A stretch of DNA of 64,000 nucleotides, taken from positions 2,852,001 to 2,916,000 of the forward strand of contig NZ_LT629749.1 in the NCBI RefSeq assembly GCF_900105065.1. Direction: 5' to 3'. Source of the stretch: Friedmanniella luteola (GTDB taxonomy: Bacteria; Actinomycetota; Actinomycetes; Propionibacteriales; Propionibacteriaceae). Below are positions 1-64,000 of the stretch, piece after piece (positions within the stretch are counted from its first letter, which is position 1; each line of letters opens with the position of its first letter). Both the position numbers and the translations under genes were made by a program. The notes beneath the pieces are model-generated. The model was given only the letters and a program-made list of their open reading frames with translations, was not told where the DNA came from and did no database searches.

Positions 1-2
1 GC

Positions 3-788
3 TCATGCTGGTCGCCGAAGGCCGGCAGTGGACACCGGGCCGCGCCGCCGGGCTTCCGCCGTCAGGCGCAGCAGGTTGCCGCCGAGCACGAGCGCGGCAG
101 CGTCCGGAGCGAGGTGGAGCGCCTCGATCTTGGCGATCTCGACGGCCGGGTGCAGGAAGGGGCCGTCGCTGCCGAACAGCACCTTTGCCGGTCCGGCCCG
201 CCGCACGGCGTCCTCGAGCAGGTCGAAGTAGCGCACCCCCGAGGTATCGGTGAAGAGATTCGGGTGCCGGCAGAGCTGATCGACGAAGGCGACCTGCGCC
301 TTCCACTCGTCCGCGAACGAGGACAGGTGCGGGACGATCCAGGCGACGTCGGGGTAGGCGCGCGCCACCATCTCGACGGACGCGGTGTCCCCCCGCGGGT
401 CGTAGAGGACCGGGAAGTGCAGGCGCCGCGCGACCTCGGCGACCTCGCGGGTGATCAGCCCGTCGTGGGCGTGCACCTTGAGGCCGCAGAAGCCGCCCGA
501 CCCGACCGCTGCCGCGACATCGCGGGCCACCCGACCGCGCTGGGTGGCCGGGTTGACGAAGACGTAGCCGGACCACCGGCGCGGCTCGCGGGCCAGGACC
601 GCGGCCAGGGCCCGGTTGGCGGCCGGGTAGTCCGACGTCAGCGGCGCCATCAGCACCGCCTGGTCGATGCCCGCCTCCCTCGCCCGCCTGCGGTAGACGG
701 CGAGGGACCCTTCCGTGTCCCACGGTCCACTCAGTCCGTCACCGAGCCCGATGTGGACGTGGGAGTCGATGACCGGGAAGGGGGTCAT
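3..788 (-). CDS. Amidohydrolase-family metal-dependent hydrolase
   Basis: This complete 261-aa protein resembles the amidohydrolase_2 TIM-barrel hydrolases and decarboxylases. The first strand ends in DSHVHIG (residues 8-14), with the HxH metal ligands at 10 and 12. Further candidate ligands are H106 in CGLKVH and H154 in VPHLSS. The catalytic-type Asp is D208 in LFGSDGPF. The C-terminus has the usual GGNLLRL helix. It has no signal peptide, so it is probably cytosolic. Its ATG overlaps the stop of the PLP-enzyme gene (ATGA at 785-788). That makes it the last gene of the operon driven from the sigma-54-type promoter near 6285. The substrate is unknown; the operon position suggests it acts with the PLP enzyme on a small carboxylate or amide. 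The family call is secure but the reaction is not. Confidence 0.85.
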   Translation of the reverse strand: MTPFPVIDSHVHIGLGDGLSGPWDTEGSLAVYRRRAREAGIDQAVLMAPLTSDYPAANRALAAVLAREPRRWSGYVFVNPATQRGRVARDVAAAVGSGGFCGLKVHAHDGLITREVAEVARRLHFPVLYDPRGDTASVEMVARAYPDVAWIVPHLSSFADEWKAQVAFVDQLCRHPNLFTDTSGVRYFDLLEDAVRRAGPAKVLFGSDGPFLHPAVEIAKIEALHLAPDAAALVLGGNLLRLTAEARRRGPVSTAGLRRPA

Positions 789-1837
789 GCCGCACCCCGG
801 TGCAGCTGGCGGCCGAGGGCCTGCAGCAGCAGGTTGACAGCCACGTCGGAGTGGTCGGCCCGCACCAGCACGCCGAGGGCCGCGGTACCAGCGCAGCCCG
901 ACCGGATCACGAGCGTGCTGACCCCGTCGACCAGCATCCGGCGCCGGAGGTCGTCGGCGCGCGCGAGCGGCATCGGCAGCTGGACGGCGGGGAAGGGCAG
1001 GCCGGCCGCTGCCAGACCCTGTTCGCCGGCGAAGTCCCGGACCCTGCCGATCAGCCGGGCGAGCCGGCGCCGTCGCTGTGGGAGCGTCGGGTCGGCCAGG
1101 GCCTCGGTCAGCGCGGCCACGTCAGCGCGGGTCGGCGGGCTCGCGTGGAGGCGGCTCGGCCCCCGCCGGACCATCGCCACCGCGGTGGCGGGACCGGTGA
1201 CGACGGCCAACGGAGCACCGAACGCCTTGGCCGTCGACGCCACCGAGACCAGCTGGTCGGGGGGCAGCCCCGACCACGCCGGCGTGCCCTGCCCGCCGGA
1301 GCCGAGGGGCCGCCAGGGCTCCGGATCCGCCCCGAGGACCCCGGCGGCCAGTGAGTCGTCGACGACCAGGGTGGCCCCCGCCTCGGCCGCCACCGCGGCC
1401 AGGGACCGGAGCGGGGCCGGCCGCGAACAGCCGCCGCACCAGCCGTCGGTCAGGACCACCGCGGCCCCGCGCCGGCGCCGTCCGTGCAGCAGCCGACGGA
1501 CGTGGTCGGCGTCGTGGTGGCCGAAGGTGGTCATGGCGGCTCCTCCCTGAGCGGCCACCGCGGCGGCCCAGAAGCTGATGGGGTAGCTGTGCTCGTCGAC
1601 GACGACCAGGGCGCCGGCTGGGGCCGCCGTGGTGAGCACGTCGACCAGGGCGTGCAGGCTCGTCCGCGCCACCACCGCCGCCGCCGCCCCCTGCGCCGAG
1701 GCGACGGCGGCGGCAGCAGCCGAGGCACCCGCCGGCTCCTGGAGCGCCGCGGGCTTGCCCTCGGTCAGCCTCCCCGCGCCGGCCGCGGACGGATGGCGCA
1801 GGCCGAGGAACAGGGCCGACGTGAAGTCGGCGTTCAC
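785..1837 (-). CDS. PLP-dependent aminotransferase / alpha-oxoamine-synthase-like enzyme
   Basis: This protein of about 350 aa has the fold-type I PLP pattern. VVDDSLAAGVLG (residues 158-169) matches the cofactor-ring Asp region of KBL/BioF-like enzymes, and STAKAFGAP carries the probable Schiff-base lysine K204. I chose the GTG at 1837 because it overlaps the stop of the upstream gene as GTGA and opens in front of VNADFTSALF. The longer reading frame upstream is only the shadow of that gene. It overlaps the amidohydrolase start downstream, so translation is probably coupled. The protein is short for the family (usually 380-400 aa), and its N-terminal part is unusually rich in alanine. It could be an aminotransferase, a C-acyltransferase or a beta-eliminating enzyme; the sequence alone does not decide. 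Confidence 0.78.
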   Translation of the reverse strand: MNADFTSALFLGLRHPSAAGAGRLTEGKPAALQEPAGASAAAAAVASAQGAAAAVVARTSLHALVDVLTTAAPAGALVVVDEHSYPISFWAAAVAAQGGAAMTTFGHHDADHVRRLLHGRRRRGAAVVLTDGWCGGCSRPAPLRSLAAVAAEAGATLVVDDSLAAGVLGADPEPWRPLGSGGQGTPAWSGLPPDQLVSVASTAKAFGAPLAVVTGPATAVAMVRRGPSRLHASPPTRADVAALTEALADPTLPQRRRRLARLIGRVRDFAGEQGLAAAGLPFPAVQLPMPLARADDLRRRMLVDGVSTLVIRSGCAGTAALGVLVRADHSDVAVNLLLQALGRQLHRGAA

Positions 1838-3336
1838 GCCCGCTGACGCTGCGAACGCAGCCGCCGCAGGATGAGAGTGGACGGCATCGTGGTGTCGAGG
1901 TCCTTGGACAGGTCGACACCGGTGACGGCGCGATACGCGGCGACGTACTTCTGGATGGCCGGCCGGAACGCGTTGGCCCAGACACGTGCGTCCTGGGCAC
2001 CGACGTTGGTCCCAGCCCAGTCCCCCAGCCGGATCGTCAGCACCAACCGTTCGCCCAGGGTGGCGAGATCGTGGTGGTGCATGATGCTCGTGTCGGTCCA
2101 CCCCTGCAGTCCCTTCATGGTGTCGACCCGGTCCATCCAGTCCTCCGGGTAGGGGGTCATCGGCCGGCCGCCGAGGAACTCGCGCATCGGCGGCTGCGCG
2201 AGCAGCGTCTGCATGGTCAAGAAGTCGGCCCGCGCGGTCACGGCCATCTCGCCGTACTGGTTGTGCGAGCCCTGCGAGACGATCAGGTGGCACTCGCGCA
2301 GCGACCGGTACAGCGGGAACGGGTCGGCGTTGACCGTCAGGTCGTCGCTCTCCTTGAAGTAGATGTGGGCCTGGTGCAGGATCTGGTGGAAGGACTCCAA
2401 GAACCCGGTCCGGCGTTCGACCAGCATCCGGGTCGGCGGCACCGCCCGGCCGATCAGCGTCAACCCGTACTCGTATTCGTACTCAGCCGCGCGCCGCCGC
2501 AGGGTGAGGCGCTGGTGCTCGTCCTCGGCCCAGCCCCAGAGCAGATTGCGCAACGGGAGCAGCGGGGTGATGTCGAAGCGCGCGAGTGGGTCGCGGTCGG
2601 AGCCGAGCCGCCGGTTCTGGAACCGGGCCAGGATGACGTTGAGGGTCTGCACGAGCATCCCTTCCTCCAGCCAGTAGTTCCAGATCAGCTCGACGCACGG
2701 CATGAAGTGCTTGTCGTAGAACTTCCCGGGCAGCAGTGGCTCCGCCTCCATGCGTGCCCGGAGGTAGCCGTCGGGGATGAGCTCGTCGAGGGAGTCGCAG
2801 TGCTTGTCCTGGACGTACTGGAGCGCCAGCCGCTTGAGCTCTTGATAGTTGTTCTCCCCGAAGGCGCCGAAGAACCGACCCTTCTTCTTGAAGTTGAGCC
2901 CCTGCTCCTTGAGGAACGTCGTGAAGCCCGGGAAGGTGGCGAACGGGCGCTCGGCCTCTGGGTGGCCGAGGGCGGCTTCGTTGACGAGCTGGATCCGCTC
3001 CCCCACGTCCTGGATCACCGAGAAGGCGTGCTCGGCCGACGTCTCCAGTGCACCGCCGGCGCCCGCGTGACCGCCAGCCGGCTGCCAGGTCCGGAGCACC
3101 AGGTGGTAGCTGCCCGGCGCTAGCCCCCCGACCGGTATCGCGTAGGTGTGCGGGTCGTCCTTGCCGCCGCGCTTCACGAGCTGCTCCTTGACGGTCTTGG
3201 TCTGATCGCCCTCCGACGTGAGGATCGCCCAGACGAAGTTGCCCCCGTACTCCTCCTTGAGGTTGACCTCGAAGCTGACGGATTCGCCCTGGACGAAGCT
3301 GCGCCGGGTCGGCTTGATGCGGTACTTGTTGTCCAT
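1834..3336 (-). CDS. Unknown 500-aa protein of the sigma-54-linked operon
   Basis: I do not recognise this family. The 500-aa protein has no signal peptide or membrane segment. Residues 1 to about 110 look like a beta-sandwich (FVQGESVSFEVNL, then GSYHLVLRTW), as in Ig-like or carbohydrate-binding folds. The rest is helical and rich in aromatic and charged residues (for example KFYDKHFMPCVELIWNYW and AAEYEYEYGL). It also has a histidine run, TSIMHHHDLATLGERL. The start is set by a good ribosome site (AGGAGAAACG then ATG). It lies 12 nt after the metallopeptidase-like gene and overlaps the PLP-enzyme gene by GTGA. Conserved-looking blocks and intact coding character argue for a working protein. 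A structural, scaffold or enzymatic role for the two GRWVRRG proteins would be a guess from position only. Confidence 0.8.
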   Translation of the reverse strand: MDNKYRIKPTRRSFVQGESVSFEVNLKEEYGGNFVWAILTSEGDQTKTVKEQLVKRGGKDDPHTYAIPVGGLAPGSYHLVLRTWQPAGGHAGAGGALETSAEHAFSVIQDVGERIQLVNEAALGHPEAERPFATFPGFTTFLKEQGLNFKKKGRFFGAFGENNYQELKRLALQYVQDKHCDSLDELIPDGYLRARMEAEPLLPGKFYDKHFMPCVELIWNYWLEEGMLVQTLNVILARFQNRRLGSDRDPLARFDITPLLPLRNLLWGWAEDEHQRLTLRRRAAEYEYEYGLTLIGRAVPPTRMLVERRTGFLESFHQILHQAHIYFKESDDLTVNADPFPLYRSLRECHLIVSQGSHNQYGEMAVTARADFLTMQTLLAQPPMREFLGGRPMTPYPEDWMDRVDTMKGLQGWTDTSIMHHHDLATLGERLVLTIRLGDWAGTNVGAQDARVWANAFRPAIQKYVAAYRAVTGVDLSKDLDTTMPSTLILRRLRSQRQRA

Positions 3337-3348
3337 CGTTTCTCCTAG

Positions 3349-4665
3349 TTACGAGGCCCGGGACTGGAGCCGCCGGGTGGTGCTGATGGTCTGGTGGGTG
3401 GAGAGGCTGCTGCGCAGAGCCCAGGCCCGCAGGACTGCGGACAGGAGCTCGCTCTCGGCCTCGGGCGTGATGAGCTGGGCGGCCCTCGCCTGGCCGACGA
3501 CGGCGAAGACGAGGGTCGGGGGCTGCCGGGCCAGGACCCCCAGGTCGCTGCGCCACTGGTGGAAGAGTTTGAGCAGCCGTTGGGGCCGGCGCTGCCCGAG
3601 CGGGAACGAGTTGCGGAGGGATCGGCCCTGCAACGCCGGGGAGCGGTGCTCGGCCAGCAGCAGGGCGAACGCGGGGATCTCGGCCTCGAGCAAGGCGAAC
3701 TCGTCTTGCCGCTCCGGTGGGAGGTCCGCCACGGGGTAGAGCTCCTTCCACGTCCGCGCCATGTCCGCCCACTGCGGGTGGGGGTACAGCTCCGCGCCGA
3801 TGGCGCAGCTGAGCAGCACCCGCAGGTACGGCGTCGGGTGGGGATCGTCGTCGGAGGGGCGGAACACGAAGAACCGGGGCAGGCTGACCACCGCCAGGAG
3901 CCCCAGAGTCGAGGAGATGCCCAGCGCGGCCACCGACCAGAGGTCGGCGATCACCTCGGACACCCACCGCTCCCAGCTGCGCCAGGCCGGGACGCGCTCC
4001 GGCGTGAGCGGCCGCTGCCGCGAGACGTCCTCGCGCAGTGACTCGACGAGGCCCAGCAGCGCGGCGCCCTGGTGGCCGACCTCGTGCACGAGAGACGAGG
4101 CGATCCCGTGCCCGACCATGCGCTCGCGCGGGACACGGATGATCGCCACCGGGGAGGCGTCGCCGCCCGGCAGCCGGGTCCGGGCTCTCCGGATGGCAGC
4201 GCCGGGACCCCGAGCCAGGTACGTCACGACCTCGGGGCGGTCCTGGATCCACGGGGTGATCGCCAGTGCGTCCGCCGCCAGCACGTCCAGCCCGGACAGC
4301 CAGACCCCCGTCCGGCTCTCGCTGCGCTGGGTGACGACCTCGGTGAAGGTGTCGAACTGGCTGAGGACGGCGTTGAACCGCATCCGGATCAGAACGAAGC
4401 GGTGCTGCTGCTCGTCCGGCCGGGCTGACCGGCCGGGACCGTCCAACCACGCGAGGTAGGCATGGATCTGACGACGGAGGACCGTGCGGCCGGCGTGCAG
4501 GAAGCGCTCGATCTCGAGGCTGGCCGGGACCGGCAAGGCTGCGGCCATCACCATCGTCTCGTGCAGCGCGAGCGGCCGGATCTGGTCGAGCCGCACCAGC
4601 AGGCCGCGCGCCTCCAGCTCCAGGAGGGCCGCGCTGAGCCGCCGTTCCACCGGAGTCACGCTCAC
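3349..4665 (-). CDS. HEVGH zinc-metallopeptidase-like protein
   Basis: A 438-aa protein starting at the GTG that overlaps the upstream stop (GTGA at 4662-4665). SLVHEVGHQGAALLG (residues 192-204) contains a gluzincin-type HExxH with H194, E195 and H198. About 40 residues later SEVIADLW supplies an ExxxD motif (E237, D241), which is where gluzincins carry their third zinc ligand. No signal peptide is evident. Hydrophobic stretches follow the motif (about 246-264, LGISSTLGLLAVVSL), so membrane contact is possible. As third gene of the operon, directly after two glycine-zipper-like proteins, it may process or insert them; that is inference. The motif is clear but I do not recognise the overall family, so it could also be an inactive or non-peptidase relative. 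Confidence 0.75.
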   Translation of the reverse strand: MSVTPVERRLSAALLELEARGLLVRLDQIRPLALHETMVMAAALPVPASLEIERFLHAGRTVLRRQIHAYLAWLDGPGRSARPDEQQHRFVLIRMRFNAVLSQFDTFTEVVTQRSESRTGVWLSGLDVLAADALAITPWIQDRPEVVTYLARGPGAAIRRARTRLPGGDASPVAIIRVPRERMVGHGIASSLVHEVGHQGAALLGLVESLREDVSRQRPLTPERVPAWRSWERWVSEVIADLWSVAALGISSTLGLLAVVSLPRFFVFRPSDDDPHPTPYLRVLLSCAIGAELYPHPQWADMARTWKELYPVADLPPERQDEFALLEAEIPAFALLLAEHRSPALQGRSLRNSFPLGQRRPQRLLKLFHQWRSDLGVLARQPPTLVFAVVGQARAAQLITPEAESELLSAVLRAWALRSSLSTHQTISTTRRLQSRAS

Positions 4666-5528
4666 GCTTCGTACAGCGTGATGGTCTTGCCCCGGCGCAC
4701 CCAGCGGCCGTTGGCACCAGACCCCTGAGACAACTCGTGCGACTCGAACGTCTCGTCCTCCCCGTCCCCGTCGTCGGCGGCGCCGTACCGGTCGCCGTCG
4801 TCCCCGCCGGGCTCGGCCCCGCCCGCGCCGCAGGTGCAGACCCGGCGCCGCCGGCCCGCCGCCCCGCCCCAGTCCGGGGTCGACCAGCCCGGGCCCCGTC
4901 GACGGCGCCACGGTGAGCTGCCCCACGTCGAGCGGCTGCTCGCGCCGAGCAGCGAGGGGGCGTACCGCCGGGCCGAGGACACGGCCGCCGACCGCACGAC
5001 GACGCGCGGTGGGACGCCGCGGGGAGCGCGGGCGGAGTTGCGAACCGTGCCCGCCGCCCAGCGGACGTAGCGCCGGGCGGCCTCGAACTCGGCCTCCGAC
5101 TCGTTCATCGTCTCCCTCTCCTCCGCCTCCAGCAGGCTGGAAGCCATCGACCCGAGCTTCCCGCCGATGGCGGTCCCGATGCCGGGCGCTACGAACGAGC
5201 CGAGGGCCGAGCCGACCACGGGTAGGGCGGTCTTCGCGACGCCGCGGAGCACGCCGCCCAGCGCCTTCCCGATCGGGGACCGGATCAGCGAGCTGGCGCC
5301 TTTGGCGACGCTGCGGACGAGCTTGCCGAGGAACTGCTCGAGCTCCTCCTCGCTGGTGATCTCCAACAGCTCCTGCGCGAGCTCCAGCTCGGTCGACTCG
5401 TTCAGCTCGGCGATCTCGTGGAACTCGTGGGACTCGTAGGACTCGCCCGCGCTCTCCCACTCGTGGGACTCCAGCTCGTGGCCCGGGCCCTCGAAGGTCT
5501 CGTTCTCAAGCGACTCGAAAATGCTCAT
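4662..5528 (-). CDS. Acidic glycine-zipper-like protein with C-terminal GRWVRRG motif (paralogue 2)
   Basis: This 288-aa protein has four visible parts. Residues 1-60 are acidic with repeated aromatic-or-His plus E-S triplets (FES, WES, YES). Residues 60-70 contain EELEQFLGKL. Residues 84-125 are a small-residue, glycine-zipper-like hydrophobic stretch (SPIGKALGGVL, then VGSALGSFVAPGIGTAIGG) that could insert into a membrane. The tail is Arg/Gly/Trp-rich with a CTC pair (231-233), a second acidic TFESHEL, and ends GRWVRRGKTITLYEA. It shares this plan with the upstream gene product, so the two are paralogues. There is no classical signal peptide. It lies 45 nt after paralogue 1 and overlaps the metallopeptidase-like gene. 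Function is unknown; a pore, a secreted pair or an assembly subunit are all possible. Confidence 0.8.
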   Translation of the reverse strand: MSIFESLENETFEGPGHELESHEWESAGESYESHEFHEIAELNESTELELAQELLEITSEEELEQFLGKLVRSVAKGASSLIRSPIGKALGGVLRGVAKTALPVVGSALGSFVAPGIGTAIGGKLGSMASSLLEAEERETMNESEAEFEAARRYVRWAAGTVRNSARAPRGVPPRVVVRSAAVSSARRYAPSLLGASSRSTWGSSPWRRRRGPGWSTPDWGGAAGRRRRVCTCGAGGAEPGGDDGDRYGAADDGDGEDETFESHELSQGSGANGRWVRRGKTITLYEA

Positions 5529-5573
5529 GTCGGTCTCTCTCTCCGTCTTCGTCGATGTGAGGGTGTCGTGTGC

Positions 5574-6236
5574 TCAGAGGTCCATCAGGACGATGCGGGT
5601 GCCGCGGCGCACCCACCGTCCGCTGCGCGGCCCCTCGGGCGACCCTGAGGAAGCTCGTCCCGAGCGCTGGTCGAGCAACGGGACCAGGGCCGGCAGCTGC
5701 CGCTGGGCCGCCGAACGCAGAGCGGCGTTGGCGGCCTGGCGCGGGGGCGCAGCCGGCCCCGCGGAGACGGCGTGCTGAGTGGCGTCACGGGTCAGCCGGA
5801 TGACAGCCCGCGCCACCTCCAGCTCCCGGTCCTCGGCCGAGAGGCCCTCCAGCTCGAACTTCGTCCCGAGCCACTGCCCGGCACGCTGGCCGAACTGGCC
5901 GCCCGCTCCCGGGACCACGGCATTACCGATGACCTGGCCCAGTTGCGGCAGCGCCTGACGCGCGACGTCCTTCAGAACGCCGCCGAGAGCCCGCCCGGTG
6001 GCCGAGCCGGCGAACCCCCGCGCGGCCGAGGCCGCCGAGCTGATCAGCCCGCCGAGGAACTGCTCCAGCTCCTGCTCCGAGGCGACCTCCAGCAGCTCCG
6101 ACGCCAGCTCGACCTCCTGGGCCTCGGACTCGGAGTGGGCCTCGTACGCCTCGAACGACTCGCCCAGCACCTCACCGGACTCGCCGAACGTTCCTTCCTG
6201 CTCCATCTCGAACATGGCGCGGTCGATGTCATGCAT
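5574..6236 (-). CDS. Acidic glycine-zipper-like protein with C-terminal GRWVRRG motif (paralogue 1)
   Basis: First gene of the operon, 220 aa. The ATG at 6236 is preceded by AGAGGA and lies about 30 nt below the expected start of the sigma-54-type promoter. Residues 1-45 are acidic (GESFEAYEAHSESEAQEVE). ELEQFLGGL is at 56-64. A glycine-zipper-like segment (about 79-125) includes GRALGGVLKDVARQALP and VVPGAGGQFGQRAG. EDRELEVARAVIRLTR (135-150) matches a similar helix in paralogue 2. The protein ends SGRWVRRGTRIVLMDL. The long upstream extension in the same frame has no coding character. No signal peptide is visible. Both paralogues keep the same domain order but differ in length of the basic tail, which suggests duplication followed by specialisation. 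No known function is recognised. Confidence 0.82.
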   Translation of the reverse strand: MHDIDRAMFEMEQEGTFGESGEVLGESFEAYEAHSESEAQEVELASELLEVASEQELEQFLGGLISSAASAARGFAGSATGRALGGVLKDVARQALPQLGQVIGNAVVPGAGGQFGQRAGQWLGTKFELEGLSAEDRELEVARAVIRLTRDATQHAVSAGPAAPPRQAANAALRSAAQRQLPALVPLLDQRSGRASSGSPEGPRSGRWVRRGTRIVLMDL

Positions 6237-6277
6237 AGGGGTTCCTCTCATCCGATGGACCTCGACACCCCTCCCCA

Positions 6278-6293
6278 TGCAATTTCCGTGCCA
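6278..6293 (-). promoter_or_regulatory. Sigma-54-type -24/-12 promoter
   Basis: On the minus strand the sequence reads TGGCACGGAAATTGCA. This matches TGGCACG-N4-TTGCW at every conserved position, with GG and GC in the required register. Transcription would start near 6267 and give a leader of about 30 nt with an AGAGGA ribosome site before the ATG at 6236. It lies between the sigma-54-like gene (ending 6340) and the first gene of the operon. No activator-binding repeats were recognised upstream, where they would fall inside the sigma-54-like gene. Confidence 0.85.
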
Positions 6294-6339
6294 GGCTCGG
6301 GACGCGGACCCTCTGCGGTTGGAGGCGAAGGCACCTTCG

Positions 6340-7629
6340 TCAGCCGGGCACCGGGGGGGACGGCGGGCGAAGATCGCTTCGCCGCCCGGTGCTCCCCTCG
6401 AGGCCGGCCCGGTACTTGGCCACCGTCCGCCGGGCGACGACGCGGCCCTGAGCCCGCAGGACGCGGCTGAGCTCGGCATCGCTGGCGGCCGGGTGCGCGG
6501 CCAGAGCGGCCTGCACCGAGGCGATCACCGCCCGGTTGCCACCGAAGCAGCCGACCAGCGACACGACCCTGCCGTCGGGGCACCGGGCCCACTTGCCATG
6601 GACCGCGCGCCCGACGGTCGAGGGGTGGACGTCGAGCGTGCGGGCCAGTGCGCTCCGACTGAGCGGGCGGTGATCGGTGTCCCCGTGCCGTAGGTAACCC
6701 CGCTGGACGTCGGCCAGGACGGTGGCGATGCGCCGCAGCATCGACGCGCGCGCGGCCAGGGCGGTGAGCAGGGCGGTCGCGTCGTGACGGTGGACCGCGA
6801 GCCAGCGCCGGGCCTCCCGGTCGCGCTGTAACCACAGCCCCTGGTCGACCTCGAGGCCGAACCACGCGGCGTCGGTCACCACCTCGACGTCGAGGGCGCC
6901 TGCTGGCCGGGACGGGTTGTCCCGGAAGACCAGGTCGGGCGTCGCCGGCCTCTGGAGAGGGCCCTCGAGCGTCGGGTACGGCCGGATCCGGGACACCAGA
7001 AACGCCACCGCCCGCCCCACCTCGTCGGTCGGGGTGGCGAGAGCGGCGGCGATGGCGTCCAAGTCGTGGTCGGCGACGGCGCCGAGGTGGTCCGGCACGA
7101 TCCGCAGGAGCAACGGTGGGCACGCCCCGACCGCTGCCAGCCGCTCGACCTGGAGGCGGACGCAGTCGAGCGGCGATCGGGCCGCGATCCCGGGCGGGCC
7201 CACGCGACGGAGGGCCTCCAGGACCGCATCGAGGTGGGACGCCGCGACGGCCCCCAGCGGCGCGGGAAGCCGCGGCAGCAGCCCACGGTCGTCGAGCGAC
7301 CCGACCACCAGTTCGACGAGGGGACGGGCCGCCGCCGGCAGCTCGAGCCGGGCGGCGGCGGCGAGCTCCTCCCGCCAGTCGACGGCTGCCGCCAGCTGAC
7401 CGGGCAGCGGCGAGATCCGGCAGTCCTGGCAGTAGGCCCGCCGGCAGTGCCGTCCACAGCCCAGGCACGGCCCGCCCGGCGCCCGCACCAGGAGCGGGTT
7501 GTCCTCGATCGCCCGGGCGATCACCTCCGCCATCGAGTCAGCCGGCAGGGGCAGCAACGACATGAACTGGACCAACGCCGCGCGGGGCAGCAGGGCCGTC
7601 CGGTGCTCAAGCCTCAGCCCCTGGGCCAC
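6340..7629 (-). CDS. rpoN: RNA polymerase sigma-54 (RpoN)-like factor with a cysteine cluster
   Basis: A 429-aa protein with the sigma-54 domain order. Region I (about 4-48) is recognisable from GLRLEHRTALLPRAALVQ to IEDNPLL. The core-binding domain (about 100-250) has SLDDRGLLP and RRVGPPGIAARSPLDCVRLQ. The DNA-binding domain has RPLSRSALARTLDVHPSTVG (321-340) followed by RAVHGKWA. The RpoN box is ARRTVAKYR (399-407), nine of the ten canonical residues. Unusually, region II is replaced by a compact cluster of five cysteines and a histidine (C55, C58, H61, C62, C67, C70) that could bind metal. Start: GTG at 7629, the only start that keeps region I. An exact sigma-54 promoter follows the gene. 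No AAA+ enhancer-binding activator is in the window. Sigma-54 is generally regarded as missing from Actinobacteria, so horizontal origin is likely. Confidence 0.88.
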   Translation of the reverse strand: MAQGLRLEHRTALLPRAALVQFMSLLPLPADSMAEVIARAIEDNPLLVRAPGGPCLGCGRHCRRAYCQDCRISPLPGQLAAAVDWREELAAAARLELPAAARPLVELVVGSLDDRGLLPRLPAPLGAVAASHLDAVLEALRRVGPPGIAARSPLDCVRLQVERLAAVGACPPLLLRIVPDHLGAVADHDLDAIAAALATPTDEVGRAVAFLVSRIRPYPTLEGPLQRPATPDLVFRDNPSRPAGALDVEVVTDAAWFGLEVDQGLWLQRDREARRWLAVHRHDATALLTALAARASMLRRIATVLADVQRGYLRHGDTDHRPLSRSALARTLDVHPSTVGRAVHGKWARCPDGRVVSLVGCFGGNRAVIASVQAALAAHPAASDAELSRVLRAQGRVVARRTVAKYRAGLEGSTGRRSDLRPPSPPVPG

Positions 7630-7681
7630 GACGTCAACCTAGCGAGGACCACGGGTGGGCGGAACCCGGTGCCCTCACGGC

Positions 7682-8605
7682 TCATCGCCGGCTGAGCGCG
7701 GTCTCCGTCTCGACCCGGGTCAGCTTCTCGGGGTTGCGGACGAAGTAGAGGTGGGAGATCCGGCCGTCCTCGACGCGGGCCGCGAGGACGCCGTCGACCT
7801 CCCCGTCGAGGCGGAGGAGCAGGGCCGGGCTGCCGTTGATCACGGCCGGGCTCGCGGTCAGGGTGCCGTCGGTCTTGCCCAGACCCCCGAAGAGCAGCCG
7901 GACCACCTTGTCGGCGCCCGCCACCGGGCGCAGCGCGGCCCGCCGGCGGCCGCCGCCGTCGGCCACCAGGACGACCTCCGGGGCCAGGACGTCGAGCAGG
8001 GCCTGGGCGTCCCCCGTCTCGACCGCGCGCTGGAAGGACGCCAGCGCCGCCCGGGTCTCGCGGGAGCTGACGACCGCCCGGGGCCGTCGCGCGACGACGT
8101 GCTGGCGCGCCCGGTGCACGATCTGCCGGACGGCGGCCGGGGTCTTGTCGAGCGTGGCCGCGATCTCGTCGTAGCCGACGTCGAAGACCTCCCGCAGCAC
8201 GAAGACCGCCCGCTCGGTGGGCGACAGGGTCTCGAGGACCACCAGGAGGGCCATCGAGACGCTCTCGGCGAGCTCGAGGTCCTCGGCGACGTCGGGCGTC
8301 GTCAGCAGCGGCTCGGGCAGCCACGACCCGACGTAGGCCTCCTTGCGGCGCTTGCTGGTCCGCAGCCGGTTGAGCGCCTGCCGCGTGGTGATCCGCACCA
8401 GGTAGGCGCGCGGGTCGCGGACCTGCTCGAGGTCGACCTGGACCCACCGCAGCCAGGTCTCCTGCAGCACGTCCTCGGCGTCGGCCGAGGAGCCGAGCAT
8501 CTCGTAGGCGACCGTGAACAGCAGGTTCCGGTGCGCGACGAAGACGTCGGTCGCCGCGCCCGCACCGCGGTCATCCACCCGTCCACCTCCAGAGCACGGC
8601 GTCAC
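7682..8605 (-). CDS. sigJ: ECF41-type RNA polymerase sigma factor (SigJ-like)
   Basis: A 307-aa sigma-70-family factor. Region 2 (about 19-85) includes AYEMLGSSADAEDVLQETWL. Region 4 (about 125-180) includes LSPTERAVFVLREVFDVGYD and AVRQIVHRAR. A SnoaL-like C-terminal extension (about 190-300) follows. The ECF41 signatures are present: WLPEPL between the sigma domains, ADGGGRRRA in the extension and NPEKL near the end. In this group the extension replaces a separate anti-sigma factor and tunes activity. The gene follows the flavoprotein gene by a single base and is probably co-transcribed with it. ECF41 factors are typically encoded beside one oxidoreductase or carboxymuconolactone-decarboxylase-like target, which fits. 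The start may be the GTG at 8605 or a GTG a few codons inside. Confidence 0.9.
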   Translation of the reverse strand: MTPCSGGGRVDDRGAGAATDVFVAHRNLLFTVAYEMLGSSADAEDVLQETWLRWVQVDLEQVRDPRAYLVRITTRQALNRLRTSKRRKEAYVGSWLPEPLLTTPDVAEDLELAESVSMALLVVLETLSPTERAVFVLREVFDVGYDEIAATLDKTPAAVRQIVHRARQHVVARRPRAVVSSRETRAALASFQRAVETGDAQALLDVLAPEVVLVADGGGRRRAALRPVAGADKVVRLLFGGLGKTDGTLTASPAVINGSPALLLRLDGEVDGVLAARVEDGRISHLYFVRNPEKLTRVETETALSRR

Positions 8606-8606
8606 C

Positions 8607-9812
8607 CTAGGCCGCCTGGTCGGACCGCGCGGGCCGGACGTCCGGCTGGGCCGGCAGCCGCTGCTGCCGTCGGGGGTCGGCCGCCCAGCCGGGCACGAAG
8701 AACGTCCCGGGCCGGCGCGCCTCCAGGACCAGCTGCTGGACCGTGCCCCAGCACACCAGCTCCTTGAGCCGGGCGCCCGGCCGGCCGCCCAGCTGGAGGT
8801 TCCGCGCGGTGTCGTCGCGGTGCGCGAACTGGAAGAGCCCGGAGCGCCGGCCCAGGCTGAGGCACTGGCCGAGGAAGCCGAGGGCGAGCGGCGCCGGCTC
8901 CTCGCCGGCGACCCGGCTGAGCACCGTGTCCGCGGCCTGCGCGCCCAGCGGGCCCGCGGCCTGGCAGCTCATCCGGAACGGCACCCCGGACGGCGCCGCC
9001 GAGTCGCCCGCCGCGACGATGCGGTGGTCGTCCAGGCTCGTCAGCGTCTCGTCGGTGAGCAGGCGGCCCACCGCGTCGGTGCTGAGGCCGCTCCGCGTGG
9101 CCAGGTCGGGGACGCCGAAGCCGGCCGTCCAGATGGTCACCGCGCTCGCGAGCTCGCGGCCACCGCTGAGCTGCACGGCGTCGCGGGTCACGCCGGTCAC
9201 CGTCGCGTCCGGCCCGACCAGCACCGTGACCCCCAGCGCCGTCAGCCGCGCGGCCACCGCGCGCCGACCCCGGGGGTGCAGGTAGGGACCCAGCACCGGG
9301 CCGCCGACCAGCGTCACCGCACGCCCCAGCTCGGCCAGCTCGGCCGCGGTCTCGAGGCCGGTCGGGCCGGCGCCCACCACCGTCACCGCGGCGTCGGCCG
9401 CAGCGTCCCGGAGCACGTCCCGCAGCCGCGCCGCCTCCTCGAGGCTCGCGATCGGGTGGGCGAACTCGAGCGCCCCGGGGACGGCGGGGCGAGCACTGCC
9501 GCTGCCGACGGCGTAGACCAGGTGGTCGTAGCCGAGGGTCGCGCCCGTCCCCAGCGTCAGGCACGCGCGGGGCGCGTCGATCCGGTCGACGGCGTCCACC
9601 ACCAGCCGGACCCGGTCGGCCAGGACCTGCCGGAAGTCGACGACGGCCCCGTGCGAGCCGCCCACCAGCTGGTGCAGGCGGATCCGCTCGACGAACTGCG
9701 GCCGCGGGTTGACCAGCGTCACCGCCACGTCGTCGCGGCGGGTCAGCCGGTTGGCCGCCATCACCCCGGCGTACCCGCCGCCGACCACCACCACGTCCGT
9801 GCGTCCGTCCAT
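8607..9812 (-). CDS. NAD(P)/FAD-dependent oxidoreductase (type II NADH dehydrogenase-like)
   Basis: About 401 aa. The N-terminal FAD Rossmann motif is VVVVGGGYAGVMAANRL. A second dinucleotide motif, VTVVGAGPTGLETAAELAEL, binds the nicotinamide cofactor. Near the C-terminus VAAGDSAAP is the second FAD contact. This is the pattern of the NDH-2, ferredoxin-reductase-like and disulfide-reductase-like families. I chose the ATG at 9812 because it has a strong GGAGGAGGG site; an in-frame start further upstream lacks coding character. It has no membrane segment, though NDH-2 enzymes bind membranes peripherally. It is followed after one base by the ECF41 sigma factor and is the likely regulated partner. 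The electron acceptor (quinone or other) cannot be read from the sequence. Confidence 0.87.
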   Translation of the reverse strand: MDGRTDVVVVGGGYAGVMAANRLTRRDDVAVTLVNPRPQFVERIRLHQLVGGSHGAVVDFRQVLADRVRLVVDAVDRIDAPRACLTLGTGATLGYDHLVYAVGSGSARPAVPGALEFAHPIASLEEAARLRDVLRDAAADAAVTVVGAGPTGLETAAELAELGRAVTLVGGPVLGPYLHPRGRRAVAARLTALGVTVLVGPDATVTGVTRDAVQLSGGRELASAVTIWTAGFGVPDLATRSGLSTDAVGRLLTDETLTSLDDHRIVAAGDSAAPSGVPFRMSCQAAGPLGAQAADTVLSRVAGEEPAPLALGFLGQCLSLGRRSGLFQFAHRDDTARNLQLGGRPGARLKELVCWGTVQQLVLEARRPGTFFVPGWAADPRRQQRLPAQPDVRPARSDQAA

Positions 9813-9968
9813 CGCGCCCTCCTCCGTCCGATCGGTTCCGTCCCCCAGACACCGGGCGGCCCGGTCGTGTGACACCGCGTCCGCCGGTGGACGCCGGCCG
9901 CTGCTCTACCCTCGAGCCGTCAGTGGCCCCGCCGACCTCGGCGGCGGCCCCGCTCGAGGGGAGGAGAG

Positions 9969-10271
9969 GTGCCCGTGATCCGTCACACGGTGTCGTTCGC
10001 GCTGGTGCACGCCGAGGGGTCGGCCGAGGAGGCGGCGTTCCTGGCCGGGGCCCGGTCCGTCCTCGCGAGCATCCCGGGGGTCGAGGACTTCACGGTCTCG
10101 CGGCAGGTGAGCCCGAAGAGCAGCCACCGGTTCCAGTTCGCGATGTCGTTCGCCGACGACGCGGCGTACCGGGCCTACGACCAGCACCCGGACCACACGG
10201 CGTTCGTCGCGCGCTCCTGGGCGTCGGAGGTCGCCGACTTCCAGGAGCTGGACCTGGTCCGGGTCCCGTAG
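9969..10271 (+). CDS. Dabb (stress-responsive alpha/beta barrel) domain protein
   Basis: A 100-aa single-domain protein of the Dabb ferredoxin-like fold. It has the N-terminal IRHTVSFAL strand, the IPGVEDFTVSRQVSPKSS segment, FQFAMSFADDAAYRAYDQHP and HTAFVARSWASEVADFQELD. These small proteins form dimeric barrels. Their roles are diverse and often unknown (stress response, polyketide cyclisation). Two GTG starts are possible, at 9969 and 9975, after a GGGAGGAGAG site; spacing slightly favours the second. It is divergent from the flavoprotein/sigma operon, with the promoters of both in the 150-bp gap, and convergent with the hydrolase gene that ends at 10332. Confidence 0.85.
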   Translation: MPVIRHTVSFALVHAEGSAEEAAFLAGARSVLASIPGVEDFTVSRQVSPKSSHRFQFAMSFADDAAYRAYDQHPDHTAFVARSWASEVADFQELDLVRVP

Positions 10272-10331
10272 CGACCGCCCCCCGCTCCAGGCCCGCCGCC
10301 CTCTCGCCGGCGTCGAGGTGGGTCCCCCACG

Positions 10332-12104
10332 TCACACCCCGGGCGTGGTCGGCGCACCCTCGGCACGGGGTGCGGAGACCACCGCAGGGGTGGGAGGTGG
10401 GGGTCCCGGCGGGACCCGGGGTCCGGCGGTGCACGGCAGCACCAGGCGGGAGCAGCCGCCGTCGCCGTGGTGGACGGCGCGGTGCGAGGGTGCGAGCGTC
10501 GTCCCGGTGGCCGGGTCGTCGTCGGTGCCGAGGTTGCGCGCGAAGCGCGGGTGGGCACCGCCCGAGACCTGCAGGCGGATCCGGGTCCCGGGGGCGAACC
10601 GGTGGGCGACCGCCTCGAACCGGAGCCGGACGGTGGCGGCGCCCGCCTCGTCCGGGCCCAGCCGCCGGAACCCGTCGGTCAGGTTGGTGGACCGCCCGTC
10701 CGCCGTCACCTCGCACAGCCGGACGAAGAGGTCGGCGTGCGGGTTGTCGGTCCGGTGCACCAGCTCCACGACCGGGGTGCCGACCACCTCCAGCGGCGCG
10801 GCCAACGGCGACCCGGTGAAGGTGAGCACGTCCGCCCGGGTCTCGAGCCCGCGGTTGTCGCGGTACCCGCCCCGCTGCGGGTTGATGACCCGCCCGCCGA
10901 CCGCGGGGGTGGGGTCGGCGGGGTCGTAGACGAAGGTGGAGGGAGGGCTGCCGGGCGGCGGGGCGTCGACCGCCAGCCCGCCCCCTGGCTGCAGGTGCAG
11001 GACGTGCTCCTCGGTCGCCGGTGGCCACGCGGGCAGCGAGCGCCACTCCCCCGCGCCGGTGACGAAGACGCGGACCGGGCTCGGCCGGTGCCGGTTCCCG
11101 GCGCCCCCGAGGTGCTCGGCCAACCAGTCGAGGGCCTCCGCCATGGCGACGCCCGAGCCCTGGTGGACGAACTCGACGTGCGTCCACGGGCCGATGGTCA
11201 GCCCGACGTCCACGCCGCGCTGCCGCAGCCGCTGGTACTGCTCGATCATCTGCTCGCCGAACCGGTCCTGCCAGCCCTCCTGCAGCAGGACCGGGACGTC
11301 GACGCGGTCGAGGGCCCGGCCCAGCCGCACCGACCGCCACACCGGGTCGTCGGGGTCCGTCGCCGTCAGCCACGCCCGGAACGGCGCCCGGCTGCCGCGC
11401 AGCAGGGTGTCCTGGATCCGGACCAGCGGCAGCTCCTCGAACCCGGGCCGCAACCGTCGGCGCTGCGTGAGCAGCCGCAGGATGCCGCCGAGCGTGCCGT
11501 CGTCGAGGTGGTCGAAGCTCTCGGCGAGGCCGAGCACCGCCTCCAGGGAGAAGGCCCCGCCCTGGTGGACCACCTGGTGGTTGTCGTGGGCCGCGACGGC
11601 GACCACGGCCGCCGCCAGCTCGGGCGGCGGGTCCACCATGATCGCCCACGCCGTGAAGCCGAGGTAGGACGGTCCGCACAGGGCGAACCGCCCGTCGAAC
11701 CACGGCTGCTCGCGCAGCCAGCCGACGGTGTCCGCCCCGTCCTCGACCTCACGGCTGAACGGCTCGAAGTCGCCGCCCGAGCCGGCGGTGCCGCGGCAGC
11801 TCTGGTGCACCACGAGGTAGCCGTGGGTGGCGTGGTAGCGGGCCGTGAGCAGGGTGACCGACCCCGTGCGGCCGTAGGGGGTGCGCAGGAGCAGCGTGCC
11901 CGACGACGGGCCCACCGGGCTGTAGACGTCGGTGAGGAGCTCGACGCCGTCCCGCATCGGCACCCGCACGTCCCGCACCAGGGTGTGGTCGTGGTGACCG
12001 GCCGGCAGCCGCAGGGCGCGGGCGACCGCGAGGTCCAGCACGCGGTGCCGGCGGGTGCGCAGCACGGCCGGCCGGCCGCCCGGATGGCTCGACCCGCTGT
12101 CCAT
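10332..12104 (-). CDS. CocE/NonD-family alpha/beta hydrolase (X-Pro dipeptidyl-peptidase-like)
   Basis: A 590-aa protein of the S15/CocE group. The N-terminal alpha/beta hydrolase core starts VPMRDGVELLTDVYSP and contains the nucleophile elbow in ALCGPSYLGFTAW, with the Ser in GPSYLG. A helical cap follows, then a C-terminal jelly-roll domain (from about 390; VVELVHRTDNPHADLFVRLCEVTADG) typical of these enzymes. Substrates in the family are esters, amides and proline dipeptides; none can be assigned here. It has no signal peptide. The start has a GAGGAGGG site. The gene appears to be monocistronic. Its last residues are proline-rich (RVPPGPPPPTPAV), which is not family-typical and may be a tail. 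Confidence 0.87.
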   Translation of the reverse strand: MDSGSSHPGGRPAVLRTRRHRVLDLAVARALRLPAGHHDHTLVRDVRVPMRDGVELLTDVYSPVGPSSGTLLLRTPYGRTGSVTLLTARYHATHGYLVVHQSCRGTAGSGGDFEPFSREVEDGADTVGWLREQPWFDGRFALCGPSYLGFTAWAIMVDPPPELAAAVVAVAAHDNHQVVHQGGAFSLEAVLGLAESFDHLDDGTLGGILRLLTQRRRLRPGFEELPLVRIQDTLLRGSRAPFRAWLTATDPDDPVWRSVRLGRALDRVDVPVLLQEGWQDRFGEQMIEQYQRLRQRGVDVGLTIGPWTHVEFVHQGSGVAMAEALDWLAEHLGGAGNRHRPSPVRVFVTGAGEWRSLPAWPPATEEHVLHLQPGGGLAVDAPPPGSPPSTFVYDPADPTPAVGGRVINPQRGGYRDNRGLETRADVLTFTGSPLAAPLEVVGTPVVELVHRTDNPHADLFVRLCEVTADGRSTNLTDGFRRLGPDEAGAATVRLRFEAVAHRFAPGTRIRLQVSGGAHPRFARNLGTDDDPATGTTLAPSHRAVHHGDGGCSRLVLPCTAGPRVPPGPPPPTPAVVSAPRAEGAPTTPGV

Positions 12105-12283
12105 CGACCGGCCCTCCTCGCTGACGACGCGCGGCGGCAGCAGCGCCGCATCTCCTGCCCTAGAGGTCGGGGGCTCCGGGTGTCAACCCCTCCCACACCC
12201 TCGGCCGGTCCCCCGGTCGGGTGCGCACCCCAGCAGGGTGCCGCGAGGCCTCGACCTGCTGGAGCGCGCACTCGCGCTGGGCG

Positions 12284-13567
12284 TCAGCGGCGCCCGGCGA
12301 GGTGGCCGGCCAGGTGCTCGACGACCTCCCGGGCGTCGTCGTCGACCCCGTGGATGAAGGTGGACTTGCGGCGCCGCAGGACCGGCAGCCCCAGGGCGTA
12401 CAGCCCGGGGCTGTCGACCACGCCACCCTCGTGGCGCAGCCGCCCCTTCGGGTCGACGACCGGCACGTCCAGCCACCCGTAGTCGGGCTGGAACCCCGTC
12501 GCCCACACGATCGTGCCGATCTCACCGCTGGCCAGGTCGAGCTGCCACCGCGGGGACACCGGCACCCGGGTGGGCGGGCACCGCTCGGGCGGCCCGACCT
12601 CGGCGTCCGCGCCGGTGTGCCGGGCCCACGCGTCGAAGGAGTCGAGCAGGCGCTCGAGCTTGAGGTCGGCGAGCGCGAAGACGTTGCGCAGGCCTCCGGA
12701 GAACAGGGCGCGACCGTCCCGCACGGCCGCCCAGCGACCGACCACCTCGACGCCCATCCCGGCGAGCGCGTTGAGGTCGAGCGTCGCGCGCTGCGGCGTG
12801 CCGACCAGCTGCGGGGAGGGCAGGCGCCGGGCGCGGTCGAGGTCGTCGACCGCGTCGTGCCGCTCCTCCCAGAGCCCCGTCCGGTCCATCCACCACAGCA
12901 CGTCGCGGCCGCGGTAGGTGCGCGGCATCCGCACGTGCTCCCCGACGGCGAGGGTGACCGGACGGCCGGCGCGGGCCAGTTCCGCCGCCAGCTGGACCCC
13001 GGTCGCCGACGCCCCGACCACGAGCACCCCGCCGTCGGGCAGCTGGTCGGGGTTGCGGTACCCGAACGGCGTGAGCTGGGCGACCGACGCCGGGACGCCC
13101 GCGCTGAGCGACGGCACGGTGGGCCGGTTGAAGGCGCCGCTCGCGAGCACCACGGCCCGGCCGTGCAGCTCGCCGTCGCCGGTCTGCACGCGGTAGCCGT
13201 CGTCGACCCGGCGCACCGAGGTCACGGCCGTCCGGGTGCGGACCGGTGCGGACGCGACGCGGGCGAAGCCGTCGATGAAGTCGACGACCTCACGCATGGT
13301 CATGTAGCCGTCCGGGTCGGGCCCCTCGTAGCGGTGGCCCGGGAGCCGGCTCAGCCAGTTGGGCGTGAGCAGCCGCAGCGAGTCCCAGCGCTCGGTCCGC
13401 CAGGCGTTCGCGACCTCGCCGCGCTCGAGGACGACGTGGTCGACCCCGCGCGCGCTCAGGTGGTGGCTGGCGGCGAGCCCGGCGTGACCGGCGCCGACGA
13501 CGACCGTGTCGACGCGCTCGACGGCCCTGCCCCCGCTCTGCCCGCGCCCGGCGGAGATCGTGCTCAG
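12284..13567 (-). CDS. Flavin-containing monooxygenase-like NAD(P)/FAD oxidoreductase
   Basis: About 427 aa. It has VDTVVVGAGHAGLAASHHL for FAD binding, GGVLVVGASATGVQLAAELA for NAD(P)H binding, and the late IVWATGFQPDYGWLDVP motif (the ATG motif of flavoprotein monooxygenases). The pattern is that of class B monooxygenases, putative potassium-transport-associated flavoproteins and CzcO-like proteins. The start is a problem. No ATG, GTG or TTG occurs in frame between the OsmC gene and the FAD motif. The best candidate is the CTG at 13567, which overlaps the OsmC stop as CTGA and has GAGG upstream. Translation is therefore probably coupled to the OsmC gene. The oxidised substrate is unknown. 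Confidence 0.8.
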   Translation of the reverse strand: MSTISAGRGQSGGRAVERVDTVVVGAGHAGLAASHHLSARGVDHVVLERGEVANAWRTERWDSLRLLTPNWLSRLPGHRYEGPDPDGYMTMREVVDFIDGFARVASAPVRTRTAVTSVRRVDDGYRVQTGDGELHGRAVVLASGAFNRPTVPSLSAGVPASVAQLTPFGYRNPDQLPDGGVLVVGASATGVQLAAELARAGRPVTLAVGEHVRMPRTYRGRDVLWWMDRTGLWEERHDAVDDLDRARRLPSPQLVGTPQRATLDLNALAGMGVEVVGRWAAVRDGRALFSGGLRNVFALADLKLERLLDSFDAWARHTGADAEVGPPERCPPTRVPVSPRWQLDLASGEIGTIVWATGFQPDYGWLDVPVVDPKGRLRHEGGVVDSPGLYALGLPVLRRRKSTFIHGVDDDAREVVEHLAGHLAGRR

Positions 13568-14127
13568 GCGACCTCGACCGTGACGTTCGTGGGGTTGGTC
13601 AGCGCGTCGAACACCGCCGAGCGCTTCTGGGACTGGGCCACGAGGGCCTCGATCTCCTGCTTCGACGCGTCGGCGTCGATGGCGAAGGTGACCTTGACGT
13701 CGTTGAAGCCGTTGCGGACGTCCGGGTCGGCGCCGAGGATGCCGCGGATGTCGTGCGCACCCTCGACGGTCGCCTCGACCGAGCGCAGCTGGATGCCGCG
13801 GTTCTGGGCGACGGACGCCACCCCGGCCGTCAGGCAGCCGGCCAGGCCCACCAGGAGGAACTCGATCGGGGTGATCCCGTTGTCGTCGGCGGCGAACACC
13901 TCGGGGTGGTCGATGTCGAACGTGGTCTCGGTCTTGTGCTGCTGCTCCTGGCCGAGGCCGAAGTAGTTCTGGATGCTCGACGTGCTGTGCACGCCGTGCT
14001 TCCAGCTGGAGGTCGCCCGCCAGGTGAACTGCGCCGCCTCGGGCGCTCCCTTCAGCACCTCGCGCGCGTCGAGCAACGCCTGGACGTTGACCCCGTTCTC
14101 CGCCTTGTCGTGGTCGACCACCGTCAT
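13564..14127 (-). CDS. OsmC-family protein
   Basis: A 187-aa OsmC/Ohr-fold protein. HPEVFAADDNGITPIEFLLVG followed by LAGCLTAGVASVAQNRGIQL is the typical second half, with the peroxidatic-type cysteine in LAGCLTAG. Only this one cysteine of the usual pair is seen, as in the OsmC branch lacking a clear Ohr-type disulfide, so hydroperoxidase activity is uncertain. I chose the ATG at 14127 (GGAGAGGTGG upstream); the frame extends further upstream without support. It is the first gene of a two-gene unit with the flavoprotein and is divergent from metX. The pairing suggests redox or sulfur stress chemistry. Confidence 0.88.
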   Translation of the reverse strand: MTVVDHDKAENGVNVQALLDAREVLKGAPEAAQFTWRATSSWKHGVHSTSSIQNYFGLGQEQQHKTETTFDIDHPEVFAADDNGITPIEFLLVGLAGCLTAGVASVAQNRGIQLRSVEATVEGAHDIRGILGADPDVRNGFNDVKVTFAIDADASKQEIEALVAQSQKRSAVFDALTNPTNVTVEVA

Positions 14128-14209
14128 GTCCTGCCACCTCTCCCGAGTTCGACATACCCCACCTGGTTGGGGGACATTACACCGGGGCGGGTGGGCTACG
14201 CTCCCGTCC

Positions 14210-15418
14210 ATGGCACTGTCTCGACTCGCGGCCGGCTCGGTCGGCAGGGTCGAGACCCGGTACCTCGACCTGCCGGACCCCGTGCCCCTGGACTGCGGCG
14301 CCGAGCTGCACCCGGTGCGGGTGGCGTACGAGACCTACGGCACCCTGTCGCCGGCCCGCGACAACGTCGTCCTCGTCTGCCACGCGCTCAGCGGCGACGC
14401 CCACGCCGCCGGGCACGCCGTGACGCCGCCCCCCGAGAGCACCCGCGACGGCTTCGCGGCCGAGGACCGGGACGACCGCTCCAGCAAGGACCTGGGCTGG
14501 TGGGACGGGATGATCGGGCCGGGCAAGGCCTTCGACACCGACCACTTCTTCGTCGTCTCGACCAACCTGCTCGGTGGCTGCCGCGGCACGACCGGGCCGT
14601 CGTCGACCGACCCGGCGACCGGTCGGCCCTACGGCTCGGACTTCCCGGTGATCACCGTCGCCGACATGGTCCGGACCGAGCGCGCCTTCCTCGACGTCCT
14701 CGGCATCGAGCGCCTCGCGGCGGTGGCGGGCGGCTCCCTCGGCGGCATGCAGGCCCTGGAGTGGGCGGTGCTGTACCCCGACCAGGTCGACGCCGTCGTC
14801 GCGATCGCCAGCACCCACGCGCTCGCGCCCCAGGGGATGGCCTGGAACGCGATCGCCCGGGAGTCGATCCTGCGCGACCCGGGGTGGCAGGGAGGCCACT
14901 ACTACGGCACCGGGCAGACGGCGGACGCGGGGATGGGGGTGGCCCGGATGGTCGGCCACGTCACCTACCTGTCCGGGCCCGCGCTGGCCGACAAGTTCGA
15001 CCGCCGCCTGCAGACCGGCAGCGAGATCCGGTTCACGATCACCGAACCCGAGTTCGAGGTCGAGAGCTACCTGCGGCACCAGGCCGACTCCTTCGTCAAG
15101 CGCTTCGACGCCAACACCTACCTGTACACGTCGCGCGCGCTCACCTACTTCGACCTCGCCCGCCAGCACGGGGCCGGTTCGCTCACCCGGGCGCTCGCCG
15201 ACGTCGCGGCCCGGACCCTGCTCATCGCCTTCAGCTCTGACTGGCTGTACCCGCCTTCCGCCTCCGAGGAGATCCACGATGCCCTGCTCGCTCTCGACAA
15301 GCCGGTCGAGCTCCACGTGATCGACGCCCCCTACGGCCACGACTGCTTCCTGCTGGAGGAGTCGCGGCAGACCCCGGTCATCCAGCGCTTCCTCGACCAC
15401 GCGGGAGTGCGCTCGTGA
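14210..15418 (+). CDS. metX: Homoserine O-acetyltransferase
   Basis: A 402-aa alpha/beta hydrolase-fold acyltransferase that acetylates homoserine with acetyl-CoA, the first dedicated step of methionine synthesis. Seen: VCHALSGDAHAAGH (oxyanion region), DLGWWDGMIGPGKAFDTDHF, STNLLGGCRGTTGP, and the nucleophile S176 in AGGSLGGMQALEWA. The late SSDWLYPP and YGHDCFLLE hold the catalytic Asp and His. Length and motifs match MetX. I chose the ATG at 14210; the longer frame upstream runs antisense to the OsmC gene. The stop overlaps the metY start (GTGA), giving a metX-metY-CoA-binding operon. The order metX then metY differs from the metY-metX order of many Actinobacteria. Confidence 0.95.
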   Translation: MALSRLAAGSVGRVETRYLDLPDPVPLDCGAELHPVRVAYETYGTLSPARDNVVLVCHALSGDAHAAGHAVTPPPESTRDGFAAEDRDDRSSKDLGWWDGMIGPGKAFDTDHFFVVSTNLLGGCRGTTGPSSTDPATGRPYGSDFPVITVADMVRTERAFLDVLGIERLAAVAGGSLGGMQALEWAVLYPDQVDAVVAIASTHALAPQGMAWNAIARESILRDPGWQGGHYYGTGQTADAGMGVARMVGHVTYLSGPALADKFDRRLQTGSEIRFTITEPEFEVESYLRHQADSFVKRFDANTYLYTSRALTYFDLARQHGAGSLTRALADVAARTLLIAFSSDWLYPPSASEEIHDALLALDKPVELHVIDAPYGHDCFLLEESRQTPVIQRFLDHAGVRS

Positions 15419-16752
15419 GCGGCGACCCCGAGCGGCTGGAGGACGACCACGCGTTCGGTTTCGAGACCCGGCAGCTGCACGCCGGGCAGCGGCCCGACCC
15501 GAACACCGGCGCCCGCGCGGTGCCGATCTTCCAGACCACCAGCTACGTCTTCGAGGACCCGGAGTCGGCGGCGGCCTACTTCAACCTGCAGGAGTACGGC
15601 AACACCTACGCGCGGATCATGAACCCGACGGTCGCCGTCTTCGAGGAGCGGGTCGCCAACCTCGAGGGCGGGGCCGGCGCGGTGGCGTTCGCCAGCGGCA
15701 TCGCCGCCCAGGCCGCCGCGCTGTTCACCCTCCTGCAGCCCGGTGACCACGTGGTCTCCTCCTCCGCCCTGTACGGCGGGACGGTGAACCAGTTCAAGCA
15801 CTTCCTGCGCAAGATGGACGTCGCGCTCAGCTGGGTCGACCCCGACGACCTGGACGCCTGGCGGGCGGCGGTGCGGCCGAACACCAAGGCGTTCTTCGGC
15901 GAGACGATCGGCAACCCGGGCGGCAACGTCCTGGACATCGCCGGGGTCGCGGCGATCGCGCACGAGCACGACCTCCCGCTGATCGTCGACAGCACCTTCG
16001 CGACGCCCTACCTGTGCCGGCCCATCGAGTGGGGCGCCGACATCGTCATCCACTCGGCGACCAAGTTCATCGGCGGCCACGGCACCAGCATCGGCGGTGT
16101 CGTCGTCGAGGCGGGCACCTTCGACTGGTCGAACGGGCGCTTCCCCGTCGTCGCCGACCCCTCGCCGGCGTACCACGGCCTGCAGTTCCACGAGACCTTC
16201 GGCACCTACGGCTACCTGATGAAGCTGCGGGCGGAGACGCTGCGCGACCTGGGCGGGGCGCTGTCGCCGTTCAACGCCTTCCTGTTCCTGCAGGGCCTGG
16301 AGACGCTCTCGCTGCGGATGGAGCGGCACGTCACCAACGCGCTCCGGGTGGCGGAGTTCCTCGAGTCGCACGCGCTGGTCACCAAGGTCAGCTACGCCGG
16401 GCTGCCGACCAGCCCCTACCGGCCGCTGGTCGAGAAGTACCTGCCGCGCGGCGCCGGGGCCGTCTTCTCGTTCGACTGCGCCGGCGGGCGCGAGGGCGGC
16501 CAGGACCTGATCCGCGGGGTGCAGCTGTGGTCCCACCTGGCCAACGTCGGCGACGCGAAGAGCCTGATCATCCACCCGGCCAGCACCACCCACCGGCAGC
16601 TCAGCGACGACGAGCTGCGGGCCGGCGGGGTCGGTGCGGGGACGGTCCGGCTGTCCGTCGGGCTCGAGTCGGTCGACGACCTGATCTGGGACCTGGAGCA
16701 GGCCTTCACCCTCGTCGCCGCGTCCGTGGGCAAGGAGGTCGGCACCCGGTGA
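15415..16752 (+). CDS. metY: O-acetylhomoserine sulfhydrylase (homocysteine synthase)
   Basis: A 445-aa Cys/Met-metabolism PLP enzyme that makes homocysteine from O-acetylhomoserine and sulfide. Motifs: FETRQLHAGQ at the start, YGNTYARIMNPT (phosphate contact from the neighbouring subunit), FASGIAAQAA, IVDSTFATPYLCRP with the cofactor Asp (D192), and IHSATKFIGGHG with the Schiff-base lysine K217. Length (about 430-450) suits MetY rather than MetB/MetC (about 380-400). The GTG start overlaps the metX stop. It allows direct sulfide use and so connects to the sulfur-uptake locus further right in the window. Confidence 0.95.
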   Translation: MSGDPERLEDDHAFGFETRQLHAGQRPDPNTGARAVPIFQTTSYVFEDPESAAAYFNLQEYGNTYARIMNPTVAVFEERVANLEGGAGAVAFASGIAAQAAALFTLLQPGDHVVSSSALYGGTVNQFKHFLRKMDVALSWVDPDDLDAWRAAVRPNTKAFFGETIGNPGGNVLDIAGVAAIAHEHDLPLIVDSTFATPYLCRPIEWGADIVIHSATKFIGGHGTSIGGVVVEAGTFDWSNGRFPVVADPSPAYHGLQFHETFGTYGYLMKLRAETLRDLGGALSPFNAFLFLQGLETLSLRMERHVTNALRVAEFLESHALVTKVSYAGLPTSPYRPLVEKYLPRGAGAVFSFDCAGGREGGQDLIRGVQLWSHLANVGDAKSLIIHPASTTHRQLSDDELRAGGVGAGTVRLSVGLESVDDLIWDLEQAFTLVAASVGKEVGTR

Positions 16753-17243
16753 TGGACCTCGCGCCCTACCAGGACCCGTTGACGATCCAGCGCGTCCTGC
16801 ACGCCACCCGGACGATCGCCGTCGTGGGCCTGTCGAAGAACGAGCTGCGGGCCAGCTACTTCGTCGGCTACTACCTCAAGCGGCACGGCTACCGGGTGAT
16901 CCCGGTGAACCCCCGCGAGCCGGAGATCCTCGGGGAGACCAGCTACCCCAGCCTCCGGCACGCCCAGGACGCCGTGCCGGAGAAGATCGACCTCGTCAAC
17001 GTCTTCCGGGCGCCGGACGCGCTGCCGGGGATCGCCGAGGAGGCGGTGGCCATCGGCGCCTCCACCCTCTGGTGCCAGTTCGGCGTGATCAACGCCGAGG
17101 GGGCGCAGATCGCGACCGACGGCGGCGTCACCGTCGTCATGGACCGCTGCCTCAAGGTCGAGCACGCCCGCTACGTCGGGCGCATGCACTGGCTGGGCTT
17201 CAACACCCAGCGCATCACGGCCGTGCGCGGGCAGCTGCAGTAG
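16752..17243 (+). CDS. CoA-binding domain protein (YccU-like)
   Basis: A 163-aa single Rossmann domain of the CoA_binding_2 type. TIAVVGLSKNELRASYFVGY holds the nucleotide loop, YRVIPVNPREPEILG follows, and KIDLVNVFRAPDALPGIAEEAV and STLWCQFGVINAEGAQIA complete the fold. A late VVMDRCLKVEHAR carries the conserved Cys-Leu-Lys-Glu-His block. The family binds CoA but has no clear reaction. The ATG is joined to the metY stop (TGATG), so it is the third gene of the methionine operon. In several Actinobacteria a YccU-like gene follows metY, which suggests a conserved but unexplained link. Confidence 0.88.
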   Translation: MDLAPYQDPLTIQRVLHATRTIAVVGLSKNELRASYFVGYYLKRHGYRVIPVNPREPEILGETSYPSLRHAQDAVPEKIDLVNVFRAPDALPGIAEEAVAIGASTLWCQFGVINAEGAQIATDGGVTVVMDRCLKVEHARYVGRMHWLGFNTQRITAVRGQLQ

Positions 17244-17288
17244 GCACCAGCCACCGGCGGTGCGGCCCGTCGGCCCGCGCCGCCGGGG

Positions 17289-17744
17289 TCAGCCCGCCAC
17301 GCGGGCCCGGTGCCGGTCGGTGAGCTCGGTGATCAGGACCAGGTGGTCGCGCATCAGGTCCAGGTCCTGCTCGCTCAGCGCCGCCAGGACCTGCTGACCC
17401 TCCTGCACCATCGGGCCGTACAGGGCGCCGACCTCCCGGACGCCCTGAGCGGTCATCCGGACCAGGACCCGGCGGCGGTCGGCCTCGTCCCGGACCCGCT
17501 CCACCAGGCCCTTCTCGGTCAGCCGGTCGATCAGCGCGGTGGTCGCGGCCGGCCGCAGGCCCGTCGCCGTGGCCAGCTGCCCGGCGGTCTGGGGCCCGTC
17601 GGTCAACCAGTCCAGGCACCGCAGGTCGGCGGGACCGACCCCCAGCCGGCGGCCGACCGCGTCGTCGAACGCCTGGACGCTGCGCTGGTAGCGCTGCATC
17701 GCCTGGCCCACCGCGATCAGCGACGATTGACGGGAAGACGCCAC
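17289..17744 (-). CDS. MarR-family transcriptional regulator
   Basis: A 151-aa winged-helix repressor-type protein. The DNA-binding core is PQTAGQLATATGLRPAATTA followed by LIDRLTEKGLVERVRD and the wing EADRRRVLVRMTAQGV. Flanking helices (about 5-40 and 115-150) form the dimer. The GTG start at 17744 sits directly beside a large inverted repeat (17749-17796) that also covers the start region of the divergent monooxygenase. It therefore very likely represses both itself and that enzyme until a small aromatic or toxic ligand binds. The ligand is inferred from the neighbour. Confidence 0.92.
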   Translation of the reverse strand: MASSRQSSLIAVGQAMQRYQRSVQAFDDAVGRRLGVGPADLRCLDWLTDGPQTAGQLATATGLRPAATTALIDRLTEKGLVERVRDEADRRRVLVRMTAQGVREVGALYGPMVQEGQQVLAALSEQDLDLMRDHLVLITELTDRHRARVAG

Positions 17745-17748
17745 ATCC

Positions 17749-17796
17749 CTATCCTTTCGAATATCGAATCTTCCGATTCTCGAATTGAAAGGATAG
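17749..17796. promoter_or_regulatory. Inverted-repeat operator between MarR and monooxygenase genes
   Basis: A 48-bp dyad. The outer arms CTATCCTTTC (17749-17758) and GAAAGGATAG (17787-17796) are exact inverted copies. Inside are GAATC-TTCC-GATTC and two CGAAT half-sites. The AT-rich core stands out in a GC-rich region and probably includes the -10 elements. It ends 4 nt before both start codons on either side, so bound MarR could block both genes. The arms also contain the AAAGGA ribosome sites of the two genes. Confidence 0.85.
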
Positions 17797-17800
17797 CGGC

Positions 17801-19021
17801 ATGCGCGCAGTGCTCGTGGGAGGTGGCGTCGCCGGAGCGGCGACCGCGCTGGCCCTCGCCGAGGTCGGCATCGACGCGGTGGTCCTCGAACGGCGGACGG
17901 CGGCCGCCGCCGCGGTCGGCTCCTACCTCACGATCGCCCCCAACGGCCTGAGCGCACTGGAGGCCGTCGGCGCCCTCGACGTGGTGGCGGCCGCCGGCTT
18001 CCCGTCCCGGACCAACCGGATGCACGGCGCGACCGGCCGGCTGCTCGGGGAGGTGAGCCTGGGACGGCCGCTCCGGGACGGGCTGACGGCCCTCACGCTC
18101 CCCCGGTCCCGGCTGGCGGCCGGGCTGCTCGCCGAGGCCGAGCGCCGCGGCGTCGAGGTCCACCGCGGCGCCGCCGTCGCCTCGGTCGCGGGCCTTGCCG
18201 GACCGGACGCCGGTCCGGGCGCCACCGCGGTGCTGCAGGACGGCACCCGGTTCACCGGAGACCTGCTGGTCGGCGCCGACGGCGTGCACTCCCGCGTCCG
18301 GCACGCCCTCGACCCGCGCGCGCCCGCCGCGCGCTACGTCGGGCTGACCAACTTCGGCGGGATCACCCGCGGCACGCCGGTGGCGGCGACGCTCGAGCCG
18401 CAGGCCTGGCACTTCGTCTTCGGCCGCGCGGCCTTCTTCGGCGCCCACCCCACGCCGGCGGGCGACGTGGTCTGGTTCGTCAACGTGCCCGAGCCCGCGA
18501 TCAGCCGCGAGCGGCGGGCGAGCACGAGCGACGCGCAGTGGCAGCAGCACCTGGTCGAGCTCCTGGAGGGCGACGCGGGACCGGCGGCGGAGCTGGTGCG
18601 GAGTGGCCAGCTGGAGCTGGCCGGGGACAACACGTACGACCTCCCGCACGTCGCGTCCTGGAGCCGCGGGTCGGCCGTCCTGGTCGGCGACGCGGTGCAC
18701 GCGCCCTCGCCCAGCTCCGGCCAGGGCGCCTCGATGGCGCTGGAGGACGCGGTGAGCCTGGCCCGCGCCCTCCGGGACGGCCGCCGCGACGGGGCCGCCG
18801 TCCCCGCGGCCCTCGCCGCCTACGAGCGGGACCGCCGCCCGCGGGTGGAGCGCGTCGTGGCCGCGGGCGCCCGCAGCAGCAGCACCAAGATCCCGGGCCC
18901 GGTCGGCCGCCGCGTCCAGGAGGCGGTCCTGCGGCTGGTGTTCCGCTACGCCGTCACCGATGACCGGCTGGCGTGGATGAACGGCCACCGGACCAGCTGG
19001 GAGGACCAGCCGGCCGCCTGA
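17801..19021 (+). CDS. FAD-dependent aromatic monooxygenase (PHBH family)
   Basis: A 406-aa group A flavoprotein monooxygenase. AVLVGGGVAGAATALALAE (3-21) is the GxGxxG FAD motif. LLVGADGVHSRVRHAL is the DG fingerprint that contacts FAD and NAD(P)H. VLVGDAVHAPSPSSGQGASM is the GD motif before the second FAD contact. Such enzymes hydroxylate aromatic rings or inactivate antibiotics with NAD(P)H and O2. It is divergent from a MarR repressor and shares its operator, which suggests substrate-inducible detoxification or catabolism. The ATG follows AAAGGATAGCGGC. It is convergent with the histidine kinase gene. Confidence 0.9.
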   Translation: MRAVLVGGGVAGAATALALAEVGIDAVVLERRTAAAAAVGSYLTIAPNGLSALEAVGALDVVAAAGFPSRTNRMHGATGRLLGEVSLGRPLRDGLTALTLPRSRLAAGLLAEAERRGVEVHRGAAVASVAGLAGPDAGPGATAVLQDGTRFTGDLLVGADGVHSRVRHALDPRAPAARYVGLTNFGGITRGTPVAATLEPQAWHFVFGRAAFFGAHPTPAGDVVWFVNVPEPAISRERRASTSDAQWQQHLVELLEGDAGPAAELVRSGQLELAGDNTYDLPHVASWSRGSAVLVGDAVHAPSPSSGQGASMALEDAVSLARALRDGRRDGAAVPAALAAYERDRRPRVERVVAAGARSSSTKIPGPVGRRVQEAVLRLVFRYAVTDDRLAWMNGHRTSWEDQPAA

Positions 19022-19069
19022 CCGCGGGGCCGGACCGGCGGGGCCCGTGCCGGCGGGGCGCTCCGACCG

Positions 19070-20470
19070 TCAGAGCGCCGGGTCCTCGGCCGGGAGCCGC
19101 AGCTCGAACCGGCACCAGCCGTCGGGGGCGTCGACGACCCGCACCTCCCCGGACTCGGCGCGGATCCCGGCGCGCGCGATCGCCAGCCCGAGCCCGCTGC
19201 CGCCGGCGTCGCGGGACCGGCTGTCGTCGAGCCGGACGAACCGTTCGAAGACGCGCTCCCGGTCAGCCGCGGGGATGGGCGGGCCGTCGTTGTCGACGTG
19301 GATCACGGCGTCGCCGCCGGATCGCCGCAGGGCGATCCGGACGGTGCTGCGCGCGTGCCGCTGCGCGTTGTCGACGAGGTTGCGCAGGGGCTGGGCGACC
19401 TGCTGGGCGTCGGCCCGCACCCGGACGGGCTCGAGGCTGACCTGCACGGCCTTGTCGCCGGTGCTCCGCAGCCGCTGCACCTCGTCGTCCACGAGGTCGT
19501 CGAGGTCGACGTCGCCGCGGCTGGTCGTCCGGTCGCTGGCGTCGGCCCGTGCCAGGACCATCAGGTTCTCGACGAGCCCGCGGACCCGGGTCAGCTCGGC
19601 GTTCATCGTGGTCAGCAGCCGGGTCCGGGTCGGCTCGTCGCCCCGCAGGGCCAGCTCGCCCGCGGTGGTCAGGGTGGCGAGCGGGCTGCGCAGCTCGTGG
19701 CTGGCGTCCGAGACGAAGGCCCGCTGCGCCTGGTGCGAGGCCTCGAGCCGGTCGAGCATGGTGTTCATCGTGACCGCCAGCGCGGCGACCTCGTCCCGGG
19801 TCGGCGGCACCACGACCCGGTCGTCGATGTGGCGGGCGTCGATCTCGGCGACGGTGGCCCGGATCCGCTCGACGCTGCGCAGCGCCCGGCCGACCAGGAC
19901 CCACACCGCCACGGCGACCGCGCCCAGGAGCAGCGGCGCTCCGGCCAGCAGGAAGAGGGCCACGGTCTGCACGGTCTCGCGCTGGACCCGGATGGGGACG
20001 CCGACCTGGACCAGGTGCAGCGCGCCGTCGGCCACCACCCCGGTGCTGACCACCTCCCACTCCCCGCCCTCGTCGAGGAAGTCCAGGTCCAGCTCGGCCG
20101 CGGTGTACTCCCCCGCCGCCGGACGCTGCGGCGAGAGCGGTTGCCGGTCGGCGGCCCGGCTGGAGGCCCCGACGACGCGCCCGTCGGCGGTCAGCACCTG
20201 CACCACCTCACCGCTGCGCGAGCGGTCGGTCAGGCTCGCGGCGGTCGCCGTCAGGCCCTCGGCGGCGATCCGGTCGACGACCTCGACGGCCCGGGCGCTG
20301 GCCGTCGACTCCGCGGCCTGCTCGAGGTTGGCCTGCAGCGCCCAGACCAGGCCGCTGCCGCCGATCAGGATGGCGACCAGGACGACGACGACCGCCACGA
20401 GCACGGAGCGGCCCCGGACGCCCATCTGGGGGCCCAGCCCGAGGGCCCGCCGGTCCCGTCCGCTAGCCAT
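19070..20470 (-). CDS. Two-component sensor histidine kinase
   Basis: A 466-aa membrane kinase. TM1 is about 22-45. An extracytoplasmic sensor domain spans about 46-168. TM2 is about 169-194, then HAMP (about 195-247; RDEVAALAVTMNTMLDRLEA). The H box is FVSDASHELRSPLATL with H258, followed by N box LRNLVDNAQRH, the G1 region HVDNDGPPIP, F box RVFERFVRLDD and G2 GGSGLGLAIARA. All catalytic boxes are intact. The nearest response regulator (22845) is on the other strand beyond a PAP2 phosphatase and a glycosyltransferase gene, yet no other regulator is near, so they are the likely pair. The signal sensed is unknown; the enclosed genes point to envelope lipids. Confidence 0.92.
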   Translation of the reverse strand: MASGRDRRALGLGPQMGVRGRSVLVAVVVVLVAILIGGSGLVWALQANLEQAAESTASARAVEVVDRIAAEGLTATAASLTDRSRSGEVVQVLTADGRVVGASSRAADRQPLSPQRPAAGEYTAAELDLDFLDEGGEWEVVSTGVVADGALHLVQVGVPIRVQRETVQTVALFLLAGAPLLLGAVAVAVWVLVGRALRSVERIRATVAEIDARHIDDRVVVPPTRDEVAALAVTMNTMLDRLEASHQAQRAFVSDASHELRSPLATLTTAGELALRGDEPTRTRLLTTMNAELTRVRGLVENLMVLARADASDRTTSRGDVDLDDLVDDEVQRLRSTGDKAVQVSLEPVRVRADAQQVAQPLRNLVDNAQRHARSTVRIALRRSGGDAVIHVDNDGPPIPAADRERVFERFVRLDDSRSRDAGGSGLGLAIARAGIRAESGEVRVVDAPDGWCRFELRLPAEDPAL

Positions 20471-20643
20471 CGCTCCTCGTCATCGGCCCGGTCCCCTCGG
20501 TCTGCGCGGCGGCGGGCCACCGCCACCCGGCCGGGTCCCCACCGGGGTGATCCTGGCACGGCGACCGCCGGACCCGCCGCACGACGGGCACCCGGGGGCG
20601 GCGGCGAGCACCGGGGCGGGCGGGAGGGCCAGCAGGAGCGCCA

Positions 20644-21438
20644 TCAGCGCGTCCACCAGCCGCGCCCGCGCCGTCGACGGCCGGAGCCGTCGAGGGCCCG
20701 AGCCGGCCGGGCGGGAGCACCGGCACCGGCCGCGAGCGACCGGGCGACGAAGCCGGCGGTCCAGACGACGGCCGCGGCCAGCAGCCAGCCGGCGACCACG
20801 TCCGTGCCCCAGTGGTAGCCCAGGTAGACCCGGCTGAGCCCCACGGCGACCGCCAGGACGACCGCGACGGCGAGCAGGGCCCGTCGGGCGGCCGGTCGGA
20901 CGGTGGCCCCGAGCAGCAGGGCGCTCAGCACGTAGACCACCGTGCCGTCGGTGGTGTGCCCCGAGGGGAACGCGCCGTCCCAGGACGGGCCGCCCAGCAG
21001 CGTCGTGCCGGAGGGCCGGGCGCGTCCCACCGCGATCTTGGTCAGGTAGACGCCCGCGCCGGTGACCAGGACCGCGACGAGCAGCACGACGGACGCCAGC
21101 GGGTCACGGGTGCGTCGCCACAGCACCGCGGCCACCAGGACGGCGACGGTGACGACCAGCGGAGCGGACCCGAGGGTGGTCACCGAGCGCGCGGCCGCGG
21201 TGAGGGCGGGGGTGCGGAGGGCGAGGGCCCGGTCCAGCACGTCGGTGTCGAACCGGTCGACGCCCCCGGCCGCCACCACGAGGGCCAGGACGAGCACGAA
21301 CCCGAGCAGGGCCGCCGCGGCCGCGGCCAGCCACCAGCCGGGCGGGCGGACGGACGGGCCCTCGGCGGGCCGGGCGGGGGCGGTCGCCGGACGGGTCGGG
21401 GTCAGCACCGGTCCCGCGGACGGACGGCGGGCCGTCAC
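20644..21438 (-). CDS. PAP2-family membrane phosphatase
   Basis: A 264-aa integral membrane lipid phosphatase with about six TM helices. The three acid-phosphatase motifs are complete: KIAVGRARPSG (C1), FPSGHTTDG (C2) and SRVYLGYHWGTDVVAG (C3, with the catalytic His and Asp). Members dephosphorylate phosphatidic acid, undecaprenyl diphosphate or related lipids at the outer membrane face. The GTG start overlaps the stop of the glycosyltransferase gene, so the two are co-translated, which supports a role in glycolipid or cell-envelope synthesis. The Arg-rich C-terminus (RRRRGRGWWTR) is unremarkable. It is separated from the kinase gene by 173 bp. Confidence 0.92.
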   Translation of the reverse strand: MTARRPSAGPVLTPTRPATAPARPAEGPSVRPPGWWLAAAAAALLGFVLVLALVVAAGGVDRFDTDVLDRALALRTPALTAAARSVTTLGSAPLVVTVAVLVAAVLWRRTRDPLASVVLLVAVLVTGAGVYLTKIAVGRARPSGTTLLGGPSWDGAFPSGHTTDGTVVYVLSALLLGATVRPAARRALLAVAVVLAVAVGLSRVYLGYHWGTDVVAGWLLAAAVVWTAGFVARSLAAGAGAPARPARALDGSGRRRRGRGWWTR

Positions 21439-22649
21439 GGGACGAGGGCCAGGTCGGGGCCGGCGGCGGCGGGCACCGGTCGACGGTCCTCCACGAGCTG
21501 GGTGTAGCGCTCGTCGAAGAGGGCCACGGTCGCCGCGAGGGCGTGGCCCTCCGCGACGGCCCGGCTGGCCCGACCCATCCGGGTGCGCAGCGGCGGGTCG
21601 CCCAGCAGGCGGGTCAGCTGGCGAGCGAGGACGTCGACGTCACCGGGCGGGACGAGGTGACCGTTGCGCCCGTCCTGGACCAGGTGGGGCAGGGCCATGG
21701 CCTCGGCGGCGACGACGGGCAGCCCGGCCGCCATGGCCTCCAGGGTGGCGAGGCTCTGCAGCTCGGCGGTGCCGGGCATCACGAAGACGTCCGCCCGACC
21801 GCAGGCCGCCACCAGCTCGTCGTCGTCGACGGCGCCGGTGAAGGTGACGCGGCCCCGCAGGTCGAGGGCGCGGGCCTGCTCCTCCAGCTGGCCTCGACGG
21901 CTCCCCATCCCGACCACCTCGAGCCGGGCGCCCAGCGCGGTCGGGACGCGGGCGAAGGCCGCCAGCAGCTGGTCGAGGTTCTTCTCCGGCTCCAGCCGGC
22001 CGACGAACAGCGCCAGCGGGCCCCGGCGCGTGGCGTCCGCGGCGTCCGGCTCCGCGGCCGCGGCTCCGAAGCGGTCCAGGTCCACGCCGCAGGAGATGGC
22101 CTCGGCCGGGGCGAGCCGGGTCGCGCGGGCCAGCAGGTCGACCGCCCGGCCCGTCGGGGCGGTGAGGAGCTGGGCGCCGGCGTAGACCTGCTCGAGGTCG
22201 CGCCACGCCAGCCGGGAGGCGAGCCGGGGGAACCGGCGGACCACCGGGACGTGCGGGACGATGTTCTCCGGCATGAAGTGGTTGGTGGCCACCACGGGCA
22301 CGCCCGCGCGGCGTCCGGCGCGCACCAGCGCCCGGCCGAGCAGCAGGTGGGACTGGACGTGCACCACGTCGGGGCGGGCGACCTGCAGGACCTGCTCGAC
22401 CTGGCGGTCCACCACCCGGGGCGTGCACACCTGCATCCGGGGTCGGCCCGGCAGGGTGACCGAGCTCAGCCGGTGCACGCGGACGCCCTGGTCGAGGTGG
22501 GTCCGGTGCGCGCCGTCGGCCGCGGGCCACAGCAGGTCGACCGTGTGGCCGGCGGCCGCCAACCCGGTCGCCAGCCGGCGGGTGAACGTGGCGGCGCCGT
22601 TGATGTACTCCGGGTACTGGTCGGCACCGAGCAGGATCTTCATGGACAT
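21435..22649 (-). CDS. Glycosyltransferase family 4 (PimB/MgtA-like)
   Basis: A 404-aa GT-B enzyme. The N-terminal acceptor domain begins KILLGADQYPEYINGAATFT and includes VVATNHFMPENIVPH, typical of actinobacterial lipid mannosyl- and glucosyltransferases. The C-terminal donor domain has FVGRLEPEKNLDQLL and the EX7E-type region FVMPGTAELQSLATLEAMA, which binds the nucleotide sugar. A likely role is adding a hexose to a lipid such as diacylglycerol or a phosphatidylinositol mannoside. It is first in a two-gene unit with the PAP2 phosphatase and diverges from the response regulator, which may control it. Confidence 0.88.
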   Translation of the reverse strand: MSMKILLGADQYPEYINGAATFTRRLATGLAAAGHTVDLLWPAADGAHRTHLDQGVRVHRLSSVTLPGRPRMQVCTPRVVDRQVEQVLQVARPDVVHVQSHLLLGRALVRAGRRAGVPVVATNHFMPENIVPHVPVVRRFPRLASRLAWRDLEQVYAGAQLLTAPTGRAVDLLARATRLAPAEAISCGVDLDRFGAAAAEPDAADATRRGPLALFVGRLEPEKNLDQLLAAFARVPTALGARLEVVGMGSRRGQLEEQARALDLRGRVTFTGAVDDDELVAACGRADVFVMPGTAELQSLATLEAMAAGLPVVAAEAMALPHLVQDGRNGHLVPPGDVDVLARQLTRLLGDPPLRTRMGRASRAVAEGHALAATVALFDERYTQLVEDRRPVPAAAGPDLALVP

Positions 22650-22844
22650 GACCTCTTCCGTGGGGTGGCGTCGCTGGACGCCGTGCTCCAGGGTCGGGGA
22701 CGGTGGCTGAGCGGGACCTGAACAGGACGCGGGGGCCGACCGGCACCGGGCGGCCCCGTTCAGGCCCGGCTCAGGTCAGGGGCGCGAGGATGGGCCGCCC
22801 GCCGCCCGCCGGGCGCGGGCGCCTGAGGAGGAGGAGGGATCGCG
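22650..22844. promoter_or_regulatory. Divergent promoter region with TCAGG repeats
   Basis: The gap between the glycosyltransferase and response-regulator genes contains CCTGAAC near 22720 and GTTCAGG near 22758 in inverted order, followed by CGGCTCAGGTCAGG. OmpR-family regulators bind repeated half-sites of this size, so autoregulation and control of the divergent glycosyltransferase are plausible. The motif is short and GC-rich, so chance is not excluded. Confidence 0.35.
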
Positions 22845-23525
22845 ATGAAGGTGCTGCTGGTCGAGGACGAGCGCCGGCTGGCCGAGGTCGTCAAGGAGGG
22901 CCTGGTCGCCGAGGGCGTCGCCGCCGACATCGTCTCCGACGGGGTCACCGGCCTCTGGGCCGCGACCGAGAACGACTACGACGCGATCGTGCTGGACATC
23001 ATGCTGCCCGGCCTCAACGGCTACGACGTGCTGAAGGAGCTCCGCCGCCGCAAGGTCTGGACGCCGGTCCTCATGCTGACCGCCAAGGACGGCGAGCACG
23101 ACCAGACCGACGCCTTCGACCTCGGGGCCGACGACTACCTGACGAAGCCCTTCAGCTTCCTGATCCTGATGGCGAGGCTCCGGGCGCTGGTGCGCCGGGG
23201 CGCCCCCGAGCGGCCGGTGCTGCTCAGCGTCGGCAGCCTGGTCCTGGACCCGGCGCGCCGGGCGGTCAGCCGTCGCGGGGTGCCCGTGCCCGTCACCGCC
23301 CGCGAGTACAGCCTGCTGCTGTTCCTCATGCGGAACGCGGGCGACGTCGTCAGCAAGGCCCAGATCCTCGACAACGTGTGGGACTCGGCCTACGAGGGCG
23401 GCGACAACATCGTCGAGGTCTACATCGGGTACCTGCGCCGGAAGCTCGACACGCCCTTCCAGCTCAGCACCCTCCGCACCGTCCGGGGGCTCGGCTACCG
23501 GCTCGACGCCGACGCCGACGCCTGA
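22845..23525 (+). CDS. OmpR-family response regulator
   Basis: A 226-aa regulator. The receiver domain (1-120) has the acidic pair E7-D8, the phosphoacceptor D51 in VLDIMLPGLNG and the conserved lysine in DDYLTKPFSF. The winged-helix effector domain (about 130-224) includes LTAREYSLLLFLMRNAGDVV, IVEVYIGYLRRKLD and TVRGLGYRL. It is PhoP/MprA-like and preceded by a GGAGGAGGG site. It is divergent from the glycosyltransferase/PAP2 pair and is the probable partner of the kinase at 19070. Its last 62 bp overlap, tail to tail, the 3' end of the EamA-like transporter gene. Confidence 0.93.
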   Translation: MKVLLVEDERRLAEVVKEGLVAEGVAADIVSDGVTGLWAATENDYDAIVLDIMLPGLNGYDVLKELRRRKVWTPVLMLTAKDGEHDQTDAFDLGADDYLTKPFSFLILMARLRALVRRGAPERPVLLSVGSLVLDPARRAVSRRGVPVPVTAREYSLLLFLMRNAGDVVSKAQILDNVWDSAYEGGDNIVEVYIGYLRRKLDTPFQLSTLRTVRGLGYRLDADADA

Positions 23526-24450
23526 GCCTCGAGCCCGTCGTCCGTCCCGGCCCCGAGGCGGCGGCGGACGGCCGGGTGCGGACGAGGAGCAGCACGCCCG
23601 CCGTGGCGAGCACGCCGCACCCGACCGCCTCGACCCACCCGGCACCCGTCAGGTCGACCCCGTCGCTGAGCAGCGCACCCCCGCCGAGCACGGCCGTCAC
23701 CGGGTCCAGCAGCGTCAGGCAGCAGACGACGACCTGCGGGGCGCCGGCGGTGTAGGCGGTCTGCATCGCCCACAGCCCCGTCGGCAGGGCGAGCGCGATC
23801 CCGGTCGCCGCGGTGACCAGGAGGGGCAGGTGGGCGGTCGGGGAGCCGCCGACGACGAGGTGCCCGACCGTCCGCAGCAGGACGGAGTTGAGCCCGAACA
23901 GCACCGCCGCGGCCGTCGAGAGCACCACGCACCGGACCGGGTCCGGCCAGCCCCGTGACCCCCGGAGGAGGACGAGCGCCGCAGCGGGCGCCGCGACCAC
24001 GACGCCGAGCAGCAGCCCCCGGGCGGGCAGCTGGACGCCGCGGGCGGCCGGGCCGAGCAGCACCAGGGTCAGGGCGGCGACGGCACCCACGCTCAGCAGC
24101 GCGCCGAGCAGCTGACGGCGCGCCGGTCGCCGCCCGGTCCGCAGCGCGTCGCCGACGAGCGTCACCGGCACCGCGAGGACCCCGATCGGCTGCACGAGCG
24201 CGATGGGCGCCAGCGCCAGCGCGACCAGGTGCGACCCGCCGGCCAGCGTCGCCTGCGCGGCCCCGAGGAGCCACGACCGGTCCCGCAGCACGCGCCCGAG
24301 CGCGGCCGGACCGAGAGTGCGGTCGCCGGCGGACCCGTCGGCGTGGTCGGCTCCCGCCCGGACGGCCCCGTGCTGCCGGACGGCGGCGAGCCCGAACAGC
24401 GTCGCACCCAGCGCGGCGAGGAGGACGGCGCCGACGTGGGCCCGGCTCAT
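23464..24450 (-). CDS. EamA/DMT-like transporter or membrane protein
   Basis: A 328-aa protein with about nine or ten hydrophobic helices in two similar halves, as in drug/metabolite exporters. Examples: VGAVLLAALGATLFGLAA, LLLGVVVAAPAAALVLL and AVGCGVLATAGVLLLVR, plus PIALVQPIGVLAVP and CLTLLDPVTAVLGGG. The paired IALVQP and LLDPVTA motifs resemble the conserved ends of EamA halves. The ATG at 24450 has GGAGGC upstream; the longer frame is not supported. The C-terminal 20 residues are a basic tail (RLRRRRRRRAGSR) encoded opposite the end of the response-regulator gene. The substrate is unknown. Confidence 0.8.
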   Translation of the reverse strand: MSRAHVGAVLLAALGATLFGLAAVRQHGAVRAGADHADGSAGDRTLGPAALGRVLRDRSWLLGAAQATLAGGSHLVALALAPIALVQPIGVLAVPVTLVGDALRTGRRPARRQLLGALLSVGAVAALTLVLLGPAARGVQLPARGLLLGVVVAAPAAALVLLRGSRGWPDPVRCVVLSTAAAVLFGLNSVLLRTVGHLVVGGSPTAHLPLLVTAATGIALALPTGLWAMQTAYTAGAPQVVVCCLTLLDPVTAVLGGGALLSDGVDLTGAGWVEAVGCGVLATAGVLLLVRTRPSAAASGPGRTTGSRLRRRRRRRAGSRAPGRCGGC

Positions 24451-24647
24451 GCCGCCTCCGGGGTACGACCGTCGGGCCTGGTGGCCATCGGGCTCCTCCC
24501 TGCTCCGGCCGCCGCGGTGGCGACCGGGAGCCACCCTGGGCCACGCCGGCTGAGCAGGACCTGTGCGCGGCCGGGCGCCCCAGGTCACGCGCGGCGGTCC
24601 CGCACGCACAGGTCGTTCTCAGCCGCGGAGCCCTACCGTCACGCCTC

Positions 24648-25547
24648 GTGAACGCTCTCCTCCTCCACACCCCCACCCACCGGCTCCGGCCGGCCGGCCG
24701 GAGACCGCCAGGGGCGCCGGTCCGGGTGCTCACCCCGCCGGACGGGGCCGGAGCAGCCGGGTCCGAGGGGTCCGACCCGTCGGCGCCGCGGTTCTCGGTG
24801 GTGGTGCCGGCGCTCGACGAGGCGGCGCACCTCGGCCGGACGCTGCGCTCGCTCCTGGGCCAGCAGGTGGATCAGCCCGTCGAGATCATCGTCGTGGACA
24901 ACGGCTCCACCGACGGGACGGCCGACGTCGCCCGCGCCCACGGCGTCCGGGTGCTGCACGAGCCCCGGCGCGGGGTGTGCGCAGCGCGGCAGCGGGGTGC
25001 GGAGGCGGCGCGGGGCGCGATCATCGTCTCGACCGACGCCGACACCGTCCACCCGTCCGGCTGGTTGCGGACCATCGACGCCACGTTCACCGCCCGCCCG
25101 GACGCCGTGGCGGTGGCGGGCCCCTGCCGCTACGACGACGGCCCGGCCTGGACGCGTCGCTACCCGGCCCTGCTGTTCGGCCTGGTGGCGACGGTCGCCG
25201 AGGCCACCGGGCGGGTGACCTACGTCAGTGCCACCAACCTCGCCGTGCGCCGGTCCGCCTTCCCCGGCTACGACCTGGAGCAGACCCAGGGCGGGGACGA
25301 GCTGGACCTCCTGCGCCGGCTCCGACCGCAGGGCGCCGTGCTGTGGGACCGGTCGAACACCGTCACCACGTCCGCCCGCCGGCTGCAGCGCGGTGCGCTG
25401 CACGGCTTCGTCGTCAGCCTGCTGGGCCGCTACCTGCTGACCTACGCGGTGAACCGGCTGGTGCGGCGCCGGGTGCTGGGGACGGCCCCTGCGGTCCGCG
25501 ACGACGCCGACGCCCTCCAGGCGCTCGACGTCCTCCACGGCGTCTGA
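24648..25547 (+). CDS. Glycosyltransferase family 2
   Basis: A 299-aa GT-A enzyme. It has the entry motif FSVVVPALDEAAHLGRTLRS, the VDNGSTDGTADVARAHG nucleotide-binding segment, the STDADTVHPSGW DxD-type metal site and the TQGGDELDLLRRL acidic motif that often holds the catalytic base. A C-terminal hydrophobic or amphipathic stretch (LHGFVVSLLGRYLLTYAVN) may contact the membrane. The N-terminal 45 residues are a proline-rich, low-complexity extension. I chose the GTG at 24648; the frame further upstream overlaps the divergent transporter gene. The acceptor is unknown. Confidence 0.85.
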   Translation: MNALLLHTPTHRLRPAGRRPPGAPVRVLTPPDGAGAAGSEGSDPSAPRFSVVVPALDEAAHLGRTLRSLLGQQVDQPVEIIVVDNGSTDGTADVARAHGVRVLHEPRRGVCAARQRGAEAARGAIIVSTDADTVHPSGWLRTIDATFTARPDAVAVAGPCRYDDGPAWTRRYPALLFGLVATVAEATGRVTYVSATNLAVRRSAFPGYDLEQTQGGDELDLLRRLRPQGAVLWDRSNTVTTSARRLQRGALHGFVVSLLGRYLLTYAVNRLVRRRVLGTAPAVRDDADALQALDVLHGV

Positions 25548-25628
25548 CACCGCACCGCCTGCGCAGCGGACGTCCGGACGAGCCGGCCGCCCTGCATCGT
25601 TGAACCGTCGCCCGGAGGAACCACCACC

Positions 25629-26039
25629 ATGACCAGCACCGCTGCCGCCCGCACCACCTCGACCACCGCCACGTCGGCGCCGACCCTCTGGGTGCGGCTC
25701 TACCAGCTGTTCAGCGTCCTCACCGCCCTGCTGGTGCTGGTGCAGTTCCTGACCGCGGGACAGCTCTTCCCCCAGGGCGGGCCGGAGCAGCTGCACGCCG
25801 CCGGGGCGATCGTCCTGCACGTGGTCAGCGGCCTCGCCGTGGTCGCCGCCTTCGTGCTGTGGCGCACGGGAGGGATGACCACCGCCCAGGCGGCGCTCCC
25901 GGTCGTGGTCTTCGCCTTCACCTTCGTCCAGGCCGCCACCGGCGGCCGGACCAACCTCGCGGTCCACGTGCCCGGGGCGATGATCCTCACCGCCGGGGCG
26001 GTCTGGCAGCTGGTCACCGCTCTCCGGCCGCGCCGCTGA
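25629..26039 (+). CDS. Small four-helix membrane protein (DUF6220-like)
   Basis: A 136-aa protein. A Thr/Ala-rich N-terminus is followed by four hydrophobic helices: LFSVLTALLVLVQFLTAG, VLHVVSGLAVVAAFVLW, AALPVVVFAFTFVQAA and PGAMILTAGAVWQLVTAL. The pattern and the conserved-looking histidines in QLHAAGAIVLHVV and AVHVPGA resemble DUF6220-type proteins. The start follows GGAGGAACCACC. No function is known. It sits between the GT2 gene and a convergent small membrane protein gene, with a hairpin between them. Confidence 0.75.
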   Translation: MTSTAAARTTSTTATSAPTLWVRLYQLFSVLTALLVLVQFLTAGQLFPQGGPEQLHAAGAIVLHVVSGLAVVAAFVLWRTGGMTTAQAALPVVVFAFTFVQAATGGRTNLAVHVPGAMILTAGAVWQLVTALRPRR

Positions 26040-26053
26040 CCCCACGCCTCCCC

Positions 26054-26066
26054 GACCGGCCCGGTC
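26054..26066. terminator. Candidate bidirectional terminator
   Basis: A perfect GACCGG-C-CCGGTC stem lies in the 76-bp gap between two convergent genes (ends at 26039 and 26116). It has no uridine tract on either side, as is common in high-GC Actinobacteria. The loop of one base is tight, so the real fold may be slightly larger. Confidence 0.45.
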
Positions 26067-26115
26067 AGGCCGGATCCTCGCCGCCGTCGACGCGGGGCGT
26101 GCCCCGGACCGTCGG

Positions 26116-26340
26116 TCAGACGACCGGGGGCCGGGTGTCGTCGCGGCGCTCGACGTAGCTGGTGTGGCTGGTCCGCCGACGCTGCTGCTGGATGACCAGG
26201 CTCAGGACGATCGCCAGCACCCCGGCCGCCATGCACACGTAGCCGATGGCGGTGAGGTCGAGGGCGTCGAACTGGTCCCGGACCCCGAACGCCAGGATGC
26301 CGCCGACCACCAGCAGGAAGATGCCCAGTCCAAGACTCAT
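26116..26340 (-). CDS. Small membrane protein (DUF6458-like)
   Basis: A 74-aa protein with two hydrophobic helices, GLGIFLLVVGGILAFGV (3-19) and YVCMAAGVLAIVLSLVIQQ (34-52), separated by the short DQFDALDLTAIG loop. A charged tail (RRRTSHTSYVERRDDTRPP) follows. The layout and the L-G-x-G-I-F-L-x-x-G-G-I-L start match the actinobacterial DUF6458 group, which has no assigned function. It is monocistronic and convergent with the four-helix protein gene. Confidence 0.8.
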   Translation of the reverse strand: MSLGLGIFLLVVGGILAFGVRDQFDALDLTAIGYVCMAAGVLAIVLSLVIQQQRRRTSHTSYVERRDDTRPPVV

Positions 26341-26471
26341 GCGGCTGATCCTCACACGCCGCCCGCCGGAATACCGGTGAATGGCCGGCGAGCGTCGCCG
26401 CGCCGCCGCGGCGACCGAGGTGATCGAGGTGACCCGGGGCCGAGCCGGCCCGGGGGGTGCCGCCCGCGGTG

Positions 26472-27143
26472 CTACCCGCTCCACGCCCGGGTCGCGTGCT
26501 GCCGGCGATCCCACAGGGCGGCGCCCTGGGCCTGGCCGCGGCGGTGGCAGAGCTCCTCGAGCTCGGCGCACCTGCGCAGCATCGCCTCCTGCCGGTCCGG
26601 CCAGGGTGGCCGGGACCCGTAGCCGGCGAACAGGGCGGGCAGCGCTCCGACGTCGTCCGGGTGGTGCGTGCGCACGATCCACTCGGCCCAGGCGAGGTCC
26701 TCGACGGGGTCGCCCTCGCGGGCGAACTCCCAGTCCAGGACGGCCGACACCTCCCATGCCGTCACGTCGAACAGGAGGTTCTGCGGGCCGTAGTCGCCGT
26801 GCACCAGCCCGGGCAGCGAACGGTGCAGCGCGCGGAGCGTCCGGCCGGCCGCCGCCAGGACGGGTGCGGCGAAGCCCGCGTCGACGAGCTCCTGCCCGTG
26901 CCGACCGGGCATCACGGTCAGCACCGCCCGGCGACGACCGAGGTCGACCGAGACGACCTCGGGCACCGGCACCACGCCGGCCGACCGGCCCAGCGCCGCC
27001 ACCTCCACCCGCAGCCGTTCCGCCCCGTCGACCGCGTTGTACTCCTTGACCACCTGCCCGTCCTCGACCCACGACCGGTTGGTGTAGCCGTGCGGGAGTC
27101 GACGTGGGGGCACGACACCATGGTCGCGCCCCGCCGGCCTCAT
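26472..27143 (-). CDS. Aminoglycoside-phosphotransferase-fold kinase
   Basis: A 223-aa APH/choline-kinase-like protein. LVHGDYGPQNLLFD is the Brenner motif with the catalytic Asp and the metal-binding Asn; VSAVLDWEFAREGDPVEDLAW is the metal-binding DWE region and its continuation. The N-terminal lobe is short, with GYTNRSWVEDGQVVKEYNAVDG supplying the ATP lysine. The ATG overlaps the stop of the DinB-like gene (ATGA at 27140-27143), making it the last gene of the ArsR operon. Members phosphorylate varied small molecules, so resistance cannot be concluded. Confidence 0.85.
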   Translation of the reverse strand: MRPAGRDHGVVPPRRLPHGYTNRSWVEDGQVVKEYNAVDGAERLRVEVAALGRSAGVVPVPEVVSVDLGRRRAVLTVMPGRHGQELVDAGFAAPVLAAAGRTLRALHRSLPGLVHGDYGPQNLLFDVTAWEVSAVLDWEFAREGDPVEDLAWAEWIVRTHHPDDVGALPALFAGYGSRPPWPDRQEAMLRRCAELEELCHRRGQAQGAALWDRRQHATRAWSG

Positions 27144-27724
27144 CCGGTGACCGTCGCCCCCCGGCTGCCCAGCGGGTCCCGGCCGATGAAGGCGAGCAGG
27201 CGGGTCTGGACGTCGGCGTCGTCCGGCACCGTCACGGCCGGGCCGTACTGGCCCGACGACCGCAGCAACGCCTCGATCGGCGTCATCCCGTCGAGCATCT
27301 CCGCGCAGGTCTGCGCGTCGAGCCGTTCGTCCTGGCCGGTCGCGCGGGCCAGATCCCAGGTGTGCAGGAACACGTCGGAGGTGTAGAACCGGTCGACCGC
27401 GTCCGGCAGCGGCATCGCCCCCACCATCGGGTGCTGGAAGGGGGTGGCCGCCTCCGGCCCGTCGAGCAGCCGCTGCACCGCGTCGGCGTGCACCTGCCAG
27501 GCGGCGACCGGGTCCTCCTCCGGCGACGGTCCGCGGTCCAGCACCAGGCCGGTCGCGCTGGTCAGGAACTCCGGGAACCACCCGACGAGGTGGCCCACGA
27601 CATCCCGGGCGCGCCACCCGGGCACTGGGGCGGGTGCGTCCCAGCCGGACGTCCCCCACACCCGGGCGGTGAACCCGGCGGCCACGGCGCGGTGACGTGC
27701 GCCCGGCTCGCTGGGGAGGCTCAT
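27140..27724 (-). CDS. Maleylpyruvate-isomerase-like (DinB-fold, TIGR03086-type) protein
   Basis: A 194-aa four-helix-bundle protein. VPGWRARDVVGHLVGWFPEF carries the first metal-type His, and the DVFLHTWDLARATGQDERLD segment (with the DLARATG signature) matches the C-terminal part of TIGR03086/MDMPI proteins. Relatives bind zinc and often use mycothiol, but most are uncharacterised. The ATG overlaps the stop of the SRPBCC gene and the stop overlaps the APH-like start, so it is embedded in the ArsR operon. Confidence 0.85.
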   Translation of the reverse strand: MSLPSEPGARHRAVAAGFTARVWGTSGWDAPAPVPGWRARDVVGHLVGWFPEFLTSATGLVLDRGPSPEEDPVAAWQVHADAVQRLLDGPEAATPFQHPMVGAMPLPDAVDRFYTSDVFLHTWDLARATGQDERLDAQTCAEMLDGMTPIEALLRSSGQYGPAVTVPDDADVQTRLLAFIGRDPLGSRGATVTG

Positions 27725-28236
27725 GGCCGGCCCTCCGGCGTGGTCCCGACGACCGCGCCGGCGGCGAGCAGGGCGTCGAGCTTGGCGTAGCCCTGGTCGA
27801 CGCCGACCTCCATCCCGCTGCGCAGCCAGGCGTCCCGGCCCTCGAAGCTGTCGCACAGCGACTGGGTGTGCAGCCGGGTGCGGCCGTCGCCGAGGTCGGT
27901 GAGGACGAGCGTCTGCAGGGCGACCCCGTCCGGCTCGCCCTCCCAGGTGAAGGTCTGCACGATCCGGTCGGGCCGGACCTCGTGGAAGCAGCCGTGGAAG
28001 CCGAACTCCACGCCGTCGCGGGTGGCCACGTACCGCCAGCTGCCGCCGGTGCTGGCGTCCCAGCGGTCCAGGGTCGTCGTCATCCCGTCCGGCCCGACCC
28101 ACCGGGCGAACAGCTCGGGGTCGGTGTGCGCCCGGAACAGCTGGGCCGCGCTGGCCGCGAAGTCCCGGGTCAGCCGGATGATCGGGACGGTCGGGTCCGC
28201 CTCGATCCTGGTGGCCGTCGTCATCGTGTCGTTCAT
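27721..28236 (-). CDS. SRPBCC (AHSA1/START-like) domain protein
   Basis: A 171-aa helix-grip protein of the AHSA1 branch. Signatures: IIRLTRDFAASAAQLFRAHT, LFARWVGPDGMTT, FGFHGCFHEVRPDRIVQTFT, EGEPDGVALQTLVLTDLGDG and the C-terminal GMEVGVDQGYAKLDALLAA helix. It binds small hydrophobic ligands; the precise role is unknown. The ATG at 28236 has GGAGGAGACAGG upstream and overlaps the ArsR stop. ArsR plus AHSA1 pairs are a recurrent actinobacterial arrangement in which the regulator controls the pair. Confidence 0.9.
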   Translation of the reverse strand: MNDTMTTATRIEADPTVPIIRLTRDFAASAAQLFRAHTDPELFARWVGPDGMTTTLDRWDASTGGSWRYVATRDGVEFGFHGCFHEVRPDRIVQTFTWEGEPDGVALQTLVLTDLGDGRTRLHTQSLCDSFEGRDAWLRSGMEVGVDQGYAKLDALLAAGAVVGTTPEGRP

Positions 28237-28598
28237 CCTGTCTCCTCCGCTCGCGCCGGGGGGTGCCCGGCCTCCTCGTCGTCGAGCTCGGCCAGCACCG
28301 CGTCCAGCCGCCGGTACCGGGCCTCGGCACGCTGCCGGTAGCGCTCGATCCACTTCGTCATCAGGTCGAAGACCTCCGCCTCCAGGTGCACCGGGCTGCG
28401 GTGCCCCTCGGCGGACCGGCTGACCAGACCGGCCTGCTCGAGCACCTTGAGGTGCTTGGAGATGGCCTGCACGCTCACCTCGTAGGGCGCCGCCAGCTGG
28501 CCCACGGTGGCGTCGCCGTCCGTCAGCTGCGCCACCAGGTCGCGCCTGGTCGGATCGGCCAGGGCGGCGAACACCTGGGTGAGCGGGTCGGTCATCAC
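28233..28598 (-). CDS. ArsR-family transcriptional regulator
   Basis: A 121-aa winged-helix regulator. DPLTQVFAALADPTRRDLVA opens the fold; ATVGQLAAPYEVSVQAISKH is the helix-turn-helix; LVSRSAEGHRSPVHLEAEVF is the wing. There are no cysteine metal sites, so it is not a classic metal sensor but one of the ArsR proteins paired with SRPBCC genes. The start may be the GTG at 28598 or the next ATG at 28595. It is first in the ArsR-SRPBCC-DinB-APH operon and is preceded by two palindromic operators. Confidence 0.92.
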   Translation of the reverse strand: MMTDPLTQVFAALADPTRRDLVAQLTDGDATVGQLAAPYEVSVQAISKHLKVLEQAGLVSRSAEGHRSPVHLEAEVFDLMTKWIERYRQRAEARYRRLDAVLAELDDEEAGHPPARAEETG

Positions 28599-28610
28599 AG
28601 CCCCCGATCG

Positions 28611-28671
28611 TCAACTGCTTGGTTGAGATGACGGTAACCCCGGAGCATCCCGGCGTCAACCATCTGGTTGA
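28611..28671. promoter_or_regulatory. Tandem palindromic ArsR operators
   Basis: Two 16-bp dyads, TCAACTGCTTGGTTGA (28611-28626) and TCAACCATCTGGTTGA (28656-28671), lie 45 bp apart upstream of the arsR-type gene. Each ends in GGTTGAGATG. The second is nearly perfect (TCAACC and GGTTGA arms, with a central four-base spacer); the first has one arm mismatch. Dyads of the CAACCA-N2-TGGTTG kind suit ArsR dimers, so autoregulation is likely. Confidence 0.8.
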
Positions 28672-28754
28672 GATGCTCACCCGTCCAGCACGAGGCGTGC
28701 GACCGCCATGCGAGACGCCATGGACGGTCGGCCCGGGACGGTGCAGCATCTCGG

Positions 28755-28777
28755 TGTATTCCGAGTAGCCAGGTAGG
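28755..28777. promoter_or_regulatory. Candidate sulfur-regulator box upstream of the sulfate-binding protein gene
   Basis: GTATTCCGAGTAG and GGTAGGAAAT lie in opposed orientation a few bases apart, 17-38 nt before the sulfate-binding protein start. Related elements precede the two organosulfur operons (near 45886 and 49302). An Rrf2 regulator is encoded at the end of this operon, so it is the obvious candidate binder. This is inferred from similarity of three sites only. Confidence 0.4.
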
Positions 28778-28793
28778 AAATGAGGACCGGACC

Positions 28794-29828
28794 ATGAGCA
28801 TCATCCCGAGGACCCGTTGGACCCGCCCTGCTGTCGCGGTCCTGGCCGCGCTGAGCCTGGCCCTGGCGGCGTGCGGCGGTGGTGGCGCTGCGGGCTCGGG
28901 CTCGGGTTCTGAGCTGTCGCTGGTCGCCTTCTCGGTCCCGAAGCCGGCCTACGACGACCTGCAGAAGGACTTCGCCGAGACCCCGGAGGGCAAGGGCGTC
29001 ACGTGGAAGTCGTCCTACGGAGCCAGCGGCGACCAGGCCCGCGCCGTCATCTCCGGGCTGCCGGCCGACTACGTCGGCTTCTCGCTGCAGACGGACATGA
29101 CCAAGCTCGTCGACGAGGACCTGGTGGCCGCCGACTGGGACCAGGGTCCGAACAAGGGCATCGTCAGCACCTCGGTGGTGACCATCGTGGTCCGCAAGGG
29201 CAACCCGCTCGGCATCACGGGCTGGGACGACCTGATCAAGCCCGGCGTCGAGATCGTCACCCCCAACCCGGGGTCCTCAGGCTCGGCGCGCTGGAACGTG
29301 CTCGCGGCCTGGTCCCACATCACCGCCAACGGCGGCTCCGAGGCCGAGGCGACCGAGTACCTGACGAAGTACTACCAGAACATCGTCAGCCTCCCCTCCA
29401 GCGGGCGGGAGGCGACCAGCGCCTTCACCAGCGGCACCGGCGACGTCCTCATCTCCTACGAGAACGAGGCCATCGCCGCGCGGCAGAGCGGGGCCGAGGT
29501 CGACTACGTCCTCCCCGACACCACCCTGAAGATCGAGAACCCGGGCGCGGTGACCACCAAGGCGCCCGAGTCGGCGAAGAAGTTCCTCGACTACGTCGTC
29601 TCCGACGAGGGCCAGAAGGTCTTCGCCAGCCACGGGTTCCGCCCGCTCGACGACAGCGTCGACCCGGGCACGGTCGAGGGGGCCAAGGACCCGGCGAAGC
29701 CGTTCCCGACGGTGGGCAAGCTCGTGACCATCGAGGAGTTCGGCGGCTGGTCGGAGGCGGCGAAGAAGTTCTTCGCCGAGGACACCGGCATCGTCAGCAA
29801 GATCCAGGACGCGAGCGGCGTCTCGTGA
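28794..29828 (+). CDS. sbp: Sulfate/thiosulfate ABC transporter substrate-binding lipoprotein
   Basis: A 344-aa lipoprotein. The signal peptide ends in the lipobox LALAACGG with C27 as the lipidated cysteine. The mature part is a type II periplasmic-binding fold: LSLVAFSVPKPAYDDLQKDF, VTWKSSYGASGDQARAVISG, VTPNPGSSGSARWNVLAAW and FTSGTGDVLISYENEA are the sulfate-binding-protein signatures. It feeds sulfate or thiosulfate to the CysT/CysW/CysA transporter encoded directly downstream. The ATG at 28794 is preceded by GGACCGGACC, a weak site; an in-frame upstream extension lacks support. Confidence 0.95.
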   Translation: MSIIPRTRWTRPAVAVLAALSLALAACGGGGAAGSGSGSELSLVAFSVPKPAYDDLQKDFAETPEGKGVTWKSSYGASGDQARAVISGLPADYVGFSLQTDMTKLVDEDLVAADWDQGPNKGIVSTSVVTIVVRKGNPLGITGWDDLIKPGVEIVTPNPGSSGSARWNVLAAWSHITANGGSEAEATEYLTKYYQNIVSLPSSGREATSAFTSGTGDVLISYENEAIAARQSGAEVDYVLPDTTLKIENPGAVTTKAPESAKKFLDYVVSDEGQKVFASHGFRPLDDSVDPGTVEGAKDPAKPFPTVGKLVTIEEFGGWSEAAKKFFAEDTGIVSKIQDASGVS

Positions 29829-29838
29829 CCCCGCGATC

Positions 29839-30702
29839 GTGACCGCCACGCTGATCCCCACCTCGGCCCCGCGCGGTACGGCGCGCGGCCGGGGCGGGGA
29901 GGCTCCCCAGGGCATCCTCCGGCTCGGCCGCGGCTCGGGCCTGGCGCTGGGCCTGGTCCTGCTCTGGATGAGCATCCTCGTGCTGCTGCCGCTGGTCGCG
30001 GTCCTGGTGACCGCCAGCACCGACGGCCTGGCCGGCTTCGTCGACACCGTCACCAGCCCGGCCGTGGCCGCCTCCATCCGGCTGACCGTGCTGACGGCGG
30101 CAGCGGCGACCGTCGTCAACACCGTGATGGGCACCGTCGTGGCCTGGGTGCTGGTCCGCGACCGGTTCTGGGGTCGCCGGCTGCTCAGCCTGGTGATCGA
30201 CATCCCGTTCGCCCTGCCGACGATCGTCGCCGGCCTCGTGCTCATCGCCCTCTACGGCAACCAGAGCCCGCTGGGCATCGTGCTGGCGCAGACCCGCTGG
30301 GCGATCTTCGTCGCGCTGCTCTTCGTCACGCTGCCCTTCGTCGTCCGGGCCGTCCAGCCCGTGCTCGAGGAGCTCGACCGCGACGTCGAGGAGGCCGGCG
30401 CCTCCCTCGGCGCCAGCCGGGCGGTCGTCTTCCGCCGGCTGATCCTGCCCAACATCGCCCCGGCCATGGCCGCCGGTGCCGCCCTCTCCTTCGCCCGCGG
30501 GCTGGGCGAGTACGGCTCCGTCGTGCTGATCTCGGGCAGCCTGCCCCGCCGCACCGAGGTCGCCTCCGCCCGGATGCTCGGCCAGATCGAGAACGACAAC
30601 CTGGCCGGCGCGTCCGCGGTCGCCACCGTGCTGCTGGTCGTGGCGCTGGCGGTCATCGTCCTGCTCGGCGTGGTGCAGCGGCAGACGGCCCGCCGTGGCT
30701 GA
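29839..30702 (+). CDS. cysT: Sulfate ABC transporter permease CysT
   Basis: A 287-aa inner-membrane permease with about six TM helices. The CysTW-type block TIVAGLVLIALYGNQSPLG and the EAA loop LEELDRDVEEAGASLGASRA, which contacts the ATPase, are present. LARGLGEYGSVVLISG-like residues (SFARGLGEYGSVVLIS) are typical of sulfate and molybdate permeases. The GTG start is 11 nt after the substrate-binding gene; the stop overlaps the cysW start by 8 nt. The N-terminal 30 residues are a soluble, Gly/Arg-rich extension. Confidence 0.94.
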   Translation: MTATLIPTSAPRGTARGRGGEAPQGILRLGRGSGLALGLVLLWMSILVLLPLVAVLVTASTDGLAGFVDTVTSPAVAASIRLTVLTAAAATVVNTVMGTVVAWVLVRDRFWGRRLLSLVIDIPFALPTIVAGLVLIALYGNQSPLGIVLAQTRWAIFVALLFVTLPFVVRAVQPVLEELDRDVEEAGASLGASRAVVFRRLILPNIAPAMAAGAALSFARGLGEYGSVVLISGSLPRRTEVASARMLGQIENDNLAGASAVATVLLVVALAVIVLLGVVQRQTARRG

Positions 30703-31555
30703 CGTGACGCAGGCGGCGCCCGCCACGTCGGCCGTCGCCCCCAGCCCGGCCGTCTCGTCCTCGGGGTCCACGCGCTGGGCGCTCCGGCTGGTCGCGGTGA
30801 CCTACGTCGTCGTCCTCGTCGTCGTCCCGCTCGTCGTCATGCTCGGCCGCACCTTCGAGGACGGGTTCGCCGCGTTCGTCGCGTCGGTCACCGCGCCCGA
30901 GGCCGTGGCGGCGATCACCCTGTCCCTGCAGGTCGCCCTGCAGGCGGTCGTGATCAACACGGTCTTCGGGCTGGCGGTGGCGTTGCTGCTGACCCGCTAC
31001 CGGTTCCGGGGCCGCGGCGTCCTGAACGCCCTGATCGACCTGCCCGTCTCGGTCTCCCCCGTCATCGCGGGCCTGGCGCTGATCCTCGTCTACGGGCGGA
31101 ACGGCTGGTTCGGCGGCGCGCTGGAGACGGTCGGGATCCAGGTCATCTACTCGGTGCCCGGCATCGTGCTGGCCACCTGCTTCGTGTCGCTGCCCCTGGT
31201 GGTCCGCGAGCTCGTCCCCGTGCTCGAGGAGATCGGCCTCGAGCAGGAGCAGGCCGGCCGGGCGCTGGGGGCCAACGCCTGGCAGCGGCTGTGGCGGTTG
31301 ACCCTGCCCAGCGTCCGCTGGGCGCTCGCCTACGGCGTCGTCCTCAGCCTCGCCCGCGCCCTCGGCGAGTTCGGCGCCGTCCGCGTCGTGGCCGGCAACG
31401 TGCTCGGCTCCACCCAGACCATGCCGCTGCTGGCGGCCCAGCGCTACGCCGACCTCGACGAGCCCGGCGCCTACGCCATCAGCTTCGTGATGGTCGCCAT
31501 CGCCGTCCTCTGCATCATCGTCGTGGCGCTCCTGCGGCCGCGCGACCACCGTTAA
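30695..31555 (+). CDS. cysW: Sulfate ABC transporter permease CysW
   Basis: A 286-aa permease, partner of CysT. After a short Ala/Ser-rich leader it has about six TM helices. VSVSPVIAGLALILVYGRNG parallels the CysT block, and LEEIGLEQEQAGRALGANAW is the ATPase-contacting EAA loop. SLARALGEFGAVRVVAG is the family signature near the C-terminus. The GTG start overlaps the end of cysT. Ten bases separate it from the ATPase gene, with AAGGAGC as a ribosome site. Confidence 0.94.
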   Translation: MADVTQAAPATSAVAPSPAVSSSGSTRWALRLVAVTYVVVLVVVPLVVMLGRTFEDGFAAFVASVTAPEAVAAITLSLQVALQAVVINTVFGLAVALLLTRYRFRGRGVLNALIDLPVSVSPVIAGLALILVYGRNGWFGGALETVGIQVIYSVPGIVLATCFVSLPLVVRELVPVLEEIGLEQEQAGRALGANAWQRLWRLTLPSVRWALAYGVVLSLARALGEFGAVRVVAGNVLGSTQTMPLLAAQRYADLDEPGAYAISFVMVAIAVLCIIVVALLRPRDHR

Positions 31556-31564
31556 GGAGCACCG

Positions 31565-32572
31565 ATGGGCATCCAGGCCCTGAACATCAGCAAGCGGTTC
31601 GGCAGCTTCGTCGCGCTCGACGACGTGAGCATCGACGTCCGGAGCGGCCAGCTGACCGCCCTGCTGGGCCCGAGCGGCGGCGGCAAGTCGACGCTGCTGC
31701 GGGTCATCGCCGGCCTCGACCAGGCCGACTCCGGGACGGTGCGCATCGAGGACCAGGACGCGACCTCGCTGCCGCCCCAGCGCCGCGACGTCGGCTTCGT
31801 CTTCCAGCACTACGCCGCGTTCAAGCACCTCAGCGTCTACCGCAACGTCGCCTTCGGCCTGGAGGTGCGCAAGCGCCCGAAGGCCGAGACCCGGCGGCGG
31901 GTGCAGGAGCTGCTGGAGCTGGTGCACCTCGACCAGTTCGCCGACCGGCTCCCGGCCCAGCTGTCCGGCGGCCAGCGGCAGCGGATGGCGCTGGCCCGCG
32001 CGCTGGCCGCCGAGCCGAAGGTGCTGCTGCTCGACGAGCCCTTCGGCGCCCTCGACGCCAAGGTCCGCAAGGAGCTGCGCGACTGGCTGCGCCGGCTGCA
32101 CGACGAGGTGCACGTCACCACGATCTTCGTGACCCACGACCAGGAGGAGGCGCTCGAGGTCGCCGACGAGCTCGTCGTCATCAACCACGGACGGGTCGAG
32201 CAGGTCGGCAGCCCCAACGACCTCTACGACCGGCCGGCGAACGAGTTCGTCATGGAGTTCCTCGGCCCCGTCACCCGGCTCGGGGGCCAGCTGGTCCGCC
32301 CCCACGACCTCGACGTCTTCGCCGAGGCGCAGCCGGGCACGGTGCCGGCGCGGGTCGAGCGCCTGCAGCGCATCGGCTTCGAGGTCAGGGCCGACGCCCG
32401 CGACGGCGACGCGTCCTTCTGGCTGCAGCTGACGCCGGGCCAGGTCGAGGCGCTCGACCTCGCGCCCGGGTCCCCGATCTGGGTCCGGCCCGCGCGCGGC
32501 GCCGCCACCATCGGCGCCCCGGCGCCCGGCGTCCGCTCCCTCGACCCCGCAGGGGCCACCAGCCCGTCGTGA
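31565..32572 (+). CDS. cysA: Sulfate ABC transporter ATP-binding protein CysA
   Basis: A 335-aa ABC ATPase. Walker A is GPSGGGKST (35-43), the signature is [15 protein letters not shown], Walker B is [12 protein letters not shown] and the switch His is in [12 protein letters not shown]. The C-terminal part (about 235-335) is a TOBE-like regulatory domain ([10 protein letters not shown], then [11 protein letters not shown]). All catalytic residues are intact. Its stop overlaps the start of the Rrf2 regulator (GTGA), so transporter and regulator are made together. Confidence 0.95.
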
Positions 32573-33030
32573 GAGTCCCCGCCGCGACCAACTACGCCGT
32601 CCGGGCGCTCCTCGAGCTCGCCACGGCTCCCGGGGACCCCCTCCCCCTGCACGTCATCGCCGAACGCCAGCAGATCTCCCACCGCTTCCTCGAGCACATC
32701 TTCCGCGACCTGCGGGCGGCCGGCCTGGTCAGCAGCCACCGCGGGGGTCACGGCCGCGGCGGCTACCTGCTGACCGTCCCCGTCGACCGCCTCACCCTCG
32801 CCTCCGTCGTCGCGGCCCTCCAGCCGGCCACGGGAGCGCTGGCCGAGCTGACGGGACCGGGACGCGAGACCTCGGGCCACCCCGGTCTCGACGCGGTCTG
32901 GCTGGACCTGCAGCGCCAGATCGTCGACTTCCTCGACGACATCACCATCGCGGACCTGGCGGGCCGTGCAGGAGCGACCCCACCGCGTCCCGCGCCCCTG
33001 GAGGAGCACCTCACGCCGGGTGCCGGCTGA
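32569..33030 (+). CDS. Rrf2-family transcriptional regulator (CymR-like)
   Basis: A 153-aa winged-helix regulator. [20 protein letters not shown] opens the domain, [19 protein letters not shown] is the recognition region and [20 protein letters not shown] is the wing and Rrf2 signature. It has no cysteines in the region where IscR or NsrR bind Fe-S clusters. It therefore belongs with CymR-type regulators that sense cysteine supply, often through CysK. Coupled to cysA, it is the best candidate regulator for this sulfur locus. It is shown in sequence only as the fifth gene of the sulfate operon. Confidence 0.88.
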
Positions 33031-33038
33031 CCGCGGCT

Positions 33039-33065
33039 GGCCGGACGACCGCCCGCCGTCCGGCC
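33039..33065. terminator. Bidirectional terminator between sulfate and organosulfur operons
   Basis: GGCCGGACG (33039-33047) pairs exactly with CGTCCGGCC (33057-33065) around a nine-base loop. It lies between two convergent operons whose last genes end at 33030 and 33078. Without U tracts the type is uncertain, but the position and stability suit a shared terminator. Confidence 0.65.
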
Positions 33066-33077
33066 GGGACCGCCGCG

Positions 33078-33605
33078 TCAGACGGCGGAGCTGCCGTCCA
33101 CCCGGTGGTAGCCGCGGTCGTGGTAGACGAGCGGCGGCCCGCTGCCGAGCTGCGCGGCCTCGACCGCCCGGACCGCGACCAGGAAGCTGGACCCCACCGC
33201 CGTCCGCTGGAGCACCTCGCCGCGGACCCAGGAGGGCACGCCGGAGATCACCGGCTCCCCCGTCGGCAGCCGCCGCCAGTCCACGCCGGCGAAGCGGTCG
33301 ATGCCGCTGGTAGCGAACCGGGCCGAGACGTCGACCTGGTCGGCGGCGAGGAAGTTCACGGTCAGGCTGCCGGCGCGGGCGAGCGCGGGCCAGGACGAGG
33401 AGGTCCCGGCGACCGAGAACACCAGCACCGGGGGCTCGGCCGAGACCGAGATCACCGAGGTGGCGGTGAAGCCGACCGGCCGGTCGCCGTCGGTCAGGGT
33501 GACGACGGCGACGCCGGCCGGGTGCCGGCGGAAGATCGCGCGGAAGGCGGTGGGGTCGACCGGCTGCGCCGGGTCCGCGCCCGGTGACCACGGCTGCGCG
33601 CTCAC
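33078..33605 (-). CDS. Flavin reductase domain protein
   Basis: A 175-aa flavin reductase of the split-barrel HpaC/NTAB type. Signatures are FRAIFRRHPAGVAVVTLTDG, VGFTATSVISVSAEPPVLVF and GSLTVNFLAADQVDVSARFA. It would supply reduced FMN to the three LLM monooxygenases of the operon. It is the last gene; its GTG overlaps the stop of the FMN-reductase gene (GTGA at 33602-33605). Together with the preceding gene it gives the operon two unrelated flavin reductases. Confidence 0.9.
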   Translation of the reverse strand: MSAQPWSPGADPAQPVDPTAFRAIFRRHPAGVAVVTLTDGDRPVGFTATSVISVSAEPPVLVFSVAGTSSSWPALARAGSLTVNFLAADQVDVSARFATSGIDRFAGVDWRRLPTGEPVISGVPSWVRGEVLQRTAVGSSFLVAVRAVEAAQLGSGPPLVYHDRGYHRVDGSSAV

Positions 33606-34168
33606 CGGGCCACCCCCTGGCCCGGCACCAGACGGGCCAGGACGGGCGCCGCCTCGTCCGCCCACGCGCCGACCACGGCGTCGAGGTCGTCGAGCTGGCT
33701 CTCGGTGACCGCCAGGGGCCGGACCGGGACCAGGGCGCCGAGCTCCACCAGCAGCGGGGCCAGCAGGTGCTCGGCGACGAACGAGTGCGCGGGGGTGCCC
33801 GACACGACGACGGGGACCGCGACGACCCCGCGCAGGCCGCCGGTGGGGACCCGGTCGAGGAAGGCCTTCAGCAGGCCCGTGTAGCTGGCCTTGTAGACCG
33901 GCGTCGCCACCACGGCGACGGCGGCGGCCGCCAGGGTCGCGCGGTAGCGGTCGGCCTCGGGGGCGTCGGCGGCGAAGAGCTCGCCGGCGACCTCGGCGAC
34001 GTCCAGCGCGGTCGGCGGGGCGGCCGCGCCGAGCCGACGCGCCAGCTGGTCGGCGACGGTGCGGGCGACGAGCAGGGTGCGGGAGCCGGGCCGGGGGTTG
34101 CCGGCCAGGGCGACCACGCCGGCCGAAGGGCCGGGGCGGGCGTCGCCGTGGTCGAGGGGGGAGGTCAT
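33602..34168 (-). CDS. ssuE: NAD(P)H-dependent FMN reductase (SsuE/MsuE-like)
   Basis: A 188-aa flavodoxin-fold reductase. VVALAGNPRPGSRTLLVART is the FMN phosphate loop, VVATPVYKASYTGLLKAFLD is the SsuE-type PVYKASYTG motif, and VPVVVSGTPAHSFVAEHLL follows. Such enzymes deliver FMNH2 to alkanesulfonate monooxygenase-type partners. The ATG overlaps the end of the ABC ATPase gene, so it belongs to the 12.6-kb operon. Substrate preference (NADH or NADPH) cannot be read here. Confidence 0.9.
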   Translation of the reverse strand: MTSPLDHGDARPGPSAGVVALAGNPRPGSRTLLVARTVADQLARRLGAAAPPTALDVAEVAGELFAADAPEADRYRATLAAAAVAVVATPVYKASYTGLLKAFLDRVPTGGLRGVVAVPVVVSGTPAHSFVAEHLLAPLLVELGALVPVRPLAVTESQLDDLDAVVGAWADEAAPVLARLVPGQGVAR

Positions 34169-35970
34169 GGTCGTCCTTCCGCCGCGAGCTGCGGCGTGCG
34201 CGTGGGGTGGGGGTCGGGGATGGCCGCGAGCAGCTCGCGGGTGTAGTCGGAGCGCGGGTCGGTGAAGATCTGCTCCGTCGGTCCGGTCTCGACGACGAGT
34301 CCGGCCCGCATGACGGCGATGCGGTGGGCGATCTGCCGGACCACCGCCAGGTCGTGGGAGATGAAGAGGTAGCTGAGGCCGAGGTCGGCCTGCAGCCCGA
34401 CGAGCAGCTCGAGGATCCGGGCCTGCACCGAGACGTCGAGGGCCGAGACCGGCTCGTCGCAGATGACCAGGGCGGGCCGCAGCGCCAGCGCGCGGGCGAT
34501 GGCGACGCGCTGCCGCTGCCCACCGGAGAGCTCGGCCGGCCGGCGCTCGGCCGCCGTGCGGGGCAGCGCGACCCGCTCCAGCAGCTCGCCGACCCGCCGG
34601 GACCGGTCACGGCGCGCCCCGACGCCGAACGCCCGCAGCGGCTCGGCGACGCTCTCCCCCACGCTCAGCCGGGGGTCCAGCGAGGCGTAGGGGTTCTGGT
34701 AGACGAGCTGGAAGCGCCGACGGAGCCGACGGAGCCGCTCACCGCGGGCCCCGCTGATCTCCTCGCCGTCGAAGACGACACCACCCCCGGTGGGGTCGAC
34801 CAGCCGGGCGGCCAGCCGGGCGGTGGTCGACTTGCCGGAGCCGGACTCCCCCACCAGGCCGACGGTCTCGGCGACCCCGACGGTGAGGTCCACCCCGTCG
34901 ACGGCGGCGAGCACCCTCCGCGGCCCGCCGCGGGGCAGCGGGTACTCCTTGCGGACGGCGCGGAGCTCCAGGAGCGGCACGCGGTCGGGTGCCCCGGGAG
35001 GCCGGGGGGCGGCGAGCACGGGCGAGCCGAGCCCGGGTGCGGCCGCCAGCAGCTCCCGGGTGTAGGGGTGCTCGGGCGCGGCGACCAGCTGCCCGGACGC
35101 CCCGGCCTCGACGACCACCCCGTCCTTCATCACGACGATCCGGTCGGCCCGCTGGGCGGCGACGCCGAGGTCGTGGGTGATCAGCAGGACCCCCGTGCCG
35201 GACGCGGCGCTCAGCTCGGCGATCCGGTCCAGGATGACGCGCTGCACGGTGACGTCGAGGGCGCTGGTGGGCTCGTCCGCCACGAGGAGCGATGGCTCGG
35301 CGACCAGGGCGATGGCGATCAGCGCGCGCTGGCGCATCCCGCCGGACAGCTCGTGCGGGTACTGCCGCGCCCGGTCGGCGGGCCGGTCGAGACCGGCGCG
35401 GGCCAGGGCGTCGACGGCCCGCTCGGCTGCCTGCGCACGGTCGGCGAGGCCGTGCACCCGCAGCACCTCCGCCACCTGGTCGCCCACCCGCTGCACGGGG
35501 TTCAGGGCGGTCATCGGGTCCTGGGGGACGAAGCCGACGCGCCGGCCGAGCAGCCCCCGCGGCGGTCGGGTGCCGGCGGTCAGCAGGACGTCGCCGTCGA
35601 GGGAGGCGGTGCCGGCGCTCACCCGGGCCGACGGCGGCAGCAGGCCCAGCAGGGCGTGCGCCGTCGTCGACTTGCCCGAGCCGGACTCGCCGACGAGCGC
35701 GACCGTCTCGCCGGCGCCCACCGTCAGGTCGACACCGCGGACGGCGGCCACCGTCCGCGCCCGCGAGCGGTACGCGACGTGCAGCCCCTGCAGGGCCAGC
35801 AGCGGCACGACGCCGCCCGGGCTGGCCCCCGTGCCTGAGGTCGTCGACGGCCCTTCGACAGGCTCAGGGCGCGAGGGGTGGCCTGAGCCCGCACCGCTGC
35901 CTGGGGTCCTCGACGGCCCCTCGACGGGTTCCGGGAGCGGCCGGCCGGTCTGCGTGGTCGTGGTGGTCAT
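34165..35970 (-). CDS. Fused dual ATP-binding subunit of a peptide/nickel-type ABC importer
   Basis: A 601-aa DppD-DppF fusion with two complete ABC ATPase domains. Domain 1 (about 55-310): GESGSGKSTTAHALLG, LSGGMRQRALIAIAL, LLVADEPTSALD. Domain 2 (about 330-590): [42 protein letters not shown]. The N-terminal 45 residues carry two copies of PEPVEGPS, encoded by a repeat element inserted around 35849-35935. They are probably unstructured. The ATG overlaps the stop of the permease gene. It powers import of an organosulfur compound, judged from the operon. Confidence 0.92.
   Translation of the reverse strand: MTTTTTQTGRPLPEPVEGPSRTPGSGAGSGHPSRPEPVEGPSTTSGTGASPGGVVPLLALQGLHVAYRSRARTVAAVRGVDLTVGAGETVALVGESGSGKSTTAHALLGLLPPSARVSAGTASLDGDVLLTAGTRPPRGLLGRRVGFVPQDPMTALNPVQRVGDQVAEVLRVHGLADRAQAAERAVDALARAGLDRPADRARQYPHELSGGMRQRALIAIALVAEPSLLVADEPTSALDVTVQRVILDRIAELSAASGTGVLLITHDLGVAAQRADRIVVMKDGVVVEAGASGQLVAAPEHPYTRELLAAAPGLGSPVLAAPRPPGAPDRVPLLELRAVRKEYPLPRGGPRRVLAAVDGVDLTVGVAETVGLVGESGSGKSTTARLAARLVDPTGGGVVFDGEEISGARGERLRRLRRRFQLVYQNPYASLDPRLSVGESVAEPLRAFGVGARRDRSRRVGELLERVALPRTAAERRPAELSGGQRQRVAIARALALRPALVICDEPVSALDVSVQARILELLVGLQADLGLSYLFISHDLAVVRQIAHRIAVMRAGLVVETGPTEQIFTDPRSDYTRELLAAIPDPHPTRTPQLAAEGRP
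35849..35935. repeat. PEPVEG-type dispersed repeat, two copies 66 bp apart
   Basis: GGCCCTTCGACAGGCTCAGGGC (35849-35870, given here only by ends GGCCCTTCG and CTCAGGGC) is echoed by a degenerate copy at 35915-35935 (GGCCCCTCGACGGGTTCCGG). In the ATPase frame each reads PEPVEGPS. Related copies occur near 39546 and 40758. Such CCCTTCGA-N-GCTCAGGG elements are scattered in many high-GC genomes; their role is not established. Confidence 0.65.
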
Positions 35971-36875
35971 GCGTCAGCTCCTCCTCGGCCGCGCTCCAGG
36001 GCGCGGGCGATGCGGTTGGCGGCGAGCACGGTGGCGACGACGACCAGCCCGGGCAGCGTGGTGAGCCACCAGCCGCTGCCCAGGAAGTCCCGTCCGGACG
36101 CCACCAGGGAGCCCCACTCCGGGGTCGGCGGCTTGGCCCCGTAGCCGAGGAAGCTCAGCGACGAGACCGCCAGGATGGCGGTACCGAAGTCGAGCGCGGC
36201 GAGCACCAGCACCGGACCGGCCGCGTTGGGCAGGACGTGCCGCAGCACGACCGTGCGACGCCGGACGCCGAGGGAGGTGGCGGCCTCGACGTACACGCTC
36301 TGCCGGACGCGCAGCACCTCCGAGCGCATGATCCGGGCGCAGCCGGCGACGCTGCCGAAGCCGACGGCGATGGCGACGTTGACCGTGCCGAACCCGAGCA
36401 CCGTGATGAGGGCCAGCGACAGCAGCAGGCTGGGGATGGCCAGCAGGACGTCGACGGCGCGCATCAGCACGGCGTCCAGCCAGCCGCCCGCCGCCCCGGC
36501 GAGCAGGCCGACGGTGGCGCCGAGGACGACCCCGACGCCCACCGCGACCAGCGTCGCCTGGAGCGAGAGCGCCGAGCCGTGCACGACGCGGCTGAACAGG
36601 TCGCGGCCGATCTGGTCGGTGCCGAACCAGTGCCCGGCCGACGGCGGCTGCAGCAGGGCCCCGGTGTCGGCGGCGTAGGGGTCGGTCGCCGTGAGCAGCC
36701 CCGGCGCGAACGCCGCGACGACGACCAGGGCCAGCCAGAGCGCCGAGAGCAGCAGGCCGGGGGCGAGCAGCCGGTGCCCGGACCGGCTCCGTCGGCGGCT
36801 CGGGGCCGGCTGGTCGACGGTGGGCCCGACCGGCCCGGCGCCGTGCACCTCGGCGCGCGTGTCCAGGAGGCTCAT
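35967..36875 (-). CDS. ABC transporter permease (DppC type)
   Basis: A 302-aa permease with a soluble N-terminus (Arg/Ser-rich, to about 35) and six TM helices. It has the DppC marker HWFGTDQIGRDLFSRVVHG and the EAA loop VRQSVYVEAATSLGVRRRTV, then the SSLSFLGYGAKPPTPEWG C-terminal signature. It pairs with the DppB-type protein encoded just upstream. The ATG at 36875 overlaps the DppB stop, and its own stop overlaps the ATPase start. Confidence 0.93.
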   Translation of the reverse strand: MSLLDTRAEVHGAGPVGPTVDQPAPSRRRSRSGHRLLAPGLLLSALWLALVVVAAFAPGLLTATDPYAADTGALLQPPSAGHWFGTDQIGRDLFSRVVHGSALSLQATLVAVGVGVVLGATVGLLAGAAGGWLDAVLMRAVDVLLAIPSLLLSLALITVLGFGTVNVAIAVGFGSVAGCARIMRSEVLRVRQSVYVEAATSLGVRRRTVVLRHVLPNAAGPVLVLAALDFGTAILAVSSLSFLGYGAKPPTPEWGSLVASGRDFLGSGWWLTTLPGLVVVATVLAANRIARALERGRGGADA

Positions 36876-37888
36876 CGGGCCGCCCCCGTCACGAGCCCGC
36901 CCTGGGCCGGGTCGGTGCGCCCGTCGACCGGGTCGGGGTTGCGCGCCGCGCGGGCCACCCGACGCATCCGCGGGTCGAGGAGGGGGTAGACGAGGTCGAC
37001 GGCCAGGCTGGCCGCGACGACGACCGCGGCCCCGAACACGACGACGCCCAGCGCCAGCGGGATGTCCTGCGTGCCGACGGCGGTCGCGGTGAGCTGGCCC
37101 AGGCCGGTGCGGGAGAACACCGTCTCCGTCACCACGGTGCCGGCGAGGAACTGCCCCACCAGCAGACCGGTGATGGTGAACGTCGGCAGCGAGGCGTTCC
37201 GCGCGGTGTGGCGCAGGTGCACCCGCAGCCGGGAGGCGCCCTTGGCGCGCGCGGTGTCGGCGTAGGCCTCGGCGGCCTCGCCGCGCAGGCTGCGCGCGAA
37301 CACCTGGGCGATCATCGCGCTCCCCAGGACGGCCAGGGTGACCGCCGGCAGCACCAGGGCGGCGGGGCCCTCGTTGCCGAAGGCGGGGAACCAGCCGAGC
37401 CCGAACGAGAAGGCCTGCAGCAGCAGCAGACCGATCCAGAAGCTGGGCACGGAGACCCCCAGCGGCGGGAGTGACAGCAGCAGCTGACGGAGCCAGCGGG
37501 TGGAGACGTAGGTGGCCGTGAGGGCCAGCCCGCCGCCGACGACCACCGAGAAGAGCAGGCCGAGGCCCGCGATCTGGGCGGTCGCGGGGACGGCCGCGGC
37601 GATGGAGGCGCCGACGGGCCCGGTGCGGGGCGAGGTGCCCAGGTCGCCGGTGAGCGCCGCCCCCAGGTGGTGCAGGTACTGCACGGCGAGCGGCTGGTCG
37701 TAGCCGTACTGCGCCCGCAGCGCCGCCACCTGCTCCGGGGTCGCGGAGCTGTTGGCGACGTCCCCGCCGGCGGCGATCAGCGCGGCCGGGTCGCCCGGCA
37801 GGCCGTACATCACGAGGAAGGCGACCGTGTAGGCCGCCCACAGCACGAGCACGGCCTGCCCGGTCCGGCTGAGCAGGTGACGGAGCAC
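36872..37888 (-). CDS. ABC transporter permease (DppB type)
   Basis: A 338-aa permease with an N-terminal TM anchor (AVLVLWAAYTVAFLVMYGLP), an extracytoplasmic domain with the DppB-type GYDQPLAVQYLHHLG segment, and a five-helix core. The core carries the EAA loop DTARAKGASRLRVHLRHTAR and the VVTETVFSRTGLGQLTATAV motif. It starts 3 nt after the substrate-binding protein gene stops. The pore partner is the DppC-type protein encoded next. Confidence 0.93.
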   Translation of the reverse strand: MLRHLLSRTGQAVLVLWAAYTVAFLVMYGLPGDPAALIAAGGDVANSSATPEQVAALRAQYGYDQPLAVQYLHHLGAALTGDLGTSPRTGPVGASIAAAVPATAQIAGLGLLFSVVVGGGLALTATYVSTRWLRQLLLSLPPLGVSVPSFWIGLLLLQAFSFGLGWFPAFGNEGPAALVLPAVTLAVLGSAMIAQVFARSLRGEAAEAYADTARAKGASRLRVHLRHTARNASLPTFTITGLLVGQFLAGTVVTETVFSRTGLGQLTATAVGTQDIPLALGVVVFGAAVVVAASLAVDLVYPLLDPRMRRVARAARNPDPVDGRTDPAQGGLVTGAAR

Positions 37889-37891
37889 GGG

Positions 37892-39496
37892 TCAGCTCTC
37901 CGTGGCGGCGGCCGCGACCAGCTGCAGCCGGGAGTAGGAGTCGAACCGGACGCCGGTGACGCCGGGCCGGAGCCCGAGCACGGTGATGAGCTCGAAGACC
38001 GGCACGCCGTAGGCCTTCTCGACGATCACCTCCTGAGCGGTGGCCGCGTCGGCGAACCGGGCCTTCTGCTGCGTCGTCGTCTGCTGGGCCTTGAGGGCCT
38101 TGACCAGCGCGGGGTCGTCGATGCCGTAGGGCGCGGTGCCGTCACGCCAGTAGGTGTTGCGCAGGATGTCGGGGTCGGGCCGGGTGCTGTTGCCCCACGA
38201 CAGGTCGAAGTCACCCGTCGCCAGCTTGGCCTGCAGCTCGCCGATGGCGACGGAGTTGAGGTCGATCTCGATGCCGACCTGCTTGGCCTGCTGCTGGATC
38301 AGCTCCAGCGCCGCCTGGTTCGGGTTGAAGTTGGTGCCCCAGTAGGTGACGAGGGTGAGCCGCTGGCCGCCCTTCTCCCGGATGCCGTCCGCGCCCGGGG
38401 TCCAGCCCGCCGCGTCGAGCAGCCTCTTCGACTCCGCCGGGTCGTAGGTCAGCTCGTCGCCGAGGTCGGTCCACCCGGGTGTCGTGGAGGCCACCGCGCT
38501 GGACGCGGCCTCGTAGCTGGGGCTCAGCGCGGCCGCGACGACGGCGGACCGGTCGACCGCGTGGCTGAGCGCCTGTCGGACCCGGACGTCGGCCAGCGCC
38601 GGCCGCTGGACGTTGGGGGTCAGGGTGAAGACCTGGCCGGGGTTGGGTCGGATCTGCAGGGTGATGCCCCCGGTCTGCAGCGAGCTCTCGTCCTGCGGCG
38701 GCACGCCACCGATGGCGTCGACCTGACCCGAGCGCAGCGAGCCGGAGCGGACGCCCGCCTCGGGGATGACCTTGAAGACGAGCCGGGCGGACGCGGCCTC
38801 ACCGGTGTGCTCCCACAGCGAGGACCCCCAGGCGTAGCCGGGTCGGCGGGTCTCCACCACCTCGGTGTTCTTCGTGTAGTGGTCGAGCACGAACGGACCG
38901 GTGCCGACGATGTTGCCGTCGCAGCGCGTCACCGGGTCGGCCGCGAGGGACGACGGGGCGAGCAGGCCGAGGAAGTGGCTGGCCGTGGCCTGCAGGAACT
39001 GGGCGTTGGGCTGGTCGAACTCCACGCGGGCGGTGCGGTCGTCGACGACGACGGTCTCGGCGTAGCCGGTGAGGAACTGCAGCGACTGCGCCTGGGCGGC
39101 GCCGTGGGTGATGATCTCGTCGAAGTTCTGCTGGACGGTCTCCGCGGTCAGCGGGGTGCCGTCGCTGAAGGTGACGCCGTCGCGCAGCGTGAAGGTGAAC
39201 TGGGTGGCCGTCTTGTTGACGGAGAACTTCTCGGCCAGCCAGGGCTTGATCTCCCCGGTCTCGGGATCCTGGTCGGTGAGGGAGTCGACGAGCTGACGGG
39301 ACGGGTAGGCGGCGTCGTTGTTGCCGGCGACCCGTGGGTTGAGGCAGCCCGGGTCGGACGCGAGGGCGAAGGTGAAGGTGTCGGCGTCACCAGTGCCGGC
39401 GGCCGAGTCGGCGCCGCCGCAGGCGCTCAGCCCGAGGGCGGCGGCGAGGGCGGGGACCAGCAGCAGGGCGCCGGGACGGCGGAGGGACGTGCTCAC
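37892..39496 (-). CDS. Family-5 (peptide/nickel-type) ABC substrate-binding lipoprotein
   Basis: A 534-aa SBP_bac_5 lipoprotein. The signal peptide ends LGLSACGG with the lipidated C26. Mature-domain marks are FALASDPGCLNPRVAG, RDGVTFSDGTPLTAETV, FVLDHYTKNTEVV, DVRVRQALSHAVDRSAVV and the TYWGTNFNPNQAA segment. The family binds peptides, opines, nickel or other ligands. The neighbouring FMN monooxygenases point to an organosulfur ligand, which is inference. The GTG at 39496 is the likely start (AGGAAGCACCTC); the longer frame comes from the repeat region. Confidence 0.93.
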   Translation of the reverse strand: MSTSLRRPGALLLVPALAAALGLSACGGADSAAGTGDADTFTFALASDPGCLNPRVAGNNDAAYPSRQLVDSLTDQDPETGEIKPWLAEKFSVNKTATQFTFTLRDGVTFSDGTPLTAETVQQNFDEIITHGAAQAQSLQFLTGYAETVVVDDRTARVEFDQPNAQFLQATASHFLGLLAPSSLAADPVTRCDGNIVGTGPFVLDHYTKNTEVVETRRPGYAWGSSLWEHTGEAASARLVFKVIPEAGVRSGSLRSGQVDAIGGVPPQDESSLQTGGITLQIRPNPGQVFTLTPNVQRPALADVRVRQALSHAVDRSAVVAAALSPSYEAASSAVASTTPGWTDLGDELTYDPAESKRLLDAAGWTPGADGIREKGGQRLTLVTYWGTNFNPNQAALELIQQQAKQVGIEIDLNSVAIGELQAKLATGDFDLSWGNSTRPDPDILRNTYWRDGTAPYGIDDPALVKALKAQQTTTQQKARFADAATAQEVIVEKAYGVPVFELITVLGLRPGVTGVRFDSYSRLQLVAAAATES

Positions 39497-39545
39497 GAGG
39501 TGCTTCCTAGGTGGGTGGGCGTGCGGGGCACGCGGGGCGAGGGGT

Positions 39546-39632
39546 GGCCCTTCGACGGGCTCAGGCAACGGAGGACGGGCTCAGGCAACGGAGGACGGGC
39601 TCGGGGGACGGGGGACGGGCCGGGGAACGGGC
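39546..39632. repeat. 20-bp tandem repeat derived from a PEPVEG-type element
   Basis: After GGCCCTTCGACGGGCTCAGG (39546-39565), a 20-bp unit beginning ACGGGCTCAGG runs 39555-39574 and 39575-39594, followed by two degenerate copies to about 39630. It fills the only sizeable gap (136 bp) inside the organosulfur operon, between the LLM monooxygenase and substrate-binding genes. Slippage expansion of the dispersed repeat is a likely origin. Whether it contains a promoter or processing site is unknown. Confidence 0.7.
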
Positions 39633-40724
39633 TCAGCCCACCGGCACCGGCGCGGGGCGCCGGTCCGGCGTCGGGGTGGGCGTGCCGGGCCAGGGCGGGT
39701 CCGGGATGGTCCGGCGCAGCACCGGGGCGATGTCGGACTGGAAGAGCTCGAGGTTCGTGCGGTGCTCGGCGGGGGTCAGCCCGGCCCCGTCGGCGTGCAC
39801 GTGCAGCACCGTGTGCCCGAGCCGGGCGTGGTAGCGGTGCACCTTCTCGACGATCTGCGCGGGGCTGCCGACCAGGGCGGAGCTGCGCTCGACGTGGTCC
39901 TCCAGGGTGGTGAAGCTCGGGGTCAGGCCCGCGCGGGTCAGGCCCGCGAGGCCGGCCTCGAAGACCGGCCGGTAGCGGCTGACCGCCTCCTGCGAGGTCG
40001 GTGCGGCGAGGTAGCCGGCCGTGCCCGCTCCCACGACGGCGTCCGCCGGGTCGTGCCCGTGGGCCACCCAGCGCTCCCGGTAGTGGTCCACCAGGGCCGC
40101 GTACGGCTCGATGGCGTGGGTGACGTTGGCCGAGAACAGCGGGTCGCCGTAGCGGGCGGCGAGGTCGACCGACTCCCGGCTGGTCGCCGAGCCGTGCCAG
40201 ACCCGGACCGGCTGCTGCAGCGGCCGCGGCCAGACCTCGGCCTCGACGAGGGCGGGTCGGAACCGGCCCGACCAGGTCACCCTCTCCTCCCGCCACAGGC
40301 GCCGGAAGAGCTCGTACCCCTCGGCGTTGCGCGCCCACTGGTCCTCGGGCGTGACGGCGAACAGGTCGCGCTGGGCCGTGCCGTTGCCCTTGCCGATGAT
40401 CAGCTCCAGCCGACCGCCGGACAGGTGGTCGAGCGTCGCGTAGTCCTCGTAGGCCCGCACGGGGTCGAGCAGGCTCAGGATGGTGACGGTGGTGAACAGC
40501 CGGATCCGCTCGGTCCTCGCGGCGATGTGGCTGAGCACCACCGGCGGGGACGAGGAGATGAACGGCCGCTCGTGCCGCTCCCCCACGCCGTAGCCGTCGA
40601 AGCCGAGCTCTTCCGCCAGGACGGCGTTGTCGACGACGGCGCGGTAGGCGTCGGTGGTCGACCTCTGGACCCCGGTGACCGGGTCGGGGAGGTGGGTGAT
40701 CAGGGTGATGGCCAGGAACTTCAC
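39633..40724 (-). CDS. LLM-class flavin-dependent monooxygenase
   Basis: A 363-aa bacterial-luciferase-like TIM barrel. GFDGYGVGERHERPFISSSP, TILSLLDPVRAYEDYATLDH, LSGGRLELIIGKGNG and WARNAEGYELFRRLW are the usual LLM signatures. It uses FMNH2 and O2, supplied by the operon's flavin reductases. The GTG overlaps the stop of the preceding monooxygenase gene. The C-terminus is proline-rich (PPWPGTPTPTPDRRPAP), not typical of the family. The substrate is unknown; carbon-sulfur cleavage is suggested by the operon. Confidence 0.9.
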   Translation of the reverse strand: MKFLAITLITHLPDPVTGVQRSTTDAYRAVVDNAVLAEELGFDGYGVGERHERPFISSSPPVVLSHIAARTERIRLFTTVTILSLLDPVRAYEDYATLDHLSGGRLELIIGKGNGTAQRDLFAVTPEDQWARNAEGYELFRRLWREERVTWSGRFRPALVEAEVWPRPLQQPVRVWHGSATSRESVDLAARYGDPLFSANVTHAIEPYAALVDHYRERWVAHGHDPADAVVGAGTAGYLAAPTSQEAVSRYRPVFEAGLAGLTRAGLTPSFTTLEDHVERSSALVGSPAQIVEKVHRYHARLGHTVLHVHADGAGLTPAEHRTNLELFQSDIAPVLRRTIPDPPWPGTPTPTPDRRPAPVPVG

Positions 40725-42124
40725 CGGGCCACCTGCCCGTCGACCAGTGACCCGTGCCCTGATCCCGTCGAAGGACCGGGCTCGGGGAGCGCGAGCCCGA
40801 GGTGGTCGCGCAGGGTGGTGCCCGCGTACTCGGTGCGGAAGGATCCCCGCTCCTGCAGCAGGGGCACGACCGTGTCGGCGAAGCGGTCGAGCCCGCCGGG
40901 CGTGAGGTGCGGGACGAGGATGAAGCCGTCGCTGACGTCGCCCTGGACGAAGTCGTCGATCCTCGTCGCCACCGTCTCCGCCGAGCCGATGAAGGACTGG
41001 CGCCCGGTCACCTCGATGACCAGCTCGCGCAGGGACAGGTGCTCGGCCTCGGCCCGCTCGCGCCACGCGTGGGCCGTGCCGACGGGGTCGCGGAACCGGC
41101 GGACGCTGGCCCGGCCCCGGGCGATCGTGTTCTCCCCCACCACCGGGTCGAAGGACGGGAGGGGGCCGTCGGGGTCGTGGTCGCTGAGGTCGACGTTCCA
41201 CAGCTGCTCGGCGAACTTGATGGCGGTCTGCCCGCTGACCTGCTGGCGGCGGACGTCGTGGGCGAGGTCGGCGGCCTCGGCGTCGGTGTCGCCCAGGACG
41301 AACGTCGCCGCGGGCAGCACGACCAGCTGGTCCGGCCGTCGGCCGTGCCGCGCGAGCCGGCCCTTGACGTCGGCGTAGAAGGCGCGGCCGGCGTCCCAGG
41401 TGGCGTGGCCGGTGAAGATCGCGTCGGCCGACGCCGCCGCGAACTCCCGGCCCTCCTCGGAGTCCCCCGCCTGGAAGATCACCGGACGGCCCTGCGGGCT
41501 GCGGGGCGTGCTGAACGCCCCGCTGATGTCGAAGTGCTGGTCGACGTGGGAGAACCCACCCACCTCGGGCCGGCTGAGGAACGCACCCGACCCCTGGTCG
41601 GCCACCACCTCGTCGCCGCGCCAGGAGTCGAAGAGCGCGAAGGCGGCGTCGAGGAAGTGCTGCGCCCGGGCGTACCGCTCGTCCTGCGGCAGGTAGCCAC
41701 CGCGGCGGAAGTTCTCGCCGGTGAAGGCGTCCCACGAGGTCACGACGTTCCAGGCCGCGCGGCCGGCCGACAGGTGGTCGAGGCTCGCGAACTGCCGCGC
41801 CACCTCGTAGGGCTCGTTGAAGGTGGTGTTGATGGTGCCGGCCAGGCCCAGCCGGTCGGTGACGGCGGCCAGCGCGGCCAGGACGGTGAACGTGTCCGGG
41901 CGGCCGACGACGTCGAGGTCGTAGATCTTCCCGTTCTGCTCCCGCAGCCGCAGCCCCTCGGCGAGGAAGAAGAAGTCGAACTTGGCCCGCTCGGCGGTCT
42001 GCGCCAGCTTCCGGAAGGAGCTGAACTCGATGTGGCTGCCGGCGGCCGGGTCGCTCCACACGGTCGTGTTGTTGACGCCCGGGAAGTGGGCGGCGAGGTG
42101 GATCTGCTTGCGGGGGCGGGTCAT
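40721..42124 (-). CDS. NtaA/SnaA/DmoA-family FMN-dependent monooxygenase
   Basis: A 467-aa monooxygenase of the NtaA/DszA/DmoA branch. IHLAAHFPGVNNTTVWSDP, FDFFFLAEGLRLREQ, AGTINTTFNEPYEVARQFAS, AWNVVTSWDAFTGENFRRGG and VIFQAGDSEEGREFAA are the characteristic blocks. The branch cleaves nitrilotriacetate, dimethyl sulfide or dibenzothiophene sulfone derivatives. The sulfur-rich context favours an organosulfur substrate. The last 20 residues (PEPGPSTGSGHG) come from a PEPVEG-type repeat at 40758-40785. It overlaps both neighbours by 4 nt. Confidence 0.92.
   Translation of the reverse strand: MTRPRKQIHLAAHFPGVNNTTVWSDPAAGSHIEFSSFRKLAQTAERAKFDFFFLAEGLRLREQNGKIYDLDVVGRPDTFTVLAALAAVTDRLGLAGTINTTFNEPYEVARQFASLDHLSAGRAAWNVVTSWDAFTGENFRRGGYLPQDERYARAQHFLDAAFALFDSWRGDEVVADQGSGAFLSRPEVGGFSHVDQHFDISGAFSTPRSPQGRPVIFQAGDSEEGREFAAASADAIFTGHATWDAGRAFYADVKGRLARHGRRPDQLVVLPAATFVLGDTDAEAADLAHDVRRQQVSGQTAIKFAEQLWNVDLSDHDPDGPLPSFDPVVGENTIARGRASVRRFRDPVGTAHAWRERAEAEHLSLRELVIEVTGRQSFIGSAETVATRIDDFVQGDVSDGFILVPHLTPGGLDRFADTVVPLLQERGSFRTEYAGTTLRDHLGLALPEPGPSTGSGHGSLVDGQVAR
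40758..40785. repeat. Degenerate PEPVEG-type repeat in the 3' end of a monooxygenase gene
   Basis: CCTGATCCCGTCGAAGGACC followed by GGGCTC matches, in the opposite orientation, the CCCTTCGA-N-GCTCAGGG elements near 35849 and 39546. It extends the coding region by about a dozen residues reading PEPGPSTGSG. Three insertions within 5 kb of one operon suggest local spread. Confidence 0.5.
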
Positions 42125-43344
42125 CGGAGCTCCTCGGCGGCGTAGCGGTTGAGCGGGCGGGACAGGCCGAGCAGGCCGCGCAGGGTGTCGGCCTCGTAGG
42201 CCGTGCGGAACGCCCCGCGGTGCTGCAGCTCGGGGACGAGGGCGTCGACGATGGCGTCGAGGTCGTCCGGGAGGGCGGCCGGCCGCAGCCGGAAGCCCGT
42301 GAGGCCGGCCTCGGCCCGGGCCAGCAGCAGGTCGGCCAGCCCTTGCGGGGTGCCGACGAAGACGTCGGCGTCGCTGCTGAACGGCCGGCCGGACCAGGCC
42401 TCCAGCTGCTGCCAGCGGCGTTGGGCGCGGTCGGCGTCGGGGTCCAGCGAGACGACCAGGTCGGCCCACACGTGGCCCGCTCCCCCCTGCCCCGTGCCCT
42501 CGCGTCCGGCGGCCTCCCGGTGCCACGCGATCTCGGCGACGTCGGACGCCACGCCCGCGTTGTCGAACGGGGTGACGAAGACGACGTCGGCCGCGCGGGC
42601 GGCGAAGGCCCGCGGGACGGCGGCGTGGGCGAGGGCCGCGACCACCGGTTGCCCCTGCGGCGGGCGCGGCGTGATCGAGGGACCCCGCACGTGGAACCAG
42701 CGACCCGCGAAGTCGACGGGGTGGAGCTTGTCGCGGTCGACGAAGCGGCCGGTGGCGACGTCACGGATCTCGGCGTCGTCCTCCCAGCTGTCCCAGAGCC
42801 GGCGGACGACCTCGACGGCGTCGCCCGCCTCGTCGAACAGGTCCTGCAGGAGCTGGGCGACGGCGGGGTCGTCGCGCTGCCGCAGGTCGAGCCGCGGGAC
42901 GTCACGCCGGCCGAAGTGCGCCGCCTCCTCCGGCCGCGGCGAGACCTGCGCCCGCCAGCCCGCCCGGCCCTCGGACACGTGGTCCAGCGTCGCGATGGCC
43001 TTGGAGACGTGGAACGGCTCGGTGTGGGTGACCGTGGCGGTCGGCACCAGCCCGATGCGGGAGGTCAGCGGGGCGACCCGCGCGGCCACCAGGACGGCGT
43101 CGAGGCGGCCGCGGACCTCGTCGGTGCGGCCGTCGGGCCGTCCTCCGGGACCGGTCGAGCCCTGCAGAGCCAGCGCGTCCTCGAAGGTGACGAGGTCGAG
43201 CAGGCCCTCCTCGGCGCGCCGGGTGAGGTCGACCCAGTAGCCGGCGGTCAGCAGCTCGGCGGGGCGGGCCGAGGGCAGCCGCCAGGCGGCGGGGTGCCAG
43301 CCGGCGCCGTCCAGGGCGACGGCGAGGTGCAGGGGGCGGGTCAC
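42121..43344 (-). CDS. LLM-class flavin-dependent monooxygenase (second type)
   Basis: A 407-aa LLM flavoprotein. LHLAVALDGAGWHPAAWRLP opens the barrel; GLVPTATVTHTEPFHVSKAI, ATLDHVSEGRAGWRAQVSPR, and FAGRWFHVRGPSITPRPPQG are clear family blocks. It is closest in style to the NtaA-like branch that takes larger substrates. The GTG at 43344 overlaps the GST stop (GTGA), and its own stop overlaps the next monooxygenase start. It may act on the same imported compound as its neighbours. Confidence 0.9.
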   Translation of the reverse strand: MTRPLHLAVALDGAGWHPAAWRLPSARPAELLTAGYWVDLTRRAEEGLLDLVTFEDALALQGSTGPGGRPDGRTDEVRGRLDAVLVAARVAPLTSRIGLVPTATVTHTEPFHVSKAIATLDHVSEGRAGWRAQVSPRPEEAAHFGRRDVPRLDLRQRDDPAVAQLLQDLFDEAGDAVEVVRRLWDSWEDDAEIRDVATGRFVDRDKLHPVDFAGRWFHVRGPSITPRPPQGQPVVAALAHAAVPRAFAARAADVVFVTPFDNAGVASDVAEIAWHREAAGREGTGQGGAGHVWADLVVSLDPDADRAQRRWQQLEAWSGRPFSSDADVFVGTPQGLADLLLARAEAGLTGFRLRPAALPDDLDAIVDALVPELQHRGAFRTAYEADTLRGLLGLSRPLNRYAAEELR

Positions 43345-44306
43345 GGGTGGCTCCTGACGGGGCTGGAGGGCAGGAAGGACGGGGAGGTGCCGGGCGCGCT
43401 GAAGCTGGCCCAGCGGGTGGTGGCGCGGAAGGCCGGCAGCTCGGCGAGCCAGCCGGCGTACCGGGCCAGGTGCGGCCAGGCGGTGAGGGGCGGGCCGACC
43501 TGACCGGTGGCGTTGGTCTGCACGTCGTAGCGCGCCAGGGTCACCCACAGCCGGAAGTCGGCCTCGGTCAACCCCTGGCCGACCAGGAAGCTCCGGTCGG
43601 CGAGCAGGTCGTCGAGCCGGGTGAACGCGGCGAGCAGGTCGGTCCGGGCCTGCTCGGCCGCGGGACCCTGGCCGCGGGCCCGGCCGGCGCCCCGGTTGAC
43701 CGCCGGACCGACCCAGGCGTCGAGCTCCTCGATCTCGGCGCGGAGGTGCGCGGGGTAGGTGTCGACCCCCGGCCAGCGGGAGCCGGTGAACTGGGTGGCG
43801 ATGTCGATCCCCAGCGTCACGAAGTCGTTGCTCACCACCCGTCCGGTCGTGGTGTCCCACAGCGTCGGGACGCTGATGTGGCCGTCGAAGCCGGGCTCGG
43901 TGGCCTCGTAGGCCTGGCGGAGCAGCGTGAAGCCGTTGACCGGGTCGGGTCCGTGCGTCTCGCGGAAGGCCCAGCCGCGGCCGTCCCGGGCGTCGTCGAC
44001 GTAGGAGACGCCGATCGCCCCGGGAACCCCGGAGGGGGGACGACCCCCCTCACCCCCCGACGAGCCGAGGAGTCCGTTGGCCGCGATCTGCAGCACCACC
44101 CGCTGCGCCCAGGGGCAGAACCAGCCGGCGTAGAGGTGGTAGCGGCCGGGTTCGGCGTGGAAGGCGGTGGAGCCGTCGGAGCTGAGCCGGCCGGTGAAGC
44201 GGTAGAGCGGCCGCGGGTCCTCCGGGCGCTGGTGGATCCGGTACTCGCCGTGGCGCTCGGTGTCGACGGGGCTGGCGAAGCGGGTGCTGGGCGTGGTGAG
44301 GGTCAT
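43341..44306 (-). CDS. Xi-class glutathione transferase / glutathionyl-hydroquinone reductase-like
   Basis: A 321-aa GST of the YqjG/ECM4 kind. YHLYAGWFCPWAQRVVLQIA has the Cys-Pro-Trp active site. VPTLWDTTTGRVVSNDFVTL matches the substrate and thiol-binding loop, and VGQGLTEADFRLWVTLARYD the helical domain. The insertion SSGGEGGRPPSGVPG (about 82-96) is unusual. Actinobacteria lack glutathione in general, so a mycothiol or similar thiol may be used; this is inference. The ATG overlaps the stop of the aminotransferase-V gene. A role in removing S-conjugates in the organosulfur operon would fit. Confidence 0.88.
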   Translation of the reverse strand: MTLTTPSTRFASPVDTERHGEYRIHQRPEDPRPLYRFTGRLSSDGSTAFHAEPGRYHLYAGWFCPWAQRVVLQIAANGLLGSSGGEGGRPPSGVPGAIGVSYVDDARDGRGWAFRETHGPDPVNGFTLLRQAYEATEPGFDGHISVPTLWDTTTGRVVSNDFVTLGIDIATQFTGSRWPGVDTYPAHLRAEIEELDAWVGPAVNRGAGRARGQGPAAEQARTDLLAAFTRLDDLLADRSFLVGQGLTEADFRLWVTLARYDVQTNATGQVGPPLTAWPHLARYAGWLAELPAFRATTRWASFSAPGTSPSFLPSSPVRSHP

Positions 44307-45703
44307 CGGGGTTCTCCGGTGGGTGCAGGGGTGTCGGCGGGGGTGCACGGTGAGGACGGGGCCGCGGACGGCTCGTCGAGACGACCGGCGCCGGTCCACC
44401 AGGCGGGCAGGGGTCGGGGGTCGGGTGAGGGTCGACAGCTCCCGGCCGCGCTGGTATAGGTCCAGCGGGGCCCGTCGGCCCGCAAGCGGTCGAGGGCGTC
44501 GAGCAGGCGGTCGACGTCGGCGGAGCTGCTGCCCACCCCGAGGCTGGCGCGGACGGCGCCGTCGGACGCTCCCAGCCGGGCCAGCAGGGGGTGCGCGCAG
44601 AACCGGCCGTCGCGGACGCCCACGCCGTGCTCGGCGGAGAGGAAGGCAGCCACCTGGGCCGCCGCGAAGCCGGGGACGGTGAAGCTGACGACGCCGACCA
44701 CGTCCGCCGCGTCCGCCCAGATCCGCAGCGGCTCGAGGCCGCGGTCGCGGAGCCCGTCGACGAGGCGGCGGTGCAGGACCGCTTCGTGGGCCCGCACCCG
44801 GTCGAACCCGACCGCGCGCAGGGCGCGGCAGGCTTCGGCGAGAGCCGCGACGCCGAGCACGTTCGGGGTCCCGCCCTCGTGCCGCTCCGGGCTGGCGGCC
44901 CACGCGGTCGCGGTCGTGGTCACCTCGCGGACGGCGCCGCCCCCGGCCTGGTGCGGCGGGGCCGCGTCCAGCCAGTCCCGGCGGCCCACCAGGGCGCCCG
45001 CCCCGAACGGAGCGTAGAGCTTGTGCCCGGAGAAGGCGACGTGGTCGAGGTCGAGCCCGGCCACGTCGACCCCGCGGTGCGGGACCAGCTGCGCGGCGTC
45101 GACGACGATCCGGGCGCCGTGGGCGTGGGCCAGGGCCGCCAGCCGGGCCAGTGGTGGCACCTCGCCCGTGACGTTGGAGGCGCCGGTGACCGCGAGCAGG
45201 GCCGCCGGCCGCCGGCCGAGCTCGGCGGCCAGGGCGGCCTCGGTCGCGACGACGGTGTCGTGGGCGCGGACCACGCGCGCCGTGCCCCGCTGCCACGGCA
45301 GCAGGTTGGCGTGGTGCTCGACGTCCAGCACCACCACCTCCCCCGGGACAGCACCGCTGAGCAGGGTGAGGGCGTCGGTGGTGTTGCGGGTGAAGACCAC
45401 CACGTCGTCGTCGCGAGCGCCCACGAACCGCGCCACCTCGGTGCGGGCCTGCTCGTAGAGCCGGGTGCAGACCTGCGACAGGTAACCCGCGCCGCGGTGG
45501 ACGCTGGCGTAGGAGGGCAGCACCGCGGTGACGTGGTCGGCGACCGCCTGCAGGGCCGGAGCGCTGGCCGCGTTGTCCAGGTGCACGGAGCGGGCGCTCC
45601 GCCCGTCGACCAGGGGGACGGACTGGCCGCGGCCGACGACCGGCAGCAGCGGGGCGACGTCGTCCGCCGCGCGGGTCTCGACGGGGTGGGTGAGCAGGCT
45701 CAT
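44303..45703 (-). CDS. Aminotransferase class V, cysteine-desulfurase-like
   Basis: A 466-aa PLP enzyme. HLDNAASAPALQAVADHV starts the fold, VFTRNTTDALTLLSGAV follows, DVEHHANLLPWQR carries the cofactor-stacking His, and VDAAQLVPHRGVDV the ring Asp. The Schiff-base lysine is in VAFSGHKLYAPFGAG. VRDGRFCAHPLLARLG has a SufS-like active-site cysteine. The last 70 residues are a proline-rich, low-complexity tail absent from SufS. It is first in the organosulfur operon, so it may release sulfur from a cysteine-like or sulfonated intermediate rather than feed Fe-S assembly. Confidence 0.88.
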   Translation of the reverse strand: MSLLTHPVETRAADDVAPLLPVVGRGQSVPLVDGRSARSVHLDNAASAPALQAVADHVTAVLPSYASVHRGAGYLSQVCTRLYEQARTEVARFVGARDDDVVVFTRNTTDALTLLSGAVPGEVVVLDVEHHANLLPWQRGTARVVRAHDTVVATEAALAAELGRRPAALLAVTGASNVTGEVPPLARLAALAHAHGARIVVDAAQLVPHRGVDVAGLDLDHVAFSGHKLYAPFGAGALVGRRDWLDAAPPHQAGGGAVREVTTTATAWAASPERHEGGTPNVLGVAALAEACRALRAVGFDRVRAHEAVLHRRLVDGLRDRGLEPLRIWADAADVVGVVSFTVPGFAAAQVAAFLSAEHGVGVRDGRFCAHPLLARLGASDGAVRASLGVGSSSADVDRLLDALDRLRADGPRWTYTSAAGSCRPSPDPRPLPAWWTGAGRLDEPSAAPSSPCTPADTPAPTGEPR

Positions 45704-45859
45704 CGCGGACGACCTCCGGGATCAGGACCCCGGGGCCGGGGTCCGCGCTTGCCGGCGCCCGGTCAGACGCCAGCCGTGTCCTCACCCGGGGCACCCCACC
45801 GCGGAGGAGGGTTGCCGGCCAGCAAGCCGGGGCTTGACGCTGGCGCTCGTGACACCAGG

Positions 45860-45898
45860 AACTATACCCATGCGTTCCTGTAGGGATTACCCGGTTCC
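45860..45898. promoter_or_regulatory. Operator/promoter region of the organosulfur operon
   Basis: CAGGAAC and GTTCCTG (7-bp inverted arms, 11-nt spacer, starting near 45861) lie upstream of the 45703 start in the AT-richer part of the gap. Just beyond is GTAGGGATTACC, close to GGTAGGGAATAC at 49302 and GGTAGGAAAT at 28770. On the coding strand these read GTAATCCCTAC-like. They could be the binding site of the Rrf2 regulator. Confidence 0.45.
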
Positions 45899-45968
45899 AG
45901 ATCGTGGACAGCCGTCTCACGGGAACCGACGAGCCGCGCGACGCAGCCCGGGTGGGAGCGGCCGCTCC

Positions 45969-46208
45969 CTACTTCAACAGGGTCGACAGCCGGGCGGCCC
46001 AGACGGTGGCCGCCGCGTCGTCCCCGCGGCGTGGGGCCGAGCCCCAGGCTCCGCCCGCCGGCCCCCGGGGTGGCGCGCCGGGGACGGCGAGCCCGACCAT
46101 GGCCGCGAGGTCACCGACGCCCGGCAGCCACGGCCGACCCGGTCCGGGGCGGGGGCCGTCCGCGGCCGGCCGCTGCTCCGGCGGCCGGTCGGGACCTGCG
46201 GACCTCAT
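45969..46208 (-). CDS. Possible 79-aa coupled ORF after the SsuD-like gene
   Basis: A small ORF whose ATG overlaps the SsuD-like stop as ATGA (46205-46208). The protein is rich in Pro, Gly and Arg (PPEQRPAADGPRPGPGRPWL), with a central hydrophobic patch VGDLAAMVGLAVPGAP and an amphipathic end (ATVWAARLSTLL). I do not recognise it. The coupled start is the main support; the composition could equally be a chance frame in GC-rich DNA. If real it is the last gene of that operon. Confidence 0.4.
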   Translation of the reverse strand: MRSAGPDRPPEQRPAADGPRPGPGRPWLPGVGDLAAMVGLAVPGAPPRGPAGGAWGSAPRRGDDAAATVWAARLSTLLK

Positions 46209-47296
46209 GCCGCCACCGCGTCCCGGCGCGCCACCTCGGCCCGGACGAGGGGGATCACCTGGTCGCCGAAGTCGACCGCGTCCTGCAAGGTGTCGTAGCC
46301 GCGGGCGGAGATGATGTCGACGCCCAGGTCGACGTAGGCCAGCAGCGCCTCGGCCACCTGGTCCGGCGTCCCGACCAGGGCGTTGGAGTTCCCGGCACCG
46401 CCGGTGGCCTTCGCCGTCCCCGAGTACAGGATCGTGTCGTGCCGGTCGCCGCGGTCGGCGATCTCCAGCAGCCGCTGCGAGCCCGTGTTCTCGGGAGCGC
46501 CGGGCGCGCGCCGGAACTGCTGGCCACCGGACTTCAGCGTCTCGATCCGGCGCACGGTCTCCTCGGCCTTGGCCCAGGCCTGCGCCTCCGTGGGCGCGAG
46601 GATCGGCCGGAACGCGACCTGGATCCGCGGGGGGGTCGTCCGGCCGGCCGCCGCCGCCTCGCGACGGACCCGCTCGATCTGCTCCCGGGTGTCGGCCAGC
46701 GGCTCGCCCCAGAGGCAGAACACGTCCGCTTCGGCGGTCCCGACGGCGTACGCCGCGTCGGAGGAGCCGCCGAAGCTGATCTGCGGCCGCGGCTGCTGGA
46801 CCGGGAAGACGTCGGCGACGAAGTCCGCGAACCGGTAGTGCTCGCCGGTGAAGTCGAACGCCTCGTGCCGGGTCCACACCTGCTTGAGGATCTGGATGTA
46901 CTCCCGGGTGCGGCCGTACCGCTCGTCCTTGCCCAGGAAGTCGCCCTCGCGCTGCTGCTCGTGGTCGCTGCCCCCGGTGATCATGTGCACGGTCACCCGG
47001 CCGTCCGCGATGTGGTCGAGCGTGGCCAGCGTCTTCGCGGCGAACGTCGGGATCGAGAGGTTCGGCCGGTGCGCGACCAGGACCTGCAGCGTGTCCGTGC
47101 GGGCGGCGATCAGGGCGGCCGCCTGGGCCGGGTCGGGTGATCCGGACCCGTAGGCCGTGAGGACCCGGTCCCACCCGTGGTCCTGGTGGGCCCGCGCGAG
47201 CCGGACGGTGTAGTCCGGGTCGAAGCTGCCGCCGGAGCGCGGGTTGGTCTCCGAGCCGTCGTGGGTGGCTCCGATGCCGAGGAACTCGATGGGCAT
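46205..47296 (-). CDS. ssuD: SsuD-like FMNH2-dependent alkanesulfonate monooxygenase
   Basis: A 363-aa LLM-class enzyme of the SsuD branch. VLVAHRPNLSIPTFAAKTLA, TLDHIADGRVTVHMITGGSD, EGDFLGKDERYGRTREYIQI and FDFTGEHYRFADF are SsuD-type blocks; FGGSSDAAYAVGTAEADVF follows. It cleaves C1-C14 alkanesulfonates to sulfite and aldehyde in the family's best-known members. It needs reduced FMN, presumably from the reductases encoded at 33-34 kb. GGAGGACAGTGAC precedes the ATG and the gene follows the FAD oxidoreductase after one base. Confidence 0.9.
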   Translation of the reverse strand: MPIEFLGIGATHDGSETNPRSGGSFDPDYTVRLARAHQDHGWDRVLTAYGSGSPDPAQAAALIAARTDTLQVLVAHRPNLSIPTFAAKTLATLDHIADGRVTVHMITGGSDHEQQREGDFLGKDERYGRTREYIQILKQVWTRHEAFDFTGEHYRFADFVADVFPVQQPRPQISFGGSSDAAYAVGTAEADVFCLWGEPLADTREQIERVRREAAAAGRTTPPRIQVAFRPILAPTEAQAWAKAEETVRRIETLKSGGQQFRRAPGAPENTGSQRLLEIADRGDRHDTILYSGTAKATGGAGNSNALVGTPDQVAEALLAYVDLGVDIISARGYDTLQDAVDFGDQVIPLVRAEVARRDAVAA

Positions 47297-47297
47297 G

Positions 47298-49277
47298 TCA
47301 CTGTCCTCCTGGGCCGCCGGGCGCGGCGGTCGGGTCGTCGATCGGGGGCGGGTCGGGAAGGGGCGCGAGCGCGAGCAGCGTCCGCGCGACCTGGTCGTTG
47401 TGGCGGTGCACCGGCCCGTTGCTGGCGGGCCGGGCGAAGGCGGCGGACTTCACCGTCGTGTGCATGCCGAGGGCGAACCGGCGGGACGCGCTGGACCCGT
47501 CGGCCCGCCGCAGCCGGTGGGCTGGGTCGACCGCCAGCTGCCCGGTCTCGAGGCGCTCGCCGTCGGCTGCGGTGAGGACCTGGCCGACCGCCTCCCCGCG
47601 GGCGGCGAGGGCGGCCAGCAGCGGGTCCTCGGTCCGGCCGAGGTCGAAGGCCGGCAGGGTGGCGTCCACGAGCGTGCGGGCCCGCACCTCCCCGGGGACC
47701 GTCGTCGAGCGGGCCACGAACGCGCCGCGGTCGGGGTCGGTGCTGATCTCCAGGCCGCCACCGAGGAAGGCGACGACCCCCGCCTCCTCGAGGGCGAGCA
47801 GCTGCTCCAGCCGGTCGGGCGGGGGGCCGCTGGCGTAGAAGCTGAAGAAGCCCATGAACCAGCCGAGGAACTCCTGCACCAGCGAGCGGGGGTCCATCTG
47901 CGGCGAGGCCAGGGCCGGTCCCAGCACGGGCAGCACCGCCAGCAGCGCGTGGAACGCCCCGAGGTCGGCGCTGAAGGCGACGTCCTGCCGCCGGGCCAGG
48001 TCGGCCCGGACGTAGGAGCGGACGAGCCGGGCGAGCTCGGCGCGGTCGGCCACCTGGCGGTCCCGCAACGGTCGGTCGAGCGCCGCCAGGTCGAGGCGGT
48101 CGGCCGGGTCCGGCACGACCGTCGCGATCCACTGCGCGTACCCGGCGCTCCCCCACTCCAGGTCGGCGAAGGTCGCCGCGAACTGCGGCCAGGGCACTCT
48201 CACCCGCCCGGGGTGGCCCTGGGCCAGCTCGAGGTAGTAGGCCCAGGTCACCTCGCGGCCGACCAGCGGCCAGAGGTCGCGGAGGAACGTGATCGGCCGG
48301 CCCTGCTCCAGCAGCGCGGTCACGGCACCGGGGGTGCAGAAGGTGGTGGCGGCGGGTCTCGGCGCCTGCAGGCGGTACATCGGCTTGGCGTGGTACGGGA
48401 CGCCGCGACGGGACCCGACGAGCAGCCGGGGCTCGGCACCGGAGGGTTCGTAGCGGAGCCGCGCGCCGTCGTCGTCGGTCGGGTCGGTCAGGAACTTCCC
48501 GCCCCGGCCCTCGGTCAGCAGGATCATCAGGTCGACGAAACCGAGCCCGAAGCCGCGGACGAGGACGTCCTCGCCCGCCCCCACCGGGCCGAGGTCGAGG
48601 TCACCGCCGTAGGCGGGTGGCAGGTAGGTCAGGCCGTGGTCGTCCGCGAACGCCGCGAGGGCGGCGTACGGCGGCGCCGGCGCGACGTCGACGTGGCTGG
48701 TGAGCAGCACCACCGCGTCCGCGAGCAGCGTCGCACCGTCGTCGAGGACCACGCGGTCGCGTCCTCCGGCGTCCGACCGCACGACGTCGACCGCCCGCTG
48801 CGCGTGGCTGGTGATCGTCATCCCGGCCGGGGCGCGCGCGACGGCCCGGTCGAAGGCGGCGGCGAGGTACGCGCTGGCCAGCCGGCGGCTCGGGAAGTCC
48901 AGCGGACCCAGCGCCGCCGCCTCGGCCACCAGGGCGGCGTCGGGGAGCTCCGCCCCCTCGCTGCGGCACCACGCGAACAGGGTGGGCCCGCTGGTCACCG
49001 GCCCGTCCATCGTGACGCTCGCGTCCACGAACGCCGTCAGGTCCTCGGCGGTCGTGTTGAGCCGGAGCAGCTCGGACTGGTCGTCGCGCCACACCCGGCC
49101 GGGGCCGGGCGGGAACGGGTCGACGAGGTGCACCTCGACGGGGCCCCGGTCCAGGACTGCGGCGTTGCTGACCAGCCGCTCCAGCAACCCGGCGCCCCGC
49201 GGGCCCAGCCCGACCAGGACGAGCACCAGGGACGCGGCGCCCGCCGTCCCCGTGCCGTCGTCCTCAGGCTCCACCAC
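47298..49277 (-). CDS. FAD/NAD(P)-binding oxidoreductase (FAD-NAD(P)_binding family)
   Basis: A protein of about 659 aa. VLVGLGPRGAGLLERLV is the N-terminal FAD-binding glycine motif. ELLRLNTTAEDLTAFVD, the RGFGLGFVDLMILLTEGRGG segment and the C-terminal FALGMHTTVKSAAFARPASN are typical of large FAD-NAD(P)_binding proteins with unknown reactions. Starts are uncertain: GTG at 49277, the following GTG, or one a few codons inside. Upstream only 25 nt away is a GGTAGGGAATACTACC dyad. It leads the SsuD-like gene, which suggests a role in organosulfur oxidation. Confidence 0.82.
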   Translation of the reverse strand: MVEPEDDGTGTAGAASLVLVLVGLGPRGAGLLERLVSNAAVLDRGPVEVHLVDPFPPGPGRVWRDDQSELLRLNTTAEDLTAFVDASVTMDGPVTSGPTLFAWCRSEGAELPDAALVAEAAALGPLDFPSRRLASAYLAAAFDRAVARAPAGMTITSHAQRAVDVVRSDAGGRDRVVLDDGATLLADAVVLLTSHVDVAPAPPYAALAAFADDHGLTYLPPAYGGDLDLGPVGAGEDVLVRGFGLGFVDLMILLTEGRGGKFLTDPTDDDGARLRYEPSGAEPRLLVGSRRGVPYHAKPMYRLQAPRPAATTFCTPGAVTALLEQGRPITFLRDLWPLVGREVTWAYYLELAQGHPGRVRVPWPQFAATFADLEWGSAGYAQWIATVVPDPADRLDLAALDRPLRDRQVADRAELARLVRSYVRADLARRQDVAFSADLGAFHALLAVLPVLGPALASPQMDPRSLVQEFLGWFMGFFSFYASGPPPDRLEQLLALEEAGVVAFLGGGLEISTDPDRGAFVARSTTVPGEVRARTLVDATLPAFDLGRTEDPLLAALAARGEAVGQVLTAADGERLETGQLAVDPAHRLRRADGSSASRRFALGMHTTVKSAAFARPASNGPVHRHNDQVARTLLALAPLPDPPPIDDPTAAPGGPGGQ

Positions 49278-49299
49278 TTCGTCACCAATCTCTGCAGAC

Positions 49300-49315
49300 T
49301 TGGTAGGGAATACTA
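49300..49315. promoter_or_regulatory. Dyad operator upstream of the FAD oxidoreductase gene
   Basis: GGTAGGGAATACTACC has inverted GGTAG and CTACC arms around GGAATA. The coding strand reads GGTAGTATTCCCTACC and includes a TAGTAT hexamer that could serve as -10. Similar elements precede the other two sulfur operons. Regulation by the Rrf2 protein is inferred. Confidence 0.55.
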
Positions 49316-49448
49316 CCGACGGAGGCCGTCGGGGCCAGAGGTGTCCGCGGACCGAGCAGGGGGGCCGGGGAGGTCCTGGGCCCACGGACCGCGCCGCGAC
49401 CCCGGGGGACGGAGGAATAGACCCGGTGACGACCCGGTTGGCCGCCCC

Positions 49449-50192
49449 ATGACCCTCCCCACCGCCGAGTCCGCGGCGCAGGGCACCGCGGCGGCGCACC
49501 CGCTGGACGCGGCCACCTGGGCCTCGCTGACCGGCCCCCACCGCCGGCTCGCGGAAGGTCGGGGACGGGCGCGCCGCTACCCGCCCGACCTCTCCCCGTT
49601 CGCCGCCCTCTCCTCTCCCGACGACGAGCGTGCCTGGGCCGACCTGCACCACCTGCAGGGGCCCGACCAGGCCGTCCTCCTGGCGGGCCCGCCCGGCTTC
49701 ACCGACGCGCTCCCCCGCGGGTGGGCGGTCGACGCGGTGATCCCCGGCGTCCAGCTGGTGGCGACCCCGGCGCACCGCACCGAGCCCGACGACGAGGCGT
49801 TCGTCATCAGTGCCGCGGACGCCGTCGAGGCCGCGGAACTGGTCGCCAGGACCGAGCCGGGACCGTTCCGGGCCCGGACCCACGAGCTGGGCACCTACCT
49901 CGGGCTGCGCCGGCGGGGCCGCCTCGTCGCGATGGCCGGCGAGCGGCTGCACCCGCCCGGCTGGAGCGAGATCAGCGCCGTCTGCACCGACCCGGACCAC
50001 CGACGCCAGGGTCTGGCCACCCGGCTCATCCGGGCCGTGGGGCACCTCGTCCGGGAGCGCGGGGACACCCCGTTCCTGCACACCGGCGCGGCGAACACCC
50101 GCGCCATCGACCTCTACCTCGACCTGGGTTACGCGCTCCGGCGCGAGGTGGAGTTCGCCGCGCTGCGCACCCCGGCCGCCCCGGCCCGCTGA
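49449..50192 (+). CDS. GNAT-family N-acetyltransferase
   Basis: A 247-aa protein whose C-terminal half is a GNAT domain. LVAMAGERLHPPGWSEISAV and CTDPDHRRQGLATRLIRAVG (acetyl-CoA-binding R/Q-x-x-G-x-A block), then LHTGAANTRAIDLYLDLGY. The N-terminal half (about 1-130) is a separate, GNAT-like or FR47 domain with DERAWADLHHLQGPDQAVLL. The acetylated amine is unknown. The gene diverges from the sulfur operon and ends 19 bp before the convergent methyltransferase gene. Confidence 0.88.
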   Translation: MTLPTAESAAQGTAAAHPLDAATWASLTGPHRRLAEGRGRARRYPPDLSPFAALSSPDDERAWADLHHLQGPDQAVLLAGPPGFTDALPRGWAVDAVIPGVQLVATPAHRTEPDDEAFVISAADAVEAAELVARTEPGPFRARTHELGTYLGLRRRGRLVAMAGERLHPPGWSEISAVCTDPDHRRQGLATRLIRAVGHLVRERGDTPFLHTGAANTRAIDLYLDLGYALRREVEFAALRTPAAPAR

Positions 50193-50211
50193 CCGCCCCG
50201 CGCGGTCGACG

Positions 50212-50970
50212 TCAGCGCGGTGGCCGGCGGGCCTCGACCAGGAAGCGGCTGGAGTGGGCGACGAACGGCCCGTCGTCCACCATCTGCTGGTGGAGTCGGC
50301 GCAGGGTGTCCCGGTAGCGCTCGACCGTGAACCCGGGGACCCACCACACGCACTTGCGCAGGACGTAGACGATCGCCCCGACGTCGGAGAACTCAGCCCG
50401 CAGCCTGGCCGACCGGAGATCGACCACCTCCAGCCCGCAGCGCTCCGCCGCGGCGCGGGCGTCCTCGGGCCGGCGCCACCGATCCGCGTCGGGCAGCGGG
50501 CCGAGGAACGCCTCGCTCAGCTCGACCATGCTGGCGGGACCGATCTGCTGGGAGAAGTAGCGGCCACCCGGCACCAGCACCCTCGCGATCTCCGCCCAGT
50601 CGGTGCTCACCGGGTGCCGGCTCGAGACCAGGTCGAACGAGGCGTCGGCGAACGGCAGGGGCGCCGCCTCGTCGTGGCCGAGCACGGCGACGCCGAGGGG
50701 GCGCAGCCGGGCCGCGGCGACGACGAGGTTGGGCCGCCAGCCTTCCGTCGCCACGGCGAGCGGGGGGTAGGTGCCCGCCTCGGCCAGCACCTCACCGCCC
50801 CCGGTCTGCAGGTCGAGCGATGCTCCTGCCTCCGCCAGCCGACGGGCCAGCGCGCGTGCGTAGCCCCACGGCGGCCGTTCCTCCGTCGCGCGTCCGTCCA
50901 GCCAGGAGAAGTCCCAGCCCTCGACGGGGGCGTGGTCAGCCTCGGTGACGAGCTCGTCGAAGGAGCGCAT
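50212..50970 (-). CDS. SAM-dependent methyltransferase (class I)
   Basis: A 252-aa protein. The SAM loop is degenerate but recognisable as LDLQTGGGEVLAEAG (normally LDxGxGxG); LGHDEAAPLPFADASFDLVS is motif II/post-II; ARVLVPGGRYFSQQIG is motif III. The late VGAIVYVLRKCVWWVPGFTV is typical of this small actinobacterial group. The start is ATG at 50970 with AGGAG close by. The substrate is unknown. It is followed upstream by an APH-like gene on the same strand after 104 bp. Confidence 0.85.
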   Translation of the reverse strand: MRSFDELVTEADHAPVEGWDFSWLDGRATEERPPWGYARALARRLAEAGASLDLQTGGGEVLAEAGTYPPLAVATEGWRPNLVVAAARLRPLGVAVLGHDEAAPLPFADASFDLVSSRHPVSTDWAEIARVLVPGGRYFSQQIGPASMVELSEAFLGPLPDADRWRRPEDARAAAERCGLEVVDLRSARLRAEFSDVGAIVYVLRKCVWWVPGFTVERYRDTLRRLHQQMVDDGPFVAHSSRFLVEARRPPR

Positions 50971-51074
50971 GGCCCCATTCTGGAGATCGGCGGGCGCCGA
51001 CCGCTGGCCGGGTGCGGCGGGCCGTCGACCCCGCAGCGGTCGACGGCCCACCGGCATCGGCACCGCCGTCCTCC

Positions 51075-51776
51075 TCAGGCGTCGGGCCACCTCACCAGCT
51101 CGCGGGTGAGCTGCTCGAGGTACTCCGGTGGTCCCGCTCCGGCGAACCACAGCCAGAGCTCGGCGGCGTGGACGGGGAACCACGCCCGCACGGCGGACGG
51201 GTCGGCGCCGTAGCCCGACACCAGGGCGTCGAACGACCGGGGGTCCTTCCGCGCCGCCGCCCAGGCCGCCCGCGACAGTTCGCGGAGGGGGTCGCCCAGG
51301 TGCGCCGCCTCCCAGTCCAGGACCGCCGTGATGCCGGCGTCCACCGCCAGCAGGTTCCCGTCGGTCCAGTCGCCGTGGCAGAACGCCGGCCGGCCGGCCG
51401 GCGGGACGACGAGGGGCAGCGCGGGCCCGCCGGCGTCGCGGTAGCGGCGAGCGGTCAGCGCGTCGTCCGGGGCGCTCGGCAGCCGACCGGGAGGTCGGAG
51501 CTCGTGGAGCCGACGCAACCAGGTCGTCGACGCCCGGAGCCGGTCGAGACGCAGGTCAGCGCTGCCGGCGTCCAGCCGCTCGCCCGGCATGAGGGTCATC
51601 AGGACGGCCTCCGGCCCGACCTCGACCAGCTCGGGGACCGGGAGGCCCTGGTGCAGCAGCTCCCGGAGGGCGAGCACCTCGGTGTCACGGCGGCGGGGAT
51701 CGGCGAAGCGCTTCTCGACGAGGAAGCGTCCGTGCCGCTCCACCGACCTGACGTGCCCGACCGCCCCCTGCCGCAC
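51075..51776 (-). CDS. Aminoglycoside-phosphotransferase-fold kinase
   Basis: About 233 aa. PAFCHGDWTDGNLLAVDA is the Brenner-type catalytic motif with Asp and Asn; ITAVLDWEAAHLGDPLRELS is the metal-binding region; VEKRFADPRRRDTEVLALRE supplies the ATP lysine and C-helix Glu. VLMTLMPGERLDAGS is the hinge. I chose the GTG at 51776; the frame continues upstream without support. It is a second APH-fold kinase in the window (see 26472); the two are not close to each other in sequence. Confidence 0.83.
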   Translation of the reverse strand: MRQGAVGHVRSVERHGRFLVEKRFADPRRRDTEVLALRELLHQGLPVPELVEVGPEAVLMTLMPGERLDAGSADLRLDRLRASTTWLRRLHELRPPGRLPSAPDDALTARRYRDAGGPALPLVVPPAGRPAFCHGDWTDGNLLAVDAGITAVLDWEAAHLGDPLRELSRAAWAAARKDPRSFDALVSGYGADPSAVRAWFPVHAAELWLWFAGAGPPEYLEQLTRELVRWPDA

Positions 51777-52027
51777 CCGACCATCCTGCGCGACGCTCGA
51801 GCCGGACCCAAGCCGAGAGCGGCGACCCGGTCCAGCCCGACGGTGGACGACGGGGTGCGGACCGCCCCGCCGGAGGGGCGACGGGCCCCCCTCGACGGGG
51901 GGTGCACAGCGGGTCCTCCGGGCGGATGATCGGGGTGTCGGGAGCCGGAGCTGGTCGGGTCCCGCGCGGGTCGGGCCGCCGGGGACGGCCCCACCCACCG
52001 AGGCGGTTCCGACGGAGGGGGCACCCC

Positions 52028-53215
52028 ATGAGGGCACGGCTGCGGACGGGGCTGGTCGCGTTGACCGCCGTGCTGACCGCGGCGGCGTGGGCACCCGGCG
52101 CCGTGGCGGCGCCAGCCACGGCCGGCTCGGGCACCGACCCCAGCTCCGCCACCGTCGTCGGTCCGCACCTGTACCGGGTCACCGCCGACATCGACGGACG
52201 GACCGCCCGCAACCTCGCCAACCACGCGGTCGTCGACCAGTACCCGGAGGGGTCCTCGGTCCTCGTGGTGTGCCAGTCGACCGGCGACGTCGCGTACGGC
52301 GGGAGCAGGATCTGGGACCTCACCTCCGACGGGCTCTGGGTCCCCGACGAGCTGGTCCCCACCGGGACGAGCGGCTCCTACGCACCCGACCTGCCCCGGT
52401 GCACCATCCCGCAGACCTACGTCGCGGCTCGAACGCTCGACGGACGGACCGCACGGGTGCTGAGCAACCATGCACGGCCCGACCGCTATCCCCGCGGCAG
52501 CCGCGTCCAGATCACCTGCCAGGCCCTGGGCGGCCCGACCTACCACGGATCCTCCCTGTGGGACCGCACCGTCGACGGCCTGTGGATACCCGACCACTTC
52601 CTGAGGACCGGGACCGCGGGCTGGGTGACCGGCCTCCCCCGGTGCGAGGCGGGCGACACCGTCACACCCGCACCCGCACCCGCTGCGGACTCCCCCGCCC
52701 GGGCCGGGCAGGACCGGCAGCTCAGCGTCCAGGGCGCCTCGTTCATCGCGGCCTACGAGGGCTACCGCTCCACGGCCTACGACGATGCCGGCGGGCACTG
52801 CACCATCGGGTACGGCCACCTCGTCCACCTCGGCGGCTGCTCGCGAGCGGACGCCGCCCGCTGGGGCAGCCTGACCCAGGACGAGGCCCTGGCCCTGCTG
52901 TGGCAGGACGCGCAGACCTACGCGGCCGGGGTCCGGGCCGCGCTCCCCCGCACCCCGCTCTCGCAGGCCCAGTTCGACGCCCTGGTCAGCCTGTCCTACA
53001 ACATCGGCAACGGCGGTTTCCGCGGCAGCGCGGTGAGGGCGAGCCTCGCCGGCAGCACCCCGGACCACGCGGCGGTGCCTGACCTGATGCTGAGGTGGGT
53101 CTCCTCGAGCGGGGTCGAGCTCCCCGGGCTGCGCCGGCGCCGGCTCAACGAGGGCAGGCTCTTCAGCACCGGCTCGTACGCGATCATCCCGGCCCGCCCC
53201 TACAGCCTGTCCTGA
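52028..53215 (+). CDS. Secreted GH24 lysozyme with two SH3-like repeats
   Basis: A 395-aa exported protein. The signal peptide covers residues 1-28 (AWAPGAVAAPA cleavage region). Two similar domains follow (about 47-125 and 128-206), both ending in LPRC and sharing DGRTAR, NHA and DGLW, resembling bacterial SH3 repeats. Each has a cysteine pair (C82/C125; C164/C206). A Pro/Ala linker leads to a T4-lysozyme-type GH24 domain (about 232-385). Its triad fits exactly: E244, D253 and T259 in YEGYRSTAYDDAGGHCTIGYG, with the T4 spacing. It probably cleaves peptidoglycan outside the cell. The secretion signal and lack of phage genes argue for a host enzyme or toxin rather than an endolysin. Confidence 0.9.
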   Translation: MRARLRTGLVALTAVLTAAAWAPGAVAAPATAGSGTDPSSATVVGPHLYRVTADIDGRTARNLANHAVVDQYPEGSSVLVVCQSTGDVAYGGSRIWDLTSDGLWVPDELVPTGTSGSYAPDLPRCTIPQTYVAARTLDGRTARVLSNHARPDRYPRGSRVQITCQALGGPTYHGSSLWDRTVDGLWIPDHFLRTGTAGWVTGLPRCEAGDTVTPAPAPAADSPARAGQDRQLSVQGASFIAAYEGYRSTAYDDAGGHCTIGYGHLVHLGGCSRADAARWGSLTQDEALALLWQDAQTYAAGVRAALPRTPLSQAQFDALVSLSYNIGNGGFRGSAVRASLAGSTPDHAAVPDLMLRWVSSSGVELPGLRRRRLNEGRLFSTGSYAIIPARPYSLS

Positions 53216-53305
53216 GCGCTGGAGGGATCGCGCGGGGCGGCGGCACCGCGGGCCGGGGCAGGCGGGGCGGTCACGAGGACGGCCGGCGCCCATCGCCCCA
53301 GACCC

Positions 53306-54322
53306 TCACCCGACGGGCTGGTGACCCCGTCGCTCCTCGCGCCGATGCCCTTCCGCCAGCCGGCGCAGCGCGTGCAGGTCCACCTGGTCGCCGGACGCCT
53401 CCGCGACCCGCGCCGGGGTCCGGGCGCGCAGGGTGGCGGTCCGCCGGCCGCCCTCGAGCAGGGCCCGTTCACCGCCGACCGCACCGGGTCCCACCTCAGC
53501 GACCAGGACGTCGTCGACCAGCACGTCGAGGACCCCGTCCAGCAGCAGGAAGACCGGACCCGCCGGATCGCCCTGCCGGACCAGCTCCTCGCCCGGGGCG
53601 AGGGTGCGCACCCGCGGCTTGGCGCCGCCGCGCATGATCGCCGCGGACAGGGTCCGCTCCAGCGCGGTCTCCGCCAGGGTCACCACGGCCGGGCTGGCGA
53701 CGTCCCCCCACGGGCTGTGGTCACCGAAGCACTCCTGGGACCACCGGCTGAAGTCGGTGAGCCCGCTCTTGGCCACGAGCGCCCCGCCCTCGTCGTAGAC
53801 CCAGTGGCGCGGGAAGGGACTGGCCCCCGCCAGCTGCCACGCGGCACGTCCGTCGGCGTGCAGGGTGAGCTGCAGCGTCGTCCACACCGTCGGCGCGATG
53901 AGCTGGAGGAAGGGTGGCCGGTTCACGGCCCTCGGCATCGGGGCACCGGTCCGTCCGCCGACCGTCTGCTCGAAGCGGACGCAGCCGTCGCCCCGCTCCG
54001 GCTCCCTCTGCAGGTCGGGGTAGGCGATCGCCGCGAAGGTGATCGACCTCGGTCCGACGCGCACCGTGGTGGAGCCCATCAGGCCCCCGCCCGCGTAGCC
54101 GTGCGCGGTGACCTGGCCGCGGTCGTCGACCTCGATCCAGGCCTCCAGGCGGTTCGCGAAGCGGAACCGGTCGGCGTCGCGCCAGGCCGCGAGGTCCCCG
54201 AGCTCCGCAGGCGGCGGGTCGTCGTACTGCCCCACGCCGAGGGAGAACGGGATCTTCATGAGCCCCGAGATCGCCTCGGACGGGATCCACGAGACGGACG
54301 TGACCGACGCTGACCGACGCAT
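53306..54322 (-). CDS. Two-domain protein with C-terminal cyclic-nucleotide-binding fold
   Basis: A 338-aa protein. Residues 1 to about 215 form a beta-rich domain (DRFRFANRLEAWIEVDDRGQ, ITFAAIAYPDLQREPERGDG, FVQTVGGRTG-like FEQTVGGRTG) that I do not recognise. Residues about 228-330 match a Crp-type jelly roll: LAPGEELVRQGDPAGPVFLL, DGVLDVLVDDVLVAEVGPG and GGERALLEGGRRTATLRART. The phosphate-binding cassette GGERALLEGGRRTA is close to the G-E-x(8)-R-x-A pattern, so cAMP or cGMP binding is possible. No DNA-binding domain follows. CAGGAGCTCAGG precedes the ATG. Confidence 0.75.
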   Translation of the reverse strand: MRRSASVTSVSWIPSEAISGLMKIPFSLGVGQYDDPPPAELGDLAAWRDADRFRFANRLEAWIEVDDRGQVTAHGYAGGGLMGSTTVRVGPRSITFAAIAYPDLQREPERGDGCVRFEQTVGGRTGAPMPRAVNRPPFLQLIAPTVWTTLQLTLHADGRAAWQLAGASPFPRHWVYDEGGALVAKSGLTDFSRWSQECFGDHSPWGDVASPAVVTLAETALERTLSAAIMRGGAKPRVRTLAPGEELVRQGDPAGPVFLLLDGVLDVLVDDVLVAEVGPGAVGGERALLEGGRRTATLRARTPARVAEASGDQVDLHALRRLAEGHRREERRGHQPVG

Positions 54323-54472
54323 CCTGAGCTCCTGACTTCCCAGACACCGCTGCCGCCGGTCCCAGTCTGGCACCGGCGAGCGGGCGCGGGCGATGCCCCG
54401 CACACGGACCACCGCAGCGGTCGCGGCGGGCGGTGACCACCCCGGGCCACCGGGCCGCCGTCCCAGGACGGG

Positions 54473-55885
54473 TCAGGGGCGGCTGGGCTTGCCCGGTGCG
54501 TGGAGCCAGGTGGTGAAGAGGTCGTCGAGCGGCTGACCGGACACGCGTTCGGCCACCCGGACCAGGTCGTCGGTGGACACGACGCCGTACCGGTGGCGCT
54601 GGGCCCAGGCGCGCAGGACGCGGAAGAACGCGTCGTCGCCGACCCGGGTGCGGAGGGCCTGCAGCGCCATCGCGCCCCGGTCGTAGATGGCGGCGTCGAA
54701 CAGCCGCGCTGCCCCCGGGTCGCCGACCTCCACCTGCCAGAACGCGCTCGTCGCGGGTCGGGCGTAGGCGGTGTCGAACTGCTCCTGGACCGAGGCGCCA
54801 CCGCGGTGCTCGGTCCAGAGCCACTCGGCGTAGGTGGCGAACCCCTCGTTGAGCCAGATGTCGCGCCAGCGCTCCGGCGTGACGCTGTCGCCGTACCACT
54901 GGTGGGCGAGCTCGTGGGCGACCGTGCCCTCCGAGGGGGGACCGGAGTAGATGGGCCGGGTCTGGTTCTCGAGGGCGTAGTCCGCGTCCTCGTCGTCGTC
55001 GACCACCGCCCCGAACGAGCCGAACGGGTACGGCCCGAACAAGCCGGCGAAGTACGCGATCATCTCCGGTTGCCGGGCCAGGACCTCAGCCGTCTCGGCC
55101 TGGTCCGTCGGCGACAGGTCCGCGTCGACGGCGTTGACGATGGGCAGCCCGTCGGCGGTCCTGCTGGCGGTCAGCACGTAGTTCCCGCTCGCCGCCATGG
55201 CGAGGTAGCTGGCCATGGGCTCCTCGGCCGACCACCGGGACGTCGTCCAACCCGCGCGGGTCCGGGTACCGAGCAGGTCCCCGTTGGCGACGGCCACCGT
55301 GCCCTCCGGCACGCGGATCCGGAAGGCGTAGGTGGCCTTGTCGTACGGCGCGTCGTTGACGGGGAACCAGGTCGACGCGCCGTCGGGTTCGTTCGCCACG
55401 AACGCGCCGTCCGGGTGGGACACCCACCCGTACAGGGCGCCGGTCGCATCGGTCGGCTGGCCGGTGGTCCCCCCGTAGCGCACGTCGACGGTGAACCGCT
55501 GCCGCGCCCGCAGGACGTGTCCCGGCGTCACGACGAGCTCGGGGCCCTCCTGCCGGAAGTCGGCCGGCCGACCGTCGACGCGGACCGAGGACACGGTCAG
55601 GTCGCGCAGGTCCAGGCTGAAGCTCCGCAGGTCCTCCCGCCGGGTCGTGACCTCGATGCGGGCGCGACCGGTCAGCGACCGGCTCGCGGGCGTGTACCGG
55701 AGGCTGAGGTCGTAGTGCCGGACCTGGTAGCCACCGTTGCCGGCCGCCGGGAAGTAGGGATCGCCGCCGGAAGGGCTGCCCACCACAGCCGTGGTCGGAT
55801 CGGCACCGGCGGGCGTGCCTGGCGCGATCAGGCCGACCAGCACGAGACCTGCGGCGGCGAGCAGTCGGACCCGGGGGCGTCCCAT
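54473..55885 (-). CDS. Secreted M1-family zinc metallopeptidase
   Basis: A 470-aa exported aminopeptidase-like enzyme. The signal peptide is about 1-28 (LLAAAGLVLVGLIAPGTPAGA). The N-terminal beta domain runs to about 245. The zinc site is VAHELAHQW (H324, E325, H328) with the third ligand E347 in WLNEGFATYAEWLW, at the M1 spacing of 18 residues. The substrate-binding GAMEN motif is altered to YALENQTR (303-310), as in several bacterial M1 enzymes. It is short (M1 is usually 600-900 aa) and lacks the large C-terminal helical domain. It probably trims peptides outside the cell. Confidence 0.92.
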   Translation of the reverse strand: MGRPRVRLLAAAGLVLVGLIAPGTPAGADPTTAVVGSPSGGDPYFPAAGNGGYQVRHYDLSLRYTPASRSLTGRARIEVTTRREDLRSFSLDLRDLTVSSVRVDGRPADFRQEGPELVVTPGHVLRARQRFTVDVRYGGTTGQPTDATGALYGWVSHPDGAFVANEPDGASTWFPVNDAPYDKATYAFRIRVPEGTVAVANGDLLGTRTRAGWTTSRWSAEEPMASYLAMAASGNYVLTASRTADGLPIVNAVDADLSPTDQAETAEVLARQPEMIAYFAGLFGPYPFGSFGAVVDDDEDADYALENQTRPIYSGPPSEGTVAHELAHQWYGDSVTPERWRDIWLNEGFATYAEWLWTEHRGGASVQEQFDTAYARPATSAFWQVEVGDPGAARLFDAAIYDRGAMALQALRTRVGDDAFFRVLRAWAQRHRYGVVSTDDLVRVAERVSGQPLDDLFTTWLHAPGKPSRP

Positions 55886-56062
55886 GCCCCGGGACTCTAG
55901 ACCGCCGCCGCCAGCGCCCGGGAGTCGGACGTCCCGGTCCCTGCTGTGCGCGGGAGATCAGGCTCCCGGCGTGGGCCGGGAGCCCGATCGCGGTCAGCGC
56001 CGGGCGGCGCCCCCGGCCCGGGGTCAGGGAGCGGCGGTGTCACGACGCCGTGGGCGACGACG

Positions 56063-56890
56063 TCACCCCGGCGTGTCGACGCGGTCCCGCCGCGACCACC
56101 GGGCGGAGGTGTAGCGGGTGCCGTCGTACACGCCGACGTAGAAGCCCGGACCGGAGTAGGGCCGGGTCAGCCGGTACCGGCCGTCCGCTCCCGTCCTCGT
56201 CGCGGCGATCTCGTCCATGTCCTCCTCGTCCAGACGGATCTGGTAGATGCTCACCACCCGCCTGGCGAGGTCGCGGTAGGTCCGGGTGTCCCAGCTCGCC
56301 CGCTCCAGGTGGCCGCTGTAGGTGATCCGTCCGTTGCGGACCGGTTCGGGGCCGGCGTTGAACGAGATCCGCACCGCTCGGCGGACGTTGCTGTTGACGG
56401 TCCTGCTGTCCGGGTTCGGCCCCGCCACGCGGAAGGTCGTCCGCCACCGGCCGGCGTCCTCGTTGCGCAGGGAGCGGGGCGCGATGCTGAGCGCACCCCT
56501 CCACTGCACCCGCTCGGCGTCCCGGCTGACCTCCTCGAGCCGCACGGTCCGGGTCCCCTGCGGCGTGCGGACCGCCGCGGTCGCGGCGGCGGCATCGCAA
56601 CCGGTGCGCGTGTAGAGCGTGAACCGGAGCTTCTGGGTCTTCGTGGTGCCGACGGCGACCGACGGCGCGTCGCCCACGTCGAGGATGGTCTGCGCCGGCC
56701 CCGGGCAGGGCGGGACCGGAGCCGGGTCGGCGGCGGCGGCCGGGGTGGCGAGGGCCGGGACCAGGCTGAGCGCTGCGATGGCCGCGACCAGCAGGCCGCG
56801 CGCTCGGCGCGGCGTCGCTGACGCGTCCGGTCGACGCGTCGAGGGTGTGATCGGCCCGCTCGGCCGTACGGGGGACGGGGTGAGATGCAC
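56063..56890 (-). CDS. Secreted protein of unknown function, paralogue A
   Basis: A 275-aa protein. A 35-residue polar leader precedes the signal-peptide core (GLLVAAIAALSLVPALATPAAA, about 32-53), so the true start may be internal. The mature part contains ISFNAGPEPVRNGRITYSGH, LERASWDTRTYRDLA and PYSGPGFYVGVYDGTRY. These blocks recur in paralogue B, 950 bp upstream. The pattern (RITYSGxLxRASW, repeated beta segments) suggests a beta-sandwich, such as a domain that accumulates actin-like or carbohydrate-binding features; no function can be given. A cysteine near the N-terminus of the mature region (PPCPGPAQTILD) may pair with C97. Confidence 0.75.
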   Translation of the reverse strand: MHLTPSPVRPSGPITPSTRRPDASATPRRARGLLVAAIAALSLVPALATPAAAADPAPVPPCPGPAQTILDVGDAPSVAVGTTKTQKLRFTLYTRTGCDAAAATAAVRTPQGTRTVRLEEVSRDAERVQWRGALSIAPRSLRNEDAGRWRTTFRVAGPNPDSRTVNSNVRRAVRISFNAGPEPVRNGRITYSGHLERASWDTRTYRDLARRVVSIYQIRLDEEDMDEIAATRTGADGRYRLTRPYSGPGFYVGVYDGTRYTSARWSRRDRVDTPG

Positions 56891-57017
56891 GGAGATGCTC
56901 CTGGGTGAGGGTGCTGGTGGGAGAGAGCTCGACTCGGCCCTCGAGCCGGGCGCGCGGTGTTCGCCGCGGTGGTCCGGGTGAGCGGGTCCGACGCCGCCAC
57001 CGCTGGGGTGGGCCGAG

Positions 57018-57773
57018 TCAGCTGACGTGGTCGGTCCGGGAATGAGCCGCTGCGGTGGTGGACGTGCGGGCCACGTCGGCGTGGTACTCCGCCGAGCCGG
57101 GGAACCGCTGGCTGAGCCGGTAGGTCCCGCCCTTCCGGGTGACCGGGGCCGCCACCTGCTCGCTGTTCCCGTGGTCCTCGTAGAAGGCGGTGACCCGGAC
57201 GGTCCGGCCGGTCCAGCCGAGGTAGCGCAGGCTGTTCCAGCTCGCCCGCTCGAGCTTGCCGCTGTAGGTGATCCGGTGGTTCCTCACCGGCTCGGGACCG
57301 GCGTTGAAGGTGAGCCGGCTGGCCCGCAGCACCCGGTTGCTCACGGTCAGCTCGTCGACGCCTGCCCCGTTGACCCGATAGGTGGTCGGCCAGGTCCCGG
57401 CGTCGGTGTTGCGCAGGGTGCGGGGCTGGACCGGCAGCGAGCCCTGCCAGTGGTCGTAGCCGTTGATCGTGCCGACCTTGGTCAGCTTCACCCCGAAGTC
57501 CCGGCGGGGCGCGTCGACGACGGCCGAAGCCTCGGTGACCTCGCAGTCGGCGTCCGCCCACACGTCCAGCACCATCCGCTGGGTGTACCTGGTGCCGACG
57601 ACCACCTCCTGGGGGATGGTCGCTTCCTCGTCGATGATCTGGGTCGGGTCCGGGCAGGCGGCGGTGGCGCGCACCGGCCCGGTACGCACGTCCGCGCCGG
57701 CGATCGAGGGCGCGGCGACGAGCAGGGCGGCGGAGACAGCGACGGTGCTGAGTCCGGCGAGCAGACGATCCAT
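57018..57773 (-). CDS. Secreted protein of unknown function, paralogue B
   Basis: A 251-aa exported protein. The signal peptide is about 1-26 (LLAGLSTVAVSAALLVAAPSIAG). It shares with paralogue A the blocks ACPDPTQIID, LTFNAGPEPVRNHRITYSGK, LERASWNSLRYLGW and GTYRLSQRFPGS, and ends in a Thr/Ala-rich tail. Both have two cysteines in equivalent places (CPDPTQ and ADCEVT). The ATG at 57773 or 57785 may start it; the first has GGGAACGACC upstream. Similar order and spacing with A imply tandem duplication. Confidence 0.75.
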   Translation of the reverse strand: MDRLLAGLSTVAVSAALLVAAPSIAGADVRTGPVRATAACPDPTQIIDEEATIPQEVVVGTRYTQRMVLDVWADADCEVTEASAVVDAPRRDFGVKLTKVGTINGYDHWQGSLPVQPRTLRNTDAGTWPTTYRVNGAGVDELTVSNRVLRASRLTFNAGPEPVRNHRITYSGKLERASWNSLRYLGWTGRTVRVTAFYEDHGNSEQVAAPVTRKGGTYRLSQRFPGSAEYHADVARTSTTAAAHSRTDHVS

Positions 57774-57785
57774 GGTCGTTCCCAT

Positions 57786-58311
57786 CGTGGTCGTGTGGCG
57801 GTGTTCTCCCGGCTGCCCCCCACCGGGTGCAGCCGGAACCGGGCGAAGGACGGGCCGCGAGGGGCAACCCGCCGGTGCGCTCTGGACGAGGCGTTCACGC
57901 ACCCGGACGGCCCTCCCCACCGGCCCTTCGCACGGGGTCGGCACTGATGACTCTGCCGGGGAGCGGGGCAGTCATCGACGCACAGAGCCCCGACACTGCT
58001 CGCACACTGCGTCGACCCGATCACTTCTCGCTCACCGGCACTACGCCCGAGCAGGACCACGGGTTGCGCCCGCCGGCACGTCAGCGGTCCGCTGGGCTCG
58101 CCTGCACGTCCCGGCGATGATCGGACACCCTGCGACGACCCCGACCCCGACCCTCGGCTTCCCGGGGGCGTCCTGGGTGATGAGCGCGACGGCGCGGCAG
58201 GGCCTGGGTGCAGCAGCCAGGCGATCCGGTGGGGAGATCTGGGGACACCGATCCGGCGCGCCGCCCGAGGACCCGGGAGCAGGGCAGGACCCGCTCTGAC
58301 CGGGCCTTCCG
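57786..58311. other. Non-coding stretch before the integrated element
   Basis: About 520 bp between the secreted paralogue B gene and the tRNA remnant. The sequence stays GC-rich and the frames that cross it lack recognisable protein features. It should hold the promoter of paralogue B. I see no other structure in it. Confidence 0.5.
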
Positions 58312-58356
58312 TGGTGGGGCGGGCGGGGCTCGAACCCGCGACCCAGGGATTATGAG
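58312..58356 (-). other. 3' half of a CAU-anticodon tRNA (left att site)
   Basis: On the minus strand the sequence runs from an anticodon loop CTCATAA (58350-58356) through TCCCT, a variable loop, the T arm GCGGG-TTCGAGC-CCCGC and the acceptor strand CCGCCCC-A-CCA ending at 58312. The 5' side is missing. An AGGGA partner for the anticodon stem should follow at 58357-58361 but reads TCGCC on that strand, and no GGGGCGG acceptor strand is nearby. The break lies exactly at the loop, as for integrases that use the 3' half of a tRNA as attachment core. CAU means elongator or initiator Met, or tRNA-Ile2. The intact tRNA should lie at the far end of the element, outside the window. Confidence 0.82.
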
Positions 58357-58826
58357 GGCGATCCCACTCAGCGCCGTACTACCACGCCTGACGGGCGAGC
58401 CGACCGCAACCGTAATCGGTCGAATCCCTTGGTCGTGACTGTTCCTAGTCTCACCCCTCAGAGGCAGCCCAACATCAGGGCCGCATGCTTGAGGCTGCCG
58501 CCCTGACAGAGGCGATCCGACACTTGACGCCATGGCGGCTGGAAGCAAGAATCCCAGCCTTTCCTCGTCAGAGGGCCATGCCGCGAGGGTCGCGACCATG
58601 AGCAACGGCGAAGCCGTTCGAGTGCTCTGCGGGCTCTTGAGTCTGCCGGACCAGAAGCACCGAGGCTCAGAGGCGTCGTGCGGGCGCCGAGACACGGCCC
58701 ATTGTCTTGGTGAACGCGCAGCCAACAGTGCCTACTCCGCGGGATCTCTCCCCTCAAGGTTGACGCGACCCTCAAACTACGTCGGTCCGGCGTTATCCAC
58801 CCATGTGTGTCGGCAACCCCGCATCC
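58357..58826. other. Left-end non-coding part of the integrated element
   Basis: About 470 bp with lower GC than the chromosome to its left. It contains GGGAT and ATCCC arms around the att break and several short inverted pairs, but no frame with convincing features. No integrase is encoded here; an element inserted at a tRNA usually encodes one at one end, so it should be at the other end. Confidence 0.45.
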
Positions 58827-60269
58827 TTACCTGGTGAAGGGAGCGGGAGCCGTTCTCACGCTGCGGTTGTGCGCCGGCATGGGTTGCGGTCGGGTGCGCC
58901 TGCGTTGCTGCGACGGGCCGCTGAGCTCGCGGGTCTGCTCAGGTTCCAAGGTGATCGAGGCGGCCCGTCGGGAGGCAGAGACTGCGGTAGCCACCAGCAT
59001 GTCGATCTCATCGCGCGCGTCGCTCGGCAACGGTCGCCGCATCACGGCAAGGCGTCCGCTACCTGGGGAGGTGGCGTGCGGTTGAGTCGATTCCAGTAAC
59101 CCGGCCTTGGATGCTTCGGCAGCTGGAGCCCTCGAGCTACGGGCCGTTGTGGTCAGCCGTGCCGGGTCTGCGGCCATGTCGCTGACGAGGTAGGCGACGT
59201 CGATCGAGCTGGCGAGCGACTGTTGGAGGGCCTGCACGATCCCGAGAAGGTTGGAAGGATCAGTGAGTTGCTGTGGTTGCTTGAAGCCGATTGGGCCGCA
59301 GGCCACATCACGGACTGCCGCCCTGGTCCCAGCCGCCGCCCGAACCAGCAGTGGGTCGGTTCGAGCGTCCGGTCCTACGAACTGCCCGGTCAGTTCCGCC
59401 AGCTGCGTCCAGACCACTTCGAGACTGCCAGCGGTGTCCGACAGCCGGGCCGCCGCCGGGCGATCCGCTACTGCCAAGTCGCCCGCCGCTGCGGCGAGCG
59501 CGCCGGTGGCCGACGCCACCAACGCATTGACGCGAGCGACCCGGACGACGTCGGGCAGGTCAACCCGGCTGCCGAACGTCCGATGCACTTGAGCGTCCCA
59601 ATGCTGCAGAACCGACGGGAGACGACCCGGCGGCTGCTCGGCTCGAACCTCTCCCAAGGCGACCATGGTGACGGGGTGTGAGGTGACGTAACGGCTGGCG
59701 ATCTCTTCGAAGGACGTCAACCGGTCGGCGAGCGCCTCCAGAACGCGGAGCTCCGCCGTCCGCACCCGCCGGCCCCTGGGTCGGCGTCGATGCGACTCAT
59801 GCTCCTGGTAGGCGGCTTGTGTCCGGACGGCGATGGTGGTGGCGTGGGTGGCCACGTAGAGGGTGTGGATGACCCGAGCCCTCGCTGCGGCCAGGTCACC
59901 ACGGACCGCTGGCGTGGTCGGTTGGACGTCACCGCCGTACCGCTCGACCAGGAACGCCGCCCGCGCCAGGTTCGCGCCGACCTCGAACAGCCGCTCGTCT
60001 GGCAAGCCAGGGCCCGGCCACGCTGCTCTGGAGATGTTCTGGCCAACCCCCGCCCCGATCCCGGCCAGCCGCGCCATCGGGTCGACTTCGGCAGGCGCGA
60101 GAGCAGTCGGCAGAGCTGCCCAGACGCGCACGGCGGCCTGGATCATGCCAGGCCAGCTGCGGACCAGGCCCGCTGCCACCTCAGCGGCCGGGTCGGCCAA
60201 GAGTTCGCGGGCAAGCAGGTCGCTATCGGCAAGAAGCTCCCCCACCGATCGGCGATCACCCGACGGCAT
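58827..60269 (-). CDS. Unknown 480-aa protein of the integrated element
   Basis: A helical, Ala/Arg-rich soluble protein with no signal peptide. Segments such as VRVWAALPTALAPAEVDPMA, YVATHATTIAVRTQAAYQEH and DRLTSFEEIASRYVTSHPVT suggest a four-helix or coiled fold; the C-terminus is Arg/Gln-rich (PSQQRRRTRPQPMPAHNRSV). I do not recognise it. The start overlaps the end of the next gene (60256..60600) by 14 nt, so the two are co-transcribed. Such gene pairs are found in actinobacterial mobile elements, but no role is established. Confidence 0.75.
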   Translation of the reverse strand: MPSGDRRSVGELLADSDLLARELLADPAAEVAAGLVRSWPGMIQAAVRVWAALPTALAPAEVDPMARLAGIGAGVGQNISRAAWPGPGLPDERLFEVGANLARAAFLVERYGGDVQPTTPAVRGDLAAARARVIHTLYVATHATTIAVRTQAAYQEHESHRRRPRGRRVRTAELRVLEALADRLTSFEEIASRYVTSHPVTMVALGEVRAEQPPGRLPSVLQHWDAQVHRTFGSRVDLPDVVRVARVNALVASATGALAAAAGDLAVADRPAAARLSDTAGSLEVVWTQLAELTGQFVGPDARTDPLLVRAAAGTRAAVRDVACGPIGFKQPQQLTDPSNLLGIVQALQQSLASSIDVAYLVSDMAADPARLTTTARSSRAPAAEASKAGLLESTQPHATSPGSGRLAVMRRPLPSDARDEIDMLVATAVSASRRAASITLEPEQTRELSGPSQQRRRTRPQPMPAHNRSVRTAPAPFTR

Positions 60270-60600
60270 GACCAGCCGCCTCCGCCACCAACTCTGATAC
60301 CTCGTCGCAAAGGTCCCCGAACCGCCGATCCCTTGCTGCCGACCACAGCTGGGCGAGCAGCTGCTCAGCCGCGCGCAGCAGAGCAGGAGCGTCGCCTTCC
60401 GCCGGCGGCGGTCGAGGCGTCATTCGGTCAGGCAGCAGGAGCTCAACCGCATCGTCAGCGGCGATGTCGATCCCCACCGCCAATACATGCCCGGCGAGCC
60501 CGTTTGGTACCCCGCGTCCGAGTCGGGTCAGCACGCTCGCATCCCTTAAGAGCGGGATCGCCGCCTCCAGCGCCTCGCGCTCCTCGCCGGTCAACGCCAA
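60256..60600 (-). CDS. Unknown 114-aa protein of the integrated element
   Basis: A small soluble helical protein: MALTGEEREALEAAIPLLRD opens it, then AGHVLAVGIDIAADDAVELL and LLRAAEQLLAQLWSAARDRR. No catalytic or membrane motif is visible. Its end overlaps the start of the 480-aa protein gene by 14 nt, giving a two-gene unit. It may form a complex with the larger protein. No family recognised. Confidence 0.7.
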   Translation of the reverse strand: MALTGEEREALEAAIPLLRDASVLTRLGRGVPNGLAGHVLAVGIDIAADDAVELLLPDRMTPRPPPAEGDAPALLRAAEQLLAQLWSAARDRRFGDLCDEVSELVAEAAGHAVG

Positions 60601-61907
60601 GCCGCTCTGACCAGCGCGAGGGCCACAAGGGGCCGTGAAGAGCTTGATGGGATCCCGAGTTCCGACCCGTCCCCGGGGCGCCGCTGCCTCTCCGGCATCG
60701 AAGTGCTGTTCATACCGGCCAGAAGGGGATGATCCAGCTCAACCGTTCATCCCTCGCCACACCTCCTCAGCCGCCAAGGGCGGATAGTCGCGGCGACCAA
60801 GGCACGCATCCAGGGGTGCTCGATCGCCGCGCAGCACCGCTGCTTCGAGCAAACGATCAAGACGCTGTCGGCCACTCCGACCCGCGCACCACCCGTCGTG
60901 ACGGCCACAGCAGCGACAACCTCGACCGTTCCCCAACCACCTCCCCCGCGGGAGTCGTTGCCAACACCAGCATTAACGAGTTCGGAGAACACTCCGGTTA
61001 GCCCCCGCTCACTGCGACAAGTCCCCGGGCGGGTCTACCGGGACGCGCGAGGTCAGCCCGTGGCCGGTCGCCACCTACTCCCCCACCCGCGAAGCGGGGC
61101 CACTTCGTTATGGCTCTCTAGCTCCCCATCCTGAGCGCCGAAGCAAAGCCATCAAGGCGGGACAAATCGCGCCGCGGCAGCCCTCGAGAACTTCGGCGTC
61201 CGTTCAGATGCCATCCAACGACGGCCACTAGGAGGCCCGCAGGCGAGGCGTCGTCGAGGCCGTCGTGCGGGCGGCGGAGGGTAGACGGTCGACTATTGCG
61301 CGTCCCGCACGAGGATGGTATCGCCGCCAACCGCTGAATGGGCGCAGCTTGAAGCCTAGGATGCCTCAGCAATTGTCACCCGCCGGCTTGTACACAAGGC
61401 AGCTCTCAGCATCGAGACTCAACGAGTATCGTGCCGAAGCACGACATCGTGGGCGTGGCGCGCCTTCTCCTCACCACGGAGTCAACGCCATAATCGCGGC
61501 CCCCGACGCAGATACTGATCGAAGACGTTGAGGCGAACTAGCCGAACATTGACTTGTCGCTGATGAAAGAAACGGCAGTCACTCTCGAGTAAGGGACCCT
61601 TGTCAAAGCCACCTTCTTCCTCACGAACGAGTTGTCCTGAACATCACGCAGAGCGATGTGAGAGTCCGATGAAGCCGGTTCCGACGCCTATTGCGTCATA
61701 CACGCCGAGGATCTGTTCACCGTGCATCACGCCAGTGCGATCGCATCGAACTGCTCCTGCTTGTCGAAAACGGGTTAAGTCACCCGTGAAGCGTCGCACG
61801 GACCAGCCACGCATACACCTCCTTCTGAACAATCTGTGCGCAGCCAACCCGCTGGCCGTAGATGCGGTTGGTTGTGCTCGGGGCCTCCATGCCGGAGGAT
61901 GAAACGC
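60601..61907. other. Long gene-poor stretch of the element
   Basis: About 1.3 kb with no convincing gene. A minus-strand frame near 60739-60936 contains LEAAVLRGDRAPLDACLGRR and EEVWRGMNG, which read like the end of a protein whose start is lost, so decayed coding sequence is likely. CCCGC-GAA-GCGGG near 61087 is a small hairpin. The last 300 bp are AT-richer and should include the lsr2 promoter. Confidence 0.4.
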
Positions 61908-62255
61908 ATGGGCACCCGCACCGAAGTAACGCAGTTCGACGACATCGACGGCAGCACCGGGGATGTCCGCACCATCGCGATCGCCGTGGACGGCCAGCAG
62001 GTCGAAGTTGACCTGTCGCCTGCTAACGTCGCCAAGCTGATGACCGTGCTTGAGCCGTACCTGAGCGCCGGACGGAAGGCTGGGGGCGGAGGCATTTCCA
62101 GCCGTCGCCGCCGCATCTCCGGGGCAGCCGCAGCGAGCAAGAGCAGTTACACGCAAGCGATCCGAGAGTGGGCTCAGGCCAACAACATTCAGGTCAGCGG
62201 GCGCGGACGGATCAAGAAGGAAGTCCTCGACGCCTACCAAGCCGCACAGGGCTAG
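61908..62255 (+). CDS. lsr2: Lsr2-family nucleoid-associated protein (xenogeneic silencer)
   Basis: A 115-aa Lsr2 homologue. The N-terminal dimerisation domain has AIAVDGQQVEVDLSPANVAK and LMTVLEPYLSAGRK; a flexible basic linker (SSRRRRISGAAAASK) follows. The DNA-binding domain IREWAQANNIQVSGRGRIKK has the R-G-R minor-groove motif that reads AT-rich DNA. Actinobacterial Lsr2 silences foreign genes, like H-NS. The ATG at 61908 has GGAGGAT at a good spacing; an ATG three codons upstream is too close to it. It is encoded on the element itself, so it may silence the element or the host genes. Confidence 0.92.
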   Translation: MGTRTEVTQFDDIDGSTGDVRTIAIAVDGQQVEVDLSPANVAKLMTVLEPYLSAGRKAGGGGISSRRRRISGAAAASKSSYTQAIREWAQANNIQVSGRGRIKKEVLDAYQAAQG

Positions 62256-62362
62256 CCCTCTAGTTGAAGGACGCCGCTCTCTGCTGTCCTACTGCCACTT
62301 CCGGTTACGCGGCGTGGGTGACTCGGCACCAGACGACAGCCGAGTTCGCCCGCGCCAGACCA

Positions 62363-63004
62363 TCAGTCTGGCGCCTGTCGATCGGCGGCCGCAGACGTGA
62401 GGAAGGGTCTTTCCGGCTCGAGCGGGGGCGACGGGCGAAGTCGGTCCAGCGTCCGATAGATCGTCGAACGACTCACGTTGAACATCTCGGCAAGTTCAGC
62501 GCAGGTGTAGGTCCCGAGGCTGTGCAGCTCCAACAGGTGCTTGGCCTGGTTCGGCTTCAGCTTCGGCTGCTTCCCGCGAAGCCGACCCTTCTCTCGGGCG
62601 ACCTGCATGCCTTCTCTGGTGCGCAGCCGAATCAGATCCGCCTCGAACTCAGCCACCATCGCTAACACGTTGAACAGCAGCCGGCCTACAGGATCGGTCG
62701 GGTCGTGGACCGAACCGCCCATGCTGAGCCGGACGCCGCGGCAGGTCAGTTCCTCCAGGATGTCGCGAGCATCGGGCAGCGACCGCGCTAACCGGTCGAG
62801 TTTCGTGACCACCAAGGTGTCGCCCTCGCGGCACGCAGCTAGTGCAAGCCGCAACCCGGGCCGGTCCCGGTTGGTGCCTGTAAGCCCATGATCGACGTAG
62901 ATGCGGTCGTCGCCCACTCCAAGGGCGTGGAGGCCATCACGTTGAGCCGTGAGGTCTTGATGTTCGGTTGAAACGCGTGCGTACCCGACAAGGAGTCTGT
63001 CCAT
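62363..63004 (-). CDS. Small serine recombinase (resolvase/invertase family)
   Basis: A 213-aa recombinase. The catalytic serine is S12 in YARVSTEHQDL. ALAACREGDTLVVTKLDRLARSLPD and RGVRLSMGG hold the arginine-rich active-site residues; LFNVLAMVAEFEADLIRLRT is the long dimer helix. The C-terminal domain (about 150-190) is a helix-turn-helix: YTCAELAEMFNVSRSTIYR. Length and domains fit Tn3-type resolvases or DNA invertases, not the large phage integrases. The 28-bp tandem repeats beginning 67 bp upstream could be related sites, though resolvase sites usually look different. Confidence 0.92.
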   Translation of the reverse strand: MDRLLVGYARVSTEHQDLTAQRDGLHALGVGDDRIYVDHGLTGTNRDRPGLRLALAACREGDTLVVTKLDRLARSLPDARDILEELTCRGVRLSMGGSVHDPTDPVGRLLFNVLAMVAEFEADLIRLRTREGMQVAREKGRLRGKQPKLKPNQAKHLLELHSLGTYTCAELAEMFNVSRSTIYRTLDRLRPSPPLEPERPFLTSAAADRQAPD

Positions 63005-63070
63005 CTACCTGGCCTGACACGGCCTACAACTCAAGGCAAGCCCCTCCCCAGGCCGGCGCGTGCCCTGTCC

Positions 63071-63252
63071 CGCACGAGGGTCGGCCACTGACGTGCTCCG
63101 CACGAGGGTCGTCCACTGACGTGCTCCGCACGAGGGTCGTCCACTGACGTGCTCCGCACGAGGGTCGTCCACTGACGTGCTCCGCACGAGGGTCGTCCAC
63201 TGACGTGCTCCGCACGAGGGTCGGTCACTGACGTGCTCCGCACGAGGGTCGG
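63071..63252. repeat. 28-bp tandem repeat array (6 full copies and a partial)
   Basis: Six full units of 28 bp (starts at 63071, 63099, 63127, 63155, 63183 and 63211) and a 14-bp partial copy from 63239. The unit begins CGCACGAGGGTCG and ends ACTGACGTGCTC. Only one or two positions vary (T or G after GTCG, C or T in CCACTG). At each joint CGTGC-TCC-GCACG forms a five-base-pair hairpin. Spacing is exact, with no unique spacers, so it is not a CRISPR array. It lies upstream of the recombinase gene. It could be an iteron-like binding array, a terminator array or a slippage product. Confidence 0.9.
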
Positions 63253-63614
63253 CTAGGAATGTCGACGCCTGGGCCGAGGCGGCCCGCCTCGGCCGCTGCC
63301 CCGTAGTCGAGCACCCTGGCTCAATGCGGAGTGTCGGTGGTGTCCTCGAGGACGGTCGCTCACCCGGTCAGTGCAGCGGGCCAGTTCGGTGACGGCTGCA
63401 TCCACATCTTGTATATGGCGAGGGCCAGAAAAATGGAAACGGCTGCGCGACGGCCAAGGCGTTCATATAGTTCAGGCCTGACACGCAGCCCGTCTACTTG
63501 GTCTCTTCGCGAAAGGGGGGGGGCAGGAATTTATAGCCGGACCCAGATGCTCGGCTCAGTTCTCACGTGTCCGGCAGTCTCGTCCTACCATCCCCAGCCC
63601 CCGAAAGGCTTCCT
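63253..63614. promoter_or_regulatory. Regulatory stretch with strong hairpin and G tract upstream of the secreted protein gene
   Basis: GGCCGAGGC (63272-63280) pairs with GCCTCGGCC (63286-63294) around a five-base loop, a probable terminator. Later the sequence is AT-richer (TATATGGCGAGGGCC, TCATATAGTTCAGG), which suits a promoter. A run of nine G (63515-63523) lies about 92 nt before the GTG of the next gene. No gene is evident here. Confidence 0.5.
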
Positions 63615-64000
63615 GTGCACCGTCTTCTCACCCGGACCGGGGCGATTGTGGCTGCGGCCGCCGCTTCCCTGGCCCTGACCTCATTTCCTGCAAACGCGGC
63701 AACCCGCACGTTCCACGATGCCAAGTCCTCCGATTGGTGGTCCGACCTCACCCGCGTCAAAGTCAACAACGGCACCACTTACCTCACCGTGACCGCCGAT
63801 GTCGGCTCGATGACCACCGAGGACCGCTTCTACCTGTGGGTGGACACCGACGTGAACAACGCCGGCCCGGAGTACAAGGGGACTGCGATCCCGAACTCAG
63901 AGTGGCAGAAGCTCCGCAGGGTCGGCTCCTTCAGCGACAGCGGCAAGGCCCTCTCTGGCGAGAACTGCTGGGTAATGGGCACAGCCGATGTAAACTCTGA
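63615..64000 (+). CDS. Secreted beta-rich protein, 3' end cut by the window
   Basis: At least 128 codons. The GTG at 63615 has GAAAGG upstream. The signal peptide is RTGAIVAAAAASLALTSFPA to about NAA (about 6-28). The mature start SSDWWSDLTRVKVNNGTTYL, then DRFYLWVDTDVNNAGPEYKG, resembles secreted actinobacterial beta-sandwich proteins with a WVDTDxN calcium-like or carbohydrate motif; the role is unknown. A cysteine in SGENCWVMG follows. The reading frame runs off the end. Confidence 0.78.
   Translation, partial: MHRLLTRTGAIVAAAAASLALTSFPANAATRTFHDAKSSDWWSDLTRVKVNNGTTYLTVTADVGSMTTEDRFYLWVDTDVNNAGPEYKGTAIPNSEWQKLRRVGSFSDSGKALSGENCWVMGTADVNS

Follow-up and report, generated by a model that had tools for sequence, protein, structure and literature searches.

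The window, by which we mean the whole 64-kb stretch of DNA analysed, carries a gene for a sigma-54-like protein, a -24/-12 promoter behind this gene, and a row of genes that continues past the left end of the window towards the gene of an activator (bEBP) (Table 1). These features are together referred to as the cassette. The promoter faces eight genes in the same direction, cargo1 through the gene of the 180-aa protein, which probably form one operon, judging from their shared direction and tight spacing. The cargo1 ATG at 6236 is preceded by an RBS recognised by eye (GAGAGGAACC). The protease-like protein had no solved relative in PDB (best E 0.93), and p500 generated neither a Pfam family hit over cut-off nor a PDB fold match at E ≤ 0.001. 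As the genome is a single complete contig with low contamination (4.72 Mb, 100% complete, 0.24% contaminated), of the same order as Kribbella steppae, the contig is actinobacterial, and contamination was ruled out as a source of these genes.

Table 1. Features of the cassette. Positions refer to the window unless locus L021 or genome contig C1 is named.
Feature	Position	Strand	Description
Cassette-type sigma-54 (rpoN-like)	6340..7629	-	429 aa, GTG start
UAS1 (putative) GCGAAGCGATCTTCGC	6367..6382	-	exact dyad, within rpoN 3' end, -89 from -24 element
UAS2 (putative) ACGAAGGTGCCTTCGC	6325..6340	-	1 mismatch, 42 bp below UAS1, -47 from -24 element
Sigma-54 -24/-12 promoter TGGCACGGAAATTGCAT (TGGCACG-GAAA-TTGCAT)	6277..6293	-	46 bp past rpoN stop
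cargo1	5574..6236	-	220 aa; MHDIDRAMFE leader, ELEQFLG motif, glycine-zipper-like stretch, C-terminal GRWVRRG
cargo2	4662..5528	-	cargo1 paralogue, leader-bearing
Predicted zinc metalloprotease-like protein (HEVGHQ)	3349..4659	-	no Pfam family over cut-off; query for the module
p500	1834..3336	-	conserved; predicted N-terminal beta part and helical domain
PLP enzyme	785..1837	-	BioF / serine palmitoyltransferase (alpha-oxoamine synthase) kind; start approximate
Amidohydrolase PF04909	3..788	-	
M20 peptidase	L021:12810-14006	-	left of window
180-aa protein	L021:12264-12806	-	left of window; bEBP faces it
bEBP	L021:10919-12259 = genome C1:2848919-2850259	+	446 aa; PF00158; 1.7 kb left of window, convergent with operon

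The identification of the 429-aa protein as a sigma-54-like factor, made in an earlier sequence-only reading of this DNA, was confirmed by the HMM search proposed there. The protein matched Sigma54_DBD (PF04552; 3.7e-21) and Sigma54_CBD (PF04963; 1.1e-15, 58.2 bits against a cut-off of 22.9) over cut-off in Pfam, while the region I model Sigma54_AID (PF00309) scored 18.9 bits (0.0013), below its cut-off of 23.8; PF00309 passes the cut-off in the Modestobacter and Chloroflexales members of the clade described below. The NCBIfam model rpoN_sigma (TIGR02395) aligned over residues 15-412 with an E-value of 2.6e-39 and a score of 135.5 bits, about half its equivalog cut-off of 277.35. Judged by its sequence, the protein is a full-length but divergent sigma-54, and TIGR02395 does not class it as an equivalog. 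The parts recognised are region I helices within residues 17-43, the core-binding domain, an extra-long helix (residues 271-308), the HTH, and an RpoN box reading ARRTVAKYR. An AlphaFold2 model built on an alignment of 21 relatives (mean pLDDT 85.9, pTM 0.67) likewise predicted two region I helices, a 38-residue extra-long helix, the HTH and the RpoN domain. All 29 PDB fold matches at E ≤ 0.001 were sigma-54 chains; their query TM-scores of 0.27-0.44, with an rmsd above 14 Å, probably reflect a differing domain arrangement. In Cellulomonas avistercoris, one TGA lies within the extended rpoN frame.

In a sigma-54 tree, which like the other trees was obtained by a 'quick' search and contains many unresolved forks, 18 actinobacterial cassette proteins and three from Chloroflexota were set apart from 29 others by a branch with 99% SH-aLRT. 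Thus, the phylogenetic placement suggested earlier assigned the protein to a clade of its own, termed the cassette clade. The cassette sigma-54 resembles canonical sigma-54 (RpoN/SigL; TIGR02395, PF00309, PF04963 and PF04552) in region order, RpoN box, -24/-12 promoter and AAA+ bEBP partner, but differs in its separate clade, its score below the equivalog cut-off, a cysteine ribbon, the location of its gene beside the target, and its seeming dedication to one operon. The ribbon (C55-x2-C58...C67-x2-C70 in the window protein) follows region I at the place of region II. The pattern C-x2-C...C-x1-2-C was present in 16 of the 21 clade members (14 with the strict C-x2-C...C-x2-C form) and in 0 of 43 canonical sequences, and is predicted to be a zinc ribbon. 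Because region II normally fills the DNA and RNA channels of the polymerase, as described in parts of PMC7057263, the ribbon may alter inhibition.

The sequence-only reading had also placed a perfect -24/-12 element just behind the factor gene, and this element is indeed there. Transcription is expected to start at about 6267, approximately 31 nt above the cargo1 ATG. The exact TGGCACN5TTGC pattern occurred once in the window, where sites with up to two mismatches numbered 23 against 47 expected by chance. The genome-wide scan proposed earlier gave three exact sites and two of the reversed control pattern. With counts so near the controls, the box alone is not improbable; what raises it above chance is its position, the paired dyads upstream and the preservation of the whole arrangement in relatives. 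Among the 18 actinobacterial loci, the promoter was found with no more than one mismatch in 16, and the other two carry a two-mismatch variant. Modestobacter and a near relative share a different RpoN box, SRSAVRKYR, and at the matching position an element reading GCGCACG-CTTC-TTGC. The RpoN box and the -24 element therein look like a reader and its site that co-vary, in one event seen in two close relatives.

An AAA+ activator with a GAFTGA-type loop, which the sequence-only reading had proposed to look for, was found just outside the window. Its AAA+ domain matched PF00158 at 9.4e-53, the next best match in the genome being 1.2e-7 in an 897-aa frame, and it is the single true sigma-54 activator of the genome. 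The protein contains the Walker A motif GETGTGKE, the loop GAYTGA and an AAA+ lid domain; a tyrosine variant of GAFTGA is known in a small number of bEBPs, according to PMC7057263. The Fis HTH model (PF02954) gave 0.097 in the window's bEBP, under the cut-off, and 3.8e-7 in that of Modestobacter; the bEBP frame of the actinobacterial genome G090 stops before the HTH. The AAA+ domain, the GAFTGA/GAYTGA loop and the putative upstream dyad UAS are shared with bEBPs of the NtrC/PspF type, which the weakly matched Fis-like HTH also recalls. In contrast to these, the N-terminal part of the window's bEBP generated no hit on a Pfam domain, though it appears receiver-like to the eye, and the dyads lie near the promoter at spacings of about whole helical turns.

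The putative UASs are copies of a 16-bp dyad, GCGAA-N6-TTCGC, that occurs twice, 42 bp apart, above the window promoter; UAS2 shares one base with the rpoN stop codon. A palindrome scan with exact arms gave only hints of the dyad, which was obtained from a scored scan. Within the 160 bp above the -24 element of 17 non-redundant actinobacterial promoters, the exact dyad was present in 13 copies (10 promoters), with one mismatch allowed in 21 copies (12 promoters), and with two mismatches allowed in 29 copies (16 promoters). The rest of the same loci predicted 0.0, 0.09 and 1.6 copies, respectively, and the averages over base-shuffled controls were 0.005, 0.045 and 1.12. Two promoters were kept outside this set, that of the Geodermatophilaceae locus L033, which has two dyads, and the G090 rpoN box, where no dyad was found. 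As the consensus was drawn from the actinobacterial set, these scores are partly circular, and the non-actinobacterial set constitutes the fair test. There, 47 of 60 promoters had a best box with no more than one mismatch and were retained (13 were dropped); they contained 41 exact dyads in 34 promoters, and a dyad with at most one mismatch in 45 of the 47, against 0.04 and 0.78 copies expected.

The non-actinobacterial copies were mostly paired with a spacing of 41-42 bp, the commonest positions relative to the -24 element being -88/-46, -99/-57 and -101/-59. In the actinobacterial set, spacings of 42-44 bp were commonest, with 20 bp in three Arthrobacter-type promoters, 32 bp in Rhizocola, and a third copy 31 bp away in Kribbella. 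Four actinobacterial promoters have a single copy; in Micromonospora, G102, MAG36 and G725 dyads were found at two mismatches only, and the G090 cargo promoter contained none with up to two mismatches. Spacings of 20, 31-32 and 42 bp correspond to about two, three and four helical turns, which would fit copies facing the same side of the DNA. Of all observations, this shared putative enhancer speaks most strongly for a single circuit of bEBP, dyads and -24/-12 promoter, apparently kept from Proteobacteria to Actinobacteria.

It is conceivable that the sigma-54-like protein serves several unlinked promoters, of which the operon promoter is just one. The two further exact TGGCACN5TTGC sites in the genome would be candidates for such targets, but both are antisense inside coding frames, a DJ-1/PfpI-like gene and an LpqB-like gene (named by eye). 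Moreover, the genome has only the one true bEBP, and the exact dyad occurs nowhere else in it; as the reversed control also occurs once, this single copy shows one target and says nothing of rarity. Judged by the exact promoter sites of the genome, we consider service to several promoters very unlikely.

The distribution of the cassette was investigated by scanning a genome collection (84,980 species, contigs of at least 3 kb) with the protease alignment. This yielded 139 relatives, the best 80 of which comprise 15 actinobacterial loci and 65 from other phyla, including Proteobacteria, Myxococcota, Gemmatimonadota, Nitrospira, Bacteroidota, Acidobacteria, Chloroflexi, Verrucomicrobia and Planctomycetes. 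Profile searches of 84 loci (these 80 and four further loci) matched p500 in 83 and cargo1 in 79; the corresponding numbers were 73 for the PLP enzyme, 71 for the bEBP and 63 for the amidohydrolase. The rpoN model matched 17 of the 84 loci, all actinobacterial. Among the best 80 of the 139 relatives, it matched 13 of the 15 actinobacterial loci and none of the 65 others, several of which are short. The Agromyces contig breaks at cargo1, and its rpoN lies at the edge of a different contig, with the exact box and cargo1 behind it. Streptomyces sp. NRRL S-118 retained operon genes but has neither a sigma-54 nor a true bEBP; therefore, the operon can exist without the circuit. A further member of the class, G725, also has the full set. 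Counting the duplicate locus (L025 = L038) and the duplicate genome (G776 = Pseudarthrobacter) once each, 18 distinct actinobacterial cassette loci with sigma-54 were obtained from the best 80 of the 139 relatives, the window, G090, G102, Agromyces and G725 included.

Exactly one PF04552 match at E ≤ 0.001 was detected in 14 of 15 actinobacterial carriers, and exactly one PF00158 match at E ≤ 3.0e-49 likewise in 14 of 15; their other PF00158 matches, listed to 1e-5, reached 5.0e-9 at best and lay in frames of at least 800 aa, Clp-like by size. All 28 non-actinobacterial carriers tested possess rpoN. In 26 of them the match was 3.1e-52 or better and lay elsewhere in the genome, and the 16 of these 26 that were placed in the sigma-54 tree all fell on the canonical side. 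The other two, both Chloroflexota, generated only weaker matches (2.1e-35 to 1.3e-30), which belong to the cassette clade. In one of these two genomes (locus L185), the amidohydrolase and bEBP genes adjoin rpoN.

Sigma-54 was further surveyed at four taxonomic ranks. In the order of the window's genome, PF04552 passed the cut-off in 5 of 147 genomes, four with the cassette and one (G074) that showed no cassette within 11.1 kb of sequence. In the class, 4 of 394 genomes passed, three of them real and all three with the cassette; the fourth (G848, 23.4 bits) was rejected as spurious, a transposase-like HTH by eye. In the genus, 4 of 20 genomes matched at E ≤ 0.001; one match is the window itself, another is a fragment at a contig edge, and the remaining two score 21-22 bits. 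These counts show a patchy distribution. In the phylum, 15 of 396 genomes, all outside the window's class, contained a sigma-54 at E ≤ 1.3e-36, and 13 of the 15 are at least 90% complete and at most 5% contaminated; G465 and G492 (26.7 and 24.3 bits) gave weak matches in short or broken frames. The statement in the sequence-only reading that sigma-54 is absent from Actinobacteria is thus too strong for the phylum; within the class, the three real cases among the 394 genomes all carry the cassette.

As the phylum is not devoid of sigma-54, the gene could be a chromosomal heritage passed on by vertical descent, with no part in a mobile cassette. The 15 genomes from other classes speak for this, but the 11 of their proteins placed in the sigma-54 tree fall with the canonical ones, separated from the cassette clade by the 99% branch. 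The class and genus counts also stand against descent, as do the subgroups in the tree, which cut across orders. Common subgroups appeared in the sigma-54, protease and bEBP trees: the window with Nocardioides and Agromyces, Kribbella with Paractinoplanes, the three Arthrobacter-type loci, two Cellulomonas, Modestobacter with Geodermatophilaceae, and Micromonospora with G090. Several of these, such as the first two, join what we take to be different orders. Vertical heritage is accordingly a most improbable explanation.

The end branches of Nocardioides and Agromyces in the protease tree were 0.05 and 0.056. Such close proteases, together with the recurrence of the same cross-order subgroups, indicate that the cassette travels as a unit. 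A 91% branch of the bEBP tree has all 18 actinobacterial copies on the same side. Three changes of the label 'actinobacterial with rpoN' are required on the protease tree, where the rpoN-less Streptomyces falls inside the group and G725 outside it. The GC content is 0.73 in the module and 0.74-0.75 around it, so a recent arrival is not visible in GC, and the 64-kb window contains no tRNA as an integration site. Plasmid copies were found in 6 of 72,556 plasmid records (Rhizobium, Paraburkholderia, Ensifer, Bradyrhizobium), all below 60% identity and with no useful annotation.

Part of this family has already been noticed. According to a 2025 survey (PMC12316311), 4 of 173 Actinomycetota had RpoN matches; one was a misclassified strain, and the weak matches in Modestobacter marinus, Alloactinosynnema sp. 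L-07 and Citricoccus sp. were judged not bona fide, the authors regarding the phylum as effectively without functional RpoN. These three proteins probably belong to the same family as the cassette sigma-54, the present set containing Modestobacter excelsi (L032). Section 14 of the survey makes no mention of a partner bEBP, UAS or promoter, and the passages considered from PMC11999139 hold nothing on the actinobacterial sigma-54 question. Searches of an open-access library revealed no account of the cassette. The system, called rare and possibly undescribed in the sequence-only reading, is therefore not unique, given the 17 further actinobacterial loci and the weak matches in print.

The judgement of that survey corresponds to a second history, in which the cassette arrived intact and its sigma-54 no longer works in actinobacteria, its parts drifting. 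The long branches in the sigma-54 clade, the weak region I score, the losses in Streptomyces NRRL S-118 and the loss of both dyad and HTH in G090 would agree with such decay. Yet the frames remain open although the window sigma-54 has diverged by 58-70% from its 17 actinobacterial counterparts, and the non-coding sites, which would drift first, are kept: the -24/-12 element in 16 of 18 loci with no more than one mismatch, and dyads in 16 of 17 promoters with no more than two. The changed RpoN box of Modestobacter is accompanied by a changed -24 element, the same in its near relative, which also disagrees with decay. A non-working relic appears very unlikely on these grounds. The present data, which are sequence comparisons, argue against the absence of functional RpoN from the class and, through the 15 genomes of other classes, from the phylum.

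We favour the reading that the locus is, very probably, a self-contained sigma-54 switch that moves horizontally together with the genes it controls. The proposal of the sequence-only reading that factor and promoter were acquired together, or retained as a dedicated circuit for the downstream operon, is borne out in that the genome has one sigma-54, one true bEBP and one dyad-plus-promoter unit, all located here, and that the cassette recurs in the 17 further actinobacterial loci. In this switch, the bEBP would bind the dyads, oligomerise when its N-terminal part senses a signal, contact region I of the cassette sigma-54 on the host RNA polymerase, and open this one promoter. Where a phylum has a sigma-54 of its own, the host RpoN would serve the same genes, bEBP and dyads; the cassettes of Actinomycetes, and of at least one Chloroflexota locus, would bring a specialised RpoN with them. 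The sigma-54 gene would thus be cargo that frees the operon from the sigma-factor repertoire of the host. We think it likely that a mobile operon relying on host sigma-54 elsewhere acquired a specialised sigma-54, in which a predicted zinc ribbon replaces region II, and so colonised the Actinomycetes, a class without sigma-54; the ribbon may confer a response to zinc or redox state. G090, with no dyads and a bEBP without HTH, fits this model, yet shows decay or rewiring.

A specialised RpoN for one gene set is not without parallel, as Rhodobacter sphaeroides RpoN2 is described in section 14 of PMC12316311 as an extra rpoN copy dedicated to flagella; that host has other RpoNs, whereas the cassette brings the sole one. 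The cassette shows how Actinomycetota can own a sigma-54, the factor moving with operon, activator and sites as a plug-in circuit, and makes it testable whether sigma-54 can be transplanted onto a polymerase with no prior sigma-54. It also defines an operon shared between phyla and marked by a conserved regulatory signature, a -24/-12 promoter with two GCGAA-N6-TTCGC dyads upstream that as a rule lie about 42 bp from each other, and offers a candidate orthogonal set of sigma-54, bEBP and promoter for high-GC hosts.

As for the product of the operon, a defence system was considered and rejected, no PADLOC match at E ≤ 0.1 having been obtained among 10 proteins. The leader-bearing and glycine-zipper-like proteins, the peptidases, and the peptidoglycan-binding relatives in other phyla tentatively suggest an envelope or secreted product.

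Sigma-54 genes were found at E<=1.3e-36 in 15 of 396 genomes of the phylum, all 15 outside the window's class, and the supposed absence of sigma-54 across the whole phylum therefore looks untrue. Eleven of the 15 were placed in the tree, and 11/11 fell on the canonical side, apart from the cassette clade. Within the window's family, genome G074 carries a sigma-54 of another lineage (L026, contig C47, 39.6 kb); no module genes were found in the 11.1 kb looked at around it, and it would be either a contaminant or an independent acquisition. In the window's genus, one MAG has a sigma-54 fragment at a contig edge (L189, G910:C466). By eye, an apparent tyrosine integrase tail follows this fragment.

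In Modestobacter and a Geodermatophilaceae relative (L032, L033, about 8278-8300), where rpoN immediately follows the bEBP gene, the RpoN box is SRSAVRKYR and the -24 element is GCGCACG, a possible co-variation of reader and site. In G090 (L023), the bEBP frame stops short of the Fis-like HTH, and dyads were not found at the cargo promoter; an exact -24/-12 box also lies 62 bp in front of the rpoN gene itself, which suggests that this rpoN is autoregulated. In the window, an ECF sigma factor of the SigJ type is encoded 52 bp upstream of rpoN.

Streptomyces sp. NRRL S-118 (L095) carries the operon genes but lacks a sigma-54, a true bEBP and any promoter box with <=1 mismatch, so module and sigma-54 circuit can come apart. 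Operons of other phyla additionally encode proteins with acidic/aromatic (FE-rich) leaders fused to peptidoglycan-binding parts or, alternatively, to peptidase M15-like or GIY-YIG-like parts, the latter two being sub-threshold matches. In an Ectothiorhodospiraceae MAG, a second bEBP adjoins the module and scores 262 bits, versus 626 for the module's own.

Locations of sigma factor, activator and leader genes
Feature	Location	Strand
ECF sigma factor (SigJ type, SnoaL-like tail)	window 7682-8605	-
Other-class sigma-54 genes	L123-L137 (G190, G292, G325, G346, G399, G431, G442, G443, G466, G471, G499, G506, G516, G524, G549)	
G090 bEBP frame	L023:16075-17241	
G090 rpoN -24/-12 box	L023:8737	
FE-rich leader proteins	L062:14555-18521; L056:14537-15382; L049:14522-17668	
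Second bEBP	L099:7269-8684
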